The position numbers were made by a program, and so were the translations under genes. Of a stretch of 64,000 nt of DNA, positions 1 to 64,000 are shown one piece after another; positions within the stretch are counted from its first letter, which is position 1; every line of letters starts with the position of its first letter. The notes beneath the pieces are model-generated. The model was not told the origin of the DNA. It made no database searches and saw nothing but the letters and a program-made list of their open reading frames with translations. The DNA comes from Cytophagaceae bacterium ABcell3 (GTDB lineage Bacteria > Bacteroidota > Bacteroidia > Cytophagales > Cytophagaceae): contig CP133159.1 in assembly GCA_030913385.1 (NCBI GenBank), positions 2,998,584-3,062,583 of the forward strand, in the 5' to 3' direction.

Positions 1-57
1 ATATTGTATCAAATAAAACAACAGAAAAGTATTTTTAAACATTAAAATTTTACCATT

Positions 58-222
58 ATGAGAGCATATGCACCTATCAGCGACTACTATGAGTTTCTAG
101 CTAGAATGAAAGAAGAGGCAAAAAGAGAGGCTTTAAGAAATGCAGCTAAAAATGATCAAAAAGAGCATTTTGACTTTAACCATAAAAAGGAGAACAAGAA
201 AGAAGCTGCAATTATTTTTTAG
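58..222 (+). CDS. Small basic/charged protein, paralogue of 1889-2026
   Basis: This 54-residue ORF is not a member of any family I recognise. It starts MRAYAPISDYYEF and continues into a charged helix rich in Lys, Glu and Ala. A second short ORF at 1889-2026 has the same N-terminal pattern (APIS, acidic residue, Tyr, aromatic, EF, hydrophobic, AR), followed by a Gln/Lys-rich tail and a basic end. Both also carry the string AAAACAACA about 42-43 nt before the ATG. Conservation of the N-terminus with conservative swaps (D/E, Y/F, L/V) argues for real coding. A hairpin with a T-run follows at 384-410. There is no signal peptide or membrane segment. Function unknown; the amphipathic N-terminus could bind a protein or membrane partner (inference). 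Confidence 0.7.
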   Translation: MRAYAPISDYYEFLARMKEEAKREALRNAAKNDQKEHFDFNHKKENKKEAAIIF

Positions 223-383
223 GATAGCATTGAATGCAAATGGTTTCTTCAGTTTTTTATCAAATCTAATTTTATGGATGATAGTATAAAACAGTACCGT
301 CTTATAAAACATGTGCGGAGTACGGCAAAGGTAGAAAGGGATGAATGTAGAAGAGTGGGGATAAGGCAATACCATAGCCGTCA

Positions 384-410
384 GGCAGAGAAGTGCTCTG
401 TCAGTTTTTT
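384..410 (+). terminator. Rho-independent terminator
   Basis: A 7-bp stem (GGCAGAG with CTCTGTC, one G-T pair) around a 5-nt loop is followed by six T residues. It lies 162 nt downstream of the small gene ending at 222, so that mRNA would have a long 3' tail, and it isolates the gene from the DUF418 gene at 569. Confidence 0.55.
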
Positions 411-568
411 AGCTGGCAGAGCCATTTGATTTTCCTCCTTACTCCTCCTGAATAACTTTGCCCTTTCTACTTGCTTTTGTTAGGCTTACCCTTTTGTCTT
501 TTTTGTTTTAACCTGTTTAAATAAACAAATTTTTTATTCTGGCTATTATCTTATAAAGATTGTTTTGA

Positions 569-1780
569 ATGACAATACAACAATCAGCAGGTAATGGTAT
601 GAGGCCGCTAGGGGAGAAAAGTCGCATGCATGTCTTGGATGCTCTGCGCGGATTCTCTATTCTAGGGATATTACTTGTTAATTTGTTTTACCTTTCTGGA
701 TATAAATATTTTTCTCCTGAAAGTTTTGGTTCAGCAGAGTTAGACGAAAAAGTCTTGTTTTATGTAAACTTTTTGGCATTAGGCAAATTCTATAGCTTAT
801 TCTCATTTCTTTTTGGTCTTGGCTTTGCTATTCAATTGGACAGGACTAGCCAAAAGGGGCTTCCATTTTTACCATTGTATTTTAGAAGGCTTGGTGTTTT
901 ATTTGTCATAGGTTTGCTCCATACACTTGTATGGCAAGGTGATATTCTCACCGTATACTCGCTGGCAGCTATTCTATTGATTCCGTTCAAAAAAGCTAAC
1001 AACAAAACTATACTTGGTTTTTCTGTTGCACTTTTGATTTCACCAGCTTTTCTCGAGTTAGCCATGAATCAACTGTCCATAAACCCTGGACAGTCTCTTT
1101 ACTCATTAGGCCATCGTATAAAACAATCGTGGGACTTGCCTACATCCTCTACCATAGTTACAGAGGGTGGTCTATATACCTATTTATTGGCCAAAGTTCC
1201 GGATACTTTATTAAGGTATGCAGAGATATTATCAGGAAGCAGGTTCCCTAAATTATGGGGAATGTTTCTTCTGGGGCTTTATTTTGGGCGGAACAACTTG
1301 TTTGCTGATATTAAGAAAAATGCTAAAGTATTTAAATTTCTTTTACTTTTTGGAGGTTTAGGCGGGCTTGTTTTTACTTATTTTTACTTTATGTTTTCTT
1401 GGCCTGCTGGCTCAGAAAATCTGCATTTTTTTAAAACCTTGGCGAGGTCATTGGGAGAGCACCCTTTAGCATTAGGGTATATGGCTGGATTTAGCTTATT
1501 ATATGCCAAGAAACAAGCTGTTTTGGATTGGATGGCTCCTGCTGGGCGAATGGCTTTGACCAATTATTTGATGCAAAGCATAATTAGTGTGCTTTTTTTC
1601 TACAACATAGGACTTGGCTTAGGTCCCGTAGGGCCTGCGTACTACGTTCCTTTTGCCTTTGTGTTTTTTCTTTTTCAGGTTTTGTATAGCCACTGGTGGT
1701 TAAAGTTTTTTAAATATGGCCCAGTAGAATACTTGTGGCGTTCTTGTATTTATGGCAAGCTCCAGCGGTTTAGAAAATAA
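569..1780 (+). CDS. DUF418 domain multipass membrane protein (YeiB family)
   Basis: The 403-residue protein has the family's opening motif (RMHVLDALRGFSILGILLVN, near residues 19-38) and roughly ten hydrophobic segments. The DUF418 signature is in the last 150 residues: GRMALTNYLMQS, then FQVLYSHWWLKFFKYGPVEYLWR. Family members are inner-membrane proteins of unknown biochemical role, related in fold to acyltransferase-3 proteins. ATG at 569 is used; an in-frame ATG at 599 just before the family motif is an alternative start. The gene sits between the two small paralogous proteins at 58 and 1889, all on the same strand, but terminator-like hairpins separate them, so this is neighbourhood rather than an operon. 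The family call is secure, the function is not known. Confidence 0.85.
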   Translation: MTIQQSAGNGMRPLGEKSRMHVLDALRGFSILGILLVNLFYLSGYKYFSPESFGSAELDEKVLFYVNFLALGKFYSLFSFLFGLGFAIQLDRTSQKGLPFLPLYFRRLGVLFVIGLLHTLVWQGDILTVYSLAAILLIPFKKANNKTILGFSVALLISPAFLELAMNQLSINPGQSLYSLGHRIKQSWDLPTSSTIVTEGGLYTYLLAKVPDTLLRYAEILSGSRFPKLWGMFLLGLYFGRNNLFADIKKNAKVFKFLLLFGGLGGLVFTYFYFMFSWPAGSENLHFFKTLARSLGEHPLALGYMAGFSLLYAKKQAVLDWMAPAGRMALTNYLMQSIISVLFFYNIGLGLGPVGPAYYVPFAFVFFLFQVLYSHWWLKFFKYGPVEYLWRSCIYGKLQRFRK

Positions 1781-1888
1781 TGCTTAATAATTTTATAAAA
1801 TAAGTCGTTTTACTGAAACCGTTTATAGGCGTTTTGAGTTAAGATAAAAACAACATATTATAATAACTATTTTAATTCTCATTACCCT

Positions 1889-2026
1889 ATGAAAATTCAT
1901 GCACCAATCAGCGAGTATTTCGAGTTTGTAGCAAGACAAAGACAAAAAGAGCAGCAGGCACAAGTAAATCAGACGCAATCGAATAAATCCTTTGGTCATA
2001 AGAAGTCAGAAAGAAAAGCCGCTTAA
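1889..2026 (+). CDS. Small basic protein, paralogue of 58-222
   Basis: This 45-residue ORF begins MKIHAPISEYFEFVARQRQK and ends in a basic tail (GHKKSERKAA). Its first 16 residues match the protein at 58-222 position by position with conservative changes, and its upstream region shares the AAAACAACA string at the same distance. It is followed 15 nt after the stop by a good terminator (2042-2071), so it is probably a monocistronic transcript. No known domain, signal peptide or membrane helix is visible. The Gln-rich middle section is not conserved in the paralogue, so any function probably lies in the APIS-type N-terminus. Function unknown. Confidence 0.72.
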   Translation: MKIHAPISEYFEFVARQRQKEQQAQVNQTQSNKSFGHKKSERKAA

Positions 2027-2041
2027 AAGCTTTAGTTCATA

Positions 2042-2071
2042 AGTCCGGGCCTAGTCTCGGACTATTTTTTT
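2042..2071 (+). terminator. Rho-independent terminator
   Basis: A perfect 6-bp stem AGTCCG/CGGACT with a 10-nt loop is followed by A and seven T residues. It begins 15 nt after the stop of the 45-residue gene, supporting that gene as a real transcription unit. Confidence 0.75.
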
Positions 2072-2117
2072 GTTCTTTTTAACCTGCATTGTATTTGTCT
2101 AATATGTAAATTTGTAC

Positions 2118-3014
2118 ATGCAGAAATTCTATCCCCTCTTTTTCCTACTTATATTCATGCTTTTCTCTTGCGGTGAAAATGAGACCCAAGAAGTGTCTAG
2201 CTCTATAGAGGTTTTTTCATTAGAGTCTAAAGGAAGCAAAACCATTTATACTTCTGAAAATATTATATCTTCCCCCCAATGGTCTCCTGATGGGAAATAT
2301 ATTTTTTTTAATGAGAATGAAAATATACTTCAAATATCTGTGGAGGATGGATTAGTAGAAACTGTTATTTCGTCTGTGCCATGCAGCCCAAATTACGGCA
2401 TAAGCTCTGATGGTAAAAGTTTGGCGGTGTCGGTATTGGGAAAGCCTGGTGATAATACTCAAATTACTATTTTTTCTTTAGAAGAAGATGGACAATCCCA
2501 AAACTTTACTTTCAACGGAGATGCTTGGTTTCATGGTTGGGATCCAACAGGAAACAGGTTTGTTTTTTGTGGAAAACAAAGTGATAAATTAGATATTTAT
2601 AGCGCCTCCTTACAAGGGGAGTTGGCAAAGTTGACTAATTCTGGTGATTTTTTGAGCAATACGCCTGATTACTCTTTAGATGGAAAGTATATTTATTTTA
2701 GTTCCGATAGAAGCGGAATTGCCGAGGTTTGGAGGATCGATGCAAATGGGGACAACCTTAAGCAAATCACTTCTGATGACTATAATAACTGGTTCCCGCA
2801 CCCGTCTCCTGATGGGAACAATTTACTGTTTCTTTCTTATAACAATGACGTGTACAAACATCCTTCTAATGAAGAAATTCAGGTGCGTTTGATGTCTCTA
2901 TCTGACAAAAAAGCTGAGACTTTGTTCGAGACGATTGGAGGACAGGGGACGTTTAATATGCCTTGCTGGTCTCCAGATAGTAAGTCTTTCGTATATGTAA
3001 ATTATACCCCTTAA
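2118..3014 (+). CDS. TolB/PD40-type beta-propeller lipoprotein
   Basis: The protein (298 residues from the ATG at 2118) has a lipoprotein signal: hydrophobic stretch then FSCGENE, with the lipobox Cys near residue 18. An in-frame TTG two codons upstream is a less likely start. The body contains at least four WD40-like PD40 strands: SPQWSPDGKYIFF, TPDYSLDGKYIYFSSDRSG, FPHPSPDGNNLLFLSY and MPCWSPDSKSFVY. Such repeats form a propeller as in TolB and are common in Bacteroidota envelope proteins, where they act as binding platforms. No catalytic motif is visible. It is followed by a bulged hairpin (3161-3230). The fold is well supported, the partner unknown. Confidence 0.8.
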   Translation: MQKFYPLFFLLIFMLFSCGENETQEVSSSIEVFSLESKGSKTIYTSENIISSPQWSPDGKYIFFNENENILQISVEDGLVETVISSVPCSPNYGISSDGKSLAVSVLGKPGDNTQITIFSLEEDGQSQNFTFNGDAWFHGWDPTGNRFVFCGKQSDKLDIYSASLQGELAKLTNSGDFLSNTPDYSLDGKYIYFSSDRSGIAEVWRIDANGDNLKQITSDDYNNWFPHPSPDGNNLLFLSYNNDVYKHPSNEEIQVRLMSLSDKKAETLFETIGGQGTFNMPCWSPDSKSFVYVNYTP

Positions 3015-3160
3015 AAGGTAAAGTTTCTAAGAATAAAAAGAAAATTATACCATATTCTGCTATCTTTTTAATGGCCTAATCCGTTATATATTATAATACT
3101 AAAGTCTTAAAAGTTCATAAGTCAGTAGGCCTAATGCTTGGGCAACAAACACGTTCTATT

Positions 3161-3230
3161 AATCAGCCATTTCCTAACAATCATAGCTTGATTATGCATA
3201 CAAACTGAAATGTGCTGATTTTTGTTCTTT
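3161..3230 (+). terminator. Long bulged hairpin with T-run (terminator or leader element)
   Basis: AATCAGCCATTTC (3161-3173) pairs with GAAATGTGCTGATT (3207-3220) through 13 bp with one bulged T, and the inner region can form AATCA/TGATT. The right arm runs into TTTTTGTTCTTT. It lies 147 nt after the lipoprotein gene and before the candidate operator of the metal exporter gene. It may end the upstream transcript or be a separate structured leader. Confidence 0.4.
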
Positions 3231-3277
3231 GATAGTTCTTCAAGCAAAGGGATATTGGTCATGCCAACTTTTGGTGT

Positions 3278-3292
3278 CGCAACTTTGTTGCG
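3278..3292. promoter_or_regulatory. Candidate operator, palindrome CGCAACTTTGTTGCG
   Basis: A perfect 6-bp inverted repeat with a 3-nt centre lies 68 nt before the ATG of the metal exporter gene. The segment CAACTTTG inside it differs by one base from the Bacteroidota -7 element TAnnTTTG, so a bound repressor would cover the promoter. A Fur-family regulator is encoded one gene downstream, which makes it the natural candidate ligand. Function is inferred from position only. Confidence 0.4.
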
Positions 3293-3359
3293 TTATGGAA
3301 TTTTTTAGTAGCTTTTGCGTTGTATTAGTACGGGTAAGCAATTAGAACTCAATTATCAG

Positions 3360-4040
3360 ATGAATATAGGTTTAACAACATTAGCAGCATTTTCGCTCGG
3401 TGCCATGCACGCATTAGAGCCAGGCCATGGAAAAACATTTATAACCAGTTACTTGCTCACTGGAAGGAGTAGTAAGATGCAATTATTTATTATGGGATTG
3501 AGCATGGCTTTGTCTCATACCTTGGTATTGTTCTTGTTAGGCTTGATGATCCTTTTCTTTTCATCACAAACAGCAGGCTATATTAGTGATTTCCTACTTA
3601 TTGGATCGCCATCGCTTGTTATTGGTATAGGGCTGTATATGCTGTATCGTTTGTATAAAAAGAAGGTTTCTTGTGGGTGTTCTTCCCATAGCTGTAGCCA
3701 TGGCGGGACTGCCTTGCCTGGGGAAAAAATTAGTTCAAGGACAGCTGCCTTGGTAGGTTTTACAGGAGGTCTGTTGCCGTGTCCCTCTGCTATTGCCGTT
3801 TTTTCTTTGTCAGGCACTACAGGTGACTCCAAAAGCGCCCTTTGTATGATGGGCTTATACGTTGTTGGGTTTATCTTAATTATGGCTGCTTTAATTATAG
3901 GGGCTTCTTTTATTAAAAATAAAGTGGTTTCTAAATATTTCAATGAAAAGAGAAATCTATTGATCCAGAAGATTAGTGCTTATGCCATTATTTTGACAGG
4001 GGTGCTGTATCTTACTCATAATATTGTAGATCATTTATAA
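3360..4040 (+). CDS. NicO/RcnA-type nickel-cobalt (or related metal) exporter
   Basis: This 226-residue polytopic membrane protein carries the family motif HALEPGHGKTFITSYL near residues 17-32 and a second motif GGLLPCPSAIAVF near 137-149. Between them is a short cytoplasmic-type loop with a Cys/His-rich cluster (CGCSSHSCSH, about residues 105-114), typical of metal-selectivity loops in RcnA-like proteins. The ATG at 3360 is chosen because it starts directly before the first membrane helix; the open frame extends to a TTG at 3315 that adds only nonconserved residues. Adjacent Fur-family and CobW genes support a role in transition-metal homeostasis. Nickel, cobalt, zinc or copper cannot be distinguished from sequence; sulfite-exporter-like proteins share part of the fold. 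Confidence 0.78.
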   Translation: MNIGLTTLAAFSLGAMHALEPGHGKTFITSYLLTGRSSKMQLFIMGLSMALSHTLVLFLLGLMILFFSSQTAGYISDFLLIGSPSLVIGIGLYMLYRLYKKKVSCGCSSHSCSHGGTALPGEKISSRTAALVGFTGGLLPCPSAIAVFSLSGTTGDSKSALCMMGLYVVGFILIMAALIIGASFIKNKVVSKYFNEKRNLLIQKISAYAIILTGVLYLTHNIVDHL

Positions 4041-4052
4041 AAAATAGGGTTC

Positions 4053-4085
4053 AGAGGGGTAGGGAAGGGACTTTCTTTCCCCTCT
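4053..4085 (+). terminator. Probable terminator after metal exporter gene
   Basis: AGAGGGG (4053-4059) pairs perfectly with CCCCTCT (4079-4085) around a G/T-rich loop, 12 nt after the stop codon. The trailing sequence is only moderately T-rich (TGGATTATTAT), so termination may be partial and allow read-through into the Fur-family gene at 4133. Confidence 0.45.
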
Positions 4086-4132
4086 TGGATTATTATCCCA
4101 AAGGATCCTTATAACATCTATTACCATATAAT

Positions 4133-4543
4133 ATGCTAAAAGCAGCGGATATATTAAAGAAAAGGAAGCTGAAAGCCACAGCAATACGTACAAAACTTTT
4201 ACAATCCATTATTAGTAGCGAAAAAGCCCTTTCTCATGCAGAGTTGGCTGAGGTTATTGTGCAGAAAGCTGACAGAGTTAGTATTTATAGAAATCTTATC
4301 GTCCTTACCAATGCTGAGCTTATCCACAAAATTGTAGACCAAACTGGAACTGCCAGATATATTTTTAATACACATCAACACGCCAATGAAAAAATCGGCA
4401 GCCACCCCCATTTTAAGTGTACAAACTGTGATATGGTTTACTGTTTGCCCGACTTGCCTAAAGAGTATTTAGCAAGCTTATCTAAGCTACATTTAAAAAA
4501 TGTTACTTTTTTGGCAGAAGGGATGTGTCAAAAATGCTCATAA
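4133..4543 (+). CDS. Fur-family metalloregulator (Zur/Fur-like)
   Basis: The 136-residue protein has the Fur-family layout: an N-terminal winged helix (residues 1-75, with the recognition region ADRVSIYRNLIVL) and a C-terminal dimerisation and metal domain with HPHFKCTNCDMVYCL. Two CxxC pairs are present (Cys96/Cys99 and Cys132/Cys135), the structural zinc site of Fur and Zur proteins. The His-rich HQHAN segment near 81-85 would supply the sensory site. It lies between a metal exporter and a CobW GTPase, a context most like zinc regulation, but iron or peroxide sensing cannot be excluded. Its likely targets include the palindrome at 3278-3292 (inference). Confidence 0.85.
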   Translation: MLKAADILKKRKLKATAIRTKLLQSIISSEKALSHAELAEVIVQKADRVSIYRNLIVLTNAELIHKIVDQTGTARYIFNTHQHANEKIGSHPHFKCTNCDMVYCLPDLPKEYLASLSKLHLKNVTFLAEGMCQKCS

Positions 4544-4621
4544 TTCCTTTTCTACCATTACCTAAGTTGAAAAGTTAGGCTAAGGCCATTTGTTCTTCGA
4601 GTTTTTCAGTAATTTTGCTAT

Positions 4622-4670
4622 AACCTGAAGTTATGTGATAGATTTCCTCATGAGGAGCAGTATATTTCAG
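4622..4670 (+). repeat. Dispersed repeat A, copy 1
   Basis: This segment shares GATAGATTTCC, ATGAGGAGCA and ATATTTCAG in the same order with a second intergenic site at 39107-39176, which has an extra 18-nt insert before the last block. The element is hairpin-like: CTGAA and TTCAG at its ends and, in this copy, the 10-bp palindrome CCTCATGAGG in the middle. It ends 17 nt before the CobW start codon, so it forms most of that gene's leader. Confidence 0.6.
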
Positions 4671-4687
4671 TTTTAATCTTGATTTAC

Positions 4688-5650
4688 ATGCAAAAGCCAG
4701 TAACGATTCTTACCGGGTTCCTTGGAGCGGGTAAGACCACATTCTTAAATAGCATTTTAGCAGAAAGAAAAGGTGTTCGTTTTGCCATCATAGAAAATGA
4801 GTTTGGCGAAGAGAGCATAGATGGAGAGTTGATTCTTCGCTCTGATGATAATTTTGTAGAGATGAACAATGGCTGTCTATGCTGTACCCTCAACGACAAT
4901 TTATATGACATTCTTAACCAGCTTCATGAAAGAAGCGAGCAGTTTGATGAGTTGATAATCGAGTCTACTGGCATTGCTGACCCAGCGGGTATTGCAGCTC
5001 CTTTCTTGACACACCCTGCCATAAAAAAAGCTTTTCCTTTAAAACGCATAGTTTGTCTGGCTGATGCTGTATTGGCTGAAGACAGGCTAAAGGAAACAGA
5101 AGAGGCCAGAAAACAGATGGCTTTTAGTGATATAATTTTGATCAATAAAACAGATTGTATTACAGAGGGGTACCATACTGAACTTGGAGAACTGTTTTCA
5201 AAACTAAACCCCATGGCGAAAATTATGGCCGGAAATAAAAACGGGTATCCTATAAGTGAAATCTTTAATTATGAGCGAGAGGAACATGTTGGTACAGAGA
5301 CTTTCAAGCACCAAGATCATGATCATGGTCACCATCACCACCACCACGGTGACATAAGTGCTTTAACTTTTACTTTTTCAGAACCTTTTGATGTCGATGA
5401 GCTTTATAACCGCTTGTTTGTTTTTTTACAATTTCAATCAAAAGACCTGTATAGGATGAAAGGTGTTGTTGATAACGGAAGCCATACACATCAGGTTGTT
5501 TTTCAATCTGTCGGTAAAAGTCTAAATGTGGAAGAAGGGCATGAATGGAAGGAGGTAGCTAAAAGAAAAAGCCGGATAGTTTTTATCGGCAAGAGTTTAA
5601 AAGCTGAAGGCTATGAGAAAATGCTTAGGCAATGTCTGGTAAAAGGGTAA
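4688..5650 (+). CDS. CobW/ZNG1-type G3E GTPase (metallochaperone)
   Basis: The 320-residue protein has the Walker A motif GFLGAGKTT at residues 10-18, the diagnostic metal-binding CLCC motif in [11 protein letters not shown], the ESTGIADP switch segment and NKTD for guanine recognition. A histidine-rich linker ([12 protein letters not shown]) precedes the C-terminal CobW_C domain. These are hallmarks of COG0523 GTPases that deliver zinc or other metals to client enzymes, often induced by metal starvation under Zur. The ATG at 4688 is used; an upstream in-frame TTG at 4679 adds three residues. With the Fur-family gene just upstream it forms a metal-homeostasis unit. Family is certain; the metal is inferred. 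Confidence 0.9.
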
Positions 5651-6075
5651 GTGTGCTAGATTCTTGTTTTTAACTATTGTGGTATTTAATTCATTTTTAA
5701 AACTTTATAGTATTATCTTGGCTATAGTTTTTCTTTAATAAAAATACAAAAATTACGTAGGCCATATGCCTAACTATAAAACATTTAGTGTATATTTGTT
5801 TCAATTATTTTTTTTAAGAATAAACCAGCTATTAAAGACTATTTTTTTTGTTTATTTACCTTTTATCTATACCATGCTGATATTCAGGATTTATTTTTTT
5901 GTAAAATTTTGAGTGTGTAAAATAATGGTAGTTGGTATAACTTATTTTGGGAGTAGTCGTATAAAAAAGTATGATTAAGCCACAAAAATAGCTACACTTC
6001 TTAAAAGTAATATAAATTTTCAAGCCTTAAAAGCTTGTGATTTAATAAGAATAACACGCAATATCTTTAACTACT
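5651..6075. other. AT-rich intergenic region
   Basis: This 425-bp stretch lies between the CobW and ACP genes. I see no convincing ORF. It is very T-rich and presumably carries the ACP promoter. The only local symmetry is TAGGC/GCCTA at 5758-5772 around a 5-nt centre. Confidence 0.5.
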
Positions 6076-6312
6076 ATGAACCTACAAGACTTGATTATCA
6101 GTATTGTTGCCAAAATCAATGGGGTGCCTAAAGAGGAAGTCTCTTTATCTCATAAACTAAAAGAGGACCTTGGAATGGACTCTTTAGATTCACTTGAGTT
6201 GATAACCGAAATTGAACAAGAATTTAGTTTATACATTCCTGAAGAAACTGAAATAAACAGTGTAGGTGAAATTGTACAATATGTAGAAAGACATACTTCT
6301 GATAAAAATTGA
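6076..6312 (+). CDS. acpP: Acyl carrier protein
   Basis: The 78-residue acidic protein matches ACP in length and sequence: EDLGMDSLDSLELITEIEQEF contains the DSL motif with Ser36 as the 4'-phosphopantetheine attachment site. It would carry acyl chains in fatty-acid or lipid synthesis. Unlike the usual acpP-fabF arrangement there is no fatty-acid gene beside it; the downstream neighbour is a WD40 gene on the opposite strand. It may therefore be a second, specialised ACP rather than the primary one. The ATG at 6076 is the natural start. A terminator follows at 6316-6361. Confidence 0.88.
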   Translation: MNLQDLIISIVAKINGVPKEEVSLSHKLKEDLGMDSLDSLELITEIEQEFSLYIPEETEINSVGEIVQYVERHTSDKN

Positions 6313-6315
6313 TCT

Positions 6316-6361
6316 ACTTGCTTGATTGTCAATTTTGAAGCTTCATGCAAGTGCTTTTTTT
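6316..6361 (+). terminator. Terminator after ACP gene
   Basis: ACTTGC (6316-6321) pairs with GCAAGT (6347-6352), and the loop contains the palindrome TGAAGCTTCA. The stem is followed by GC and seven T residues. It lies between the convergent ACP and WD40 genes and best fits termination of the ACP transcript. Confidence 0.6.
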
Positions 6362-6373
6362 AGGAACCATTGC

Positions 6374-7384
6374 TTACTGTATAGGTTCTGCCAAAATTAT
6401 CAATTCACCATTGGCCGTTCCTATGGCAACTTCAGAGTCATCCGGTGACCAAGAAATTGCTGTTATTGCACTAGGCATTCTGGCTATATCTATTAGCTCA
6501 TTTTTTATATCCGGCCTCCAAAATAGAATGATTCCTGCCTCATCTCCCGAAACCAATGCTTTCTTTTGGTTTTGAAACTTTAGCGTTGATACAAAGTGTT
6601 TGTGCCCTATTAATATTGAAGGGTCTAGATTTTCTTTGTTAATATTATCCCAAAAAGAAATTTGGTTTGAGCCTGTTGCGGCCAATAGATTTGACTTGTT
6701 TTGCCAATCTAATGCTTTAACATTTCCATCATATCCTGCCATTTCATAGGTTTCTGAAGGAGCATATACCTTAACCCAACCTTTTTCTGTGCCCAATGCT
6801 AAACATGGTTCATGCGGATGCCATCTAATAAAGCTTACTATTCCTTCTACAATTAATTGATCCTTAGTTTTTTCTTCTGTAGGGTCAAATTCTAAAATCG
6901 TATTTTCAAAAGCAACGGTAAAGCAATGCCTATGAGGATTCCAATCTACTGCGGTAATACGATTAGCAGGGTGTTCATAAGCTAACTGCAACAACCCATG
7001 ATGATCCCAAATTTTTAACTCTTGATTTGCAGTGGTGCAAAAACAACTGCCATTTGGATGCCATGTTATAGAAGTCACTTGGTGGGTGTGGGCTTTAAAA
7101 GTTTTTAGCTTTTCACCGGTGTCGGTTTTCCATATTGTCACTTGGCCTTGATGATCTGCGGAAGCAAGAAACAATCCTGAAGGAGCGTGTGCAATAGTGG
7201 CTATTTCTCCCAAGTCTGAGAGTAGGTTAACTTTCGCTTCTTCCGTATTTATGATTCCAATCTGTTGCTTTGTTGCAACACACAGAAAGTTTGTATCATA
7301 AGACCATGACAGGTTTGTAATAGCTGCATTGAACCTCGTACGCCAAAGCTCCCGTTCATTGTCAAATTCTGATGCCTCACTCAT
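6374..7384 (-). CDS. WD40 repeat protein
   Basis: From the ATG at 7384 the protein has 336 residues made almost entirely of WD40 blades. Clear examples include GLFLASADHQGQVTIWKTDTG followed by KTFKAHTHQVTSITWHPNG, and ISFWDNI followed by ILIGHKHFVSTLKFQNQ. About seven repeats fit a single propeller. There is no signal peptide, so it is cytoplasmic and probably a protein-interaction scaffold. The open frame runs to a TTG at 7414, but the ATG gives a better N-terminus. It is convergent with the ACP gene and divergent from the sensor kinase at 7533, 148 bp away. The partner is unknown. Confidence 0.85.
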   Translation of the reverse strand: MSEASEFDNERELWRTRFNAAITNLSWSYDTNFLCVATKQQIGIINTEEAKVNLLSDLGEIATIAHAPSGLFLASADHQGQVTIWKTDTGEKLKTFKAHTHQVTSITWHPNGSCFCTTANQELKIWDHHGLLQLAYEHPANRITAVDWNPHRHCFTVAFENTILEFDPTEEKTKDQLIVEGIVSFIRWHPHEPCLALGTEKGWVKVYAPSETYEMAGYDGNVKALDWQNKSNLLAATGSNQISFWDNINKENLDPSILIGHKHFVSTLKFQNQKKALVSGDEAGIILFWRPDIKNELIDIARMPSAITAISWSPDDSEVAIGTANGELIILAEPIQ

Positions 7385-7499
7385 TGTTTTAATCCGGTTT
7401 AAAAACAACTGCAAATGTAAGCCTTTTGCCCCATTTTAAAATATGAGCAGCCATAAAGAAATTAACATTCATCCTGATATGCGGTTAAATGTAAGTAAT

Positions 7500-7512
7500 T
7501 GACCAAAGGTCA
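7500..7512. promoter_or_regulatory. Palindrome TGACCAAAGGTCA
   Basis: A perfect 5-bp inverted repeat with a 3-nt centre lies 20 bp before the start of the sensor kinase gene, between it and the divergent WD40 gene. It has the size of a dimeric regulator half-site pair. No regulator can be assigned from the sequence. Confidence 0.3.
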
Positions 7513-7532
7513 TGTTGTAAATCGCCAGTACT

Positions 7533-9770
7533 ATGAATCACTTCCTTGAAAATTATACTAAAAGTTTAGAAACAGGAGTCTATGTGTTCAATGCGAAAGA
7601 GGATAATGTTGGTGGAGTACAACGCTTTCAAGGAAAACTTGTCAATTCTGAAGACGGAGAGGGCCGTAAAGTTGTGGTTATTGAAGGGGATACAGGTGAC
7701 CAAAAACTATATGATTGTTTAAAGAATGTATACTATTTAGGCAACCCTCAGATGTTTACATGGCATGTAAAGAAAGATGGGTTATGGCTGCATGTTCATG
7801 TAATGAAATACAAAGAAGAATTGCTCGTGTGTTGCAATAATATTACCAAGCAGAAAGAAACAGAAGCGGAACTCAGAAAACGTGAGCGCACCTATCGCTT
7901 GTTAACCGAGAATTCTACTGATATGATTTGCAGGCTTAATTTTCGTGCGCAATTTTTGTATGTATCACCTTCCTCTTTAAAGGTTTTAGGATATCATCCT
8001 GAAGAGTTGCTCGGTAAATCCTTCTATAGCTTTGTTCACCCTGATGATTACGGACATGTAAAAAACATAAATCTAAAATTTGTACAAGATCCCCAATTGA
8101 CCACTATTGAGTTTAGGTTTCGGTGTAAAAATGGAAATTACAAGTGGATAGAGACAATAACTAAGCCTATAATAGACAGTGATGGAAAGTTTTTGGAAAT
8201 TCAATCTTCGGTGAGAGACGTAACGGAAAGGAAACAATTTGAGGATCAATTAAGAAATCTAAACCAGGAGCTTGAAAAAAGGGTGGTTGCCAGGACTATG
8301 CACTTATCTGCTGTGCTGCAAAACGCACCGGTTGTTTTATGGTCAGTCAATAATAAAAAAAATATAACCGTATTTGATGGTAAAGGTCTTGAAAAGTTAA
8401 ATATGAAACCCAATTCGCTCAGTGGTATTTCTATTTATGAAGCTTTTACGGATTACCCAAATGTAATTAAAAATGTTGAAGAAGCATTAAAAGGTAAATC
8501 TTTTGAAAAGGAGTTAGGGTATAAAGGAAGGTTTTATCGGGAGTTTTATTTTCCGTTTCGGGATAGTTTAGGTGATATCCAAGGCATGACTGCTATAGCA
8601 ACAGACATAACTGAAAGAAGAAAGTTTCAGGAAAAATTAGCGGCAAGTGAAGCCAAATATAAGTCAATGATTGAAGGTATTCCTCAACTGGTGTGGACAG
8701 CTTTGCCCAATGGCGAGGTTGATTTTTTCAATAATAACTGGTACAATTATACAGGCTTAACTAAAACTGGTTCACTGAACAAAAATTGGATTTCAGTTAT
8801 TCACCCTGATGATACCAAAGCAGTGCTTGAAAAAGTTAGTGATGGACTGGAACGAAAAGAAGTGCTTACCTATGAAGCGCGGTTTAAAAACATAAAGACC
8901 AGTCAATACCGCTGGCATTTGGCGCGGGTTTGGCCTGCCAAAGATAATAATGGCAAAGTGATAAAATGGTTGGGAACTGCCACGGATATACATGATCAAA
9001 AAAAACAAAATGAAGAACTTAAATTAAAAAACCTTGAGTTGACAAAAATCAACAATGACTTGGACAACTTTATTTATACGGCCTCTCATGACCTCAAAGC
9101 GCCAATATCCAACATAGAAGGCTTGTTTCAGGCCATAGAAGATAGCATGGACGGCCAGTGCAGTGATGAAATCGGGGTAATGGTTCATATGGCAGAAGAG
9201 TCCATAGAAAGGCTAAGAGATACTATTGCGGAACTTACAGAAATTAGCCGTGTACAGAAAGATTTTTATGCAGGTTATGAAAAAGTCGATATTCAACAGG
9301 TTGTTAATGATTTTTTTACGGATAACCAGGAAACTATAAAAAACAGTCATGCACAGTTTTTAGTTGAGCTCGATAAAAAGCATTTTTTGTTTTCTAAGAA
9401 GAATTTTAGAACCATTGTGCACAACCTTTTGAGCAATGCTATTAAATATAAGCATCCAGAAAGAGCGCCTATAATATTGATCAAGACTTATGAGGATAGG
9501 GGATCAGGAGAGCTTGTTTTAGTTGTTAAAGACAATGGCATAGGATTTAAAAATGAAGATGCAGGTAAAATCTTTAAAATGTTTAAGCGTGTGCACGATC
9601 ATGTAGAAGGTACAGGTGTTGGCTTATATATTGTTAAACGTATTATGGAAAATACTGGCGGAAAAATTCATGTAGAAAGCAAGGTTGGAGCGGGATCAGC
9701 CTTTACGTTACGTTTTCGCTTGCAGAGTTCAGCCTCTGGAAGCGAAAAGGATAGCGGCCAGAACCAGTAA
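7533..9770 (+). CDS. PAS-domain sensor histidine kinase
   Basis: The 745-residue protein has no membrane helix. After an N-terminal region of about 110 residues it carries PAS/PAC units: TYRLLTENSTDMICR (about 125-250, ending IQSSVRDVTERK), a divergent PAS near 260-370 (ending MTAIATDITERRK) and KYKSMIEGIPQLVWT (about 375-495, ending WLGTATDIHDQ). The transmitter follows: HisKA-type box FIYTASHDLKAP with His519, the N box NLLSNAIKYK, then DNGIGF and GTGVGLYIVKR for ATP binding. It would autophosphorylate on His519 in response to a cytoplasmic signal. No response regulator is adjacent. Its transmitter is strikingly like that of the CheB-CheR fusion at 27762, suggesting shared ancestry or a shared partner. 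Confidence 0.9.
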   Translation: MNHFLENYTKSLETGVYVFNAKEDNVGGVQRFQGKLVNSEDGEGRKVVVIEGDTGDQKLYDCLKNVYYLGNPQMFTWHVKKDGLWLHVHVMKYKEELLVCCNNITKQKETEAELRKRERTYRLLTENSTDMICRLNFRAQFLYVSPSSLKVLGYHPEELLGKSFYSFVHPDDYGHVKNINLKFVQDPQLTTIEFRFRCKNGNYKWIETITKPIIDSDGKFLEIQSSVRDVTERKQFEDQLRNLNQELEKRVVARTMHLSAVLQNAPVVLWSVNNKKNITVFDGKGLEKLNMKPNSLSGISIYEAFTDYPNVIKNVEEALKGKSFEKELGYKGRFYREFYFPFRDSLGDIQGMTAIATDITERRKFQEKLAASEAKYKSMIEGIPQLVWTALPNGEVDFFNNNWYNYTGLTKTGSLNKNWISVIHPDDTKAVLEKVSDGLERKEVLTYEARFKNIKTSQYRWHLARVWPAKDNNGKVIKWLGTATDIHDQKKQNEELKLKNLELTKINNDLDNFIYTASHDLKAPISNIEGLFQAIEDSMDGQCSDEIGVMVHMAEESIERLRDTIAELTEISRVQKDFYAGYEKVDIQQVVNDFFTDNQETIKNSHAQFLVELDKKHFLFSKKNFRTIVHNLLSNAIKYKHPERAPIILIKTYEDRGSGELVLVVKDNGIGFKNEDAGKIFKMFKRVHDHVEGTGVGLYIVKRIMENTGGKIHVESKVGAGSAFTLRFRLQSSASGSEKDSGQNQ

Positions 9771-9832
9771 GACTCCTACTATGTCGGCTATTCTTCTTAT
9801 GGTTAAGTATAATAGTTTGGTATTTTTCATAA

Positions 9833-11143
9833 TTAAACTATTTGAAAACGTTCAGTATATATGTTTCTCCAGTCAATCTTTAAGTTTCTTAGCGCATATT
9901 CAGCAGCATCCATTAAGGGGTCTGGACCACAAATGAAATACATATATTGATTGGGGTTTGCAGGTAAATGCTTTTTTAAGAGCGATTGGTTTACGAAACC
10001 TGTTTCTCCTTGCCAACTTTCTGGAGGTTCTGAAAGCAGGTGGATTACCTGTAGGTTTAGCTTTTTGGATAAATCTTCTAGTTCTTCTCTAAATGTTATG
10101 TTTTCTATGGTTTGATTTCCATAGATTAACTTGATTTTTCGCTTGCCTTTTGTGTCTACAAATGTTCTCAACATGCTCATGGCAGGTGTTATACCTATAC
10201 CTCCCATAATCATAAAGATGTCGTGGTTTGGTTCGGGTGTAAAAGAGCCAAACGGTCCTTCTAAAAACACTTTTGTGCCAGGTTTAAAGTGCTTCCATTT
10301 AGAGGTAAAGTCACCGAATTCTTTTGCTGTAAAACTGATTTCTTGACTTAACTCGCTTGAGGTAAAAGAAAATGGGTGTTGTTGCAATGAAAATGGTGTT
10401 TCTCCTACAGTTAACCATGCAAACTGACCGGCCACATATTTCATCTTTTCATGGTTTTCCGGCAATAAAGTAATCGTGGTGGACTGGCCTCTCTCGGGAA
10501 TGACTTTTTGAATTATATAAGGTTTTCTTTTATTCTTCCATGGTCTGATCAACCGGGAGTAAAAAAGGGCAAAGCTACATACCACAACAAAAACGCTTAA
10601 GGTAGCTTTTTTCCATAATGGGTCTGTGTACCAAGATACCTGAAAAGCATGAATTAAACCCCCATATAGAATAAGTACTGCACAAATCCCATGCAATAGC
10701 CTCCATTTTTCATAACTAAGGTTAAACAATGTTCTCTTTAAACTAGTGGCTAATATGGTGAATAATACCATTAGCAAAAAAATCAAAGAAATAGCCCTGA
10801 GTGCATCTACGGAAACATCAAGGAATGCTAAGAAGGATGGGTCGGAAATAAAAAGTATTATGGGGTGTGAAAGAATTAGAATAAACGCAATTATACCTAT
10901 TTCCCTATGATATTGAATAATATTGTCCATGCCATAGCTTGGTGCTACATGTTTAATTCTTCCGGAAATTACAAATTGTAAGGCAAACAAACCAAGTCCC
11001 AAGAATCCGGTGGCTGTGCCAAGCTCTGTGCCAAAACCTCTGGTTATATCAAATTGCCCAATAAGTGCAATAGCCAATGGCACCAATGCAACTATTACAT
11101 AAATTATTAACCATCCTATGCCTCTGTGGTAACTGTATTTCAT
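9833..11143 (-). CDS. Ferric-reductase-like membrane flavoprotein oxidoreductase
   Basis: The 436-residue protein has about six N-terminal membrane helices (residues 1-200) with several conserved His in the ferric-reductase-like transmembrane domain (IQYHREIG, LSHP, LLHG, LIHAFQ), suitable for heme. The soluble half has an FAD-binding segment (QQHPFSFTSS, preceded by GQFAWLTV), a nucleotide-binding glycine motif GGIGITPAMSML and the C-terminal CGPDPLMDAAEYAL typical of ferredoxin-NADP reductase folds. It would pass electrons from NAD(P)H through FAD and heme across the membrane. The acceptor (ferric iron, oxygen or another protein) is not determined. It is convergent with the kinase at 7533 and lies 52 bp downstream of the gene ending at 11196, same strand. 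Confidence 0.87.
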   Translation of the reverse strand: MKYSYHRGIGWLIIYVIVALVPLAIALIGQFDITRGFGTELGTATGFLGLGLFALQFVISGRIKHVAPSYGMDNIIQYHREIGIIAFILILSHPIILFISDPSFLAFLDVSVDALRAISLIFLLMVLFTILATSLKRTLFNLSYEKWRLLHGICAVLILYGGLIHAFQVSWYTDPLWKKATLSVFVVVCSFALFYSRLIRPWKNKRKPYIIQKVIPERGQSTTITLLPENHEKMKYVAGQFAWLTVGETPFSLQQHPFSFTSSELSQEISFTAKEFGDFTSKWKHFKPGTKVFLEGPFGSFTPEPNHDIFMIMGGIGITPAMSMLRTFVDTKGKRKIKLIYGNQTIENITFREELEDLSKKLNLQVIHLLSEPPESWQGETGFVNQSLLKKHLPANPNQYMYFICGPDPLMDAAEYALRNLKIDWRNIYTERFQIV

Positions 11144-11195
11144 TGAAAAATATTCTATATAATATACTAATGGCAGCTATAAGTGTTTAGATTGG

Positions 11196-12254
11196 CTAAT
11201 TATTATTAGGGGACAATTCATCGTCAATGCCCCTAATGGGCTGTAGCCTTTCTTTAAGTCGTCCGCCTGGTATAAACCTGTATATGAAATTAACTCTGTA
11301 ATTTCCGGTCATCATGGAATTAGTGAAGTTTTCCGTAGAGGCAAAGCGCACATTGTTATAAACAAAATTGCCGTTCAAAGACCACCTTTCTGAATTATAT
11401 CCTGCAAAAATTCTGAAAAAGAGGTTTGGACGTACATCCCAATCTCTCTCTCTGTAGTGGTCACCGTCTTGAATTGCATGGCCGATTACTAGATTAGTAG
11501 AGGCAGAAGCGGTGACAAAGAAATTTTTCAAAAATACCAATGTATAGGCATACCCTAGGTTTGGTCCAAGGTCAAAAAAACGGGTTCTCGTAAAGTTTCT
11601 TTCTGGATCTTCTATTAATTCTATCGGAATCAAAGCACTGTCGCCTCGTGCCCTTCCTCCATACATTTCAAAACCTAAAAGGGGCGTACCGGCCGATTTT
11701 CTTTGCCATTCGTTTTGCAGGAAAGCTGCATTAAAAGAAAATTTTTCAAAATTGAAGACATATTGTACCGAAGCCCCAAGTTTGGTTACAACAAGATCAG
11801 GTCTATAGTAAAAATTTTCCCCATCAGGAGCCGCTTTCCCTTCAGGTAGCATGTGATATCCTTTATAAAACTGACCAAACAGATCAACTACCATGGCCCT
11901 GGGGTAGGCATGGGCCTGCAGGTCTAGGTAGCGAGTGTCGCCTTGGCCTTGGTCGGGATTTAGAAAATTAAAACCGTATGCCAAGTTTAAGGTCGCCCAT
12001 CGATAAGTAGCCCCAATGCCCAAGTTTAAGGTAGTGTTAGGCATGTACATATAATCGGTACCTGTAAGTCGGTCGTTAATACGGAATGAGGTGAACTTTT
12101 GAGAAAGGTACAACCTGCTATTTATCGCATCTTCAAAAACTATATAATGTTCACCTTCTACCTCTTCTTCATAATCTTCAATTATTTGTGCTTTTATAGC
12201 AAAAGATATACATGTTAAACAAATAATGTTTAGAAAAGTGTTTTTAAGCATCAT
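11196..12254 (-). CDS. DUF4421-like outer-membrane beta-barrel protein
   Basis: From the ATG pair at 12254 the protein has 352 residues and a Sec signal peptide (MMLKNTFLNIICLTCISFAIKAQ). The mature part is rich in alternating aromatic and polar residues typical of beta-barrels, with TDYMYMPNTTLNLGIGATYRW and LNLAYGFNFL near residues 70-110, which resembles the DUF4421 family of Bacteroidota. A TTG at 12293 would add 13 unlikely residues. Proteins like this are thought to sit in the outer membrane; none has a settled function. It lies upstream of the ferric-reductase-like gene on the same strand and may be co-transcribed with it. The family name is moderately sure. Confidence 0.65.
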   Translation of the reverse strand: MMLKNTFLNIICLTCISFAIKAQIIEDYEEEVEGEHYIVFEDAINSRLYLSQKFTSFRINDRLTGTDYMYMPNTTLNLGIGATYRWATLNLAYGFNFLNPDQGQGDTRYLDLQAHAYPRAMVVDLFGQFYKGYHMLPEGKAAPDGENFYYRPDLVVTKLGASVQYVFNFEKFSFNAAFLQNEWQRKSAGTPLLGFEMYGGRARGDSALIPIELIEDPERNFTRTRFFDLGPNLGYAYTLVFLKNFFVTASASTNLVIGHAIQDGDHYRERDWDVRPNLFFRIFAGYNSERWSLNGNFVYNNVRFASTENFTNSMMTGNYRVNFIYRFIPGGRLKERLQPIRGIDDELSPNNN

Positions 12255-12510
12255 GGACCTATACCTGTACAAAAAAATAATATGATTTATCAACAGGTAG
12301 TGCTAAGGAAATGTTTATTCTACGAAGGAAGCTATTTTAATTTTTACAGCCGTGTAGGAATGATGGCTGTTGTATTAAGTTATATCTTAGATAATGCAGA
12401 GCTCCGATTTTGTTGCTTTTTCTGATTTTTGATTGAGTTATTGGGATAGCATGCTTTTTAGAGTAAAATTCCTTTGTTTCTTTTAAATAGTAGCGGTAAA
12501 TTTCGGGGTC

Positions 12511-13434
12511 ATGGAAAAAAAGTTAATTTTCGCTACCCAAAACTACCTATACATGCGTGATATGGTAGTTTCCCAAGGAGGGTTTGATAAAGGAGAAGTT
12601 GAAGTAAAGTATTTTCCCGATGGGGAAAGATATCAAAGAGTACTAACCAGCGCCGACTGCAGAGATGTTGTGCTCATAGGAGGTACAATTTCAGACAGCG
12701 ATACGCTTGAATTTTACGATTTGGCATGTGCGCTTGTTAAACATGGCGCTAGATCTCTGCTGATGATTATACCTTATTTTGGGTATAGCACCATGGAAAG
12801 AAATGTAAAACCCGGAGAGGTTATTACTGCTAAAACCCGTGCTAGGATAATTTCAGTTATTCCACTAACAGGGATGGGGAATAAAGTTATCTTTTTAGAT
12901 CTACATACAGAAGGTTTGCCTCATTATCTAGAAGGCAATATTAGGCATATCCATATTTATGGAAAGTCTATTATATTAAATGCAGCCCGAGAAATTGGTG
13001 GAGATAATTTTGTTATGGCCTGTACTGATGCAGGTAGGGCAAAATGGGTAGAGTCTTTGGCTAATGATTTAGGTGTAAATGCGGCATTTGTTTTTAAAAG
13101 AAGGTTGTCTGGGGAAGAAACAGAAATAACATCTGTTTCAGCAGATGTTAAAGGCAAGACTGTTGTAATATACGATGATATGATCAGGACAGGTGGATCT
13201 TTGGTCAATGCAGCTAAGGCCTATATGAATGCCGGAGCGGTTAGGGTAGCAGCTATTACCACCCATGGATTGTTTACGAATAACGGAATGGAAAGGATAG
13301 AGAAAAGTGGCTTGTTTTATAAAGTTATTTGCACCGACAGCCATCCAAATGTTTTAAAAATCAATAACCCGCTTTTAGAGGTGAGATCTGTAGCGAAGCT
13401 CTTTGCTGATAGGGTAGCTGAAATTGAGTGTTAA
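12511..13434 (+). CDS. Divergent ribose-phosphate pyrophosphokinase-like protein
   Basis: The 307-residue length and order of motifs match PRPP synthetase: FPDGERYQRV near residue 35, IPYFGYSTMERN near 90, DLHTEGLPHYLEG near 130, the catalytic-loop KRR near 192-194, and the PRPP-binding loop DDMIRTGGS near 222-230. Several hallmark residues differ: the ATP-binding RQDRK is replaced by TMERN, and the ribose-phosphate loop reads RTGGS instead of DTAGT. The protein may bind nucleotides or phosphoribosyl compounds without making PRPP, or may use another diphosphate donor. An ordinary prs gene should exist elsewhere in the genome. It is followed 24 bp later by an RRM gene, so the two are likely co-transcribed. 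Confidence 0.8.
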   Translation: MEKKLIFATQNYLYMRDMVVSQGGFDKGEVEVKYFPDGERYQRVLTSADCRDVVLIGGTISDSDTLEFYDLACALVKHGARSLLMIIPYFGYSTMERNVKPGEVITAKTRARIISVIPLTGMGNKVIFLDLHTEGLPHYLEGNIRHIHIYGKSIILNAAREIGGDNFVMACTDAGRAKWVESLANDLGVNAAFVFKRRLSGEETEITSVSADVKGKTVVIYDDMIRTGGSLVNAAKAYMNAGAVRVAAITTHGLFTNNGMERIEKSGLFYKVICTDSHPNVLKINNPLLEVRSVAKLFADRVAEIEC

Positions 13435-13458
13435 ATATTGAATTTACATTAGTGAAAT

Positions 13459-13869
13459 ATGGATATCTTTGTTGGCAGCTTGCCGTTTAAAATTAAAGAG
13501 GAGGACCTGAAGTCTTTGTTTGAACAATACGGGAAAGTTGCTTCTGTTACCATTATTATTGATAACATTACCAGACAAAACAAAGGCTTCGGCTTTGTGA
13601 AAATGCCCAATGATAGAGATGCTTTAAAGGCTATTAAAGAGTTGAATGGGGCAGAGGTAATGGGAAGAAAGATTAAAGCGAGCAAATCTGAAAGTAAAGA
13701 AAAAGATAATAGAAAAGCCATAGAGTTACTTAGAAGTGGAAAAGTTATTACCAAAAAGAAAAAGGTCAATGTGATAGGTCGGTATAAAGATTCTAAGCAG
13801 AAGGATGAAAAAACACAAAAACGGGATAGGCGGATTAAAACATTGAGGCACAAAAGGAAGAGGAAATAA
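13459..13869 (+). CDS. RRM-domain RNA-binding protein
   Basis: The first 80 residues form one RNA recognition motif: RNP2 is MDIFVGSLPF and RNP1 is KGFGFVKM, separated by the normal spacing. The remaining 55 residues are strongly basic (KKKKVNVIGRYKDS, then an Arg/Lys-rich end), unlike the Gly-rich tails of many bacterial RRM proteins. It would bind single-stranded RNA in the cytoplasm; in other bacteria such proteins are often cold-induced, but here only the fold is shown. The gene starts 24 bp after the PRPP-synthetase-like gene. A long inverted repeat separates it from the convergent PQQ dehydrogenase gene. Confidence 0.9.
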   Translation: MDIFVGSLPFKIKEEDLKSLFEQYGKVASVTIIIDNITRQNKGFGFVKMPNDRDALKAIKELNGAEVMGRKIKASKSESKEKDNRKAIELLRSGKVITKKKKVNVIGRYKDSKQKDEKTQKRDRRIKTLRHKRKRK

Positions 13870-13883
13870 AGGCACTCTTTGAT

Positions 13884-13932
13884 ACCTAATTAAGCTCACC
13901 CTGGTGTAAGAAGAAGGTAAGCTTAATTAGGT
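13884..13932. terminator. 17-bp inverted repeat between convergent genes
   Basis: The arms at 13884-13900 and 13916-13932 are inverted copies (core CCTAATTAAGCT) with one mismatch in 17 bp and a 15-nt loop. A partial third copy containing CTAATTAGGTATT follows near 13958-13970. It lies between the convergent RRM and PQQ dehydrogenase genes and probably acts as a bidirectional terminator, although T-runs are short. Confidence 0.55.
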
Positions 13933-13975
13933 TGCGCTGAAAAACACCCAAGATACCCTAATTAGGTATTACCGT

Positions 13976-15130
13976 CTAGTTATTTCTTGCTGCCACTTCA
14001 TGTTCTACTAAATCAGCGAGTCTATAAATGTTTCCATTGCCAAAATCGCCAACATAGAGGTTTCCATCTTCATCTTCTCCAAATGTTGAAATCATATAAT
14101 CAACAGTATGTAGCAGTTCAGAAGTTACCTCATCTTCATCTTCTTGTAGCGCCCAAATGTTTCCTGAGCAATAGTCTGCGAAAATATAGTTGCCTTGAAG
14201 GTCTTCCATTTCTGTACCTCTATAGACATAACCCCCAATAATAGAGCAATTGTCATCTTGAATAGAATATTCGTAAAGTGGTTCAATTCCCAAGGGCTCA
14301 CACTCTGTGCCAGGAGGGAAACACATAGTTCCTTCCATAACAGGCCAGCCGTAATTACCTCCCTTTTCTAACCGATTTATGACTTCTAAATGGTCTTGTC
14401 CTACATCAGCTATCCAAATTTCCCCAGTTTGTCTATCTTGGGTTATCTTCCAAGGATTTCTTAAGCCATACGCAAAAATTTCCTCCCTTACGTTTTCTTC
14501 CCCAACGAAAGGATTGTCTTCAGGAATAGCATATGGGTCTCCCTTGTCAACATCTATTCTTAAAATTTTTCCTTTGTAAGCCATCAGGTCTTGTGCGTTT
14601 TCTTCAGGGTCACCAGCCCCTCCACCATCACCATTTGCGATGTATAAATAACCGTCATCTCCAAAAATAAGGGCTCCTCCATTGTGGTTGCCCATAGGTT
14701 GTTCATATTCTAAAAGCACTTTTTCAGAGTCCTTCATACCAGACTGTCTGTCGTCGGCAGCGGTAAAGCGTGAAATCCTTGTGATTTTTTCATTTCCCTC
14801 TTCCGCAGTATAATTGAGGAAAAAGTAGCCATTTTCGTCAAAGTTTGGGTGAAACGCAATTCCTAAAAGTCCCATTTCGGTATGGTCAATATAGACCTGC
14901 TCGGTAATATCCAGAAACTCGTTGACAGTATTTCCATCATATACTTTTATGGTACCAGGCTTTTCTAGTATAAATAATCGATGTGTTCCGTCGCCCGCAT
15001 TGGCAATATCGGTAGGCTCTGTAAGTCCATCTATCATAGGTGATGTCTGCTCCTCTACCTGACTTTTGGCATTACAGGAAACGATAATAGCTGCTAGGAT
15101 TAAAAGTTGAGCTAGATTTAATATTTTCAT
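13976..15130 (-). CDS. PQQ-dependent sugar dehydrogenase-like lipoprotein
   Basis: The 384-residue protein starts with a lipoprotein signal (ILAAIIVSCNAKSQ, lipobox Cys near 19). The rest is the six-bladed propeller of soluble glucose dehydrogenase/sorbosone dehydrogenase proteins: GLTEPTDIANAGDGTHRLFI, TEMGLLGIAFHPNF, the NHNGGALIFGDDGYLYIANGD segment, then AYGLRNPWKI and EIWIADVGQDHLEVIN. These proteins oxidise sugars with PQQ in the periplasm, but substrate is unknown. It is a close paralogue of the protein at 58901, which lacks a lipobox and has a T9SS domain instead. The final residues end soon after the propeller. It lies 46 bp downstream of the K+ channel gene on the same strand. Confidence 0.85.
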   Translation of the reverse strand: MKILNLAQLLILAAIIVSCNAKSQVEEQTSPMIDGLTEPTDIANAGDGTHRLFILEKPGTIKVYDGNTVNEFLDITEQVYIDHTEMGLLGIAFHPNFDENGYFFLNYTAEEGNEKITRISRFTAADDRQSGMKDSEKVLLEYEQPMGNHNGGALIFGDDGYLYIANGDGGGAGDPEENAQDLMAYKGKILRIDVDKGDPYAIPEDNPFVGEENVREEIFAYGLRNPWKITQDRQTGEIWIADVGQDHLEVINRLEKGGNYGWPVMEGTMCFPPGTECEPLGIEPLYEYSIQDDNCSIIGGYVYRGTEMEDLQGNYIFADYCSGNIWALQEDEDEVTSELLHTVDYMISTFGEDEDGNLYVGDFGNGNIYRLADLVEHEVAARNN

Positions 15131-15176
15131 AAATTAAACATTTGCTTTTATCTCTAATTCTAACAGCGTTGTACTG

Positions 15177-16151
15177 CTATTGTTTTTCCTCATGATTATG
15201 GATCATTAACAAAGTGTCATCGGGTCTGAAAATGACATTGTCATCTGGGTTTATATATACTTTGTTGTTTCTTTTATAGCCAATTACCATGACGTCAGTT
15301 AGGATATGGTTTATGTCAGAGATACGTTTGTCTTTAAACTTTTCATCCAGTTTGTTAAATTTAACCTCTGTTAAATGGTATTCGCAAGTGGATTCTTCGG
15401 CAGAGGGTTGGAAATAGGATTGTACTTGTTTTTTTATAAATAGACCTGCCATATGCAGACCGCCTATAACATCTGTTAATACTGCATGATCTGCGCCAGC
15501 TCTTTTTAGTTTTTTTTCCGCACTGGGATCCGATGCCCTTACTACAATGAGGATGGCCGGATTCATTTCTCGCGCTGTTAAAGAAATAAGTACATTGTCA
15601 GCATCATTGGGCAATGAGCATATAAGCCCTTTGGCTTTTTTTAATCCGGCCCTTTCCAAGGAAGATTCTCTTGTGGCATCTTGCGCTATAAAGATCACGT
15701 CTTTAAATTCAGGAACATCCGATAAGTGTTCTTCCTCATTAGCCTCAATTACTACGACTTTTACGTCATGCTTTAGCAGTTCTTGTGTTGCTTTGATACC
15801 ATGTCTGCCAAACCCGCATACGATTACATGATTTTCCATCTTTTTTATCTTTTTGTCTTTATTTATCTCCTGCCACTTTTTCTTTACCTCTCCTTCAAAT
15901 ATGTATTTGGAAATAATGGTAACGGCATAGGCATAAAGTCCCAGATTAAATAAAATATAGACAGATGTGAATACCCTACCTAGGCTTGACAATTCTTGAA
16001 CTTCAGTAAAACCTACAGTACTAAGGGTTAATATGGTCATATACAAAGCATTGACCATTCCTAAATCCTCTATAGTAATGAACCCTAAAATACCTATGAT
16101 AATGCTGCTAATGAACAAGGACAATGCTCTTCTAAACTTGCTTAGTTTCAT
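15177..16151 (-). CDS. RCK-gated potassium channel
   Basis: The 324-residue protein has two membrane helices flanking a pore loop (TILTLSTVGFTE near residues 38-49), a cytoplasmic RCK/TrkA-N domain with the Rossmann motif VIVCGFGRHGIKA near 109-121, and a TrkA-C domain near the C-terminus (ending IFRPDDTLLMIHNHEEKQ). It resembles MthK-type channels. The selectivity filter reads TVGFTE rather than TVGYGD. The acidic position is kept one residue later, so K+ conduction is expected but the pore is not canonical. Gating would be by a ligand of the RCK domain. No Trk transport subunit is adjacent. Confidence 0.88.
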   Translation of the reverse strand: MKLSKFRRALSLFISSIIIGILGFITIEDLGMVNALYMTILTLSTVGFTEVQELSSLGRVFTSVYILFNLGLYAYAVTIISKYIFEGEVKKKWQEINKDKKIKKMENHVIVCGFGRHGIKATQELLKHDVKVVVIEANEEEHLSDVPEFKDVIFIAQDATRESSLERAGLKKAKGLICSLPNDADNVLISLTAREMNPAILIVVRASDPSAEKKLKRAGADHAVLTDVIGGLHMAGLFIKKQVQSYFQPSAEESTCEYHLTEVKFNKLDEKFKDKRISDINHILTDVMVIGYKRNNKVYINPDDNVIFRPDDTLLMIHNHEEKQ

Positions 16152-16379
16152 GTTCAGATCTATTACAAAAAATGCAAAAAATTGTAAGGGTCAAACACTT
16201 GGTGTTAACCCTTCTTTTGCTCATGTGTTTGTTTTTTTTAATGCAGTTTAATTAAATCCGTCAAAAAATCTGGGGGCTTGCAAAAATTGAAGTGGTTAAT
16301 GAAATGGCTTTTTTGATATAACCACCTGAACCAAACTATTTCCATTATTCTTAGTATTTACAGTGCATTGTAAAATAGT

Positions 16380-17585
16380 ATGGAAAACTTTTATACCATT
16401 AATAATTTATGGATGCTTGTTTGCACCATGATGATTTTTGTTATGCATCTGGGGTTTGCTGCCCTGGAAGCAGGTTTTACGCAGTCAAAAAATACGATCA
16501 ATATTTTATTTAAGAACTTGCTGGTTCCAGTAGTGGGTATAATGAGTTTTACCTATGTCGGTTATAATCTCATGTATCCGGGAGAAGAGTTTAGTGGCCA
16601 ATGGTTTGGATATAGCGGATGGGGACATGAAGGCGTAAATGAAGAACATATATATGACAGGAAGTTTCCATTTTGGGCTTTGATTTCATTTAAAGCTATG
16701 TTTGCCGCCACTGCAGCCACCATTGTTTCAGGCTCTGTAGCAGAAAGGATACATTTTAGGAGTTTTATGATATTCTCTATTCTTTTTGTTACTTTTTGCT
16801 ATCCTGTTGTGGGTATGTGGCTGTGGGGTGGGGGATATCTGAGTACCATGGAAACCCCTTTTTATGATTTTTCTGGTGCCAGCATTGTTCACTCCGTGGG
16901 AGGTTGGGGCGCCTTAGCTGGAACTATTATGTTAGGTCCGCGTATTTGTAAGTTTGAAAATGGGAAAAGTAATCAAATTGAAGGTCACAGTATGGCTTTG
17001 GCCACAACCGGTATTTTTTTGCTTTGGTTTGGATGGTTTGGGTTTAATGCCGGCTCTGTATTTTCCGCTGAACCATTAGATGTGTCTTTAGTAGTTCTTA
17101 ATACTGCTATAGGTGGTTCTGCTGGAGCCGCTGGTTCTTGGTTGTTTACATGGATTTTTATTAAAACTCACTATTTACCTGCTTTTATATCTGGGATTCT
17201 AGGCGCTTTAGTAAGTACTACGGCTGGTGCTAACTTATTCCTTCCACATGAAGCTGGCATTACCGGTTTTGTTTCTGGTTTCTTGGTGGTTTTTACTATT
17301 CAGTTTTTCAATAAAGTTAAAATAGATGATCCTGTTTCTGCTATCCCTTCACATTTAGTTTGTGGCATATGGGGCACTTTGGCAGTTGGACTTATGGGAG
17401 ATTTAGCAGGTTGGAACCAATTTCTAAGCCAGCTTTTCGCCATTCTGGTCATAGGGGCTTTTAGTTTTACTTTTTCTATGGTTTTCTTTTACTTACTTAA
17501 GGTTACCATAGGTTTGAGGGTTTCTGAAAAAGTTGAGATAGAAGGTTTGGATATTGAAGAACACGGAATGAAGGCATACCGGTGA
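16380..17585 (+). CDS. amt: Ammonium transporter (Amt family)
   Basis: The 401-residue protein has about eleven membrane helices and the conserved Amt landmarks: LEAGFTQSKN near residue 27, DFSGASIVHSVGG with the first pore histidine, WFGWFGFNAGS and DDPVSAIPSHLVCGIWG with the second pore histidine. Both twin histidines are therefore kept. It imports ammonium/ammonia through the inner membrane. No glnK (PII) gene is adjacent, which differs from the usual pair, and no C-terminal fusion domain is present; the tail is short (GLRVSEKVEIEGLDIEEHG). It is convergent with the GH8 gene, separated by repeat B copy 1 and a strong hairpin. Confidence 0.93.
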   Translation: MENFYTINNLWMLVCTMMIFVMHLGFAALEAGFTQSKNTINILFKNLLVPVVGIMSFTYVGYNLMYPGEEFSGQWFGYSGWGHEGVNEEHIYDRKFPFWALISFKAMFAATAATIVSGSVAERIHFRSFMIFSILFVTFCYPVVGMWLWGGGYLSTMETPFYDFSGASIVHSVGGWGALAGTIMLGPRICKFENGKSNQIEGHSMALATTGIFLLWFGWFGFNAGSVFSAEPLDVSLVVLNTAIGGSAGAAGSWLFTWIFIKTHYLPAFISGILGALVSTTAGANLFLPHEAGITGFVSGFLVVFTIQFFNKVKIDDPVSAIPSHLVCGIWGTLAVGLMGDLAGWNQFLSQLFAILVIGAFSFTFSMVFFYLLKVTIGLRVSEKVEIEGLDIEEHGMKAYR

Positions 17586-17608
17586 CCTTTTGATATAAAA
17601 TAAGATAA

Positions 17609-17732
17609 GGGTTGCCCGTTTAGGTCTGCAAGAAGTAATAGGTCTTTTTACTTGTATGGCGTTTTTTCGAGTTGCCTTCCTTGAATAGTGGGATGTACCA
17701 ATGTTAAAAAATAAGTCGGCCATTGACTAAAA
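17609..17732 (+). repeat. Dispersed repeat B, copy 1 (left half only)
   Basis: This segment aligns along about 125 bp with 63201-63322, sharing blocks such as AGTAATA, TGCCTT, AAAATAAG and CGGCCATTGA. It begins with a GGGTT-G-CCC motif like the ends of the larger foldback element near 63 kb. The second half of that element is absent here, so this looks like a truncated copy. It carries no ORF. Confidence 0.65.
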
Positions 17733-17746
17733 TTCTTAATTAAAAA

Positions 17747-17803
17747 AACAAGGAGCTTCCTAAGCCGGACTGCATATTCCGACCTAGGAAAACCCCTTGG
17801 TTA
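17747..17803. terminator. Bidirectional terminator between amt and GH8 gene
   Basis: CAAGG (17749-17753) pairs with CCTTG (17795-17799) and TTCCTA (17757-17762) with TAGGAA (17785-17790), giving a two-part stem with short internal loops. An A-run precedes it (termination on the minus strand), and T-rich sequence follows. It sits 12 bp from the end of the GH8 gene and 162 bp from the end of amt. Confidence 0.6.
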
Positions 17804-17814
17804 TTAGCTTTCTT

Positions 17815-20800
17815 TTATTGTTTTACAAGCTTCTTAATTACAGAGATTCCTTCTTGTGACTTTACTTCCACAAAATAAACACCTGAAGCAAGTTTGGAAA
17901 CATTAAAACCATACCCGCTTGTGATGTGGTTCACATCATGAAATACTATAATTCCCAAACTGTTCCGTACAACAACCTCATTGATATTGCTGATACTTCC
18001 TGTGCTAACAAATACTATCTCTTGTACAGGGTTAGGGTAAAAGTAAATCTCACTTGCTAACGCCTCAGGGCTGATACTTGTTACAGTAGATGCTCCTGTT
18101 AAGATAATTGTATAAGTACCTACATTTGGATCATCACTAACAATAGTCAATTCAGCAACATGTGAACCTGAAATTGTAGAGGTAGGGACGTATGCTACAG
18201 TAAAACTGGTTGACCCTCCTACAGGAATGATAGCATTAGGATACTCTACCACCTCAAAGTATTCAGCATTCCACCTTCCGATTTGCACCAGAGGGTTTCC
18301 TGTTAAAGTAAGAGGTGTTGTACCATTATTGGTTATGGTATACGTAACCTGTGCAGTTTGTCCATTGGCTACTACTCCAAAGTCAGAAAATTCACCATTA
18401 GCTACATCTAGGCTTATACTTCCGTTCGGAGGTGTTTGTCCTGGAGAAGTGCCATTGCCTGATAAAGTAATGCTGTACGAAGGCCTTTCTTGATCATTGC
18501 TCGCAACAACTAAGGTGGCTGTCCTTGTTCCTATAGCACTTGGGGTAAATGCAACGGTAAAGGTTGAGGAACCTCCGGCACTTATTGTTGAAGTAGGTTC
18601 TGTTAAGACTACAAAGTTTGCTGACATGGCGCCAGAAATTGTAACACCACTAATAGTTAAAGGGGCAGTACCAATGTTAGAAACCGTAAAGGTGATTGGT
18701 TCGCTTTGTGTTCCAACCTCTACATTTCCAAACGGCTGTGTGCTACCTGCCACTACATTGAGCCTTATTATTGGGGCTAACGTGGTAGACGCTGTGGCTG
18801 TACCTGTTAAGTTAATGGTATATGTTTCCAATTCTGAATCACTGCTCACAATGTTCAAGCTAGCAGTGCGTGTACCTTCTGCTGTTGGAGAGAACACCAC
18901 TGAAATAGTGGTTGTGCTGCCGATAGCTAAAGGTGAAGCTGGTTCTGAAACAATAATGAAGTCACCTGCATTGGTTCCGTCAATGCTCACACTTGAAATG
19001 TTTAGTGGAGCTAAACCATTGTTGGTAATGGTATATGATATCACCTGACTTTCTGAACCTACGCTTACTTCTCCATAAGATGAAGTGCTTCCAGAAGGAA
19101 CATCTAAGCTAATGCTGCCGGTAAGTGGAGCAGTTGCTGTCCCTGCCAGATTGATGGTGTACTCTGGCTGTTCCGGATCATTGCTTCCAATGGTCATGGT
19201 TGCCTCTTTTTCACCTTCTGAAGATGGTCTAAATACCACAGAAAATGTTGTAGAGCCTCCTACAGCTACACTTACAGCAGGGTTTTGGACCACAATGAAA
19301 TCTGTAGCATCTGTTCCAGTAATGGATACAGAAATATTTCTTAAAACTGCCGAACCTGTATTGGAAATAGTATAAGTTACTAAGTCGCTATCAGATCCTG
19401 AAGGCACACTGCCGAAAGAGGAAAGTCCACCTGAAGCTATATTCAAACTGATAGAAGGAGTAGGTTCAATAGTTCCATTTCCTGTCAGATTAATTACATA
19501 TTCAGTAGTTTCCGGGTCATTGCTCGCAATTGTTAGCACGGCGCTTCTGGTACCTTCAGCAGCCGGGGAGAAAACAACAGTAAAGGTAGTTGATTCTTCA
19601 GGGCTTAAAGATGTATTTGTCGCTGAAAGATTTACAGTAAACTCGTCTGCATGTAAGCCTGATACCGCAACTGCCGGTGTGCCTACAAGGTTTAGGGTAC
19701 CAGTTCCTGTGTTGGTAATGGTATACACCACAGGTGTTCCGGTAGAACCTACAGTCACATTGCCTACATTAGAAACTTCTGTGTGTGCAATATTTGCACT
19801 GATAACTGCCACAGGAGCAACACCTATACCTGATAGGTTGATGATATAAGGATTGTTCTCATTGTCATTGTTTGAAATAGTAAGAACAGCTTCTCTTATA
19901 CCAACACCAGAAGGAGTGAAAACAACTGAAAATGTTGTGTTCTGTCCACCTTCTACAGTAGATGCTGTAGTAGTCGTATTAACGATAAAGTCTGTAGCAT
20001 GATCACCGGATATGAGTACAAGCGGATCTCCGTCCAGTGTTAATGGTGCTGTGCCACGATTAAACACAGTAAACAGTATAGGAGCAGAACTTGTCCCTTC
20101 TAATCTGTCAGCAAAAGCATAAGCCCCGTCTGATGAAATTGCAGTACTGCCTACTTGAACACTTATTTCTGGAAGCTCTTCCGTTACACCTGTTCCTGTA
20201 ACCGTAAAGGTATAAGGTGATTCTTCTGTATTGTTTTCGATGGTAATTATAGCAACTCTTTCGCCAGCTTCTGTAGGGTTAAAGGAAACAGAAAATGTAG
20301 TAAACCCTCCGGCGGCAATTTCAGATTCTGTATCAGATTGGTTGATGGTGAAATCGTCCGCGTTTACTCCACCAATACTGATCACTGGCGTTCCTAAAAG
20401 GTGAAGTATTGCATTTCCATCGTTGGCAATGGCAAACACAACATCTGTTCCTTCATGGCCCACAAGTGCGTTGGCAAATGCATATGCGCCTTCTGATAAA
20501 ATTGGGTTGTTCCCTTGCCTTACCATTATTTCAGGGTTGAGCGCTATGCCATTACCCGACAAAGTAATAATGAAAGGAGAATTTTCCAGATCATTACTTT
20601 CTATAGATATCTCCGCACTTCTCAAGCCAGGTGCTGAAGGTGCAAAAATTACACTAAATGCAGTACTTTCTCCCTCGGAAAGCGTGGCTGTCGTAGACTC
20701 TTGTGAAACAATGAAATCTTCAGCAGCATCACCTGTAACAGAGATTAAAGGTGTTCCTGTCAGGTGAAGTGTAGCAAGCCCACTATTTCCGATGGTAAAT

Positions 20801-23800
20801 GTTACAGCCTCACTACTGGTCTCCATTTCTTGATCACCAAAATCATAAGTTTCAGACGGTGAAATAGATTCTGAACCAACAGCAAGGTTGATTTCTGGAG
20901 CTATTCCAATACCTTCTAGGTTTATATAGTAGGGGTTTTCATCACTGTCATTGTTCTCTATCTCTATAGAGGCTGTTTTAAGGCCACTAGAAATAGGGGT
21001 GAAGGTTATGGTAAATGAAGTCGCTCTTCCTAAAGTGACAGGTGAAGTAACCAATTCTTGATTGATCGTGAAATGGTCGGCATCATTACCTGTAATGCTG
21101 ATCTTAGGATCTCCTGAAAGAATAAGGTCTTCGACACCATTGTTTACAATAGTCAGGGTAACCTCTTCACTGCTTTCTCCTGTAGCTATATTTTCGAAAG
21201 CTATGGTAGAGCCTGTAAGGATATTTTCTATCCCCCTTCTGACATTGATTTCAGGTTCAACAGAGTATATGAGGTTATCAATTCTATAGCTTCTTTGTGC
21301 TAGAGTAGCAGTATGGGTTCCATTAGGGTCAATAATTATATCAATGAAAGCCGCTTCCTGAGAATTGATTGCGTCTGTAAAGTCAAAGTTTAAGGTTTCC
21401 CATACATTAGTTCTGGTCATCCTTGCATAAGCCTGTGCGACTTCTGTTTCTCCGTCATCTTTCTTCAAGGACAAAATAACCTCGGTTTCAGGATTAGGGG
21501 AAAGAACTTGTAAGCTCAAAACGGTTCTTCCAAGGCTAAGGTCAAAATAGTCGCCGCATGCCGCATAACGGATAACATCTGCAGTTGCAGCAGCAGGCCT
21601 TACATAGCTAGCGCATCCAGCACTGCTGTTTCCTGTTAGAACAGTGTTTGTAGCAAATTCATTGTATGAGCCTGTTGGACTAAATGCCAAGGTAACGTAC
21701 CGGTTACTATCAAAGTCATTAAGGATCCTGGTAGCTTGAATTTGGGTTACGCAAGGTAAACCTTCTTCGTACCTGATGTCATCGATGTAATAAGTCCTAG
21801 ATGCTGTAGTGCCAGTGTTATTGCCATCTGGGTCAATGAAAATATCAATAGCCCTGACACTGGTATTTCCTTGAATGGCGCTGAAGTCAAAGTACAATCT
21901 TTCCCATGCGCCAGCTTTTGTAGTCATGGCTGTAAAAGCTGCTACTTCTAGCGGCTCCTCTGCAGTAGCACTGTTTTTTAAAGACATGGTTACAGGTACC
22001 CCTGCACGGGTAGAATATATCAACATACTGATATATGCCTTTTCCTCCAAGTCTAAATAAGCACCGCAAGTAGCATATCTAATGATTTGGAATTCACCTA
22101 CAGGTCTTACATAATGGGCCACAGTGGCACTTGGGTTTTTGTCATCGACAAAAGGGTTGGCAAAAACTTCATTAAAAGTGCCTGGAGGCGCCCATGGAAG
22201 GGACATGTTACGGTGGTTGTCGTAATCTTGTAATACACCTGAAGCAGGAATGTCTGCCAAACACGGTGCGACATCAAGTTTTATTTCATCTACATAATAA
22301 GTTTGGGTACCTTGTGAGGCTAGTGGATCAATAAAAACCTCTATAAACCTAACACCGGCAACCCCTAGAGCGGCACTATGGTCAAAGTACAACCTTTCCC
22401 ATTGGTTAGTTTTTGTGGTATTTACAGTGACACTAGAAGTAGCAGGGTAAGTATCTGTATCGGCTACATCGGCGGCTGTTTTTAGGTTCATAAGAACAGG
22501 AGTTCCTGCTACTGGAGAGTAAACCAACATGCTTATAATATGCTTTTCACTTGACAAGCTGATGCTGTTGGTTCCACAAAGCCTATATCTAACACCATTG
22601 TAGTCTCCTGTTGCAGGCCTGACAAAAGAAGCTACTCTATAACTTTGGTTTTTGTCATCTACATAAGGGTTGGCTACTGTTGTCCATGCAGGGTTAGCAT
22701 AATCGAGTGTCGAGTTTGCCGTGTTTGCATCAAAGTCCTGAAAAACTTCATTTGCTGTAATGGCTTGTCCGCATGCTACAAAGCTAGCTGATAAATTAAC
22801 CCTAAAAGCAGGATTGCTGGCATCATCAGAAGTAATAGTAAATGAGCCAGTAGTATTGGCAGCGGTGGTAGAGGTAGCTGTTACCCAAAAATATTCAGAC
22901 TCTCCAATTCCAACAGTCGTTGGGATAGGGACTTGTACAGCAAAACCTGTAGACCCTACAATATCAGCAATATTTAGCGGGGCATCGCCTGTATTTCTGA
23001 TTTCGAATCTGTGAGAGTTAGGGGAAGCTGTAGCTCCAGTACCCATTGCAAAAGTGCTATTGCGGGCTATAGAATTACCAGCGGCAAACACAGCAATTCG
23101 AGGTGCGGTAGCGGTTAAAGTTCCCGTGCCAGTAACAGTAAAGGTGTAAGGGTTTTCGTGATCATCAGGGTCATTGTTTGCTATGGTAACCAATGCAGTT
23201 CTTGTTCCTGTTGTGCTGTTAGGGCTAAATGTAATAGTAAAAGTAGCTGACTGGTTTCTTCCAAGAGAAGCAGGGACTGCACTTTGGTTGATCGTAAAGT
23301 TAGCTGCATCCTCACCAGATATGGCTACTCTAGGTGTGCCATTCAGTAGTAAAGTTTCTGCGCCCTTGTTTTCTATCGTAAAAGTTATTTCCTTATTGCC
23401 TGATTGGATAACGTTTTGAAAATCATATTCTGTCTGGCTTGGGATATCGGTTGTTCCAACGCGGACATTGATATCTTGGAATGAAGTGGTTCCCATCTTC
23501 CAAAAGTTACCCGTCATCATGAACAAAGACATTACCCTTAAAGTATTGCCAAAATATCCAGAAGGCTGGAAGTTGTTGATAGGGTCTTTTGTAAAACGTA
23601 CCTCATTGTACATACTGTTCATGAACGCCTGGTTGCTAGCATCTGTACCCATTGCTGCAAGGGCATAAGTAGAAACAAACGTAGCATTATGAGCACCGGC
23701 TCCAGAACCATCAAGGTTTCTCGGCCCTCTTAGGTTTCCAGCGCCTTGGCTCTTACAGTAGTTGGTCATTTTTTCAAGCAGGTTCTTTGCCCTAGGCTCG

Positions 23801-24684
23801 TTGTTCCAGATGACATCTTGCGCCATACGGAATGGGAAACGGCATGCATCATAACCATAACCCATGTATCCTCCATTACAGGTGTTCATTACACCCTCTT
23901 CATTGCACCAGTCACTTACTAAGCCTGTTATAGGGTGTGCGTTTCTGTTAAGCATCGTGTATGCTCCATCAATTGAATTGTTCCAGTTGGCAGCCAATGC
24001 TGGCATATGGCTAGCATATTCACGATAATAAGCTGGAGATTGATAACTTGGGTTACGGCACGAGCTCCATCCCCAGGCATCACCATTTTTTGCCTGAAAC
24101 CGCTGGTGGTCCATTTCAGTACGCCAAATAGCATCAATAAGCTGAGAGGCCTCATGTCCATAATTAAAAGGTTGAGTAGCATTAGGCCATTGATTTTGTG
24201 CTAGAAGCAGGGCCATGGCAGCGTCGAACTCTGCATCTGTTGCGCCGTTAAATCCACGCACAGTATTACAACCTTCTATAAGCCAGTTCATGACACCGTT
24301 ACCATTCGAGTTGTCTTTATAGTAATGCCATAAACCATCAAATAATGGCTTGTCTGCCGCATAAACGGCCAAAAGCATACCATAAGCTATACCTTCAGAT
24401 ACTACCCTGTTAGGATCGTCAAACTTTACTCTGAACCTTCCATTAGGGCAGGCGGCAACATAATGTTGCTTCCATTCATTGTATGCCTCAGCCGCATGCT
24501 GAGATCTTCCAAAGGGGCCTCCACTAGGTAAATTGTTTGGCATAATACCAAACGCATAACCTTGATTGGCTCCAAAAGGCACTACCGCCCCAGCCGGGGT
24601 GTTTATTTGTGCCTTGACTACTCCATTATATAACATAATGAAGCAGAAAACGCTTAAAAAATTAAGCAGGAAACGTTTTTTCAT
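17815..24684 (-). CDS. Giant secreted GH8 glycoside hydrolase with CBM-like and Ig-like repeats and T9SS domain
   Basis: The 2289-residue protein has a Sec signal (residues 1-25) and a GH8 catalytic domain (about 30-400). Family residues are visible: Glu97 in VVSEGIAYGM (proton donor), Asp150 in ATDAEFDAAMALLLAQ, and Asp279 in GYGYDACRFPFRMAQD. Two Ig-like choice-of-anchor/ASPM-type repeats follow (about 404-635). Three CBM-like jelly-roll modules of about 170 residues come next (about 636-805, 807-974, 977-1145), each opening with a D-F/Y-D segment and ending near YYVDEI or YYIDDI. Nine more Ig-like repeats then run to about 2205. The last 75 residues are a type A T9SS sorting domain (YPNPVQEIVFVSTGS to KKLVKQ). 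GH8 enzymes cleave cellulose, chitosan or xylan, so a cell-surface or secreted beta-glucanase is likely. The substrate is not fixed by sequence. Confidence 0.9.
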   Translation of the reverse strand: MKKRFLLNFLSVFCFIMLYNGVVKAQINTPAGAVVPFGANQGYAFGIMPNNLPSGGPFGRSQHAAEAYNEWKQHYVAACPNGRFRVKFDDPNRVVSEGIAYGMLLAVYAADKPLFDGLWHYYKDNSNGNGVMNWLIEGCNTVRGFNGATDAEFDAAMALLLAQNQWPNATQPFNYGHEASQLIDAIWRTEMDHQRFQAKNGDAWGWSSCRNPSYQSPAYYREYASHMPALAANWNNSIDGAYTMLNRNAHPITGLVSDWCNEEGVMNTCNGGYMGYGYDACRFPFRMAQDVIWNNEPRAKNLLEKMTNYCKSQGAGNLRGPRNLDGSGAGAHNATFVSTYALAAMGTDASNQAFMNSMYNEVRFTKDPINNFQPSGYFGNTLRVMSLFMMTGNFWKMGTTSFQDINVRVGTTDIPSQTEYDFQNVIQSGNKEITFTIENKGAETLLLNGTPRVAISGEDAANFTINQSAVPASLGRNQSATFTITFSPNSTTGTRTALVTIANNDPDDHENPYTFTVTGTGTLTATAPRIAVFAAGNSIARNSTFAMGTGATASPNSHRFEIRNTGDAPLNIADIVGSTGFAVQVPIPTTVGIGESEYFWVTATSTTAANTTGSFTITSDDASNPAFRVNLSASFVACGQAITANEVFQDFDANTANSTLDYANPAWTTVANPYVDDKNQSYRVASFVRPATGDYNGVRYRLCGTNSISLSSEKHIISMLVYSPVAGTPVLMNLKTAADVADTDTYPATSSVTVNTTKTNQWERLYFDHSAALGVAGVRFIEVFIDPLASQGTQTYYVDEIKLDVAPCLADIPASGVLQDYDNHRNMSLPWAPPGTFNEVFANPFVDDKNPSATVAHYVRPVGEFQIIRYATCGAYLDLEEKAYISMLIYSTRAGVPVTMSLKNSATAEEPLEVAAFTAMTTKAGAWERLYFDFSAIQGNTSVRAIDIFIDPDGNNTGTTASRTYYIDDIRYEEGLPCVTQIQATRILNDFDSNRYVTLAFSPTGSYNEFATNTVLTGNSSAGCASYVRPAAATADVIRYAACGDYFDLSLGRTVLSLQVLSPNPETEVILSLKKDDGETEVAQAYARMTRTNVWETLNFDFTDAINSQEAAFIDIIIDPNGTHTATLAQRSYRIDNLIYSVEPEINVRRGIENILTGSTIAFENIATGESSEEVTLTIVNNGVEDLILSGDPKISITGNDADHFTINQELVTSPVTLGRATSFTITFTPISSGLKTASIEIENNDSDENPYYINLEGIGIAPEINLAVGSESISPSETYDFGDQEMETSSEAVTFTIGNSGLATLHLTGTPLISVTGDAAEDFIVSQESTTATLSEGESTAFSVIFAPSAPGLRSAEISIESNDLENSPFIITLSGNGIALNPEIMVRQGNNPILSEGAYAFANALVGHEGTDVVFAIANDGNAILHLLGTPVISIGGVNADDFTINQSDTESEIAAGGFTTFSVSFNPTEAGERVAIITIENNTEESPYTFTVTGTGVTEELPEISVQVGSTAISSDGAYAFADRLEGTSSAPILFTVFNRGTAPLTLDGDPLVLISGDHATDFIVNTTTTASTVEGGQNTTFSVVFTPSGVGIREAVLTISNNDNENNPYIINLSGIGVAPVAVISANIAHTEVSNVGNVTVGSTGTPVVYTITNTGTGTLNLVGTPAVAVSGLHADEFTVNLSATNTSLSPEESTTFTVVFSPAAEGTRSAVLTIASNDPETTEYVINLTGNGTIEPTPSISLNIASGGLSSFGSVPSGSDSDLVTYTISNTGSAVLRNISVSITGTDATDFIVVQNPAVSVAVGGSTTFSVVFRPSSEGEKEATMTIGSNDPEQPEYTINLAGTATAPLTGSISLDVPSGSTSSYGEVSVGSESQVISYTITNNGLAPLNISSVSIDGTNAGDFIIVSEPASPLAIGSTTTISVVFSPTAEGTRTASLNIVSSDSELETYTINLTGTATASTTLAPIIRLNVVAGSTQPFGNVEVGTQSEPITFTVSNIGTAPLTISGVTISGAMSANFVVLTEPTSTISAGGSSTFTVAFTPSAIGTRTATLVVASNDQERPSYSITLSGNGTSPGQTPPNGSISLDVANGEFSDFGVVANGQTAQVTYTITNNGTTPLTLTGNPLVQIGRWNAEYFEVVEYPNAIIPVGGSTSFTVAYVPTSTISGSHVAELTIVSDDPNVGTYTIILTGASTVTSISPEALASEIYFYPNPVQEIVFVSTGSISNINEVVVRNSLGIIVFHDVNHITSGYGFNVSKLASGVYFVEVKSQEGISVIKKLVKQ

Positions 24685-25122
24685 TCGGGTTTTGTTAGAT
24701 TAATAATACAACCAGATTATTCAATTTTTTCAACCTTGAATAAATCGGTTAAATCTAAGTATTTTACAATATATTGCAATTTTTTAGCTTAAAAATATTA
24801 TTATATCAAAAGTGTAATATTTTGACTTTTTGAAAAGAAATGTTTGAAAAATTATATTTTTTTTGATGATGTCCTATGGAATTTTGCAAATTTTAAATAA
24901 TATTCTCATGTTTTGTGCAAAATTGCATTTTTTATATATTGCACATTTCTTATAAGTGACTGGATTTTTGCAAGTGAAAAGTGGAGTGTTTTAATAATTA
25001 AGTAATATGACTTTTCCCAGTGAATGGTGGCGAAAAGTATAAAAATTGATGATTGGGATGAGGATAAAAAAAAGCTCCTTATATATTAGAGCTTCTGTTT
25101 GTTATTTTTGTAAAAAGGATAT
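24685..25122. other. AT-rich upstream region of GH8 gene with TTGCA cluster
   Basis: No ORF is visible. TTGCA/TGCAA words recur: palindromes ATTGCAAT (24773-24780) and TTTGCAAA (24883-24890), TGTGCAA and TTGCACA as a 7-bp inverted repeat (24914-24920 and 24939-24945), plus TTTGCAAG (24967-24974). They lie 89-290 bp before the GH8 start and may be binding sites for its regulator. A hairpin at 25066-25107 closes the region. Confidence 0.45.
25066..25107 (-). terminator. Minus-strand terminator next to the IS element
   Basis: AAGCTC (25072-25077) and GAGCTT (25089-25094) form a 6-bp stem. Read on the minus strand, the stem is followed by an eight-T run. Before the IS arrived it would have been about 200 bp downstream of the thioredoxin-fold gene that ends at 26589. 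The plus-strand side is also T-rich, so it may work both ways. Confidence 0.55.
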
Positions 25123-25130
25123 TAATAAGT
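25123..25130. repeat. Left target-site duplication TAATAAGT
   Basis: This 8-bp sequence directly abuts the left inverted repeat and is identical to 26406-26413, marking the insertion site of the IS. Confidence 0.9.
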
Positions 25131-26405
25131 GGGTCTATATGATTTACTGTGGAAAGGTGATATAATGTAGTTATTTTTACAAAATGAACAGTATCGAAAT
25201 ATTTCAATTGGCTTTGCAGTTAACAAAGCCTTGGTCGGTAACCGATGTTAGGTTTCAGGAAGCATCCAATGGTAAACAAGAACTTCATATAACCATTAGC
25301 TTTGAGCGTGGTTTCGTATTTGAACCAGAAAGTAAAGTTCATGATACTCAATATAGGACTTGGCGTCACCTCAATTTTTTTGAACATGAATGTTATCTTC
25401 ATTGCAAAGTCCCTCGAATCAAAACAACGGATGGAAAGGTAAAAACCGTGGAAGTGCCGTGGGCTAGAAAAGGAAGTGGTTTTACTTTGTTGTTTGAGGC
25501 TTTTAGCATGGCTTTGATTGAGCGAGAGATGCCCGTGAACAAAGCAGCTGATTTAGTGAATGAGTACCCACAGCGCATATGGAATATATTTAACTACTGG
25601 ATACAAATTGCCTATCGGGCAGATGATCAAAGCTCGGTGACCCAATTGGGTATTGATGAGACTTCTGTAAGAAAAGGACATGATTATGTGACCGTAGCAG
25701 CAGATTTGGCTACTCGCCGTGTGATTCATGTTACTCCAGGCAAGGATCGGCACACTATCGGAAGAATTAAAGACCATTTAAAAGCAAAGGGTGTTGAACA
25801 TCTGTCAATTACCGACGCATGCATTGATATGTCTACAGGTTTTATCGCAGGCATGCTCGAACATTTTCCTAACACCTCGGTAACATTTGATAAATTTCAT
25901 GTAGTCAAACTGCTTAATGAAGCTATGGACGATGTACGTAAGCGAGAAGTCCGAGAACACTCAATACTTAAAGGACACAAATACACGCTATTAAAGTCCA
26001 CACACAAACTTAGCGCTAAACAGAAGCAGGACCGGCAGGTACTTATTGAACTGTTACCAACTATTGGGAAGGCTTATCGGTTAAAGACCTTATTTCAGAG
26101 CTTTTGGGAGTTTAAAACAAAAGAAGAGGGCTCTGCTTTCTTGGCTTACTGGTGTGACCTTGTTGAAGAGGAAGGCTTGTATGCCTTCAAGAAGTTTGTA
26201 AACACAATAAAGTCCCACTGGCAAGGAATTACCAATTATGTCGAGTCCCAGATTGCCAATGGTGTCATGGAAGGGATTAACAGCAAAATACAACTAGCTA
26301 AAAGAAGAGCTCGTGGATATCGGAATATTACAAATTTTATCAACATGATTTACTTTATTTCCTCTAAATTGAAATTCAATTACCCACAGTATTCCACATA
26401 GGGCC
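25131..26405 (+). mobile_element. Complete ISL3-family insertion sequence
   Basis: The 1275-bp element has imperfect terminal inverted repeats of about 22 bp (left GGGTCTATATG, right end reading inward GGCCCTATGTG, both continuing to ACTGTGG). It is flanked by the perfect 8-bp direct repeat TAATAAGT, the duplication length expected of ISL3. One uninterrupted transposase gene fills it. The match between duplications and the intact ORF point to a recent insertion and possible activity. Confidence 0.92.
25184..26401 (+). CDS. ISL3-family transposase
   Basis: The 405-residue protein matches ISL3 transposases. The catalytic triad is visible: Asp158 in QLGIDETSVRKGHDY, Asp236 in VTFDKFHVVKLLNEAMD and Glu363 in NGVMEGINSKIQLAKRRARG, which is followed by the family's GYRN motif. 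The N-terminal 100 residues hold the DNA-binding region (EHECYLHCKVPR). The start ATG at 25184 lies 53 bp inside the left end, and the TAG stop is inside the right inverted repeat, a compact arrangement. No frameshift or internal stop is present, so the protein should be functional. Confidence 0.95.
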   Translation: MNSIEIFQLALQLTKPWSVTDVRFQEASNGKQELHITISFERGFVFEPESKVHDTQYRTWRHLNFFEHECYLHCKVPRIKTTDGKVKTVEVPWARKGSGFTLLFEAFSMALIEREMPVNKAADLVNEYPQRIWNIFNYWIQIAYRADDQSSVTQLGIDETSVRKGHDYVTVAADLATRRVIHVTPGKDRHTIGRIKDHLKAKGVEHLSITDACIDMSTGFIAGMLEHFPNTSVTFDKFHVVKLLNEAMDDVRKREVREHSILKGHKYTLLKSTHKLSAKQKQDRQVLIELLPTIGKAYRLKTLFQSFWEFKTKEEGSAFLAYWCDLVEEEGLYAFKKFVNTIKSHWQGITNYVESQIANGVMEGINSKIQLAKRRARGYRNITNFINMIYFISSKLKFNYPQYST

Positions 26406-26413
26406 TAATAAGT
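26406..26413. repeat. Right target-site duplication TAATAAGT
   Basis: This is identical to 25123-25130 and directly abuts the right inverted repeat of the IS. Confidence 0.9.
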
Positions 26414-26588
26414 GGTGTTTATGTGAAAAACGTGTAAGTATTTTTTGATATTTTGATCTTTTTATTAGGTCAGGCTCGTTGGGTTTTCTTTTAGAGGTTA
26501 TCTTCGAGACGCTGTCATAACATTTCGACTACCCTAATAGCCATTGGTCCTCCTGTCTATGTCGAACCCTTATGCGGGCTAATCACGG

Positions 26589-27596
26589 TTAATGTATGGA
26601 ACCTTGAAAGTTCTTTTGAAAATCTGCAAAGGAGTTTTTTAAGTACACATCTTCTTTAAAGAAATATAATACTTGTTCCATAAATTTTGGGGTAAGGTAC
26701 TGGGGGATAGGGGTAATGAGTTCATTTTGCTCATTGAATAAAAGAATAGACGGAAAAGATATCTTGTTGTTCATTCCGACAGAAACAAGTTGGTGGTATT
26801 TGCCTTTTTTTTCCAGTGTATGCCCTAGTATATTAACAGTTTCTTTAGATTCTGCATCAAACCTCACAGGGTAAAAGTTTTTGTTTAGGTAGTCTGCAAT
26901 TACTGGATGTGTGTAGGAGGTGCTGTCCATTACCTGACTGCTTATGCTTTCTTTGTTCTGGAGGTGTATGAATATTTTTTTTGGATGTTTACTGTTTAAC
27001 TCAAAAGCCTCTTGTATACTGTACCATTTGACTTCTTTTTGCAAAAGTGGTTTTTTGTCTTCGGAAAATGTAGAATCAAAATAAGCCATAAAGTCATTAA
27101 TGTTTGCCTTGCCTAATAAGTTTTCTTGATAGTATACCAAGATAGGGGAGATGGTGTTAGCATCAAGGTAGCCTGGGACAAGGGTTGAGTTTTTCATATC
27201 GCCTGTCATGAAAACAGTGGAAGGGTAGGATCGTTTTTCAGGCAAAAAATGGTAGGTAAGCTCATGGGTGCCTCTTGGGCCTTTTTCCTTATTGGTATAG
27301 GTCTTTCCCTGCCAAGTAATGGTATCTTTGGTTTCGGCATTAAAAGCTACGGCATAAAAGTTTTTATTGATATACTCAGCCACTTGCGGATCGGAAAAAG
27401 TAGTGTTCATCATTTTTTTGCACCAGCCGCACCAATCGGTATAAACATCAACCATAATTGGTTTAGGTTTAGCTTTGGCTTTCTTTTCGGCTTCCTCTAT
27501 CGTAATCCAGTTAACCAACCCTTGGTTTTTCTGTGCGTGAGACGGAAAAAGTGTAACGATCAAAGAAAAGGTAAAAAGTAATTTTAGTAATTTCAT
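26589..27596 (-). CDS. Periplasmic protein with two thioredoxin-like domains, second lacking CxxC
   Basis: The 335-residue protein has a Sec signal (residues 1-21, ending SHAQ). The first domain has WCGWCKKMMNTTFSDPQVAEYINKNFY-type sequence with the redox motif CGWC near residues 55-58 and resembles DUF255/thioredoxin_7 domains. The second half repeats the same pattern (MDSTSYTHPVIADYLNKNFYPVRFDAESKETV near 220-250), but no Cys occurs where CGWC should be. This is an internal duplication with one redox-dead copy. The active domain may reduce or exchange disulfides of exported proteins. The IS element has landed about 180 bp downstream, between this gene and a minus-strand terminator. Confidence 0.85.
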   Translation of the reverse strand: MKLLKLLFTFSLIVTLFPSHAQKNQGLVNWITIEEAEKKAKAKPKPIMVDVYTDWCGWCKKMMNTTFSDPQVAEYINKNFYAVAFNAETKDTITWQGKTYTNKEKGPRGTHELTYHFLPEKRSYPSTVFMTGDMKNSTLVPGYLDANTISPILVYYQENLLGKANINDFMAYFDSTFSEDKKPLLQKEVKWYSIQEAFELNSKHPKKIFIHLQNKESISSQVMDSTSYTHPVIADYLNKNFYPVRFDAESKETVNILGHTLEKKGKYHQLVSVGMNNKISFPSILLFNEQNELITPIPQYLTPKFMEQVLYFFKEDVYLKNSFADFQKNFQGSIH

Positions 27597-27673
27597 TATT
27601 TATCTTTTAGCTAGATAGGTAAACTCCCTGCAATTTAGTAAATTTAAAGTTTTAGAGGATAACGGACAAATGG

Positions 27674-27713
27674 CCAAAATATTAGTTGAGCATTGTCTAC
27701 TAAAATATTTTGG
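27674..27713. promoter_or_regulatory. 10-bp inverted repeat upstream of hybrid kinase gene
   Basis: CCAAAATATT (27674-27683) and AATATTTTGG (27704-27713) are perfect inverted copies, extended by AGT/ACT inside with a 2-nt bulge. They lie 49-88 nt before the ATG at 27762, between divergent genes. The site could be an operator or an RNA hairpin in the leader. Confidence 0.35.
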
Positions 27714-27761
27714 AGGTTTATTTTTTGTCATGTTTAGTAGTTATATAGTTGAGATAATAAT

Positions 27762-30700
27762 ATGAGTAAAAAAGACGAGCTAGCGCGCTCTGTTGCTGAA
27801 TCGGAAAGATATATCATTGGTGTTGGGTTTTCGGCTGGGGGGATAGACCCATTAAAAATTTTTTTCGAAAATACCGGTCATAATAATAACTCTTATGTAG
27901 TTATTCAGCATCTTCCTCATGGATATAGAAGCCAAATGAAAGAGATGCTTCCAAAGTTTAGCAATCTTAAAATTATTGAAATAGAAAATGGTATAGAGGT
28001 ACAACCAGGTTGTGTGTATTTGATGCCAGAAAGAAGAAATATTACCATAGAAAAGGGAAAGCTCTATATGGCTGAGTCTAATGATGAGCATCCTAATACG
28101 GCTATAGATACTTTTTTCAAGTCTATGGCGAATGATCAAAAGAGTAAAAGTATAGCAGTAATCTTGTCTGGTTCGGGAACAGATGGAACCGAAGGTGCTG
28201 AATGCGTAAAAAACCAGGGAGGGCTTGTGGTTGTTCAAGATCCTGAAACTGCCCTGCACAAGGGGATGCCTTCCCGTGTTGTTGACTCTGGAAATGCACA
28301 CCTGATCTTATCCCCAGAAAAAATGCCTGGTGCTATTTTTAATTACATATCCCAGTTTAGTCAAATCTTAAAATATATCGATGACCTAAACGAAGGTGAC
28401 GAAGGTACCTTACTAGAGATATTAGATTTGGTTAAAAAAGTCACCCCGCTGGACTTCAAAAATTATAAGAGGCCGACTATTGTTCGAAGGGTGTTGAGAA
28501 GAATGGTAGAGATGAATATCTCTTCTTTAAGTGAATTTAAGGAAACTTTAAAAAGAGACCCTTCAGAAGTAGAAATTTTGTCTAGCCGTTTTTTGATTAA
28601 TGTAACGCACTTTTTTAGAGATCCTGAAGCATTTGAGGTTATCAAAACCAAGGTTGTTCCTGAGATTGTTAAATTAAGAAAGGAAGCGGGAAGCATAAAA
28701 ATTTGGGTAGTCGGCTGTGCAACTGGCGAAGAAGCTTATTCCCTTGCTATTGTCATCAAAGAGTTTTTTGACGAACATCATATAAATCTTGATGTGAAAA
28801 TATTTGCGACCGACGTAGATAAGGAAGCGGTCTCTTTTGCTTCCAAAGGAAAGTATGCAAAGAGTATCAGCAATAATGTGTCATCTGATAGACTGAACGT
28901 TTTTTTTGATGATTTTGGGGAGTATTATTGTGTGAAAGATGATATTAGAAAGATGGTTATTTTTGCTAACCATGATATTACTACACAGCCTCCTTATGCA
29001 AAAATAGACCTACTGTCATGTAGAAACCTGTTGATTTACCTCAACCCTGTTTTGCAGAAAAAAGTAATTTCTACCCTTCACTATAGCCTTAATTTGGGCG
29101 GGTACTTATTTTTAGGGCCTAGCGAAAGTGTCGGACAGCTAGGGCAAAGTTTTAAGGAGATTGACAAAAAATGGAAAGTTTACAAAAACCTTGACAACAA
29201 GCGCTCAGGGTTCTTCTCATACCCTTCTTCAAGCTTAGACATCCGCAACGACTTCTCACTTTCTACTCCTATGAGTAAACCAGTTCAAGTTATCCAAGAG
29301 AATAATATTAATGAATTGGTCTTGCTTCCGGTCCTTGAAGAAACACTATATAGTGCAGCTATTTACATAGATGAATATTTTACAATTATCAAGCCATGTG
29401 GAAATATTGAAGAGTTTCTCCTGCCCAAAAGGTTTAATTTTAATTTGATGGAACTGCTCCCCGAAGAGCTTTCTATTGCGGTAGGTACAACTGTAAGAAA
29501 AGCTCTTAATACAAAAGAAGCAGTTAAAGTTAAAGGTATAAACTATAGAAACCTAGGTAAAATAAACTCTGTAAACATACTCGTAAAGCCTGTATTCCCA
29601 GAAAATAAGGTAAGCAATGCTATAGTTTTTTTAGGAGAGAATGAGACTCAAGAAATCAAAGAGCATGAAATTTTCGAACCTGACAGATTTACCAAACATT
29701 ATCTTAACGATTTGGAAGAGCAGTTGAGAGTTACCAAAAAAGATCTTCAAGCTGCATATTCTACCATCCAAAGTTATAATGAGCATACGCATGCTTATAA
29801 TGAGGAACTTGTTTCTAGTAATGAAGAGTTGCAAAGCACTAACGAGGAACTACAGTCTATCAATGAAGAACTTCAGACGGTAAATAACGAGTATCAGTCT
29901 AAAATTAAAGAGCTTGCGGAGCTAAATGACGATCTTGACAACTATTTTAACAATAGTGTCAATGGACAGGTTTTTGTAGATAAAAACTTAATAATAAGAA
30001 AGTTCACCCCCTCTGCTTCTAAAGAAATAAATCTTGGAGATAACAATCTTGGACGGTCTTTGAGCAATATCTCATCTAACCTCAAGTTTGAAGGAATGAT
30101 AGACTATGTTGCCAAAGTCATTTCTGAATCTACTGTCTGCGAAAAGGAGGTTAAGCTTGAGGGGGGCAAATGGTTTCAGATGATAATTAAGCCATACATC
30201 AGGCAAAAGGACAACAGAACCGATGGCGCTGTTATTACTTTTAATGATATAACCCTGCAGAAACAAGCCCAAAAAAGGATTGCCGAAAATGCAGTGGTAT
30301 TAAGGCAGAAAAACGAGGAGTTGACCAAGATAAACCAAGACTTGGATGGCTTCATTTATACTGCTTCTCATGATTTACGGGCTCCCGTCTCTAATATTGA
30401 GGGTCTTCTATATGCTATTGAAGGTATTCAAGATTTTGAGAGTGAAGAGTTAAATCGTTTATATGCTATGATCAATGAATCTGTAGTAAAATTGAAAGGA
30501 ACGATTGTAGAGCTTACCGAAATCAGTAAAATCCAAAAATCAATTAATAATGATGTTAGGGAGGTAGTCTTCTCTGAACTACTAGATGAAGTAAAAACAA
30601 GCCTCAGGGAAATGGTAGTTAAAAATAATGCCAAAATTATCTCAAATTTTGACAGTTGCCCGAGGGTTCAGTTTTCTGGCAAAAATATGAGGAGTATCAT

Positions 30701-31001
30701 CTATAATTTATTGAGCAATGCTATTAAATATAGGTCTCCTAAAAGAACACCTGAAGTGATAATAACCTCATCAAAAACCGAAGAGTATTGTATGATTTCT
30801 GTTCAGGATAATGGTCTCGGTATTAGCAAAAACAAACAAGACAAAATGTTCTCAATGTTTAGGAGGTTTCATGATCATGTAGAAGGGACAGGCATTGGTT
30901 TGTATATGGTAAAACGAATTGTGGAAAATGGTGGAGGGAGAATTGAGGTTGAAAGTGAACCTGGTAAAGGTGCTATTTTTCGTGTTTTTCTTAAAGTTTG
31001 A
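27762..31001 (+). CDS. CheB-CheR-PAS-histidine kinase fusion
   Basis: The 1079-residue protein begins with a CheB methylesterase domain: catalytic Ser24 in GFSAGG, His50 in IQHLPHG and Asp141 in SGSGTDGTEG. A CheR methyltransferase domain follows (about 215-490) with the SAM-binding VVGCATGEEAYSLA and the INVTHFFRD and DLLSCRNLLIYL motifs. A coiled coil of EELQS/TNEEL heptads (about 680-730), a PAS domain and a transmitter come next: FIYTASHDLRAP with His870, NLLSNAIKYR, DNGLGI and GTGIGLYMVKR. The N-terminal CheB receiver domain is absent. Such fusions are common soluble sensors outside chemotaxis clusters, but the signal and output are unknown. No chemotaxis genes or response regulator are nearby. 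The transmitter closely resembles that of the kinase at 7533. Confidence 0.93.
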   Translation: MSKKDELARSVAESERYIIGVGFSAGGIDPLKIFFENTGHNNNSYVVIQHLPHGYRSQMKEMLPKFSNLKIIEIENGIEVQPGCVYLMPERRNITIEKGKLYMAESNDEHPNTAIDTFFKSMANDQKSKSIAVILSGSGTDGTEGAECVKNQGGLVVVQDPETALHKGMPSRVVDSGNAHLILSPEKMPGAIFNYISQFSQILKYIDDLNEGDEGTLLEILDLVKKVTPLDFKNYKRPTIVRRVLRRMVEMNISSLSEFKETLKRDPSEVEILSSRFLINVTHFFRDPEAFEVIKTKVVPEIVKLRKEAGSIKIWVVGCATGEEAYSLAIVIKEFFDEHHINLDVKIFATDVDKEAVSFASKGKYAKSISNNVSSDRLNVFFDDFGEYYCVKDDIRKMVIFANHDITTQPPYAKIDLLSCRNLLIYLNPVLQKKVISTLHYSLNLGGYLFLGPSESVGQLGQSFKEIDKKWKVYKNLDNKRSGFFSYPSSSLDIRNDFSLSTPMSKPVQVIQENNINELVLLPVLEETLYSAAIYIDEYFTIIKPCGNIEEFLLPKRFNFNLMELLPEELSIAVGTTVRKALNTKEAVKVKGINYRNLGKINSVNILVKPVFPENKVSNAIVFLGENETQEIKEHEIFEPDRFTKHYLNDLEEQLRVTKKDLQAAYSTIQSYNEHTHAYNEELVSSNEELQSTNEELQSINEELQTVNNEYQSKIKELAELNDDLDNYFNNSVNGQVFVDKNLIIRKFTPSASKEINLGDNNLGRSLSNISSNLKFEGMIDYVAKVISESTVCEKEVKLEGGKWFQMIIKPYIRQKDNRTDGAVITFNDITLQKQAQKRIAENAVVLRQKNEELTKINQDLDGFIYTASHDLRAPVSNIEGLLYAIEGIQDFESEELNRLYAMINESVVKLKGTIVELTEISKIQKSINNDVREVVFSELLDEVKTSLREMVVKNNAKIISNFDSCPRVQFSGKNMRSIIYNLLSNAIKYRSPKRTPEVIITSSKTEEYCMISVQDNGLGISKNKQDKMFSMFRRFHDHVEGTGIGLYMVKRIVENGGGRIEVESEPGKGAIFRVFLKV

Positions 31002-31052
31002 GATTAAACCTTCTGGATAATAAATTGTGCACTTTGTATGGGAAATTAGAAA

Positions 31053-31080
31053 AGGGTGTCCTTAAAACACCCTGATTTTT
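31053..31080 (+). terminator. Rho-independent terminator after CheB-CheR kinase
   Basis: AGGGTGT (31053-31059) pairs perfectly with ACACCCT (31067-31073), with a 7-nt loop and a GATTTTT tail. It is 51 nt after the stop and before the convergent SpoIIAA-like gene. Confidence 0.75.
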
Positions 31081-31148
31081 AAATTCATTGGAAGGTTTTA
31101 CCCTGTTCGTTCGTTCATCAATAGAAATTTCTATTGCATAGTTAGGGT

Positions 31149-31502
31149 TTAATTGTTCAACCAGTTAAAAGCTTCTTGTTTTTTCTCCATAGAAAAATAT
31201 TTTGCTTCTGGTTTAATAAGCTTTCCTCCGAAATCTGTAAGAAATTTTTCCCATTGTTGGTCTCCAACCACTGCAATTTTATCAAACTTTAAATATTCGG
31301 GCGTATTTTTTAGATCTTCCCAAATGGCAGTTGGCTCTATGCTACTAAATCCTTCTAGCTCCATATACATTTTCGGGTGAGGTGTCTTTTCAAGGGTTTC
31401 TTGTAGGGAAGGATTAATGGTATTGAAATCTTCTTCCTCTAACTGTCCCTTTATTTTAAAAGCCATAATCCCTTCGTCTTTAACCTTTATTTGTTCTATC
31501 AT
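31149..31502 (-). CDS. SpoIIAA-like/STAS-SEC14-type small protein
   Basis: The 117-residue protein matches the SpoIIAA-like family in length and layout: an N-terminal strand (MAFKIKGQLEEEDF), KMYMELEGFSSIEPTAIWEDLK in the middle, then KIAVVGDQQWEKF and the ending AKYFSMEKKQEAFNWLNN. It has no signal peptide or membrane segment. The family is cytoplasmic and its molecular role is unsettled; some members are linked to lipid or membrane binding by fold resemblance. There is no anti-sigma or kinase partner next to it, so regulation of a sigma factor cannot be claimed. It is convergent with the CheB-CheR kinase. Confidence 0.8.
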   Translation of the reverse strand: MIEQIKVKDEGIMAFKIKGQLEEEDFNTINPSLQETLEKTPHPKMYMELEGFSSIEPTAIWEDLKNTPEYLKFDKIAVVGDQQWEKFLTDFGGKLIKPEAKYFSMEKKQEAFNWLNN

Positions 31503-31593
31503 ACCTTTCTGTTTTTTAAAGTGTTACTTTTTACTTTAATATTAATTAAATAAAGACACTCGCTTTTTAAGGAAACCCTAACTATATCTTTAT

Positions 31594-32433
31594 TTACTTT
31601 ATAAATTCCAGGATTTTATTGTTTACCTCTTCTGGTTTTTCATGGTGTAACCAATGGGTACCTTCTGTTCTGTATAAGTGGGCATCTTTGCACATCTTCA
31701 AGGATGCTTGTATAGTGTTTTCCCTAAAGAATTTGTCCTGGTTTCCCCATATTACAAGTACCGGAACCCGGATGGTAATGTTTTCATCTGGTTCTTTACT
31801 GTATTTTGCTGCGCGGTACCAGTTAATCATATATTTCAGACTGTTTTTGTGGCTCCAAGCTTCTTTGTACTTTGCACGGTCTAGGCTTTTAAATGTTGAA
31901 CTACTCGAACTAATATCCATAGATTTAAGTAGAACCTTGTAGTTTGTCCACTTTAGTATTTTTTCTGGAATCCATGGGAGCTGTGCTATTAATATATAGC
32001 TACTGGTCAGTCGTTGTTTTAAGTTCTTTTTAATCGTTTCCTTAAAGACTTTGGGGTGGGGCATATTGATTATTATCAACTTGAAAATTAACTGAGGGTA
32101 TGCCTCCGCCAATTTCCAGGCAACAGTTCCACCCCAATCATGTCCTACTAAATATACCTGCTTTTGTTCGGCGGTTTCTATTAGTTCTACAATGTCCCGA
32201 ACCAGTTCTTTGATCTGGTAATTTTTAACATGGACAGGTTTGTCACTTAAATTATAGCCCCTTTGATCAGGAACAATTACTCTATATCCTCTTTGTGTAA
32301 AGTAAGGTATCTGTGCTTTCCAAGAATACCAAAACTCAGGAAACCCATGAAGAAATATAATTGCTTTACCATCCTCTGGACCATCTTCCACCACATGCAA
32401 TTTTATCCGATTTACTTTATAGTAATTCTCCAT
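31594..32433 (-). CDS. Alpha/beta hydrolase, epoxide-hydrolase-like
   Basis: The 279-residue protein has the full alpha/beta hydrolase set: oxyanion motif HGFPEFWYSW (residues 29-38), nucleophile elbow VGHDWGG with Asp99, an acid in IWGNQDKFF, and the catalytic His in EGTHWLHHEKPEEV. An Asp nucleophile plus HGFP points to epoxide hydrolases or haloalkane dehalogenases rather than esterases. Tyr residues of the lid (such as WYRAAKYS) fit epoxide hydrolase. It is cytoplasmic, with no signal peptide. The substrate is unknown. It is divergent from rmuC, 51 bp away. Confidence 0.88.
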   Translation of the reverse strand: MENYYKVNRIKLHVVEDGPEDGKAIIFLHGFPEFWYSWKAQIPYFTQRGYRVIVPDQRGYNLSDKPVHVKNYQIKELVRDIVELIETAEQKQVYLVGHDWGGTVAWKLAEAYPQLIFKLIIINMPHPKVFKETIKKNLKQRLTSSYILIAQLPWIPEKILKWTNYKVLLKSMDISSSSSTFKSLDRAKYKEAWSHKNSLKYMINWYRAAKYSKEPDENITIRVPVLVIWGNQDKFFRENTIQASLKMCKDAHLYRTEGTHWLHHEKPEEVNNKILEFIK

Positions 32434-32484
32434 AATTGATAAAGCTGCTTTGCTGGGCTTTGGTTTTAATATTTATACAGAAAA

Positions 32485-34059
32485 ATGACAACGCAATTAC
32501 AATGCGTAGCAATTGACTATCTTGCAGTAACAATCAACAGTTTTATTATGATGACCATACTTTTAGTACTACTTCTAATATTGGCTTTGGTAAACCTTTT
32601 TCTACTTTATAAAACTCAGTTTAGTACTTCCGGTGGGGAGCACTCAAAAGGCATTGAACAATATTTGGAAAGGATTGAAAGGAACCTTAAAGATGACTTT
32701 CGCATCCAAAGGGAGGAAAGCAGTCATATAGCTAAGGCCAATCGTGACGAACTTACTGAAGCTTTGAAAGAAAGCCGGAGGGAGACTTGGGATGCTTTGA
32801 AAAGTATACATGCTCAAAATCAACAAACATTGGAAAAACTAAACCTTACGCTGGAAAACAAAATAACTGCTTTGCTGGATAAGGCTGATGTTAATGAAAG
32901 AGCAAACCGGGAACTGTTGGAGCGCTGCCTCAAAGAGTTTGGCAATAATAATATCGTACAACTGGATAAAGTGAAGGGTGAAGTGTCTCAAAACTTGCGG
33001 GAGCTAACGGAACAAAACAAAAAAGACAACAGCCAGTTTCGCGATACACTGATCATGTCTATTAAAGACTTTCAGCAAAGTTTTAATAAAAGTGTCCAAG
33101 CATTTAATGAAGTGCAAAAAGAGAAGTTTGCCCAGCTTGCCATTCAGCAGGAGAAGCTGGTAGAAGGTACAGAAAAAAAGCTTGAAGAAATGCGGGTAAC
33201 CGTAGACGAAAAACTACAAAAAACGCTGCATGAAAGGCTAGGGCAGTCTTTTTCTTTGGTAAGCAAGCAACTTGAAAATGTTCAAAAGGGTTTAGGGGAA
33301 ATGCAAAGCCTGGCCCAAGATGTAGGCGGATTGAAAAAAGTGCTCAGCAATGTGAAAACCCGTGGTACTTTGGGTGAAATCCAACTAGGAAATATTCTAG
33401 AACAGATTATGTCACCAGGGCAGTTTGACTGTAACGTAAAAACCAAGAAAGGCTCTGGTGATATGGTAGAGTTTGCTATTAAACTCCCAGGTCGTGACGA
33501 AGGGCAGGGGAGTGTTTACTTACCTTTAGACTCCAAATTTCCTACCGAAGCTTATCATAAACTCCAAACTGCTTATGAAACAGCGGATGCCGCTTTAATA
33601 GATGCCGCTGGAAAGGTATTGGAAGCCTCTATTAAAAAGTGTGCCAAAGACATTTCAGAAAAGTATATTGACCCTCCATATACTACAGATTTTGCTATTA
33701 TGTTTTTACCTGTCGAAGGCCTATATGCTGAAGTGGTGCGAAGGACAAACTTACTGGAACAGTTGCAAAGAAATTATAAAATTATCATTACAGGGCCAAC
33801 CACCTTAGCTGCTTTGCTTAACAGCCTTCAGTTAGGCTTCCGAACATTGGCCATTCAAAAGCGTAGCAGTGAGGTTTGGGAAATTCTTGGAGGTGTCAAA
33901 ACAGAGTTTGCCAAATTTGCAGGTATGCTTGAAAAAGCCAAAAAGAACATAGATACTGCGTCTGGTCAAATTGAAGATGTACTTGGTGTTCGTACACGCG
34001 CTATTCAAAAGCGTTTGAACAATGTGCAACAACTGCCTGATAATACCAAAGGCTTGTAA
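32485..34059 (+). CDS. rmuC: RmuC-family DNA recombination protein
   Basis: The 524-residue protein has an N-terminal membrane helix (MMTILLVLLLILALVNLFLLY near 22-42), a long coiled coil (about 50-270) and the conserved RmuC nuclease-like domain: TRGTLGEIQLGNILEQIM near 293-310, LPLDSKFPTEAYHKL, then VEGLYAEVV and ITGPTTLAALLNSLQLGFRTLAIQ near 420-460. RmuC limits recombination at inverted repeats in E. coli; its nuclease activity is predicted. The second ATG, at 32548, begins directly at the membrane helix and may be the real start. A terminator follows at 34117. Confidence 0.92.
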   Translation: MTTQLQCVAIDYLAVTINSFIMMTILLVLLLILALVNLFLLYKTQFSTSGGEHSKGIEQYLERIERNLKDDFRIQREESSHIAKANRDELTEALKESRRETWDALKSIHAQNQQTLEKLNLTLENKITALLDKADVNERANRELLERCLKEFGNNNIVQLDKVKGEVSQNLRELTEQNKKDNSQFRDTLIMSIKDFQQSFNKSVQAFNEVQKEKFAQLAIQQEKLVEGTEKKLEEMRVTVDEKLQKTLHERLGQSFSLVSKQLENVQKGLGEMQSLAQDVGGLKKVLSNVKTRGTLGEIQLGNILEQIMSPGQFDCNVKTKKGSGDMVEFAIKLPGRDEGQGSVYLPLDSKFPTEAYHKLQTAYETADAALIDAAGKVLEASIKKCAKDISEKYIDPPYTTDFAIMFLPVEGLYAEVVRRTNLLEQLQRNYKIIITGPTTLAALLNSLQLGFRTLAIQKRSSEVWEILGGVKTEFAKFAGMLEKAKKNIDTASGQIEDVLGVRTRAIQKRLNNVQQLPDNTKGL

Positions 34060-34116
34060 AGGTCTTTGGTTTAGTTGTTTCAATCATATAGGTTGCTGTT
34101 CCCTTATATTTTTAGT

Positions 34117-34138
34117 AAGGTCTTTTGCTTGACCTTTT
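34117..34138 (+). terminator. Terminator after rmuC
   Basis: AAGGTC (34117-34122) pairs perfectly with GACCTT (34131-34136), with an 8-nt loop followed by TTCT. It lies 58 nt downstream of the rmuC stop. Confidence 0.5.
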
Positions 34139-34202
34139 CTATTGGAAAAGTGTTTTTAGCAAATTTACTTAACAAAACTTGTAGGATTGAGGTATAGTGT
34201 CT

Positions 34203-35057
34203 ATGAAATTTTTATTTTTTATTTTTCTTTTACTTCCTGTGATCGCTTTTAGTCAATCCCCATTTTTGGACACAGAAGAAAGAAATGTTGTTGATAGCCT
34301 AATTATTGCGGATGAAGAGGAGGGAGAGCCTGCTAAGGTTTTCCATGCAGAGCCTGTTTTTATAGACCTGATTTCTGAGCTTGGGGCACGTAAAGGAGAG
34401 CGTGCCTTAGAATTAGGTTCCGAAATACAAGACCATCAATCATATTATAGATATTCCACATTCCTTGAGTATGAGTTTGTGCCTATAGACCGTCTCGGAT
34501 TTGAAGTTGAAATTCCATTGACACTTTATTCAGAATCAAACAACTTACAAGATGATGACCGGGAAGGGAGCCGTGTTAACGCATTGGAAACTTCTATGCA
34601 ATATACTTTTTTGGTTTCCGAAAAACACCAAACTTCCATGGCAGTAGGTTATATAAACAGGCTCAAGCTTCCTGAATTTAGGGACTATGGCAGTGCGTCC
34701 CTAATCCGTGGAAATTGGTATAATCCTTTTTTCGTTGCAGCAAAACGGTTTGGTAGAAACTACCATACGCTTATATATGCCGGGCCTATTATTGAACACA
34801 ATTTTGGAGAACAAGACCTAGGTGTTGTTTGGCAGATAAATTCCAATTTTCACTATATGATTCCTGGAACTGGTAATTTTCTGGGTATTGAGATTAACAA
34901 AGAATTAGAAAACAATGATTTTGCTATAATCGCTCGACCACAGGTTTTAATTAATCTTAGTAGGGACTTTTCTTTGGGTTTTTTAGTAGGGTTGCCTATT
35001 AAACATGAAACACAGCGAATGAGTGCTTTTGTGCGTCTTATTAGAGACATTGATTAA
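34203..35057 (+). CDS. Conserved Bacteroidota outer-membrane-type protein
   Basis: From the ATG at 34203 the protein has 284 residues with a Sec signal (MKFLFFIFLLLPVIAFSQ). The mature region opens with HAEPVFIDLISELGARKGERA, a motif I recognise from a group of uncharacterised Bacteroidota proteins, and is followed by alternating beta-strands such as FLEYEFVPIDRLGFEVEIPLTL and YTFLVSEKHQTSMAVGYIN. This fits a beta-barrel in the outer membrane. A GTG two codons upstream is the alternative start. No catalytic motif is visible and its function is unknown. The PagL-like gene follows on the same strand after 178 bp. Confidence 0.65.
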   Translation: MKFLFFIFLLLPVIAFSQSPFLDTEERNVVDSLIIADEEEGEPAKVFHAEPVFIDLISELGARKGERALELGSEIQDHQSYYRYSTFLEYEFVPIDRLGFEVEIPLTLYSESNNLQDDDREGSRVNALETSMQYTFLVSEKHQTSMAVGYINRLKLPEFRDYGSASLIRGNWYNPFFVAAKRFGRNYHTLIYAGPIIEHNFGEQDLGVVWQINSNFHYMIPGTGNFLGIEINKELENNDFAIIARPQVLINLSRDFSLGFLVGLPIKHETQRMSAFVRLIRDID

Positions 35058-35071
35058 TTCCTATGTGCAGC

Positions 35072-35095
35072 AGCCACAAGAAATGTTTTGTGGCT
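35072..35095. terminator. Hairpin downstream of 34203 gene
   Basis: AGCCACAA (35072-35079) and TTGTGGCT (35088-35095) are perfect inverted copies with an 8-nt loop, 14 nt after the stop. There is no immediate T-run, but the right arm runs into repeat C, which has a T-tract at 35115-35119. It may act as a terminator together with that repeat. Confidence 0.45.
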
Positions 35096-35130
35096 ACACA
35101 CCCACACTTGCGACTTTTTCAGCAGGCCCT
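35091..35130 (+). repeat. Dispersed repeat C, copy 1
   Basis: TGGCTACACAC followed by ACTTGCGACTTTTT and AGCAGGCCCT also occurs at 48977-49012 on the minus strand. Apart from a 4-nt insertion here, 34 of 36 bases match. Both copies lie 34-74 nt downstream of a stop codon in the sense orientation. Confidence 0.65.
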
Positions 35131-35235
35131 CTTTGTTATTTTCTCCATGGCATCCGTAATAATTGCATACTACGGGTAAACAAAGCTTACAGTCGGCCAC
35201 TTATTTTATTAGGGTGGATCAGATTTTTAAAGCTT

Positions 35236-36288
35236 GTGGGAAAAATTTTATTCGTGTTATTGGGTTGGTTATTTTTATCGCATCATGCCTTTGCCCAATC
35301 AATTAAGAGGTTTGAAGTAGAGGGGCAGTATGGAATGATTATTCCTCATTCACCAGCTGTAAGAGATATTTCAAAACCCAATCCTTGGGGGATTAATTTA
35401 AGCTATAGCTCACTGGGTTTGTCTAAAGAACACTGGAGGGCATGTAATTGCTTTTACTATACCGGAGTGAGCCTTGCATACCACAATTTTATGGATCCTG
35501 AAGTTTTAGGGACAGCCTCTTCTGCTGCTTTATTTTTTGAACCGATTTTATATAGCAATGAAAGAATTGAACTTACCCTCCGGAGTGGTATGGGGTTAAG
35601 TTATGTCTCTGAATATTTTGATGAAGAAACAAACCCTGAAAATGTCTTTTTTAGCATTCCTTTAAATTTTATGCTGTTCATAAACCCTAGGGTCAACTAT
35701 CTTGTAAATGATTATTTGCAATTAAACCTTTCGTTTACATTCAACCATATTTCAAATGGCGGGCAAAGTCTCCCAAACTATGGCATGAACTTTCCAATGG
35801 TAGGGTTGGGGGCTTCTTATTTGGTAGATCATCAGCCTAAACCATCGTATACAGCTCCAAGTGTGTCTCACAAAATGCAGTATTACGCAGAGGTGTTCGG
35901 CACTTTTAATTTGAGAGTGGCCGGAGCAAACTTGAAGCCCTCGTATGGAATATCTGGGGGCGCTTATTATAATATAGGTGCCAATAATGCACTTGGAGGT
36001 GGTGTTGAGGCTAATTTTGACCGTTCTTTAGGTGTAGATGAAGAAGAAGAGGTAGAAGGTTTTATAACAGCACCTTATATTTCTCATCATTTTCTAATCG
36101 GAAGGTTTGATTTTAGTCAACGGATCGCTTATTACCTTTTTAAACCAGAAGGTTATGTACCTTTTAACTTTTTTCAGCGTTACACCCTCACCATGCAAGT
36201 AACCCCTAGGTTTAAAGCTGGGGTTTCATTGAAAACCCACCGTGCAATCGCTGACAATGTTGATCTCCGGGTAGGTTTCCTTTTTTAG
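35236..36288 (+). CDS. PagL-like acyloxyacyl hydrolase (lipid A deacylase family)
   Basis: The frame codes for a beta-barrel protein with a signal peptide (VGKILFVLLGWLFLSHHAFAQ) and the motif FTFNHISNGGQSLPNYGMN. The His and Ser in HISNG match the catalytic pair of PagL, which removes the 3-O-acyl chain of lipid A in the outer membrane. The open frame reaches upstream to 35023, overlapping the previous gene and repeat C, but that extension has no coding look and no in-frame ATG. I therefore choose the GTG at 35236, immediately before the signal peptide, giving 350 residues. Start choice is uncertain. The family call is good. Confidence 0.78.
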   Translation: MGKILFVLLGWLFLSHHAFAQSIKRFEVEGQYGMIIPHSPAVRDISKPNPWGINLSYSSLGLSKEHWRACNCFYYTGVSLAYHNFMDPEVLGTASSAALFFEPILYSNERIELTLRSGMGLSYVSEYFDEETNPENVFFSIPLNFMLFINPRVNYLVNDYLQLNLSFTFNHISNGGQSLPNYGMNFPMVGLGASYLVDHQPKPSYTAPSVSHKMQYYAEVFGTFNLRVAGANLKPSYGISGGAYYNIGANNALGGGVEANFDRSLGVDEEEEVEGFITAPYISHHFLIGRFDFSQRIAYYLFKPEGYVPFNFFQRYTLTMQVTPRFKAGVSLKTHRAIADNVDLRVGFLF

Positions 36289-36289
36289 G

Positions 36290-36324
36290 AAAATGCAGGA
36301 AATGACAATCTAACGCTGCATTTT
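36290..36324 (+). terminator. Terminator after PagL-like gene
   Basis: AAAATGCAG (36290-36298) pairs perfectly with CTGCATTTT (36316-36324) across a 17-nt loop, beginning 2 nt after the stop codon. The final TTTT is part of the stem. Confidence 0.6.
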
Positions 36325-36485
36325 ATACTCCTCGTTCCATGGGTGAACAATTTCTAAATCTGTTGTGTTATTTATATAGAAAGGCAAGTGAAGTTGGAAC
36401 GAAGGAATAAGTGATGTTGGAAAGAGGCGGTTGGAATTGAAGGGTTGATATGGAGATAGCATGATTTAAGTGGTTAAATATAGGA

Positions 36486-36515
36486 GAAAGCGCAGGCCCG
36501 TAAGCCTGCGTTTTC
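36486..36515 (+). terminator. Second strong terminator upstream of dgt
   Basis: CGCAGGC (36491-36497) pairs perfectly with GCCTGCG (36504-36510), with a 6-nt loop and TTTTCTATTT tail. It is 160 nt beyond the terminator that already follows the PagL-like gene, so it may end a separate short transcript starting in 36325-36480. Confidence 0.7.
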
Positions 36516-36609
36516 TATTTATAGCTACTCGAAAAAGGCAGGTAGTAAGGATAACTGGCAGGTTTTTTCGTATATTTCCACCAAATTTGCAGTAAACTAT
36601 ACAACCTTC

Positions 36610-37977
36610 ATGAACTGGACGAATATTATCTCCGAAAAAAGATCCGAAACCGACCCTAAATACACGGGGCCAAGAAGTGAGTATCAGATAGATTTTGACC
36701 GTCTGATTTTTTCATCCGGTTTCAGGAGGTTGCAGAACAAAACACAAGTTTTTCCTTTGCCAGGATCTACTTTTGTTCATAACCGGCTTACGCACTCTCT
36801 TGAAGTTGCCAGCGTAGGCAGGTCTTTAGGTAAAATAGTTGGCTCGCAAATAGCTGCAAAACATCCGGAACTTCCAGAAGAAACTACGCATTTTTATAAT
36901 TATGAACTCTCCAATGTAGTAGCTGCAGCCTGCCTTGCGCATGATATCGGCAATCCTGCTTTTGGGCATTCTGGTGAAAAAGCCATTTCTAACTATTTTA
37001 AGGAATATAAATCCGAAGTTATAGAGGGTGTTGCACTCAAAGACTATTTCAATGCTAAAGAATGGAGCGATTTTCAAAATTTTGAGGGTAATGCTAATGC
37101 CATCCGGATACTGACACATCAATTTAATGGGAAATCTGAAGGGGGGATGAAGCTTACTTATGCTACCCTTGCAGCTATTCTAAAATACCCATGTGAATCT
37201 GTTGCTTACGATAAAAACCTCAAGCATCGGAAAAAGTATGGTTTTTTTCAATCTGAAAAAGATACGGTGCTGCGCATATGCAAGTCTTTGAATATGTTAG
37301 AAGAAAGTGCTGACCCTACCTCGTACAAACGTCATCCTTTTGTATACCTTACTGAAGCTGCTGACGACATCTGTTATAGGGTAATAGACTTGGAGGATGC
37401 GCAGCGTTTAGGGATTTTGCCATCTGTAGAAGCTGAAGGGTTATTGGCCATGCTTTTGGAGTCTTTAGGTGAAAATATGGACAAAGTGAATAATACTTTG
37501 AATCGCATTTCTGATAAAAATGAACGGATCTCTTACTTAAGGGCAAGAAGCATCAATGCTTTGATAACCCAGACAGTAGAGATTTTCTCACAATATTCAG
37601 ATGAAATCATTACAGGAACTTATAATGACACTCTTATTGACGCTCTTCAAGACCGTTGCCCAGCTTTGCAAGAAATCCTTAAAGTTTCAGTAGATAAGAT
37701 ATATAACCACGATTCTGTAATTGAAATAGAAATTGCAGGATATAATGTCATGTCAGATATATTAAGTATGATGGTTCCGGCAGTCTTAAAACAATCGCCA
37801 AGCCATAAAGATAAAAAAGTATTACGCTTACTTCCTGAGCAGTTTCTGTTCAGCAAAGAAGCAACTGCTTACGAACGTGTGCTTAGTGTGCTGGATTTTG
37901 TATCTGGCATGACGGATTCTTATGCGACAGAGTTGTACCGCAAAGTATTCGGTATTGAAATCCCCAAGCATGGTTAG
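36610..37977 (+). CDS. dgt: Deoxyguanosinetriphosphate triphosphohydrolase (dGTPase)
   Basis: The 455-residue protein has the HD-domain signature of dGTPases: an early SSGFRRLQNKTQVFPL, RLTHSLEVASVGRSLG (first metal His), AACLAHDIGNPAFGHSGE (HD pair) and YLTEAADDICYRVIDLEDA (later Asp). It hydrolyses dNTPs, classically dGTP, to deoxynucleoside and triphosphate, controlling dNTP pools or resisting phage. Length and motifs are normal. The ATG at 36610 gives the family N-terminus (MNWTNIISEKR). It is convergent with the SUMF1-like gene, 21 bp apart, with no clear shared operon. Confidence 0.93.
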   Translation: MNWTNIISEKRSETDPKYTGPRSEYQIDFDRLIFSSGFRRLQNKTQVFPLPGSTFVHNRLTHSLEVASVGRSLGKIVGSQIAAKHPELPEETTHFYNYELSNVVAAACLAHDIGNPAFGHSGEKAISNYFKEYKSEVIEGVALKDYFNAKEWSDFQNFEGNANAIRILTHQFNGKSEGGMKLTYATLAAILKYPCESVAYDKNLKHRKKYGFFQSEKDTVLRICKSLNMLEESADPTSYKRHPFVYLTEAADDICYRVIDLEDAQRLGILPSVEAEGLLAMLLESLGENMDKVNNTLNRISDKNERISYLRARSINALITQTVEIFSQYSDEIITGTYNDTLIDALQDRCPALQEILKVSVDKIYNHDSVIEIEIAGYNVMSDILSMMVPAVLKQSPSHKDKKVLRLLPEQFLFSKEATAYERVLSVLDFVSGMTDSYATELYRKVFGIEIPKHG

Positions 37978-37998
37978 ACCCTTAGCATAAATAGGAAT

Positions 37999-39048
37999 TT
38001 ATTTGTTGGGCCAATTTAACTCTAAAACACACCTGAAACCAATATTGTCTTGAGGTGTGGTATAGTTGAATGTGCTGTTAACAGTACATTCTTCAAAAGT
38101 ATCTCTAAAGCTGCCTCCCATGGCTACACCCTTTTCTTCAACCATTTCAGACACGTTGCCCAGCATATTAAATATACCTAGGTTATTCTTAGGGTAATCA
38201 AAAACATAGAACGGGGTGTTCAGGTTTAAATATTCATTATCAGGCCGAAAACAATTGATGAGGTAATCTTTCTTGATTTTTTTGTTGAATACCTTAGCGG
38301 AATCTTGGTCAATAGTACTGCCTAGTAGGTTTAGAAATTCTAAGTTTCTGGTGTTAATCTTTGTGGTTATTTTTTTCTTGGTAAAAACATGGGGGTACTT
38401 AGATGTGTCTGTACCAAAAGCGGCACATTTGATCCACTCTTCCTTAGTAGGCAATTTAAAGTTGAATTCTGTGTATTCTCGGTCAGTAGGTGTATACCCT
38501 TTTTTTTTATTAAAACTTTTCGTTACTACTTCGGATCTCCATTTACAGTAGCCCACAGCGTCTTCATGACTAATGCCGACTACTGGGAAATAAAAGAACT
38601 GTTGGCTTTTAAAGTATTTAACCTCATCGAGGTGTGAGTTTTGATGGATATATCGAGGTTTTTGTTTAGTCAAAGTCATATATTCTAACCAGTCAAGATT
38701 GGTTACTTCTGTCTCATCACAAAAAAGGGTTTTTTCGACCCATACCATTCCAGGGATGTCACTATAGTATTTATATGCTAAAGCTCTGTCATCTGCTATC
38801 GATGAAGGAGAGACGGTGTCCATAGACCAATCTGTAAGTTCATCTTGTTTAGACGCTTTCCTTTTAAATGTTTTTCTCTCGTCTACCGTTTTTTGAAAAA
38901 CCTTGATAGTAAGGCCTTCTTCTGAATTGTAGTGAATGCCAGACTTTTGTCCTCTATATCCAATTTTCCCTGAAAAGGGATACTCTGATAGGTTAACTGT
39001 CAGTCCGAGAATGATAAACAGAATAAGTACTTTGAGTAATTTGCTCAT
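37999..39048 (-). CDS. Formylglycine-generating-enzyme (SUMF1)-like exported protein
   Basis: The 349-residue protein has an N-terminal hydrophobic signal or anchor (residues 1-20), then a SUMF1/FGE-sulfatase-type domain: FCDETEVTNLDWLEYM near 115, PVVGISHEDAVGYCKWRSEV near 160, FNFKLPTKEEWIKCAAFG near 190, and the closing GIFNMLGNVSEMVEEKGVAMGGSFRD and NIGFRCVLEL. In Bacteroidota this fold also occurs in gliding/T9SS lipoproteins GldJ and GldK, but there is no lipobox here. The active-site Cys pattern of true formylglycine-generating enzymes is not evident, so a structural role is more likely. It is convergent with dgt. Confidence 0.8.
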   Translation of the reverse strand: MSKLLKVLILFIILGLTVNLSEYPFSGKIGYRGQKSGIHYNSEEGLTIKVFQKTVDERKTFKRKASKQDELTDWSMDTVSPSSIADDRALAYKYYSDIPGMVWVEKTLFCDETEVTNLDWLEYMTLTKQKPRYIHQNSHLDEVKYFKSQQFFYFPVVGISHEDAVGYCKWRSEVVTKSFNKKKGYTPTDREYTEFNFKLPTKEEWIKCAAFGTDTSKYPHVFTKKKITTKINTRNLEFLNLLGSTIDQDSAKVFNKKIKKDYLINCFRPDNEYLNLNTPFYVFDYPKNNLGIFNMLGNVSEMVEEKGVAMGGSFRDTFEECTVNSTFNYTTPQDNIGFRCVLELNWPNK

Positions 39049-39106
39049 ATAAAATTAATGCTCCAGTGGCAAAAACATTGTTCAAAATATAGGGTTTTTA
39101 TACTTT

Positions 39107-39176
39107 AAACTGAACTATGCGATAGATTTCCGCTATGAGGAGCAAAATAAGAAAGTTCTACTGCATATTTCAGGTT
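39107..39176 (+). repeat. Dispersed repeat A, copy 2
   Basis: It shares the blocks GATAGATTTCC, ATGAGGAGCA and ATATTTCAG with 4622-4670, plus an 18-nt insert. Its ends read AAACTGAA and TTCAGGTT, so it can fold back. It lies between two minus-strand genes. Confidence 0.6.
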
Positions 39177-39213
39177 AAAAATACTAAAGGTTCAGGAACA
39201 AAGCCAAGTATGC

Positions 39214-39789
39214 TTATTGGGCGTTTTTGATTTGTTTAGACAGGTCTTGTATTGTTCGGATCTCTTTATCAAATAAGCTATTAATAATATAGTTGACTAC
39301 CGGTCTGCAATAATCTTTGTGAGTGCTGTAGGGGGAACATTCAAGACATACATCTCTATTTAAAAAAATAAAATTGCCATATACAAAATAGTCCCCACCG
39401 ACATTTGGAGGAGAACAACTGGACATTAAATGAGTTTGCTTGGATACTTGCTTACAAATCGTTGAGTCGGCCAAATTATATATTTCAAATGAAATGGTAG
39501 GAGTGTAGGGTTCTTTATGAACTTTTTGCACAACACTATCAACTATGGGTTTGGTTCGTGTGAACGTCAATAGGCCTAGTGGTTTGATATTGTTTATTTT
39601 ATCATTTGATTTATACTCAAGTTCAAGTTTATAAGACCAATATGTCAGAGTGTCTATGTTATTGAAGTTCGTCTCAGAGTAATAGTAAAGTTCCTCGTTT
39701 TTATCATATACCGATGGGGGTTGTGCAAATACAAACTCAGAAAATGTAAAGGTTATAAATGTGAGTATCAGTATTGTTAATCTTTGCAT
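39214..39789 (-). CDS. Uncharacterised secreted protein with Cys cluster
   Basis: I do not recognise this 191-residue protein. It has a clear Sec signal (MQRLTILILTFITFTFSEFVFAQ). The C-terminal half is Cys-containing: TICKQV, SSCSPP, DVCLECSPYSTHKDYC, giving five cysteines that could form disulfides after export. The middle has predicted strands (YWSYKLELEYKSND, TPTISFEIYNL). No catalytic motif or sorting domain is visible. It lies 165 bp upstream of the SUMF1-like gene, same strand, with repeat A in between. The gene is likely real because it has a proper signal peptide and start; the function is unknown. Confidence 0.6.
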   Translation of the reverse strand: MQRLTILILTFITFTFSEFVFAQPPSVYDKNEELYYYSETNFNNIDTLTYWSYKLELEYKSNDKINNIKPLGLLTFTRTKPIVDSVVQKVHKEPYTPTISFEIYNLADSTICKQVSKQTHLMSSCSPPNVGGDYFVYGNFIFLNRDVCLECSPYSTHKDYCRPVVNYIINSLFDKEIRTIQDLSKQIKNAQ

Positions 39790-40672
39790 AGAATAAAAAT
39801 ACAGCTTTCAATAGCAAAAATCAACTTTCTGTGGTGTTTACCCGTTGAAATAGATTGCCAAAAATGTGTGTATGCTTAACTGGGGCAATGTTCTATTAGA
39901 GTAAACCTAAGGGCAATAGGGTTAATTAATTCCTTTTGTTGGAAATGATACTCATTAAAGTACTTAGTAAAGTATCTTTCTGTTCTGGGTTACATAGGCA
40001 ATAATGTCATTTAAGCTAAACCGTTCAAAATTGTCAGATAGGTGGTCATATTTCACCTGTGACCTTTAATAATCTTTCTTGTATAGAAAAGGTAACCTTT
40101 TGCAATTTTTATTCCTGGAAAGTGCTGAATGGTTCCAAAGTTCCTTTTTTCCTGTTAAGAACTTAATCTACCTTTTTAATGTAGGTTTTTAGCAAAGTTG
40201 ATAATAATTATACTGTAATCTCACTAACAAAGTTACTCATGTTTGAAATATGAAAAAGAAAAAAGAGAGTATATTGTGTTCTATATTAAAGCCTAATAGT
40301 TAGGTATAAGTACTTATTGTGTGGGCGAAGTAAAAAAGCTAGGGCATTTGTTTTCGGGAATTTTATTTTTCTCTATAGCATAATTAAAATAAACCTTTGA
40401 CTTTTTCGGTTTTAATATAGTGGGAATGGTAATTTATATCTATATTTTGAATGAATTCTTACATCAGTGGAAAAATTAAAACTAGGTTATGAAGCGAAAA
40501 AGTGTTTGTTTTGTAAAATCCTCTTAAATAAAATACAGATCTTTCAGTTAACCTGTTTAGCTTTTCTCTGTTATTCCTGCTTGAGGCAATTTTGAACATT
40601 TATCAGGCTTGGTAACTTATATCTATTACCTGTACCTGATAGCTAAATCTTTTAGAACCTTAAAATTATTAA
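39790..40672. other. Long AT-rich non-coding region upstream of cold-shock gene
   Basis: This 883-bp stretch has no convincing ORF on either strand. It contains overlapping, mutually exclusive short stems at 40040-40064 (AGGTG/CACCT versus GGTCA/TGACC). The last 200 bp should hold the promoter and leader of the gene at 40673. Nothing else could be identified. Confidence 0.5.
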
Positions 40673-41128
40673 ATGGCAAAATCAAGAGAAACTTTTAGTA
40701 AAAAAGAAAAAGAGAAAAAGAAATTAAAGAAGAAATTAGAAAAGCAAGAACGCAGGGAAGAACGGAAATCTAATAATAATCAAGGAGTTGGTCTTGATGA
40801 AATGATGGCTTATGTTGACGAAAACGGCAATATCACATCAACTCCGCCAGACCCTACCAAGAAGAAAGAAGTCAAAAAAGAGAGCATTCTCATAGGTGTT
40901 CCTAAACAAGAAGATTTAGGGCCTGAAGACTTGATCAGAAAAGGAACGGTAAGTTTTTTCAATGAGTCCAAAGGATATGGTTTTATCAAAGACCATGAGA
41001 CACAAGAAAGTATATTTGTCCACCTCAATGGTCTAGTAGATTCTATTCAGGAAAGAGATAAAGTAAACTTTGAAGTAGAAATGACTCCTAAAGGACCAAA
41101 TGCCATTGGTGTCAAACTTATTAAATAA
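40673..41128 (+). CDS. Cold-shock domain protein with basic N-terminal extension
   Basis: The 151-residue protein ends in a cold-shock domain (about residues 87-151): GTVSFFNESKGYGFIKDHETQESIFVHLNGL, with RNP1 KGYGFI and RNP2 SIFVHL. The first 85 residues are an extension: a strongly basic Lys/Glu helix (SKKEKEKKKLKKKLEKQERR) then GVGLDEMMAYVDENGNITSTPPDP. This layout is widespread in Bacteroidota. It would bind RNA or single-stranded DNA as a chaperone. The long non-coding region upstream could provide a regulated leader, as in other cold-shock genes, but that is not shown. A two-part hairpin at 41184 ends the transcript. Confidence 0.88.
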   Translation: MAKSRETFSKKEKEKKKLKKKLEKQERREERKSNNNQGVGLDEMMAYVDENGNITSTPPDPTKKKEVKKESILIGVPKQEDLGPEDLIRKGTVSFFNESKGYGFIKDHETQESIFVHLNGLVDSIQERDKVNFEVEMTPKGPNAIGVKLIK

Positions 41129-41183
41129 CATCTTAATATGTTCTTAAATATTTCCCTTTAAGAGCTATTTAGAGTGTTTTGAT

Positions 41184-41218
41184 ATACAGGTACAAGATGG
41201 TTATCTTGTTTCCTGTAT
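41184..41218 (+). terminator. Two-stem terminator after cold-shock gene
   Basis: ATACAGG (41184-41190) pairs with CCTGTAT (41212-41218), and CAAGAT (41193-41198) pairs with ATCTTG (41203-41208) around GGTT. The stem is followed by TATTATTATG and a later T-run. It lies 55 nt after the stop, between convergent genes. Confidence 0.65.
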
Positions 41219-41376
41219 TATTATGCATTATTTTTTTCAAAAGTCTATTGTCTACTATGTTTTGCATAGTTAAAAATACTTCACCTATTATGGCCTTACA
41301 TTTGAAATAAACATCGATACGTCTTCATGCGTGATGTCTATTTTGAGAATTATATCATAATTGGAATAAAAAAGGC

Positions 41377-41415
41377 TTAATGAGCAGAATGTTTACTGTA
41401 TCTTTTACTCATTAA
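41377..41415. terminator. Inverted repeat near the end of spoVR
   Basis: TTAATGAG (41377-41384) and CTCATTAA (41408-41415) are perfect inverted copies with a 23-nt loop, about 100 bp beyond the spoVR stop on the minus strand, where a TTTTTTATTCC run follows. A minus-strand terminator is plausible. Confidence 0.35.
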
Positions 41416-41514
41416 CCTTTATCCTGTTCTTTTTCTTCACTCTAGAAGTTAAGAACTATATTCTGCTTCAACCACACCCAAACGATTTCTTGAATGAAGT
41501 GTAACAGGAAATCC

Positions 41515-42954
41515 TCATAAAAACTGCAAGTATTCAACAGTACTATGCGCCTCTTGAGAATCCAGCCTTTTTCCATTAACCATATTATGCGTTAGGTGCA
41601 TACGGTTTGTTTGGTGTAAGTCTACTCTATCTATTTGTATGTCCGGAACATAGCTTGTACGGGTATATTGCTCACTGAGCATTTCTCTGATTTTTTGATA
41701 TCCGTTTTCATTATGGATAGCATTGATAATATATTCTTTTTCTTTCTCAAAATCGGCTATAGCAAATAACTTCATGTCGCGAATTACTTTGGGAGAAAGA
41801 TATTGTAAGATAAAACTATCGTCCCTAAAGTTTTCCATAGCATAATGTACTTGCTCCAACCAATCTTTGCCGATGAGGTTTGGCATCCATTTTTTGTCTT
41901 CTTGAGTAGGGTTTTGGCAAATTCTTTTAATATCCATAAAGATATTAAAACCTAATGTATAGGGGTTTATTCCTGAGAAAAACTTACTGTTATATGGAGG
42001 TTGAAATAAAACCGAACTATGGCTATGCATAAACTCAAGCATAAACCCGTCACTTAAATAACCTTCCTCAAACATTTTATTGATTATGTGATAATGCATA
42101 AAGGTAGCAAAGCCTTCATTCATCACCTTGGTCATTCCCTGAGGATAAAAGTACTGAGAAACTTTTCTGACTATTCTAATGATTTCACGCTTCCAGCCCG
42201 GCATAGTCGGCGCATTTTTTTCAATAAAATAAAGAATGTTCTCCTCTGGTTCTTCTGGAAAAGTACCTGTCGTAGACTCTAAAGATTGGTCATTGTCTTT
42301 TGGCAATGTCCGCCAAAGCTCGTTGTAATTTTCACGTTTTACGTCTGAAAGCCTCTTCAGTCGGGCAATTTCTTCTTCTGTAGAAAGTTTTTGTGGCTTT
42401 TTGTATTTATCTATGCCATGGTTCATAAGGGCATGGCTGGCATCCAGAACATTTTCCACTTCCTCATGCCCATACTCTTCCTCACATTTCAAGATAAAAT
42501 TTCTAGCAAAAACCATATAATCTATAATGGATTCTGCTGATGTCCACTCTTTGAAAAAGTAATTGTTGGCAAAAAAAGCATTGTGTCCTTGGCAAGCATG
42601 GGCTATGACCAACACCATCATGGCAGTGGTGTTGTTTTCCATATTGTAACTGATGCAAGGGTTTGAGTTTATTACCATTTCATAGGAAAGCCCCATTCTG
42701 CCCTTGGAATAATTCCCTTGGTTGATGACAAAGTCTTTGCCAAACTTCCAGTGAGGGTAGGAGGTAGGCAAGCCTATTAATGAATAAGCGTCTAGCATCT
42801 GTTCAGAAGTTACTATCTCTATTTGATTAGGATAAGTTTTTAACTTAAAATCTTTTTTCCCAATACGGTCTGTAACTTCATCAGCTGCCAAGAGGGTTTC
42901 ATAGTCCCAGGTGGGACAACAAAACATCTTTTTATATTTATCTTTTTTGCTCAT
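41515..42954 (-). CDS. spoVR: SpoVR family protein
   Basis: The 479-residue protein matches SpoVR/YcgB: YSLIGLPTSYPHWKFGKDF near 56, GLSYEMVINSNPCISYNMENNT near 88, ACQGHNAFFANNYFFKEW near 113, and FATFMHYHIINKMFEEGYLSDG near 283. Its start codon overlaps the stop of the upstream YeaH gene (ATGA), giving translational coupling. In E. coli the gene ycgB is part of the stationary-phase and nitrogen-stress response together with yeaG/yeaH; in Bacillus SpoVR is needed for the spore cortex. This organism gives no sign of sporulation, so a stress role is the better call. It is the last gene of the operon. Confidence 0.93.
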   Translation of the reverse strand: MSKKDKYKKMFCCPTWDYETLLAADEVTDRIGKKDFKLKTYPNQIEIVTSEQMLDAYSLIGLPTSYPHWKFGKDFVINQGNYSKGRMGLSYEMVINSNPCISYNMENNTTAMMVLVIAHACQGHNAFFANNYFFKEWTSAESIIDYMVFARNFILKCEEEYGHEEVENVLDASHALMNHGIDKYKKPQKLSTEEEIARLKRLSDVKRENYNELWRTLPKDNDQSLESTTGTFPEEPEENILYFIEKNAPTMPGWKREIIRIVRKVSQYFYPQGMTKVMNEGFATFMHYHIINKMFEEGYLSDGFMLEFMHSHSSVLFQPPYNSKFFSGINPYTLGFNIFMDIKRICQNPTQEDKKWMPNLIGKDWLEQVHYAMENFRDDSFILQYLSPKVIRDMKLFAIADFEKEKEYIINAIHNENGYQKIREMLSEQYTRTSYVPDIQIDRVDLHQTNRMHLTHNMVNGKRLDSQEAHSTVEYLQFL

Positions 42955-44216
42955 TTGCTAACATTTCTTTTTCTGAACAGTCCTTTAAACACCGGCCATA
43001 TCTCATTTACTTCAAATATATTGCGCATAGAAAACTTATCTTCATCCTGGAGAACTTGGTAAGCATCCCAAAGGCTGCTGCTTCTTTCACTTTCGTTGAT
43101 TTCTATGTAGGCCATGTATTGAATAGCCGGAAGGATTTCTTCTTTTATCAGGTTTTGACACTCTATGGCATCAGCATCTCCCCAGACATCCCCATCACTG
43201 GCCTGACAACAATAGATATTCCATTGGTGATCATTGTACCGTTCGTTTATGATTTTTTTCATTAGCTTCAATGAAGGAGCGACGATGGTGCCACCGCTTT
43301 CCCTTGAATTGAAAAACTCTTCTTCGTCTACCTCTTTTGCTTCTGTATGATGGCGGATAAAAACCATCTCGACTTTATCATACTGCTGGGTCAGAAAAAG
43401 GTATAATAAGGTGAAAAACCTTTTTGAAATATCTTTTTCATGAAAACCCATAGAACCAGATACGTCCATTATGCAAAACATTACGGCAGAGGTAGCCGGT
43501 AAAGGAACTTGCTCAAAATTGTTGTACCGTAGGTCCAAGTCTTCAAAAAAAGGAATGGTTGCTAATTGGTTTTTGGCTAGCTCTATTTCTTCTTTGAGCT
43601 TTTCCTTTTTTTTAGGGTCTTTTTCTTTTTCCAACTGCTCCTTAAGATCTTTAAGCCTTTGCTCAAAAACACCATGTAGGGCAATTTTTCTGCCTAAAGC
43701 CTGACGGTAGCTGCTCTGTATATTTAACCGTGATGGCACGCCATCTTTGATATACCCTGACCTGCGGTTTTTATATTTTTCTGTACTTTCCAGAAACTCC
43801 TTGATAAGATTAGGCAACTCCAAATCATCAAAAAAATATTTTAAAAACTCCTCACGGCTCAAGATAACGCTAAACTCATCTTCGGTAGTACCGGGCTGGT
43901 TAGACCCTTTTCCTTTTCCTGATCCACCGCCTCCGCCTTCGGGTTTAGGAACACGGTCTCCTTCAGCAAAGCGATCATTCCCAGGCCGCACGATATTCTT
44001 GTCTCCAGTAGCAGGATCATGGCGAAAGGCTGGCTCTTTCATGCCTTTTACAGGAACTTTTACGGCACCACCGTTCTTACTATCGGTTATTTTTTCAGAA
44101 CCTATAATGTCCGGTAACGCCTTTTTTATCTGGCCTTCAATTCTCTTTAGGAATTTTTGCCTGTTATTAATTGACTTTCCTGATGTATTTTTACGCCTGT
44201 CTATTATGATACTCAT
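42951..44216 (-). CDS. yeaH: YeaH/DUF444 family protein (VWA-like)
   Basis: The 421-residue protein has the DUF444 layout. The N-terminus is MSIIIDRRKNTSGKSINNRQKF-like, a Gly-rich linker (PEGGGGGSGKGKGSN) is near residue 92, a charged helical stretch lies at 185-215, and a von Willebrand A-like MIDAS motif appears in CIMDVSGSMG (Asp251, Ser253, Ser255). The C-terminal half (IDRYNDHQWNIYCCQASDGD-type region) completes the family. It would bind metal and a partner protein, probably PrkA. It overlaps spoVR by 4 nt and lies 99 bp downstream of prkA. Family and operon are clear; biochemical activity is not known. Confidence 0.92.
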   Translation of the reverse strand: MSIIIDRRKNTSGKSINNRQKFLKRIEGQIKKALPDIIGSEKITDSKNGGAVKVPVKGMKEPAFRHDPATGDKNIVRPGNDRFAEGDRVPKPEGGGGGSGKGKGSNQPGTTEDEFSVILSREEFLKYFFDDLELPNLIKEFLESTEKYKNRRSGYIKDGVPSRLNIQSSYRQALGRKIALHGVFEQRLKDLKEQLEKEKDPKKKEKLKEEIELAKNQLATIPFFEDLDLRYNNFEQVPLPATSAVMFCIMDVSGSMGFHEKDISKRFFTLLYLFLTQQYDKVEMVFIRHHTEAKEVDEEEFFNSRESGGTIVAPSLKLMKKIINERYNDHQWNIYCCQASDGDVWGDADAIECQNLIKEEILPAIQYMAYIEINESERSSSLWDAYQVLQDEDKFSMRNIFEVNEIWPVFKGLFRKRNVSK

Positions 44217-44315
44217 GCTGGAATAATTTAGGAAACAATACTGTTTCGTCTTAACTGGTTCAATGGTTTCAAAGTCTTAGCGGAACACATATTTCACATG
44301 CACTCCGCTAAAAGC

Positions 44316-46244
44316 TTAGCCCATCGATTTTCTCACGCGCATAAACCAATCTACCAATATCCTTATTTGCTTATAGGTATATCCACGGCCTTGCATACGG
44401 TTCAGGAAGTCTTGGTGCTTCTTCTCATTATCGTTGCTGGTTTTTGCTGTAAATGATATGACCGGTAGTAAGTCTTCAGTATTGGTGAATATTTTCTTCT
44501 CGATTACATTCTTGATTTTCGCATACGAATCCCATCTTGGATTCTCTCCATTGTTGTTTGCCTTATACCTTAAAAAGAAATTTGTCACTTCTGACCTAAA
44601 GTCTTTTGGATTGGCAATTCCTGCTGGCTTTTCGATCTTTTCAAGCTCTTCGTTGAGCATGGTTCTGCTCAATACTTCCCCAGAATCTGGATCCCGATAA
44701 TCATTCTGTTGCATCCAATGGTCAGCATAGACCACATATTTTTCAAAGATGTTCTGTCCGTAAGTATTATATGATTCAATATAAGCCTTTTGGATTTCGT
44801 CAGAGATAAAGGATGCGTATTTAGTAGCCAACACAGATTTGATTAGGTTGAGGTACTTTTCTTCAGTATCCTTGTCCAGCATCATTTTTACCACTTCTTC
44901 TTCCAATACATAAAGTAAGTGGACAGGGTTGGCCGCAATTTCCTCACTGTCAAAGTTGAAGACTTTACTTAACACCTTGAAAGCAAAACGGGTAGAAATA
45001 CCGTTCATTCCTTCATTAATGCCGGCTTCTTCTCTATATTCTTGTAGCGACTTGGCATTAGGATCTGTCTCTTTTAAAGTTTCGCCATTGTAAATGCGCA
45101 TTTTACTATGCAATGAAGAGTTTTCAGGCTCTTTAAGTCGGGTCATTACAGCGAACTGAGCCAACAAGTCTAAGGTTTTAGGTGCACAAACAGCTTCTCC
45201 TAAAGAACTTTCCCGAATGAGTTTTTCATAAATTTTAATTTCTTCACTGACACGTAGGCAGTAAGGGACCTGTACCTTGTAAATCCTATCAAGGAAGGCC
45301 TCATTCTTTTTGTCATTGATAAATTTTGCCCATTCTGACTCATTGGAGTGTGCAAGAATAATACCGTCAAACGGAATGGCACCAATTGGCTCAGTACCTT
45401 TGAAATTCCCCTCTTGCGTAGCGGTAAGCAGTGGGTTCAATACCTTGATTGGAGCTTTAAACATTTCCACAAATTCCATGACACCTTGATTGCCGAGACA
45501 CAAGCCCCCGGTATAACTATAGGCATCGGGATCGCTTTGTTGGAACTGTGCGAGTTTACGAATATCTACTTTCCCTACAAGCGTGGAAATATCTTGGTTG
45601 TTTTCGTCTCCAGGCTCAGTTTTAGCCATAGCTATCTGGTCCTGAATAGAAGGATATAGCTTGACTACTGTAAACTTATTAATGTCGCCTTTAAACTCTT
45701 TTAGCCTTTTTGCCGCCCATGGACTCATACAAAACGGAATGTTCCGCGGGGGGATTTTATACTCTTCCTCTATTTCCTTTTTGTAGTCAGCAAACAACCC
45801 TAATGGACTTTCATATACAGGACTTATTTGATCACCTGCCTTTAGCACATATATCGGGTTCTTTTGCATAAGACTTTTGATCTTTTCTGCAAGAGAGCTT
45901 TTACCGCCACCCACAGGCCCCATAAGGTAAAGGATCTGCTTTTTCTCCTCCAGCCCCTGTGCGGAATGGCGGAAGTAGGAAACAATTTGCTCTATGGTAT
46001 TTTCCATGCCATAGAACTCTTTGAATGCAGGGTAGATCTTGATTTTCTTATTGGAAAACAAGCGGCTAAGTACCGGGTCTTCACGTGTATCAATAACTTC
46101 TGGTTCACCAATGGCATCCAGAAGACGCTCTGCAGGTCTTGCATAGACTTTGGCGTCTTTCCTGCACATGGTCAGGTATTCTCCCACAGTCATTTCGTCC
46201 TGCGAACTATTGTAGTTTGTTTTAATTTTTTCAAAGATGCTCAT
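44316..46244 (-). CDS. prkA: PrkA/YeaG-type serine kinase-like AAA protein
   Basis: The 642-residue length is standard for PrkA. The Walker A motif GPVGGGKSS is at residues 109-117, followed by YVLKAGDQISPVYESPLGLF and IPPRNIPFCMSPWAAKRLKEF, then DGIILAHSNESEW in the AAA core. The C-terminal PrkA kinase-like region follows to the end (TYKQIRILVDWFMRVRKSMG). In E. coli YeaG responds to nitrogen and sugar starvation; Bacillus PrkA has protease and kinase activities reported. It heads the three-gene operon prkA-yeaH-spoVR, all on the minus strand. A palindrome (46354-46366) lies 110 bp upstream of its ATG. Confidence 0.94.
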   Translation of the reverse strand: MSIFEKIKTNYNSSQDEMTVGEYLTMCRKDAKVYARPAERLLDAIGEPEVIDTREDPVLSRLFSNKKIKIYPAFKEFYGMENTIEQIVSYFRHSAQGLEEKKQILYLMGPVGGGKSSLAEKIKSLMQKNPIYVLKAGDQISPVYESPLGLFADYKKEIEEEYKIPPRNIPFCMSPWAAKRLKEFKGDINKFTVVKLYPSIQDQIAMAKTEPGDENNQDISTLVGKVDIRKLAQFQQSDPDAYSYTGGLCLGNQGVMEFVEMFKAPIKVLNPLLTATQEGNFKGTEPIGAIPFDGIILAHSNESEWAKFINDKKNEAFLDRIYKVQVPYCLRVSEEIKIYEKLIRESSLGEAVCAPKTLDLLAQFAVMTRLKEPENSSLHSKMRIYNGETLKETDPNAKSLQEYREEAGINEGMNGISTRFAFKVLSKVFNFDSEEIAANPVHLLYVLEEEVVKMMLDKDTEEKYLNLIKSVLATKYASFISDEIQKAYIESYNTYGQNIFEKYVVYADHWMQQNDYRDPDSGEVLSRTMLNEELEKIEKPAGIANPKDFRSEVTNFFLRYKANNNGENPRWDSYAKIKNVIEKKIFTNTEDLLPVISFTAKTSNDNEKKHQDFLNRMQGRGYTYKQIRILVDWFMRVRKSMG

Positions 46245-46353
46245 GAGTCTTAATGTTTTTATGTGATTAGAAATATCTCACGAATGAGCTTATTATTAAT
46301 TCTGGAGGGATTTCCGCCGAAAAGGCAGACAGAAGTACACAATATAATATTTA

Positions 46354-46366
46354 GGCACTTGGTGCC
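46354..46366. promoter_or_regulatory. Palindrome GGCACTTGGTGCC upstream of prkA
   Basis: A perfect 5-bp inverted repeat around TTG lies 110 bp before the prkA start. GC-rich symmetry inside AT-rich DNA suggests an operator. The cognate factor is unknown. Confidence 0.35.
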
Positions 46367-46777
46367 AATTATTAGGTTCTACTATATATAAGAACGAAAT
46401 AATAACATGTAACTTTATATAATAATGTCAAAAAGTTATTTTAAAGCTTCTGATTTTCAAATATGGCTTAAAAAATAACCTACTTATAATTGATTTTACG
46501 AATGTCCTAAAAATAGGTTTGTGTTAGTATTGATTAAAAATAGCCTGTATTTTTATAAAATGGGCAAAAAGTCTTAGACTTCCGAAAAAAACACCCAACT
46601 TTTTTTATTATACCTTACATTAAATACCAAGAAATTTGTAAAATGTTATTGTAATAAAAAGGTATTGCAACAAATGCTTATTAACGCTCCTGTTGAATAA
46701 TCATAATAAGAACTTAATTATCTGTATAGTAATTGTTTAAATGGTTGTACGCATAGCATTTTTTTATGTTCTAGTGA

Positions 46778-46790
46778 GGGACAGTGTCCC
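46778..46790. promoter_or_regulatory. Palindrome GGGACAGTGTCCC upstream of 46977 gene
   Basis: A perfect 6-bp inverted repeat around a single G lies 186 bp before the start of the T9SS cargo gene. It is a candidate operator for that gene; the regulator is unknown. Confidence 0.35.
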
Positions 46791-46976
46791 ACTTGATAAA
46801 CATGTTACAACCTTGCTTTTATCACTATTTTAATAAGGAAAAAGTTAAGTTTACGCAGGGTAACGTACTTTCTATCACAGATTTTATAGGTTTAGTAAAT
46901 TTTTTTTCATTTATGGTATGAAATTGTCACATCAACCATTTATATTTGATCCAAAATTTTAAACTAAATAAAAGTT

Positions 46977-48320
46977 ATGAAGAAAATTTTACTTTCTACC
47001 TTAATGTCATTTGCAACTATACTATATGCAAATGCACAAATAGGAGACGGATTCATTCATGATGATTTCCGTTTATCAACAGATTATATGGTTAGTGATG
47101 AGGATGGAGCAAAAGGTCTTTTCTGGTATGATGGGCCAAACCTTTCTGTAGATAGACCTGGTGACGGTACGTTGAGAGTTGTAGGTACTGGTTCAGAAGC
47201 GTGGGGTGGTTTTGGATTATCTTTTGGTGAAAACCCTGATGGAGGTGTTCATAGCCATGACTTTGGTGATAACCTTGATTTAAGGTTTACTGTTACCAAC
47301 GAAGCTGAAACTGATCAAGATACTGCCCACGTGACAATCGTAATAGGGTCTGATGGCCCAAAAGAAGGTGATGAATGGGTTAACAGAGCTGATATACATC
47401 CTGATATAGAGGATGTAACTAATGATTGGGGGGATCCTGGAAGAAAAGAAAAAATTCAGTTTGTTCTAAACCCTGGCGAAACCAAAGAAATATTCATTGA
47501 TTTGTCATCATACGGTAATATTGGTGGTTTAAAAGCTTTAAGCTGGGACTGTGGTGGCCCTGATGAATGTCCTGAAACAGAGTACACTTTAGATATTTCT
47601 CAAATTGTTGATTTTAACTTTTCTGTTAATGGTGAACTTGCTGAACCTGAGGCTGATAGAGGTATAGCTACGCATTTTGTTCCCTACAATGGAACCTTGG
47701 TTTTTGAAAACTTCAAAATTGGAGATGTTCCTGGAGAAGCACCAGTAGCAACCACTATTGAAGAAGTTATTGCATTAATTGATGATGAAGATACAGAAGA
47801 AAACTCTGTAAGTATTACTTGGGAAGATGTTGCTGATGCTGACGAGTATATTGTTGCTTATTCAGAAGAAGAAGAAACTGGTTATGTTCAAGTAACTAAA
47901 GTGGATGGAAATACAACAGATTTTACTCACTATGACAACCCTGACCAGCCATTAACTGAAGGTGTTACTTACTATTATATTGTAGGTACAGTTGCAAATG
48001 GTAGAATATCTTGGTCAGACGCTGTAGCAACAGAAGAAGAAGAAGAAAACGAAACTTCTGCTGCAAGAGCTCAATTGAGCGCTGGACTTAAAATTTATCC
48101 TAACCCTGCTGAAGATGGTTTTGCTGAAGTTACTTATTCTGCGCTTCCTAGCATGAACATCGAAGTGAAGGTTGTAAACATGATGGGTATTGAGGTTCTT
48201 TCTGTTCCTGGCCGTGCCAATGGTGCTACTCTTAACCTTTCAAATCTACAAGGTATCTATATGGTTAACATCATTGCTGATGGTGAAATCGTAGGTGCTG
48301 AAAGAGTTGTTGTTAGATAA
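46977..48320 (+). CDS. Acidic secreted protein with T9SS type A sorting domain
   Basis: I do not recognise a family for the body of this 447-residue protein. It has a Sec signal (MKKILLSTLMSFATILYANAQ) and a sandwich-like N-terminal half (about 22-250: LRFTVTNEAETDQDTAHVTIVIGSDG, ILSSYG-type segments) that resembles carbohydrate-binding modules. A fibronectin-III-like stretch follows (about 275-345: NSVSITWEDVADADEYIVAYSEEEETG), then an acidic linker (ATEEEEENETS). The last 75 residues are a type A sorting domain (LKIYPNPAEDGFAEVTYSAL to GAERVVVR). It is very acidic overall. Likely secreted or surface-anchored, possibly a glycan-binding protein. A strong terminator follows at 48345. Confidence 0.85.
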   Translation: MKKILLSTLMSFATILYANAQIGDGFIHDDFRLSTDYMVSDEDGAKGLFWYDGPNLSVDRPGDGTLRVVGTGSEAWGGFGLSFGENPDGGVHSHDFGDNLDLRFTVTNEAETDQDTAHVTIVIGSDGPKEGDEWVNRADIHPDIEDVTNDWGDPGRKEKIQFVLNPGETKEIFIDLSSYGNIGGLKALSWDCGGPDECPETEYTLDISQIVDFNFSVNGELAEPEADRGIATHFVPYNGTLVFENFKIGDVPGEAPVATTIEEVIALIDDEDTEENSVSITWEDVADADEYIVAYSEEEETGYVQVTKVDGNTTDFTHYDNPDQPLTEGVTYYYIVGTVANGRISWSDAVATEEEEENETSAARAQLSAGLKIYPNPAEDGFAEVTYSALPSMNIEVKVVNMMGIEVLSVPGRANGATLNLSNLQGIYMVNIIADGEIVGAERVVVR

Positions 48321-48344
48321 TTAAAACAACACACATAAATATTG

Positions 48345-48375
48345 AAAAGGCTGTCTTTTACGGACAGCCTTTTTT
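48345..48375 (+). terminator. Strong terminator after 46977 gene
   Basis: AAAAGGCTGTC (48345-48355) pairs perfectly with GACAGCCTTTT (48363-48373), with a 7-nt loop; the T-run continues to six or more. The A-run on the other side lets it also serve the convergent ankyrin gene. Confidence 0.85.
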
Positions 48376-48381
48376 ATTTTC

Positions 48382-48891
48382 TTATGAAGCTTTTTCTGCC
48401 TTGTAAGTTTCAAGGGTTTTTAGCGCTTCCATGTTTCCAGACTGCCGGGCAAGGTCTATAGAAGAAAGTCCTCGGGTATCTTTCATTTCAGGGTCTGCTT
48501 TATACGCCAGCAAGGTTTTGGCCACGTCATTTCTTCCAAACATAATAGCAAACATTAAAGCAGTCATTCCGTTATTGTTTTGGACATTTGGGTTGGCTCC
48601 TGTTTGAAGTAGCAGTTTTGCCACTTCATGGTATCCTTTAAAAGAACATCCCATAAGGGCTGTGTTTCCAGCCATATCTTGCAAATCTAAATCCACTTTT
48701 CCTTTATGAGTAAGCAGCGCGACAGCATCTAAATGTCCTTCATAACATGCTAGGATAAGTGGAGTAAAACCTTTCGAGTCTTTAAAATTCATATCTTGGC
48801 CTTGTTGAACCTGCTGGTTCAGGTATTCTGTGTCGCCTTTTCTGGCAGCGTCCATGATTAAGATGGTTGGGTCTGTTGAATAAAAATTCAT
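48382..48891 (-). CDS. Ankyrin repeat protein
   Basis: The 169-residue protein consists of four to five ankyrin repeats: KGFTPLILACYEGHLDAVALL, AGNTALMGCSFKGYHEVAKLLLQTGANPNVQ, NGMTALMFAIMFGRNDVAKTLLAYKADPEM and RGLSSIDLARQSGNMEALKTL. There is no signal peptide, so it acts in the cytoplasm, binding another protein. Small ankyrin proteins of this kind often pair with catalases or other enzymes, but no such gene is adjacent. The start is the ATG at 48891. It lies downstream of the PKD/gliding protein gene on the same strand with repeat C between them. Confidence 0.9.
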   Translation of the reverse strand: MNFYSTDPTILIMDAARKGDTEYLNQQVQQGQDMNFKDSKGFTPLILACYEGHLDAVALLTHKGKVDLDLQDMAGNTALMGCSFKGYHEVAKLLLQTGANPNVQNNNGMTALMFAIMFGRNDVAKTLLAYKADPEMKDTRGLSSIDLARQSGNMEALKTLETYKAEKAS

Positions 48892-48976
48892 GAAAAAGTA
48901 TTTTTAGGTTTAGAAATATTATAAGATATTTCAAGTATTAACTTTAAAATACTTTTATGGTTTAAATCTTTAGTAT

Positions 48977-49012
48977 AGGGCCTGCTAAAAAAGTCACAAG
49001 TGTGTGTAGCCA
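48977..49012 (-). repeat. Dispersed repeat C, copy 2
   Basis: Read on the minus strand it begins TGGCTACACAC and ends AGCAGGCCCT, matching 35091-35130 at 34 of 36 aligned bases without that copy's 4-nt insertion. It lies 73 nt downstream of the PKD protein gene's stop. Confidence 0.65.
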
Positions 49013-49085
49013 AACTTTGCACCTATAACTCATAATTTTATACAAATATAAACAGATTAGTATTTTTGGTGTTTTTCAGCGCTCC

Positions 49086-52000
49086 CTAGTATATGACCTG
49101 TATCCACCCTGTGGCAATATAATCAGAATCATCAGGGCTGCCTTTTAAGTCTAGCACATAGTAATATGTTGCAGGAGGTACCAATTGTCCATTATGTATT
49201 CCATTCCAAGAGACTTTACTATTAGCTTCCTGTTCATGCAATACCATACCCCATTGGTTAAAAATCTGTAATTTTGATAAAGAATACTTTTCCAACCCCA
49301 GCACTTCCCATGTGTCATTCTTTCCATCTCCATTAGGCGTAAAAGTATTTCTAATATCTACAGGCCTGTAATTGTTTACTACAATAGAGGCGGTTGCTTG
49401 GCATCCTTGGTTAGCTATTCCGTTATAAATAGTTGCTTCATATGTTAAAGCAATATTTTCATTTTGAGGCGTGTAATATGCATTTATCCCATTTTCGGCA
49501 ATATTCAAAAAGTCGGTAGGGCTCCATAGGATTTCTGAAATATGGCTTTCTGTTTGAGTATGAAACTGAAGTGGCAGTAACACTTGGTCATCAACTCCGT
49601 AGGTTGCATAAACTTCTTTATCTTCAAACCATACATCTATCTGTTCATACACTTCTAAATAGGTTGAATCATAAGAGGGAGGGCATTGGCCGTTGCTGGC
49701 CATTAAGGTATACCAACCAGTAGCGCCGGGAGAGTGGACATCAAAAGTATAGGGCACTGTGTCTCTATAAATGATTTCTCCATTTAAAAACCATTCATAA
49801 AACTGCCTTTCTATATTGTCTTTCGAAGTGACGAGAATAGGCTCGTCTGTCTCACAAATGGTGTTTTTGTTAACTTCAATTTCTGCAACAGGGGTGTTTA
49901 AAATCGCAATATTAAGGGTGTCAGAATAGACTGTGTCAGATAATAGACAATGGTAATCTGGGATTAATTTTGCAAAAATTTGTACATCTTCTTCGGGAGA
50001 AAACTGTAACATATTGGAGTGAGAATGTTCATACAAAAGTTCGTGGTTTACATTTGAAAAATAAAACTGGGGGTGTTCTCCTGGGTCTTTTTGTGATTCA
50101 GCAGTTAGGTTTATTTCTGTTCCTTGGCAAACTTCTTCAGGTCCTGTAATGCTAAGAGTTGTTTCAAATGGTCTTTCTGGAAGAATGGTCAATAGTGCGC
50201 TGTTTTGTGGACACACTCCATTGGATATCACCCATTCTGCTATTAATGTATCATTTAAACTATCAAAGTTTCTAATAGGCGAAGCTGGGTTGTCGGCTTC
50301 GATGATGGCATTACCTGTGTTTGATATAATATTCCAAGTGCCGGTGCCAATAATAGGTATATTTCCAGTCATAGACTTGTTTGAACCTGCTACGCAATAA
50401 AACAAAGTATCCTGCTTTTGGTCCGAAACAGTTGCTTCTGAAGGTAGGAGGTCTAGTGGAATGGTAAAAGTACTGGTATCGCTACTGCACCCTTCTGGAG
50501 AGAGCGCGTTAACGCTTCCAGTAATGGTGGTAGCGTCTTGCGCTGTAAAAGTTATGGAATCAGCAGCAGTTTCATATATCAAAATGTTATCTCCTGTGTC
50601 CAATGACCATGAATAATTGTTGTCGGGTGAACCTGAAACATTTAATGTTCGGTCTGAATATTGACACAGAGGGTCTAATGGTGATACAGTTGGAGAAGGA
50701 GGGATAGAGTCTACTATAATGGTGACTTTTGAAGGAAGGCTTTCACAAATGAGTCCTCTATACGAAACATAATATTTAAAAGTTCCTGCGGTTCTTCCTA
50801 ATTCGGGTGCATTAGCTATCTCTAATGTATCTTCGTAATTATACCATACATGTTGTCCCATAGCCGCAACAGGGATCGGAGCTACAGGAAGATTAGGTAA
50901 CTCTGGCGTATTTTGACAGTATCTTAGTGTATCGGATATCACAGTAGGAATTCGAGGGCTTGGGAAAATGTGAACAGTGCGTTGGACTGTATCAGAACAG
51001 ACATCTGTATTCGAAACTGTATATTGAACTGTATGCAAACCCGGCGTTAAAGAGTCGATAAGATAACCTTCTTCTGTAATGATATCTCCAATAAAAACAC
51101 CCCCTTCAGGAGAAACATCAAAAGGAGCTTTAAACATAGATGGGTGGCAAGCGTACGGGGTTGGTTCAAAATGCACTTGGACAGACTCTTTGATGATAAA
51201 ATCTAAACGGGCATTGGCATCTTCGTCTCCTGCGGGGTTAATAACGCTTGCATAGAAACTATCTCCATTGGTTACTGTTACGCTTTCAGGGTTTTCTACT
51301 ATTGAGGTATAGTTTTCATCGTTAAACCATCTCACGAAGGCCATTCTTCTCCCTATAAGCCTGCTATTATGGTCTGTCAGGTCATAACTGGAAACTTGTG
51401 GTGGAGTGCCTTCTGTATCAGAACATAATTCTATGGTTTCATTGAGAGGGTTAACATCTTCACATTCTTCAACAATAACTTCGTAGGTTTCAGAGCCTGC
51501 TATGCATCCCTGACCATTGAAAACACTTACAGTTACTGGATAGACACCAGGTGCTCTGTAGGTGTGATTGTTATGAGGCCTTATCAAAGTGTCAATGTTT
51601 CCATCTCCATAGTCAAAAATAAATTGGGTATTAACGTGGGTTCCAAAATTCCCTATTGCACGTATATGTACGCTTTGAGAAAGACAGCTTTGCGCAGGGG
51701 TTATGTTTAAAGTATCAATATACAAAGGCAAATTCCTAATAGTGGATGAGGTTGAATAAGTTTGACATCCAAAGTTACTGTTCGCATTTAACGTAATAGT
51801 GAAAATCCCATATTCTTGATAACTATGTGTAATTGTGCTGTCTGAGTTGGTTTCTATTACTGTGCCATCACCCAACCTCCAAAAGAAATTTTCTGCACTG
51901 GTAGATAAGTTTGTGATTTCAATTTCGTGAGGGATAGAACATCCTACCCTCCGGTTTAGCCTAAAGTTTCCAACGGGAGACGGCCTAACAATAACTGTTG

Positions 52001-52673
52001 CTTCGGCAGTATCACTAATACAGTTCGAAACATCATTATATGTCGCATATTTATATGTCCAAGTTCCGGGTCTGTTAAAAAAATGAGTTATATCGTTCAT
52101 TCTTCCAGATATATCGTCTATGTCTTCTAAGTACCAGTAAGCTCTATTGGCAATGCCTGTAGGGTCTCTACCTTGTATCGTATCAAACCTTCCTTCACAA
52201 ATAGATGCTGGGTGGTAAGTTATTTCGGCTTTTGGTGTTCCGATATATGCCATAGAATCTTTTTCCGGAATGGCATTTAGCACGTCCCTGTTAATCTCAT
52301 TAATAGCTTCTAACCTTATGTGATATGCCCCAGGTTCTGTATATGTGTGGCTTATGGTTTTTTCATTAGTGGAAATTATGGTGCCGTCTCCTAAATGCCA
52401 TGTAAAGTTGAGGTGTGGGGTAATTTCTGTGGTGTTTATAAAAGTTACTGTGTGAGGAGCTTGACAGCTGGTATTGTTTTCAAGTAAAAATGAAGCTATT
52501 GGGTTTTCTTGGCAATTGCTTAATGTTGGGGCAGAGTAGTGATGAGGTGTGGAAAAGGTTTTAGCATGTGATTCTAAAGAGTTGAAAACCCAAAACAATA
52601 ATAAAAAAGGTACAAACTTTATATATAGCTGTTTGCAATGGACAAATGGTGCATGTAATCTTAAACCTAGCAT
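49086..52673 (-). CDS. PKD-repeat surface protein with gliding-type T9SS C-terminal domain
   Basis: From the ATG at 52673 the protein has 1195 residues; the frame also opens at a TTG at 52688. A signal sequence (KFVPFLLLFWVFNSLESHA) is preceded by about 20 extra residues. PKD-type modules follow: FTWHLGDGTIISTNEKTISHTY, FFWRLGDGTVIETNSDSTITHSY and FIFDYGDGNIDT, each with a GDG core and a V/I-T tail. The centre has further Ig-like or PKD-like modules. The last 85 residues are the gliding-motility-associated type B domain: NTFTPNGDGKNDTWEVLGLE to IATGWIQVIY. T9SS type B cargo is exported and often shed or polymerised at the surface. Function is probably adhesion (inference). Confidence 0.88.
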   Translation of the reverse strand: MLGLRLHAPFVHCKQLYIKFVPFLLLFWVFNSLESHAKTFSTPHHYSAPTLSNCQENPIASFLLENNTSCQAPHTVTFINTTEITPHLNFTWHLGDGTIISTNEKTISHTYTEPGAYHIRLEAINEINRDVLNAIPEKDSMAYIGTPKAEITYHPASICEGRFDTIQGRDPTGIANRAYWYLEDIDDISGRMNDITHFFNRPGTWTYKYATYNDVSNCISDTAEATVIVRPSPVGNFRLNRRVGCSIPHEIEITNLSTSAENFFWRLGDGTVIETNSDSTITHSYQEYGIFTITLNANSNFGCQTYSTSSTIRNLPLYIDTLNITPAQSCLSQSVHIRAIGNFGTHVNTQFIFDYGDGNIDTLIRPHNNHTYRAPGVYPVTVSVFNGQGCIAGSETYEVIVEECEDVNPLNETIELCSDTEGTPPQVSSYDLTDHNSRLIGRRMAFVRWFNDENYTSIVENPESVTVTNGDSFYASVINPAGDEDANARLDFIIKESVQVHFEPTPYACHPSMFKAPFDVSPEGGVFIGDIITEEGYLIDSLTPGLHTVQYTVSNTDVCSDTVQRTVHIFPSPRIPTVISDTLRYCQNTPELPNLPVAPIPVAAMGQHVWYNYEDTLEIANAPELGRTAGTFKYYVSYRGLICESLPSKVTIIVDSIPPSPTVSPLDPLCQYSDRTLNVSGSPDNNYSWSLDTGDNILIYETAADSITFTAQDATTITGSVNALSPEGCSSDTSTFTIPLDLLPSEATVSDQKQDTLFYCVAGSNKSMTGNIPIIGTGTWNIISNTGNAIIEADNPASPIRNFDSLNDTLIAEWVISNGVCPQNSALLTILPERPFETTLSITGPEEVCQGTEINLTAESQKDPGEHPQFYFSNVNHELLYEHSHSNMLQFSPEEDVQIFAKLIPDYHCLLSDTVYSDTLNIAILNTPVAEIEVNKNTICETDEPILVTSKDNIERQFYEWFLNGEIIYRDTVPYTFDVHSPGATGWYTLMASNGQCPPSYDSTYLEVYEQIDVWFEDKEVYATYGVDDQVLLPLQFHTQTESHISEILWSPTDFLNIAENGINAYYTPQNENIALTYEATIYNGIANQGCQATASIVVNNYRPVDIRNTFTPNGDGKNDTWEVLGLEKYSLSKLQIFNQWGMVLHEQEANSKVSWNGIHNGQLVPPATYYYVLDLKGSPDDSDYIATGWIQVIY

Positions 52674-53073
52674 AATTATAACGCTCAATGGGCAGTTAGC
52701 TAAAAAATAGTAGACAATGGATAAGTTATAATTCTTGTCTTAAAAAAATCTCTTTTTTTGATTGCTTTCAAATAACTGCATAGCCAATAATCTTCCTGAA
52801 AAATGGAAAGTGAAAAATATCATTAAATGTTTAAAAAGGTGGCAACAAAAACTCAGCAAAGCTCATTTACTTTGTTCCCCGTTTGTTATAATTATAGCAA
52901 TACTGTGAAAATTTGCTCGGATTATCTTTTTTCACAACCATGAATGCTAGTACAAACAATATAAAAATATTAAAAAATTATATAAATTTCAATATGTGAG
53001 CAAATTGTACCATATAGCTCTGTCCGAAATACATCATTTCTATCGACGTCTATCCTATGCTGGAAAAAGTTGA
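52674..53073. other. AT-rich intergenic region
   Basis: No convincing ORF is present. AATTTGCTC (52910-52918) and GAGCAAATT (52998-53006) are inverted copies 79 nt apart, which could be chance. The region should contain the promoter of the PKD protein gene. Confidence 0.45.
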
Positions 53074-53418
53074 TTATTCCATATCTTTCCCCAATAAAAA
53101 GTAAATTCTTTCTTTAGTTTCTTTTGATAAACCTTCAATTTCTTCCTCAGAAACCAAACCTTCGATCATTAAATCTACCAGGGCCATAAAGTACCTGCCT
53201 CCGGTCAACCCATCAAATTTTCTTGACAGGTTTCTATCATGTTTATCCAATGTCTTATACATGTTGAGATAAGTTTCTCGAGGGTTTTGCTGTGATTTTT
53301 CCCATTGGTCTAGCAACGCCTTTATTTTATTGATGCCATTGATGTAATCCCGCTCTAGCCCTTTGTCCAGTAACTGCCTGACCAGTTTCTTTTCCGATTT
53401 TGTAAATGTATAGTTCAT
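53074..53418 (-). CDS. Uncharacterised small helical protein
   Basis: The 114-residue protein from the ATG at 53418 is charged and predicted helical (NYTFTKSEKKLVRQLLDKGLERDY, then KALLDQWEKSQQNPRETYLNMYK and GGRYFMALVDLMIEGLVSEEEIEGL). I recognise no domain, signal peptide or membrane helix. The frame opens 11 codons earlier at a TTG, but the ATG is more natural. It is divergently transcribed from the oxidoreductase gene at 53504 (85 bp), so they may share control. It is likely real, based on amino-acid composition and start; function unknown. Confidence 0.55.
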   Translation of the reverse strand: MNYTFTKSEKKLVRQLLDKGLERDYINGINKIKALLDQWEKSQQNPRETYLNMYKTLDKHDRNLSRKFDGLTGGRYFMALVDLMIEGLVSEEEIEGLSKETKERIYFLLGKDME

Positions 53419-53503
53419 CTTCGCATATAGGTTTATTGATGATGTAGCCAAGATAATAACACTATGGGGAAAAATGAATTATTTTATGAAAAGAGGAAAT
53501 TTT

Positions 53504-54439
53504 ATGAAAGCAGCAGTATTAAAAAGCTACGGAAAGCATGATGTGTTTGAAATAAAAGAAACTTCTGCGCCTAGCATTTCAAAAGGACAAGTATTGGTCC
53601 GTAATTATGCATCGTCCGTCAACCCTGTTGATCTACAGGTTAGACGTGGGAACCTAAGGTTTGCTTCTGGTTTGTTTGGGGCTTCCATTATAGGAAGTGA
53701 TTTTAGTGGCAAAGTCATAGAGTCGAAGAGCAGTCATTTTAAAGAGGGTGATGATGTTTTTGGCTTTGTTACGGCTACCAAAGGACATGCCTATGGTGAA
53801 CTTATAGCTGTTGATGAAAAAAATGCAGTACTCAAACCCAAAAATCTATCATATAAAGAAGCTGCAACTTTGCCTTTGGTTGCCAGTACATCTTGGCAGG
53901 CACTGCTCAAACTTGGAAAATTAGCGTCAGGTCAGCATGTTTTAATAAATGGTTGCACTGGAGGGGTTGGCTTTACTGCTGTGCAAATTGCTAAAAGTAT
54001 AGGTGCTACGGTAACTGGGGTTTGCGGGAATAAGCACCTGGATGATGCAAAAAAGTTAGGGTGTGATGATGTACTTGATTATCAAAATGACAAACTACCA
54101 CAAGATCATAGGTTCGACTTGATATTTGATACTGCTGGCAAATTATCCCTTTCAGATGTAGAACCCTCTTTAAAGCCAGAGGGGCAATTGGTCGTAACCA
54201 TCCCTGTTATGAAAAATCTTGCTACTATGCTCAGGTCTTCTTTTGAATTGGTGAAGAAAAGAATGAAGCTGGTAGTGGTATTTCCTGAAACAGAAACTTT
54301 AGAAAATATTAAAAAGTTGATAGAACATGAAAAGCTGCGGCCATACATTGCCAAATCTTTTGATATTAAAGATATATCCTCTGCGCATAAAATGTTAGAA
54401 GATGAAAGCTTTGTTGGGAAAATAGCTTTGGAGATTTAG
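53504..54439 (+). CDS. Zinc-independent MDR quinone-oxidoreductase-like protein
   Basis: The protein (311 residues) belongs to the medium-chain dehydrogenase/reductase superfamily. The N-terminal GroES-like half includes SSVNPVDLQVRRG and GSDFSGKV, and the Rossmann half has LINGCTGGVGFTAVQIAKSIGATV and LIFDTAGK. The zinc-binding residues of alcohol dehydrogenases are not seen, so it resembles quinone oxidoreductases using NADPH. The ATG at 53504 is preferred: AGAGGA lies 8 nt upstream and the family sequence starts there (MKAAVLKSYG), while the frame extends to an ATG at 53474. The substrate is unknown. The MOSC gene follows 72 bp later on the same strand. Confidence 0.87.
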   Translation: MKAAVLKSYGKHDVFEIKETSAPSISKGQVLVRNYASSVNPVDLQVRRGNLRFASGLFGASIIGSDFSGKVIESKSSHFKEGDDVFGFVTATKGHAYGELIAVDEKNAVLKPKNLSYKEAATLPLVASTSWQALLKLGKLASGQHVLINGCTGGVGFTAVQIAKSIGATVTGVCGNKHLDDAKKLGCDDVLDYQNDKLPQDHRFDLIFDTAGKLSLSDVEPSLKPEGQLVVTIPVMKNLATMLRSSFELVKKRMKLVVVFPETETLENIKKLIEHEKLRPYIAKSFDIKDISSAHKMLEDESFVGKIALEI

Positions 54440-54510
54440 TTGCTTTCTTGTTACTAGAACTTTATATTTCCGGTAGAATAGCGTTGTACCAATAGCGGGA
54501 ATGGGGAACT

Positions 54511-55146
54511 ATGGAAGTTTTGTCTACCAATATATCTGAACTTAAAAAGATTTCTGTAAACGGCCGGGAGGAGAAAACCGGCTTTTTTAAATCAGTCGTA
54601 CACCGTCCAATTTCGTTGGGAAAAAATGGAGTAGAGGGAGATAGAATAGGAGACAGGGTGCATCATGGAGGGCCAGATAAGGCTTGTTATTTATACTCAT
54701 TTGATCATTACGATTTCTGGAGAGCAAAATATCCAAACCTGAATTGGGACTATGGAATGTTTGGAGAAAACTTAACCGTGCAAGGGTTAAATGAAGCTGA
54801 AGTTAATATAGGTGATATTTTTAACGTTGGTACGGCCACAGTCCAACTGTCACAACCCAGGCAGCCATGTTATAAGCTAGGGGTGAAGTTTGAAGACCCA
54901 AAGATGGTAAAGGCATTCAAAAGCACTCCTTATCCAGGAGTATATGTTAGGGTTTTAGAAGAAGGTTTTGTAAAAGCGGGAGATAACTTTCAATTGGTGA
55001 ATAAAAGCCACAACTCCCTTTCGGTAGCCCAAGTTTTTGAATTGATATATGATAAAACACCATGCAGCGAAATACTACATCAAGCGATCAATGATGAAGC
55101 GCTGGCCATTAACGTGAAAAACTACCTTTTAAATAAGCATTCTTAA
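54511..55146 (+). CDS. MOSC domain protein (YiiM-like)
   Basis: The 211-residue protein has the YiiM layout: GVEGDRIGDRVHHGGPDKACYLYSFDHYDFW near 48-78, GMFGENLTVQGLNEAEVNIGDIFNVG, and the MOSC core SQPRQPCYKLGVKF with the conserved Cys near residue 126. MOSC proteins bind molybdopterin or carry sulfur for metal-sulfur cofactors; YiiM in E. coli reduces N-hydroxylated compounds with molybdenum cofactor. The following C-terminal segment (SVAQVFELIYDKT-type) is the 3-alpha domain of the family. It is downstream of the oxidoreductase gene, same strand, and convergent with the USP gene, with 10 bp between. Confidence 0.9.
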   Translation: MEVLSTNISELKKISVNGREEKTGFFKSVVHRPISLGKNGVEGDRIGDRVHHGGPDKACYLYSFDHYDFWRAKYPNLNWDYGMFGENLTVQGLNEAEVNIGDIFNVGTATVQLSQPRQPCYKLGVKFEDPKMVKAFKSTPYPGVYVRVLEEGFVKAGDNFQLVNKSHNSLSVAQVFELIYDKTPCSEILHQAINDEALAINVKNYLLNKHS

Positions 55147-55156
55147 CCACTAACGA

Positions 55157-56011
55157 TTAAGTATCTTCTGTGTCAAGGTGGAAAACCAGCAGAGGTAAGG
55201 TTAGTTTTTTAAGGATTCCTTCTGTTACACTGTTTCTGTATAAGTTTTCCAAGAAAACGGGTACATGGGCACTCACTACCAATAGGTCTGCATGTTTGTC
55301 TATTACTAAGTGCTGTAAAGATTCGATGACATTATTCCCTTGTGCAGTTAACCATTCGATTTTAGGATAATTTACGACTCTTAAAGTTTTTTCCTTAAAT
55401 TCTTCAAAGATGACTTTGTTGTTCTCCTGCTCCCCTGTGTATATATTGACAATAGATAATTGTGCGTCATATGCTTCGGCAAGTACAGTTAACTGATTGA
55501 TTTTTTGAATTTCATTTTCAGAAAGGTTACAAGCATAAACAATATTTTTAATAGGAGAAAAAACAGATTTTTGGGGAACGACCAATACTGGGCACTGGAC
55601 ATTTTCAATTACTTTAGCAGTGGTATTTCCGAACAGGTATCTTTCTAGAATATTGCTGTTTTTTGCACCCAACACAACTAGGTCAACATCATTTTCTTTG
55701 GCGGCTTTACATATTTCTTTATATGGCAAACCTTCCAATGCGACTGATTTACAAGGAGCTTCTGGGGCTTCTTGGTGAATAATGTTGCAGGCTTTGCTGG
55801 TCTCTTGTTCGGTTTCGGCTGCTATCTTATTTTTCTGGTCTTTTACTTTGTCATAGTCTCTAACATCTGTAACTATATTAAAAGTTTTGTACGCATGCAC
55901 AACAAGAAATTCTGACTGAAACTTTTTTACAAAGTCAAGTCCATATTTTAATGCGTTGTCTGCGCAGGGGCTAAAGTCTGTGGCAAACAATACTTTGATA
56001 CCATTTTTCAT
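55157..56011 (-). CDS. Tandem universal stress protein
   Basis: The 284-residue protein has two UspA-type domains. The first opens KVLFATDFSPCADNALKYG and carries the nucleotide-binding pattern VLGAKNSNILERYLFGNTTAKVIENVQCPVLVVP, the GxxG(9x)G(S/T) type near residues 115-145. The second begins IKNIVYACNLSENEIQK and ends VVSAHVPVFLENLYRNSVTEGILKKLTLPLLVF, where the ATP loop is degenerate. Tandem USPs act in general stress survival. It is cytoplasmic. On the minus strand it follows the 77-residue gene; a large inverted repeat lies in the gap (56036-56107) and could affect its expression. Confidence 0.9.
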   Translation of the reverse strand: MKNGIKVLFATDFSPCADNALKYGLDFVKKFQSEFLVVHAYKTFNIVTDVRDYDKVKDQKNKIAAETEQETSKACNIIHQEAPEAPCKSVALEGLPYKEICKAAKENDVDLVVLGAKNSNILERYLFGNTTAKVIENVQCPVLVVPQKSVFSPIKNIVYACNLSENEIQKINQLTVLAEAYDAQLSIVNIYTGEQENNKVIFEEFKEKTLRVVNYPKIEWLTAQGNNVIESLQHLVIDKHADLLVVSAHVPVFLENLYRNSVTEGILKKLTLPLLVFHLDTEDT

Positions 56012-56035
56012 AATGTAAGTATACTTATATAAGTA

Positions 56036-56107
56036 GCTTAAAACCCGATGTATGCAAACCTATTACTTTGGTTAAAAAAAACTTGCCGCATAAACCGGGT
56101 TTTAAGC
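56036..56107 (-). other. 12-bp inverted repeat spanning 72 bp in USP leader
   Basis: GCTTAAAACCCG (56036-56047) and CGGGTTTTAAGC (56096-56107) are perfect inverted copies around a 48-nt spacer containing AACC/GGTT and an eight-base A-run (T-run on the minus strand). It lies 25 nt upstream of the USP start on the minus strand, a position suited to a structured leader. Confidence 0.5.
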
Positions 56108-56151
56108 AATTGAATAAAAACAAAACCAGATACAACAGCTAACGCTAATTG

Positions 56152-56385
56152 TTAGCAAATATATTCACCATTTGACTTATAAATTTTATTCTCTGGTATC
56201 TTTTCAAGCTTGGATTCAACATTGTCATTCCAGCATTTTACCAATCTATAAGTTTCTTCCGTAGCTTCTCCCTGAGGCATTTGAGTGTTTAGGGTTCCCA
56301 GAGCACCAATAATATCATCTTTTCCGCCTAGTAAATGTATAGTGCGAACCATCTCTTCAAATAGGTTTCTTTCCAGATCTGTCAT
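56152..56385 (-). CDS. Uncharacterised small protein
   Basis: I do not recognise this 77-residue protein. It is soluble and mostly helical (DLERNLFEEMVRTIHLLGGKDDIIGALGTL), acidic in the first half, with a single Cys in the middle (VKCWNDN) and one at the very end (EYIC). Its ATG at 56385 is normal. It is followed after 140 nt by the USP gene on the same strand, through a large hairpin, so the two may be co-transcribed. The helical pattern and clean start support a real gene. No function can be given. Confidence 0.5.
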   Translation of the reverse strand: MTDLERNLFEEMVRTIHLLGGKDDIIGALGTLNTQMPQGEATEETYRLVKCWNDNVESKLEKIPENKIYKSNGEYIC

Positions 56386-56586
56386 AGCTTTTTTTTAATA
56401 GGAAACAGAAGATCTTATGGAAAGTTTAGTATTATATACTATTTATTGATAAAAAGGGAAATACAGCTTTTTGATATAGGTGATTAGTAGTTTGCTGCCT
56501 ATTTGTATTTGAAACAGAGGATTGTGTCACCCTGTTTTTAGTCCTCTAGTTTGTTTTTTTCAACCCCTCACCAATAATATTAACAC

Positions 56587-57393
56587 TCAACTGTTAATTT
56601 TGACTAAAATAGAAGTGCCAAAGTAATCGTTTCCAGTATCTTCTACGATCTGCCAACCCATCTTTTCTAACTCCTTTTTTATGTAATGGTTTAGCATGCC
56701 GTGCCCGAAAAGCATGGATTTGTGGTTTTCCTCTGCACTTTCTACTAATGTACGTGCAGCCTTGCGTGCTCTTTTTTTGGCTTGAGAATAGTTTTCAACC
56801 CCTTCTGCTGCTTTAAATCCTAATGCCCATTTAATCCTAGCTGTAGTAGTCCAATATTTAATGGGCATGCGCAACCTTGGCTTTTTGCCCTTGGCATTTA
56901 AATAGGTTTCAAACTCTCTAAAATCTCGGGACACGGTAATTTCTTTGTCAGGGCCACAAACGTAATGAGCGGTAGACAAAGCCCTGTTTAGCGGACTAGC
57001 AAAAACTTTCACCTCCTCTTGTTCTTTCAACATGAAAAAAGGTGCATCGGGTTTTATAATACAAGCAGTATCATAGCATAGCATATATTCAACGGCTTCG
57101 TCTCTAGAAAACCTTCCACTTTTGTATAAGTCCGGCTCGCCATGTCTGATCAAGGCTATTTGTTGCAGCTTATCATAATCTTCTACAACATTGTCTTCTG
57201 GTTGCACAAACCTAATCCTTCGGGCGACCTCTTTACCGTCTACATAAACATAAGAAGCTTCATCTCTGAGGCTCTTATATGTTTGCTTAACGGATTTTAT
57301 ATCATTAGAACTTTGGTGCTCTTGTATACTTGCAAACACAGGCCAAACAGTAATAAAGATGGAAAATAAAGCAATTATTGACATTCTACGCAT
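56587..57393 (-). CDS. Exported histidine phosphatase superfamily protein
   Basis: The 268-residue protein has a signal peptide (MRRMSIIALFSIFITVWPVFAS). It carries the catalytic RHG motif (ALIRHGEPDLYKSG near residue 86), an Arg-containing segment (FASPLNRALSTAHYVCG) and the distal His in MLFGHGMLNHYI. These match branch 1 histidine phosphatases. The substrate is unknown; periplasmic location suggests sugar-phosphate or phosphorylated small-molecule cleavage. The upstream 60 residues before RHG are not typical of the family. It is divergent from nrnA by 424 bp, which holds the candidate structured RNA. Confidence 0.82.
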   Translation of the reverse strand: MRRMSIIALFSIFITVWPVFASIQEHQSSNDIKSVKQTYKSLRDEASYVYVDGKEVARRIRFVQPEDNVVEDYDKLQQIALIRHGEPDLYKSGRFSRDEAVEYMLCYDTACIIKPDAPFFMLKEQEEVKVFASPLNRALSTAHYVCGPDKEITVSRDFREFETYLNAKGKKPRLRMPIKYWTTTARIKWALGFKAAEGVENYSQAKKRARKAARTLVESAEENHKSMLFGHGMLNHYIKKELEKMGWQIVEDTGNDYFGTSILVKINS

Positions 57394-57619
57394 AAAAAGA
57401 TACTGACGATGATCAGGTTTTCTGTCTTACAAACTTATGTTGCCTTGCATTGGTTCTGTTTTTCCTTTTATTTTCTTGAAATTGACCAATCAGGCTTGGT
57501 GTCATGACTATTTACTGGAAGTGCTTTGATGAAAAACTATAGATAAGAGGAGTGGTTTTTACTTTTTGAAATTGCTAGAGTCCATGGAACGAAAAGTATG
57601 AAAAATAGCTTCACCAAAT

Positions 57620-57756
57620 AAGCAAGTTTGTATCTTGACTCCGGCCGTATATGCTCACGGATCCATCAGGAAATCGTATATCTGCCAACGCGCACATAAC
57701 ATTTTCTCCAAAACTAATATGAGTGAGCCGGACAAGCATGCAGACTTGCTTTTTTG
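57620..57756 (+). ncRNA. Candidate structured RNA with terminal U-tract
   Basis: Several nested pairings close this region: AAGCAAGT (57620-57627) with ACTTGCTT (57744-57751), CTTG (57634-57637) with CAAG (57733-57736), TCCGG (57640-57644) with CCGGA (57728-57732), and GCTCAC (57653-57658) with GTGAGC (57723-57728). The last stem ends with TTTTTTGTTTTTTG. This is far more paired and GC-rich than neighbouring intergenic DNA. It could be an independent small RNA, or a leader for nrnA whose ATG is 62 nt downstream. I match it to no known RNA family. Confidence 0.55.
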
Positions 57757-57817
57757 TTTTTTGAGAAAGGCTATTTCATGATTTTTGCTTACCTTCACTT
57801 TTTTTAAGCATTAAATA

Positions 57818-58816
57818 ATGAGCGTTTACAAACATATTCTTGAAGAAATTAAGACAGCCTCACACATTGTTATCACTTCTCATAAGTCTCCAGATGGAGA
57901 TTCTATTGGCAGTTCTTTAGGCCTGTTTCAATTTATAAAGAAGCTGGGCAAAACAGCCTACATTTGTCACCCTGACCCTGCGCCTACGTTTCTTGAATGG
58001 CTAGAAGACTTTGGATCCATCCTAACAATGCAATTGAACTCTGACAAGGTTAAAGGACATTTTGAAGAAGCAGATTTGATTTTTTGTCTTGATTACAACG
58101 GACCAGATAGGGTAGGGGATGAAATGCAATCGTTGTTGGAAAACGCCAAGTGTAAAAGGATAATGATTGACCACCACCTCGATCCTGTAGATTTTGTGGA
58201 TATTGCCGTCTCAGATCCTACATCTTCTTCTACCGCACAGCTTGTTTATGAATTGATAGAGCAGTCTGGTTGCCTGAAACTTTTAGATGAGCAGGTGGGA
58301 ATGCCATTATACCTGGGAATATTGACAGATACTGGTTCTTTTAGGTTTTCGTCTGTTAAGCCTCGTACGCATGAAGTGCTTGGAAAATTAATTCAGCATG
58401 GGGTCAGACATCATCTTGTTCATGAGCATCTCAATGACAATAATACCGCCAGCCGGTTAAGACTTCAGGGTTATGCAATTAGTGAAAAATTAGAAATTTT
58501 GGATGAGCACCAAGTGGCCATTATTTCTATGACTGCAGAAGAGCTAAAGCGTTTTAATTATGCAAAAGGTGATACAGATAACCTTGCCAATATAGCTTTA
58601 TCAATTAAAGGAATAAAAGCAGCAGTATTTGTGGCAGAGAAAGATGGTAAGGTTAAATTGTCTTTCCGTTCCAAAGGAGAAGAAAACCCTGTTAATGTGC
58701 TTGCTGCTGAGCATTTTGACGGTGGTGGTCATGCCAACGCCTCTGGTGGGGTTAGCTTTTTATCTATAGACGAGACTGTTCAGAAACTTAAGTCTTTAGT
58801 TCCTTCATATTTTTGA
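57818..58816 (+). CDS. nrnA: NrnA-like DHH phosphoesterase (nanoRNase/pAp phosphatase)
   Basis: The 332-residue protein has the DHH-DHHA1 layout: SHKSPDGDSIGSSLGL near residues 21-36, LIFCLDYNGPDRVG near 89, MIDHHLDPVDF (DHH) near 116, GILTDTGSFRFSSV, and the DHHA1 motif FDGGGHANASGG near 300-312. NrnA degrades 2-5 nt RNAs and dephosphorylates 3'-phosphoadenosine 5'-phosphate; c-di-AMP-related relatives exist, but no membrane or GGDEF parts are present here. Length is normal. Upstream is the candidate structured RNA. The PQQ dehydrogenase gene follows after 84 bp. Confidence 0.92.
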   Translation: MSVYKHILEEIKTASHIVITSHKSPDGDSIGSSLGLFQFIKKLGKTAYICHPDPAPTFLEWLEDFGSILTMQLNSDKVKGHFEEADLIFCLDYNGPDRVGDEMQSLLENAKCKRIMIDHHLDPVDFVDIAVSDPTSSSTAQLVYELIEQSGCLKLLDEQVGMPLYLGILTDTGSFRFSSVKPRTHEVLGKLIQHGVRHHLVHEHLNDNNTASRLRLQGYAISEKLEILDEHQVAIISMTAEELKRFNYAKGDTDNLANIALSIKGIKAAVFVAEKDGKVKLSFRSKGEENPVNVLAAEHFDGGGHANASGGVSFLSIDETVQKLKSLVPSYF

Positions 58817-58900
58817 TATTCTTGTCAAGCTCCCATATAGAAAGCTATACCTGAAAATAACATTTTGCTACTTTTGTGGTAATAAGGAAAACCTTATTTC

Positions 58901-60262
58901 ATGAAAAAACTTTTCCTTAGCTTAGCATTCACTTTTTCTTGCTTAGTACCCATTTTTAGTCAAGAAGGGTATCTTGAACTGGTTGAAAGCAATGTTCATC
59001 AACCTACAGATATAGCGCATGCAAGCGATGGTTCCGGCAGGTTGTTTGTTCTTGAAAAAGAAGGCATAGTTAAAACAATACCAGGTGCCGATGTTTTTTT
59101 AGATATTTCAGAACAAGTATTTATTGATCATACAGAAATGGGCTTGCTAGGAATAGCCTTTCATCCTGATTTTGAAAATAATAACTACTTTTATTTATAT
59201 TATTCTACAAACATAGATGGAAGCCACCACTCTAGGGTTAGCCGTTTTCAAGCCGTAAATGATGGTCAATCGGGAGACCCTGAAACGGAAACTATAATAC
59301 TAGAACTTGAACAACCTTTTGACAACCATAATGGTGGCGCCATGTTGTTTGGAAATGATGGTTACCTCTATATCGCTACCGGTGATGGAGGTGGTGTTGG
59401 AGATCCGGAGATGAATGCGCAGGACTTGGAGAGTTTACATGGCAAAATTTTACGAATTGATGTTGACCAAGGTGATCCATACGGAATTCCTGCAGACAAC
59501 CCTTTTGTCAATGAAGGTAATGCGCTAGGTGAAGTTTATGCTTTTGGCTTACGTAATCCTTGGAAAATATCAAAAGACAGGGAAACCGGCGGAATATGGA
59601 TAGCGGATGTAGGGCAAAATCACCGAGAAGAGATAAACCTACTTGCTATTGGTACTAACTATGGATGGAATTTTATGGAAGGTTCTTTGTGCTACCCTCC
59701 TGACATAGACTGCGAAGTCATAGGTACGCTTCCTGTGTTTGAATATAGTATACACGAAGAAGATGAATGTGCCATTATAGGTGGTTATGTTTACCGGGGT
59801 AGCATGAATCCGAACCTTCAGGGACATTATATTTACGGTGATTTCTGTTCAGGGAATGTATGGGCATTGCATGAAGAAACTTATGAAAATACGTTGTTGT
59901 TTTCTACAGATTTCATGATTTCTACCTTTGGGGAAGACGAAGATGGGGAACTATATCTTGGGGAGTATAATGGAGCCATACATAAGTTTACAGATGAAGT
60001 AACCTCCATTGAGGAAAGTGTCACGAAAAATAGTTTTAAAGTTTTTCCTAACCCTGCTTATCAGTCCATTAATGTTAGCTTTTCTAAAGTTATGGCAGAG
60101 GTTAAGATTGTAGACAAACTGGGGATTACTTTAAGACAATATGCTCCTGAAAGTAAAAAAATTAACATTAATGATTTATCATTAAAAACTGGTGTTTACG
60201 TGGTGCAAATGACAGATGCTTCAGGTATAATTTATACCCAAAAACTGCTTATTAGCCAATAA
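58901..60262 (+). CDS. PQQ sugar dehydrogenase-like protein with T9SS type A domain
   Basis: The 453-residue protein has a Sec signal (MKKLFLSLAFTFSCLVPIFSQ) and a six-bladed GDH-like propeller closely matching the lipoprotein at 13976. Shared strings include TEMGLLGIAFHP, NHNGGAMLFGNDGYLYIATGDGG, AFGLRNPWKIS and GNVWALHEE. After the propeller a T9SS type A domain is appended (FKVFPNPAYQSINVSFSKV to YTQKLLISQ, about residues 383-453). The protein is therefore exported to the surface or medium, not lipid-anchored. It would oxidise sugars with PQQ; whether PQQ is made or imported is unknown. An exact -7-type sequence TACTTTTG lies at 58869-58876, but no clear -33 element was found. Confidence 0.88.
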   Translation: MKKLFLSLAFTFSCLVPIFSQEGYLELVESNVHQPTDIAHASDGSGRLFVLEKEGIVKTIPGADVFLDISEQVFIDHTEMGLLGIAFHPDFENNNYFYLYYSTNIDGSHHSRVSRFQAVNDGQSGDPETETIILELEQPFDNHNGGAMLFGNDGYLYIATGDGGGVGDPEMNAQDLESLHGKILRIDVDQGDPYGIPADNPFVNEGNALGEVYAFGLRNPWKISKDRETGGIWIADVGQNHREEINLLAIGTNYGWNFMEGSLCYPPDIDCEVIGTLPVFEYSIHEEDECAIIGGYVYRGSMNPNLQGHYIYGDFCSGNVWALHEETYENTLLFSTDFMISTFGEDEDGELYLGEYNGAIHKFTDEVTSIEESVTKNSFKVFPNPAYQSINVSFSKVMAEVKIVDKLGITLRQYAPESKKININDLSLKTGVYVVQMTDASGIIYTQKLLISQ

Positions 60263-60326
60263 CCTTTTAATTTATGATGATTGTCTTGGTGAGTGCTAAG
60301 CCGTAAATCTATTTTTTATTTAAAAG

Positions 60327-60354
60327 AAGCCTTTTATTTTTGGGCTTTATTTTA
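60327..60354 (+). terminator. Possible terminator before SDR gene
   Basis: AAGCC (60327-60331) and GGCTT (60343-60347) form a 5-bp stem with an 11-nt loop followed by TATTTT. It sits 13 nt before the SDR start and may attenuate read-through. Confidence 0.35.
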
Positions 60355-60367
60355 ACTTCTATAGATT

Positions 60368-61165
60368 TTGAAAACTATACTTATTACCGGTGCCTCAACT
60401 GGCTTAGGACTTGCAATAGCAAAACACTTACATACTAAGAATTTTACAGTATACGGTACTTCCAGAAAGATTCAGCAGGAAGGCATACCATTTAAAACAT
60501 TGCAAATGGATGTTACTAGCCGAGAAAGTGTCAAAAGTGCTATTGAAACTATTATAAGTGAGCAAGGAAAAATAGATGTCGTCATTAACAATGCCGGACT
60601 TGGTTTGGCTGGTCCTGTAGAGCACTTACAAGAAGAAGACATGTTAAATGTCTATAATACCAATGTATTGGGTGTTTTACGGGTTTCCCAAGAAGTTTTG
60701 CCGTATATGAGAAAGCAAAAGCAAGGGAAAATTATTAATATCAGTTCCATAGGGTCAGAGTTTGGACTACCTTATCGAGGCGGGTACAGTTCTACCAAAA
60801 CAGCAGTAGACCGCTTGACCGAAGCCTTACGTATGGAAGTTAAGAAATTTGGTGTGCAGGCTTGTGTGGTGCAACCTGGTGGTATACAAACTGACATCAA
60901 TGCAAACAGGGTTTTAACCCCGTTGCCTGAAGAATCCCCTTATAAAAACAGCTTTGACCGGTGTTATAAAGTTATTAATCATAGTGTTTCCAAGGGTTTA
61001 AAGCCTGAGGATTTTGGCCCTATTTTAGAAAAAATAATAATGGCTGACAAAACAAAAAGGATTTACCGGATTGGAAAGTTTAACGAAAAACTATCTGTAA
61101 AAGTAAAGAGGTTAGCCCCAGACGATGTTTTTGAAAAGATAATTTTAAACCATTACAAGATATAA
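60368..61165 (+). CDS. Short-chain dehydrogenase/reductase with TTG start
   Basis: The 265-residue protein is a classical SDR: GASTGLGLAIA for cofactor binding (residues 7-17), NNAGLG near 75, a catalytic Ser in INISSIGS and Tyr-x-x-x-Lys in GYSSTKTAVDRL. Position 60368 is TTG; no upstream in-frame ATG exists close to the family N-terminus (KTILITGASTG), so TTG is the best start. It probably reduces or oxidises a carbonyl or alcohol with NAD(P)H. The substrate is unknown. It lies 105 bp after the PQQ dehydrogenase and 133 bp before the GH5 gene, all on the same strand. Confidence 0.88.
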   Translation: MKTILITGASTGLGLAIAKHLHTKNFTVYGTSRKIQQEGIPFKTLQMDVTSRESVKSAIETIISEQGKIDVVINNAGLGLAGPVEHLQEEDMLNVYNTNVLGVLRVSQEVLPYMRKQKQGKIINISSIGSEFGLPYRGGYSSTKTAVDRLTEALRMEVKKFGVQACVVQPGGIQTDINANRVLTPLPEESPYKNSFDRCYKVINHSVSKGLKPEDFGPILEKIIMADKTKRIYRIGKFNEKLSVKVKRLAPDDVFEKIILNHYKI

Positions 61166-61298
61166 GTTAAAACGGCAATAGGTCTTAATTTGCTTTAATC
61201 GTGGTTTTGCCGTGACCAGTAGTTTAACACTTGTTTTATACTAGACTTTATAAAGAAAATATTGCATATTTAGAATCTAAAAACATGAATTAGTGCCC

Positions 61299-63170
61299 AT
61301 GAGATCTCTTAGAAAAGTTTTACTCCTGATAGTTTTTGCAATTAGTTTTCACACCCTTTCTTCACAATCTTTTGTTACACGGGAGGGTACATTGCTAAAG
61401 TATCAGGGAGAGGAAATACTCTTAAGAGGTTTTGCTTTTGGAAACCGGGTTTGGATAGGCGATCCGTTGCCAAATGAGCATCATGGAGAAGAAGATTACC
61501 AAGAGGTCAATGAAATGGGGTTAAATGCTGTCCGCTTTTATTTAAACTATTTGACTTTTGAAGATGAAGAAAACCCGTACACCTATAAAGAAGAAGGGTG
61601 GGAATGGATAGATCAAAATATCAGCTGGGCGAAAAAGCATGATGTATTTTTAATTTTAAACATTCATGTACCACAAGGAGGTTTTCAGTCCCAGTGTGAA
61701 GGTACTGCTCTTTGGGAGGAGCAGGAAAATCAAGAACGTTTAGTAGCATTATGGAAAGCCATTGCAGAAAGGTATAAAGACGAAACGCAAATTGCTGGAT
61801 ATGATATTTTAAACGAACCAACACCAACAGAATCGGTAGAGCAGTGGAGCCTTTTAGCCCAAGAAATTATAGATAACATTCGTTCGGTAGATGATAATCA
61901 CTTGATCATTGCTGAGCGGGCCATTGCCATAGATTGCGACTATGGGTATAATGACGGAAACCATAACTATCCAGACATTACAGAAGATAACCTGATGTAT
62001 ACCGTCCACTTTTATGACCCTCATGAATATACACACCAAATGCAAGAGTGGGCCAACACCGGCGATGGTGGAACTTATCCAGACGAAAATGAAATTACAG
62101 AGCCTTCTGATATTACTTATGCTACAGGTAATTATTCTAACCCTTCATTGCCCGAAGGCGATACAGAATGGACGTATTTTGAGGGCTCCCCTTTTAAAAT
62201 AGAAGGTGATTCCTTAATCATGGGAAGAGTAGTTTTTATAGGAAACAACTTAGAATCAGGCACTGCATACTATGACGACATTCGTCTAATAGAAACTGAT
62301 GAAAATGGTGAAGAAATTCGTGAAATACACAATTCTGACATTTCTTCTACCCCTTCTATATGGTTTTGGTCAGAAGAAAACGATGGAGAACAAAGCATGG
62401 TGGCTGGAAGACAGTCTGGAAATGCTATAAGGTTGTCAGGTACATCTGGAAAATCTTCTGTAACAGTAGCAAGCTTATCTTTTCAGGTAGAAGAAGGTAA
62501 ATACTATAAAATTAGTGGCTGGATGAAAGGCGAAGAGATACCTGCTGAAGCTTTTGCTATTATAACAACAGAGTTTCAATACTCTCCATCTGGACAAGGT
62601 TTGTCTTTTAGAAATTACGATTACTTGAAGGAGAGGATTCTAGAGTACAGCAAGTATATAAGAGACCAAGGCTTCCCTGTTTATTATGGGGAGTTTGGAG
62701 TTGTCCGAGCAGCATTTGAAGATGATAAAGGTGGTGAACGCTGGGTAAGAGATGTAGTCGAAATATTTGATGAGTTAGGGTTTCATTATACCTATCATGT
62801 ATGGCGTGAAGGAGGGTTTGGTTATTACGATGGTTGGGATGGACATGTAGACCGTTCTACACGAAACGATGCATTGAAGGAAATTTTTATTGATTCCTCT
62901 ACAAGAGTGTTATATGTAGAAGAGAAAGAAATAGAAGAAGGAGCCCTAAAAGTATTTCCCAACCCTTATAAAGATGACCTGAACTTATACAATACTGGTA
63001 GTGAAGCGCTTTCTGTTACACTTATTGATAATAAAGGGGAGCAGCTTTGGGAAGAAAGTTTGCTCCCAAACGAACAAAAAAGTTTTAATAAGAACATCCC
63101 TCAGGGAATATATATAATTAAAGTCTTATACCCTTCAGGGAACTATAGTACCAAAGTGGTAAAAAATTAG
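61299..63170 (+). CDS. GH5 glycoside hydrolase with inserted CBM-like domain and T9SS domain
   Basis: From the ATG at 61299 the protein has 623 residues and a signal peptide (residues 1-23). The GH5 barrel carries RGFAFGNRVW near 43, NIHVPQGG near 121, the acid/base Glu173 in DILNEPTP, HFYDPHEYTHQ near 237-247, and the nucleophile Glu465 in VYYGEFGVV. Between the HFY motif and the nucleophile, where barrels normally need about 60 residues, there are about 220. Residues 265-430 look like a jelly-roll CBM (GTAYYDDIRLIE, then KYYKISGWMKGE). The last 75 residues are a type A sorting domain (LKVFPNPYKDDL to STKVVKN). It is a secreted beta-glucanase candidate; cellulose, xyloglucan or mannan cannot be told apart. 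Confidence 0.9.
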   Translation: MRSLRKVLLLIVFAISFHTLSSQSFVTREGTLLKYQGEEILLRGFAFGNRVWIGDPLPNEHHGEEDYQEVNEMGLNAVRFYLNYLTFEDEENPYTYKEEGWEWIDQNISWAKKHDVFLILNIHVPQGGFQSQCEGTALWEEQENQERLVALWKAIAERYKDETQIAGYDILNEPTPTESVEQWSLLAQEIIDNIRSVDDNHLIIAERAIAIDCDYGYNDGNHNYPDITEDNLMYTVHFYDPHEYTHQMQEWANTGDGGTYPDENEITEPSDITYATGNYSNPSLPEGDTEWTYFEGSPFKIEGDSLIMGRVVFIGNNLESGTAYYDDIRLIETDENGEEIREIHNSDISSTPSIWFWSEENDGEQSMVAGRQSGNAIRLSGTSGKSSVTVASLSFQVEEGKYYKISGWMKGEEIPAEAFAIITTEFQYSPSGQGLSFRNYDYLKERILEYSKYIRDQGFPVYYGEFGVVRAAFEDDKGGERWVRDVVEIFDELGFHYTYHVWREGGFGYYDGWDGHVDRSTRNDALKEIFIDSSTRVLYVEEKEIEEGALKVFPNPYKDDLNLYNTGSEALSVTLIDNKGEQLWEESLLPNEQKSFNKNIPQGIYIIKVLYPSGNYSTKVVKN

Positions 63171-63200
63171 TTTTACCATGTTTGTTTCTTTAAAAATAAT

Positions 63201-63560
63201 AGGATTACCCATTTAAGTCTCTAGTAATAAGATTTTATTTCTACGATAAAAATGCTTTAAACTGCCTTTCTTAAATGGCGGTATGTGCCATTGTTAGAAA
63301 ATAAGGCGGCCATTGATGAAATTGCGCCTGCCTGTCGGCAGACAGGTTAAAACTTTATAAGCATGGAGCGCCCAAAAAATTTGCTGTTTGAGCCCGACGC
63401 AAGGAGGGTGAGTTCCATCCCGATAGCTATCGGAATAGCGTAATGGTTTATAAAGTTTAGCAAATTTCATCACAGGCCCTGCCGGCGAGGCAAAAAGTAA
63501 CTAAACGAGCCCAAGTAAGCTAATAACACATAAGATATCTAAATGGGTAACCCTATAAAA
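63201..63560. repeat. Foldback (MITE-like) element B, copy 2 with inverted ends
   Basis: The left part (63201-63322) aligns with repeat B copy 1 at 17609. The right end at 63540-63560 holds an inverted copy of the left end (GGGTTACCCATTTAGAT versus GGATTACCCATTTAAGT). Inside, GATGAAATT and AACTTTATAA on the left reappear inverted on the right around 63440-63475. The centre has CCTGTC/GACAGG (63331-63346) and the perfect palindrome CCGATAGCTATCGG (63420-63433). There is no ORF. It lies in the 513-bp space between the GH5 gene and the next gene. Confidence 0.6.
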
Positions 63561-63683
63561 ATAAATAGACCTTGATAGATCATTAGATAAGTTTATCTAT
63601 AGCATGTTTTAGATGAAAAAATCAGAAATGAGTAACCTATAGTCTTTTTAATAGTTATTCACTATAAAAAAGAAGGGGTTTTC

Positions 63684-64000
63684 ATGTCAGATAGACATAA
63701 AGTTGTAGCTGCTAATAATATTAGAATAATAGGTAAAAGCCTATGCCTTTTAGTCATTGCTATTGGGACATTGGTGTTTTTGGGCTGGATCAGCAACAGC
63801 GACCGCCTGATTAGAGGCATATCAGACTCACCACTTACTGATCCTGTTACAGCCTTGTTATTCATACTGTCTGGGGTAGCATTGTGGTTAGTTAGAAACA
63901 AACGATACCCTATTAAATATAGGAACATTTCTCAATTAATGGGAGGCGTGATTGCCCTTGTTGGGCTAACTAAATTGGGCTCTATTGTTCTCGACTATGA
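63684..64000 (+). CDS. N-terminus of a multipass membrane protein, cut by the window end
   Basis: The frame is open from the ATG at 63684 to the end (105 codons seen, no stop). A good ribosome site (AGAAGGGG) lies 5-6 nt upstream. The protein has three hydrophobic stretches: SLCLLVIAIGTLVFLGW (about 19-35), DPVTALLFILSGVALWLV (about 53-70) and LMGGVIALVGLTKLGSIVL (about 85-103). The layout resembles the membrane sensor module of some histidine kinases and cyclases, but the catalytic half is outside the window. The opposite strand has an 88-residue open frame with no such support. Confidence 0.7.
   Translation, partial: MSDRHKVVAANNIRIIGKSLCLLVIAIGTLVFLGWISNSDRLIRGISDSPLTDPVTALLFILSGVALWLVRNKRYPIKYRNISQLMGGVIALVGLTKLGSIVLDY

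Follow-up and report, generated by a model that had tools for sequence, protein, structure and literature searches.

Orphan small proteins are abundant and difficult to separate from noise. The pair described here comes closest to the lineage-restricted bacterial sORF families, whose members, like the two ORFs of this study (sORF1 and sORF2), are short and charged, carry no recognised domain and are absent from the curated libraries that were searched. Two further kinds of system invite comparison. Paralogous RiPP precursors are likewise small paralogous ORFs with conserved N-termini, and a RelB-like/Phd-YefM antitoxin (families PF18506 and PF02604) encoded at one of our comparison loci, L011, shares with sORF1 the pattern P-I-x-D-Y-x3-L and a charged helix.

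The DNA that we analysed (hereafter the window) is a 64,000-nt stretch of the 5.115-Mb genome of Cytophagaceae bacterium ABcell3 (CP133159.1), at the start of which sORF1, a DUF418 gene, sORF2 and a TolB-like propeller gene stand in that order (Table 1). The coordinates of the two small ORFs and their lengths of 54 and 45 codons, as given in an earlier note on this DNA, were confirmed, and so was the N-terminal motif, APIS-[DE]-Y-[YF]-E-F-[LV]-A-R, that it had described as common to both. Each ORF would encode a hydrophilic (GRAVY -1.15 for sORF1 and -1.32 for sORF2) and basic protein. Further along the window, genes for a NicO-type metal transporter, a Fur-family regulator and a CobW-type GTPase are consecutive at 3315-5650 and probably constitute a metal-homeostasis cluster. 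At 6076-6312 lies the gene of an acyl carrier protein, the second and divergent one of this genome, the other one (4438503) reaching only 43% over its first 54 residues; a WD40-repeat propeller protein, encoded on the minus strand at 6377-7414, adjoins it. The upstream neighbours include a cytochrome P450 and a CAAX-type protease, both generic.

Table 1. Positions of the two small ORFs, their neighbouring genes and the associated signals in the window
Feature	Position	Strand	Description
AAAACAACA	15-23	+	first base 43 nt before the sORF1 ATG; significance weak
sORF1	58-222	+	54 aa, pI 9.0; N-terminal block MRAYAPISDYYEFLAR, K/E/R-rich middle, C-terminal block FNHKKENKKEA
Two overlapping hairpins after sORF1	384-422	+	384-402, then AGTTTTTT; 395-422 resembles the final hairpin of the group II introns in this genome; possible terminator
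DUF418-family membrane protein gene	569-1780	+	between sORF1 and sORF2; PF04235 E 2.9e-39
AAAACAACA	1847-1855	+	first base 42 nt before the sORF2 ATG; significance weak
sORF2	1889-2026	+	45 aa, pI 10.1; N-terminal block MKIHAPISEYFEFVAR, Q/N-rich middle, C-terminal block FGHKKSERKAA
Intrinsic terminator-like hairpin	2042-2063	+	8 pairs, then T-run; after sORF2
TolB-like propeller gene	2112-3014		3' of sORF2

Full-length alignment of the two proteins gave 42% identity, and BLASTP 38% over 50 columns. When the whole genome was searched in six frames, sORF2 was the sole other match to the sORF1 query at E<=10 (E 7.6e-5, 26.1 bits), and the sORF2 query in turn retrieved sORF1 (E 2.0e-4). The Smith-Waterman score of the pair, 90, was reached by none of 20,000 shuffles of sORF2, whose maximum was 57; among 251 other ATG ORFs of 30-90 aa, drawn from the window and from locus L012 (18 kb), the highest score was 29. 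The tails alone scored 44, a value that 37 of 20,000 shuffles equalled. The two tails had been said to differ; this holds for the middles, which have diverged in composition and by five residues in length, but not for a second block near the C-terminus, F-x-H-K-K-x3-K-x-A, which is common to both proteins and had gone unnoticed. By these sequence comparisons, the likeness between sORF1 and sORF2 is beyond chance, and it is significant in the coding frame, as a paralogous pair requires. Together with the sign of protein-level selection described below, the reciprocal matches and the shuffles bear out the proposal of a paralogous small-protein pair flanking the DUF418 gene. A profile built from the two sequences retrieved no meaningful third copy from the same genome, the next match (E 0.318) lying in a 603-codon frame.

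We then looked for relatives in progressively wider sets of genomes, which overlap. These searches revealed that (i) none of the 18 other Cytophagaceae genomes matched sORF2 at E<=0.1, so that, as far as such searches can tell, the pair is not part of a genus- or family-wide conserved small-protein family, (ii) the sORF1 query gave weak matches in 9 of 97 other relatives at E<=1, two of them within the family (E 0.368 and 0.556), (iii) in the order sample, 10 of 389 other genomes matched the two-sequence profile at E<=0.05, against about 19 expected by chance, (iv) in the phylum sample, 1 of 394 others matched at E<=0.01, inside a 930-codon frame and judged by the length of that frame alone, and (v) in the class sample none of 394 others matched at E<=0.005. 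Translation of the weak matches from the genome itself, the 97 relatives and the order sample showed no small ORF starting with the motif. Across 84,980 species genomes, 181 stretches matched one of two eight-residue patterns and no relative was confirmed, in a scan that is blind to relatives changed within both patterns. Plasmids yielded no match to either peptide, and phages none to sORF1, the only query used there.

Two candidates from these searches were set aside. The sole viral match, on viral contig L024 (48% in the best segment, residues 6-38), is one short stretch within a 1545-aa phage protein and was attributed to chance. The nearest look-alike of the motif outside the genome, at L022:1501-1551 on the minus strand, carries HADISDYFVFQARLKE in a frame of 53 codons that has no Met before it; its E value was 0.0318 in its own genome, one of the 389 others in the order sample, and 0.00059 in a small set of fetched loci, and it was taken, not firmly, as a chance match.

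Gene neighbourhood was no more revealing. In 97 loci around relatives of the DUF418-like and TolB-like proteins, which are only 28-42% identical to those of the window, searched together with L055 (1.24 Mb in all), the best match was L055 itself (E 0.049), and the flanks of these relatives held no look-alike of either sORF. The length-matched control, a query of the N-terminal 54 residues of the acyl carrier protein encoded at 6076, gave matches at E<=1e-3 in 55 of 58 other genomes, many of them at only 40-43% identity. A relative that differed from the pair no more than sORF1 differs from sORF2 would therefore probably have shown, with the proviso that the genomes searched include no other member of the genus and that a fast-evolving protein of 50 residues could escape such searches. 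Homologues carrying the motif in related genomes, which the earlier note had named as its check, thus did not appear in convincing form in the family, order, phylum and class samples or in the scan of 84,980 genomes. Of its small-protein family, the paralogous pair in one genome is supported and the wider family, for which these searches gave no convincing relative, is not.

Since the searches made yielded no orthologue, selection is measurable only between the two copies. Over codons 1-16, the BLOSUM62 sum is 60 in the coding frame and 24-33 in the other frames (two forward, one of them at two offsets, and three reverse). Against an equal number of random base changes, the protein likeness of this segment has P ~0.002 and that of the nine C-terminal codons P 0.0001-0.0002, values that flatter the coding case because the segments were picked for their likeness. 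When identities alone are counted, codons 1-16 do not reach significance (P 0.09-0.12). The changes, described in the earlier note as only conservative in the N-termini, are mostly so. A direct-repeat search (seed 9) found no DNA repeat joining the two ORFs, which are therefore more alike as protein than as DNA. A diverged pair within one genome serves as an internal coding test without sister genomes, and here the test speaks for two proteins that are under constraint. Judged from sequence, sORF1 and sORF2 are very probably genuine, lineage-restricted paralogous small-protein genes.

The most serious competitor of a selected function is that the two are young paralogous copies with little or none, an orphan having arisen or arrived in this lineage, been duplicated nearby and been left to drift. 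The restriction of the pair to a single genome among those searched and its strongly different middles would fit such a history, and the copy of a group II intron hairpin alongside, described below, may point to insertions at this place. The changes in both conserved blocks are nevertheless more conservative than random, and both frames are still open in spite of a divergence as far as 42% identity, at which free drift has usually broken a frame; we consider drifting copies somewhat unlikely.

Codon usage bears on the possibility that the ORFs are non-coding, that is, a repeated DNA or RNA element (leader plus repeat) left open by accident. We scored codon usage after training on 34 long ORFs of the window and ranked 81 ATG ORFs of 40-60 codons. 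sORF1 came first (14.8 bits in total, 0.278 per codon, synonymous component +3.11), while sORF2 was weakly positive in eighth place (2.5 bits), its synonymous component alone being -2.68; 5 of 65 ORFs that are probably spurious, because they overlap long ORFs, scored as high as sORF2. This weak score and the 9-mer common to the two leaders are what a non-coding element would have in its favour. Its absence as a direct DNA repeat between the ORFs (seed 9), the frame-specific nature of the similarity and the failure of the flanks to align all speak against it, and we regard it as very unlikely.

The 9-mer in question, AAAACAACA, was confirmed to lie 42-43 nt before both ATGs, as had been noted, and its four other occurrences in the window seem, from their 200-nt contexts, not to be so placed before a gene. 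Among 5000 shuffled pairs, 40 had a 9-mer in common at offsets differing by no more than 1 nt. Beyond this element, the leaders showed no significant likeness over 150 nt (543 of 1000 dinucleotide shuffles as good) or over 60 nt (178 of 1000), the downstream flanks did not align (789 of 1000 shuffles as good), and a search for a Bacteroidota promoter before either gene, using a -33/-7 consensus, gave nothing above shuffles. The conserved regulation that had been proposed is weak: it comes down to one 9-mer in the leaders, which, like the downstream flanks, are otherwise not alike.

Hairpin terminators had been ascribed to both genes. Of the two, only sORF2 is closely followed by a terminator-like hairpin, with a T-run; sORF1 has none near its stop codon. 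The first terminator-like hairpin after sORF1 (384-402) begins 162 nt past the stop, and the one overlapping it, at 395-422, copies a group II intron hairpin; the two could serve as a terminator for sORF1. Terminator-like sites are fairly common here, with 10 in the first 6 kb against 4.6 expected, and shuffled versions of 2010-2085 gave an equally good fold in 56 of 200 cases, so the hairpin region of sORF2 does not stand out in folding. Between the DUF418 gene and sORF2 (plus strand, 1781-1888) no terminator-like site was found, so that the two may be co-transcribed, with sORF2 coming last on the transcript.

Five places between 775 and 811 kb of the same genome carry a hairpin that is almost identical, over 28-30 nt, to the one at 395-422. 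Three of these five pass the Rfam threshold for group II introns (RF00029), and the matched stretch, which lies at intron 3' ends, covers the hairpin. The hairpin of the window is also similar to L031 (2.78 Mb), a place without a recognised intron (comparison loci L026-L031). It may be what is left of an intron 3' end, or a hairpin that has been taken over as a terminator. At one of these loci (L030:1455-1815) an RF00029 3' end (to 1539) is followed about 105 nt on by the start of RF02001 domains I-IV (from 1645), so that the introns there are in tandem. In the window, complementary arms GGTAGAAAGGG (330-340) and CCCTTTCTAC (461-470) enclose the hairpins at 384-422, and the whole stretch 223-568 has a somewhat better fold than its shuffles (z -1.85), of which 4 in 100 did as well. 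Rfam, run over the 18-kb surroundings, gave one match only, far below threshold.

The earlier impression that the pair belongs to no named family was borne out in Pfam, NCBIfam, PHROGs and PADLOC. The best Pfam matches were chance ones under the cut-off (ANAPC_CDC26, E 0.024, and Polyoma_coat2, E 0.26), those in PHROGs had E 1.2 or worse, NCBIfam and PADLOC returned no match and the PDB nothing significant. Four sequence variants of the motif were absent from the papers searched, and none of the titles and abstract openings that general searches brought up concerned the pair.

AlphaFold2, given the two sequences as input, predicted a single helix for each protein (residues 7-52 of sORF1 and 9-36 of sORF2) with low confidence (mean pLDDT 66.7 and 69.1; pTM 0.28 and 0.34), and a lone helix is expected from such a composition regardless. 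The best-scored residues, 11-20, start in the conserved segment (block mean pLDDT 80 and 86), and the hydrophobic moment over residues 9-19 is 0.52 in sORF1 and 0.35 in sORF2.

As an explanation of the whole, we favour, tentatively and at somewhat less than even confidence, a genuine paralogous pair acting as alternative adaptors. Each sORF would give rise to a soluble, basic, mostly helical protein without a membrane segment. The common N-terminal segment, APIS plus the amphipathic aromatic turn [DE]Y[YF]EF[LV]AR, would dock on one shared partner; the middle would form a free spacer helix whose charge has diverged, being K/E/R-rich in sORF1 and Q/N-rich in sORF2; and the common basic end, FxHKKxxxK, would make a second contact, for which nucleic acid or the ribosome may be the target. 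sORF1 would be transcribed alone, and sORF2 would probably come last on the DUF418 transcript, the end of which would be set by the hairpin at 2042-2063, so that one adaptor would exist in two alternative versions, each made under its own conditions. Taken alone, this adaptor mechanism is unlikely; its docking step, its second contact and its transcript structure are all inferred. If the docking idea is true, the two proteins would amount to a compact adaptor that comes with either of two diverged spacers. Carried further, and decidedly improbable as it then becomes, the same idea would define a new family: a two-ended adaptor joining its N-terminal and basic C-terminal motifs through a free helix, the paralogues of which swap spacer charge and expression context and so bring the same partner into two settings, of which one is linked to the DUF418 membrane protein.

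An altogether different role would be that of an antitoxin-like protein (RelB or Phd/YefM type) or an anti-phage accessory, the N-terminal segment being the remnant of an antitoxin helix. The sORFs are indeed small, basic and helical, and one weak match to sORF1 (E 0.969) is the RelB-like/Phd-YefM antitoxin of L011 (1453-1656), which aligns with sORF1 residues 1-38 at 34% and itself matches PF18506 at E 4.4e-8 and, under the cut-off, PF02604 at E 2.5e-6, with only weak NCBIfam matches. An E value of 0.969 is nevertheless at chance level, sORF2 yields no alignment with L011, and PF18506 matches neither sORF (Pfam scan, E<=1; search of the genome with the model, E<=10); there was also no PADLOC and no significant PHROGs match, and no toxin-like partner gene was recognised beside either sORF. 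Because sORF2 does not align with L011 and PF18506 was negative, the antitoxin idea is kept as a minor rival only, and a very unlikely one. Also very unlikely are RiPP-type precursors with a conserved N-terminal leader and a variable core, which two small paralogues with a conserved N-terminus and a diverged middle would resemble, but from which the pair differs in that its C-terminal block is likewise conserved, it has no GG-type leader cleavage site, and a scan of 15 neighbours (5 larger genes at 569-5650, 8 ORFs at 4149-12450 of L012 and 2 at 6076-7414 of the window) showed neither a peptide-modifying enzyme nor a dedicated transporter that could be recognised.

Overall, sORF1 and sORF2 are best placed beside the lineage-restricted sORF families, as one more small-protein pair of this kind, a find that is real but modest. 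What sets them apart from such families is that here two diverged paralogues permit protein conservation to be tested within a single genome.
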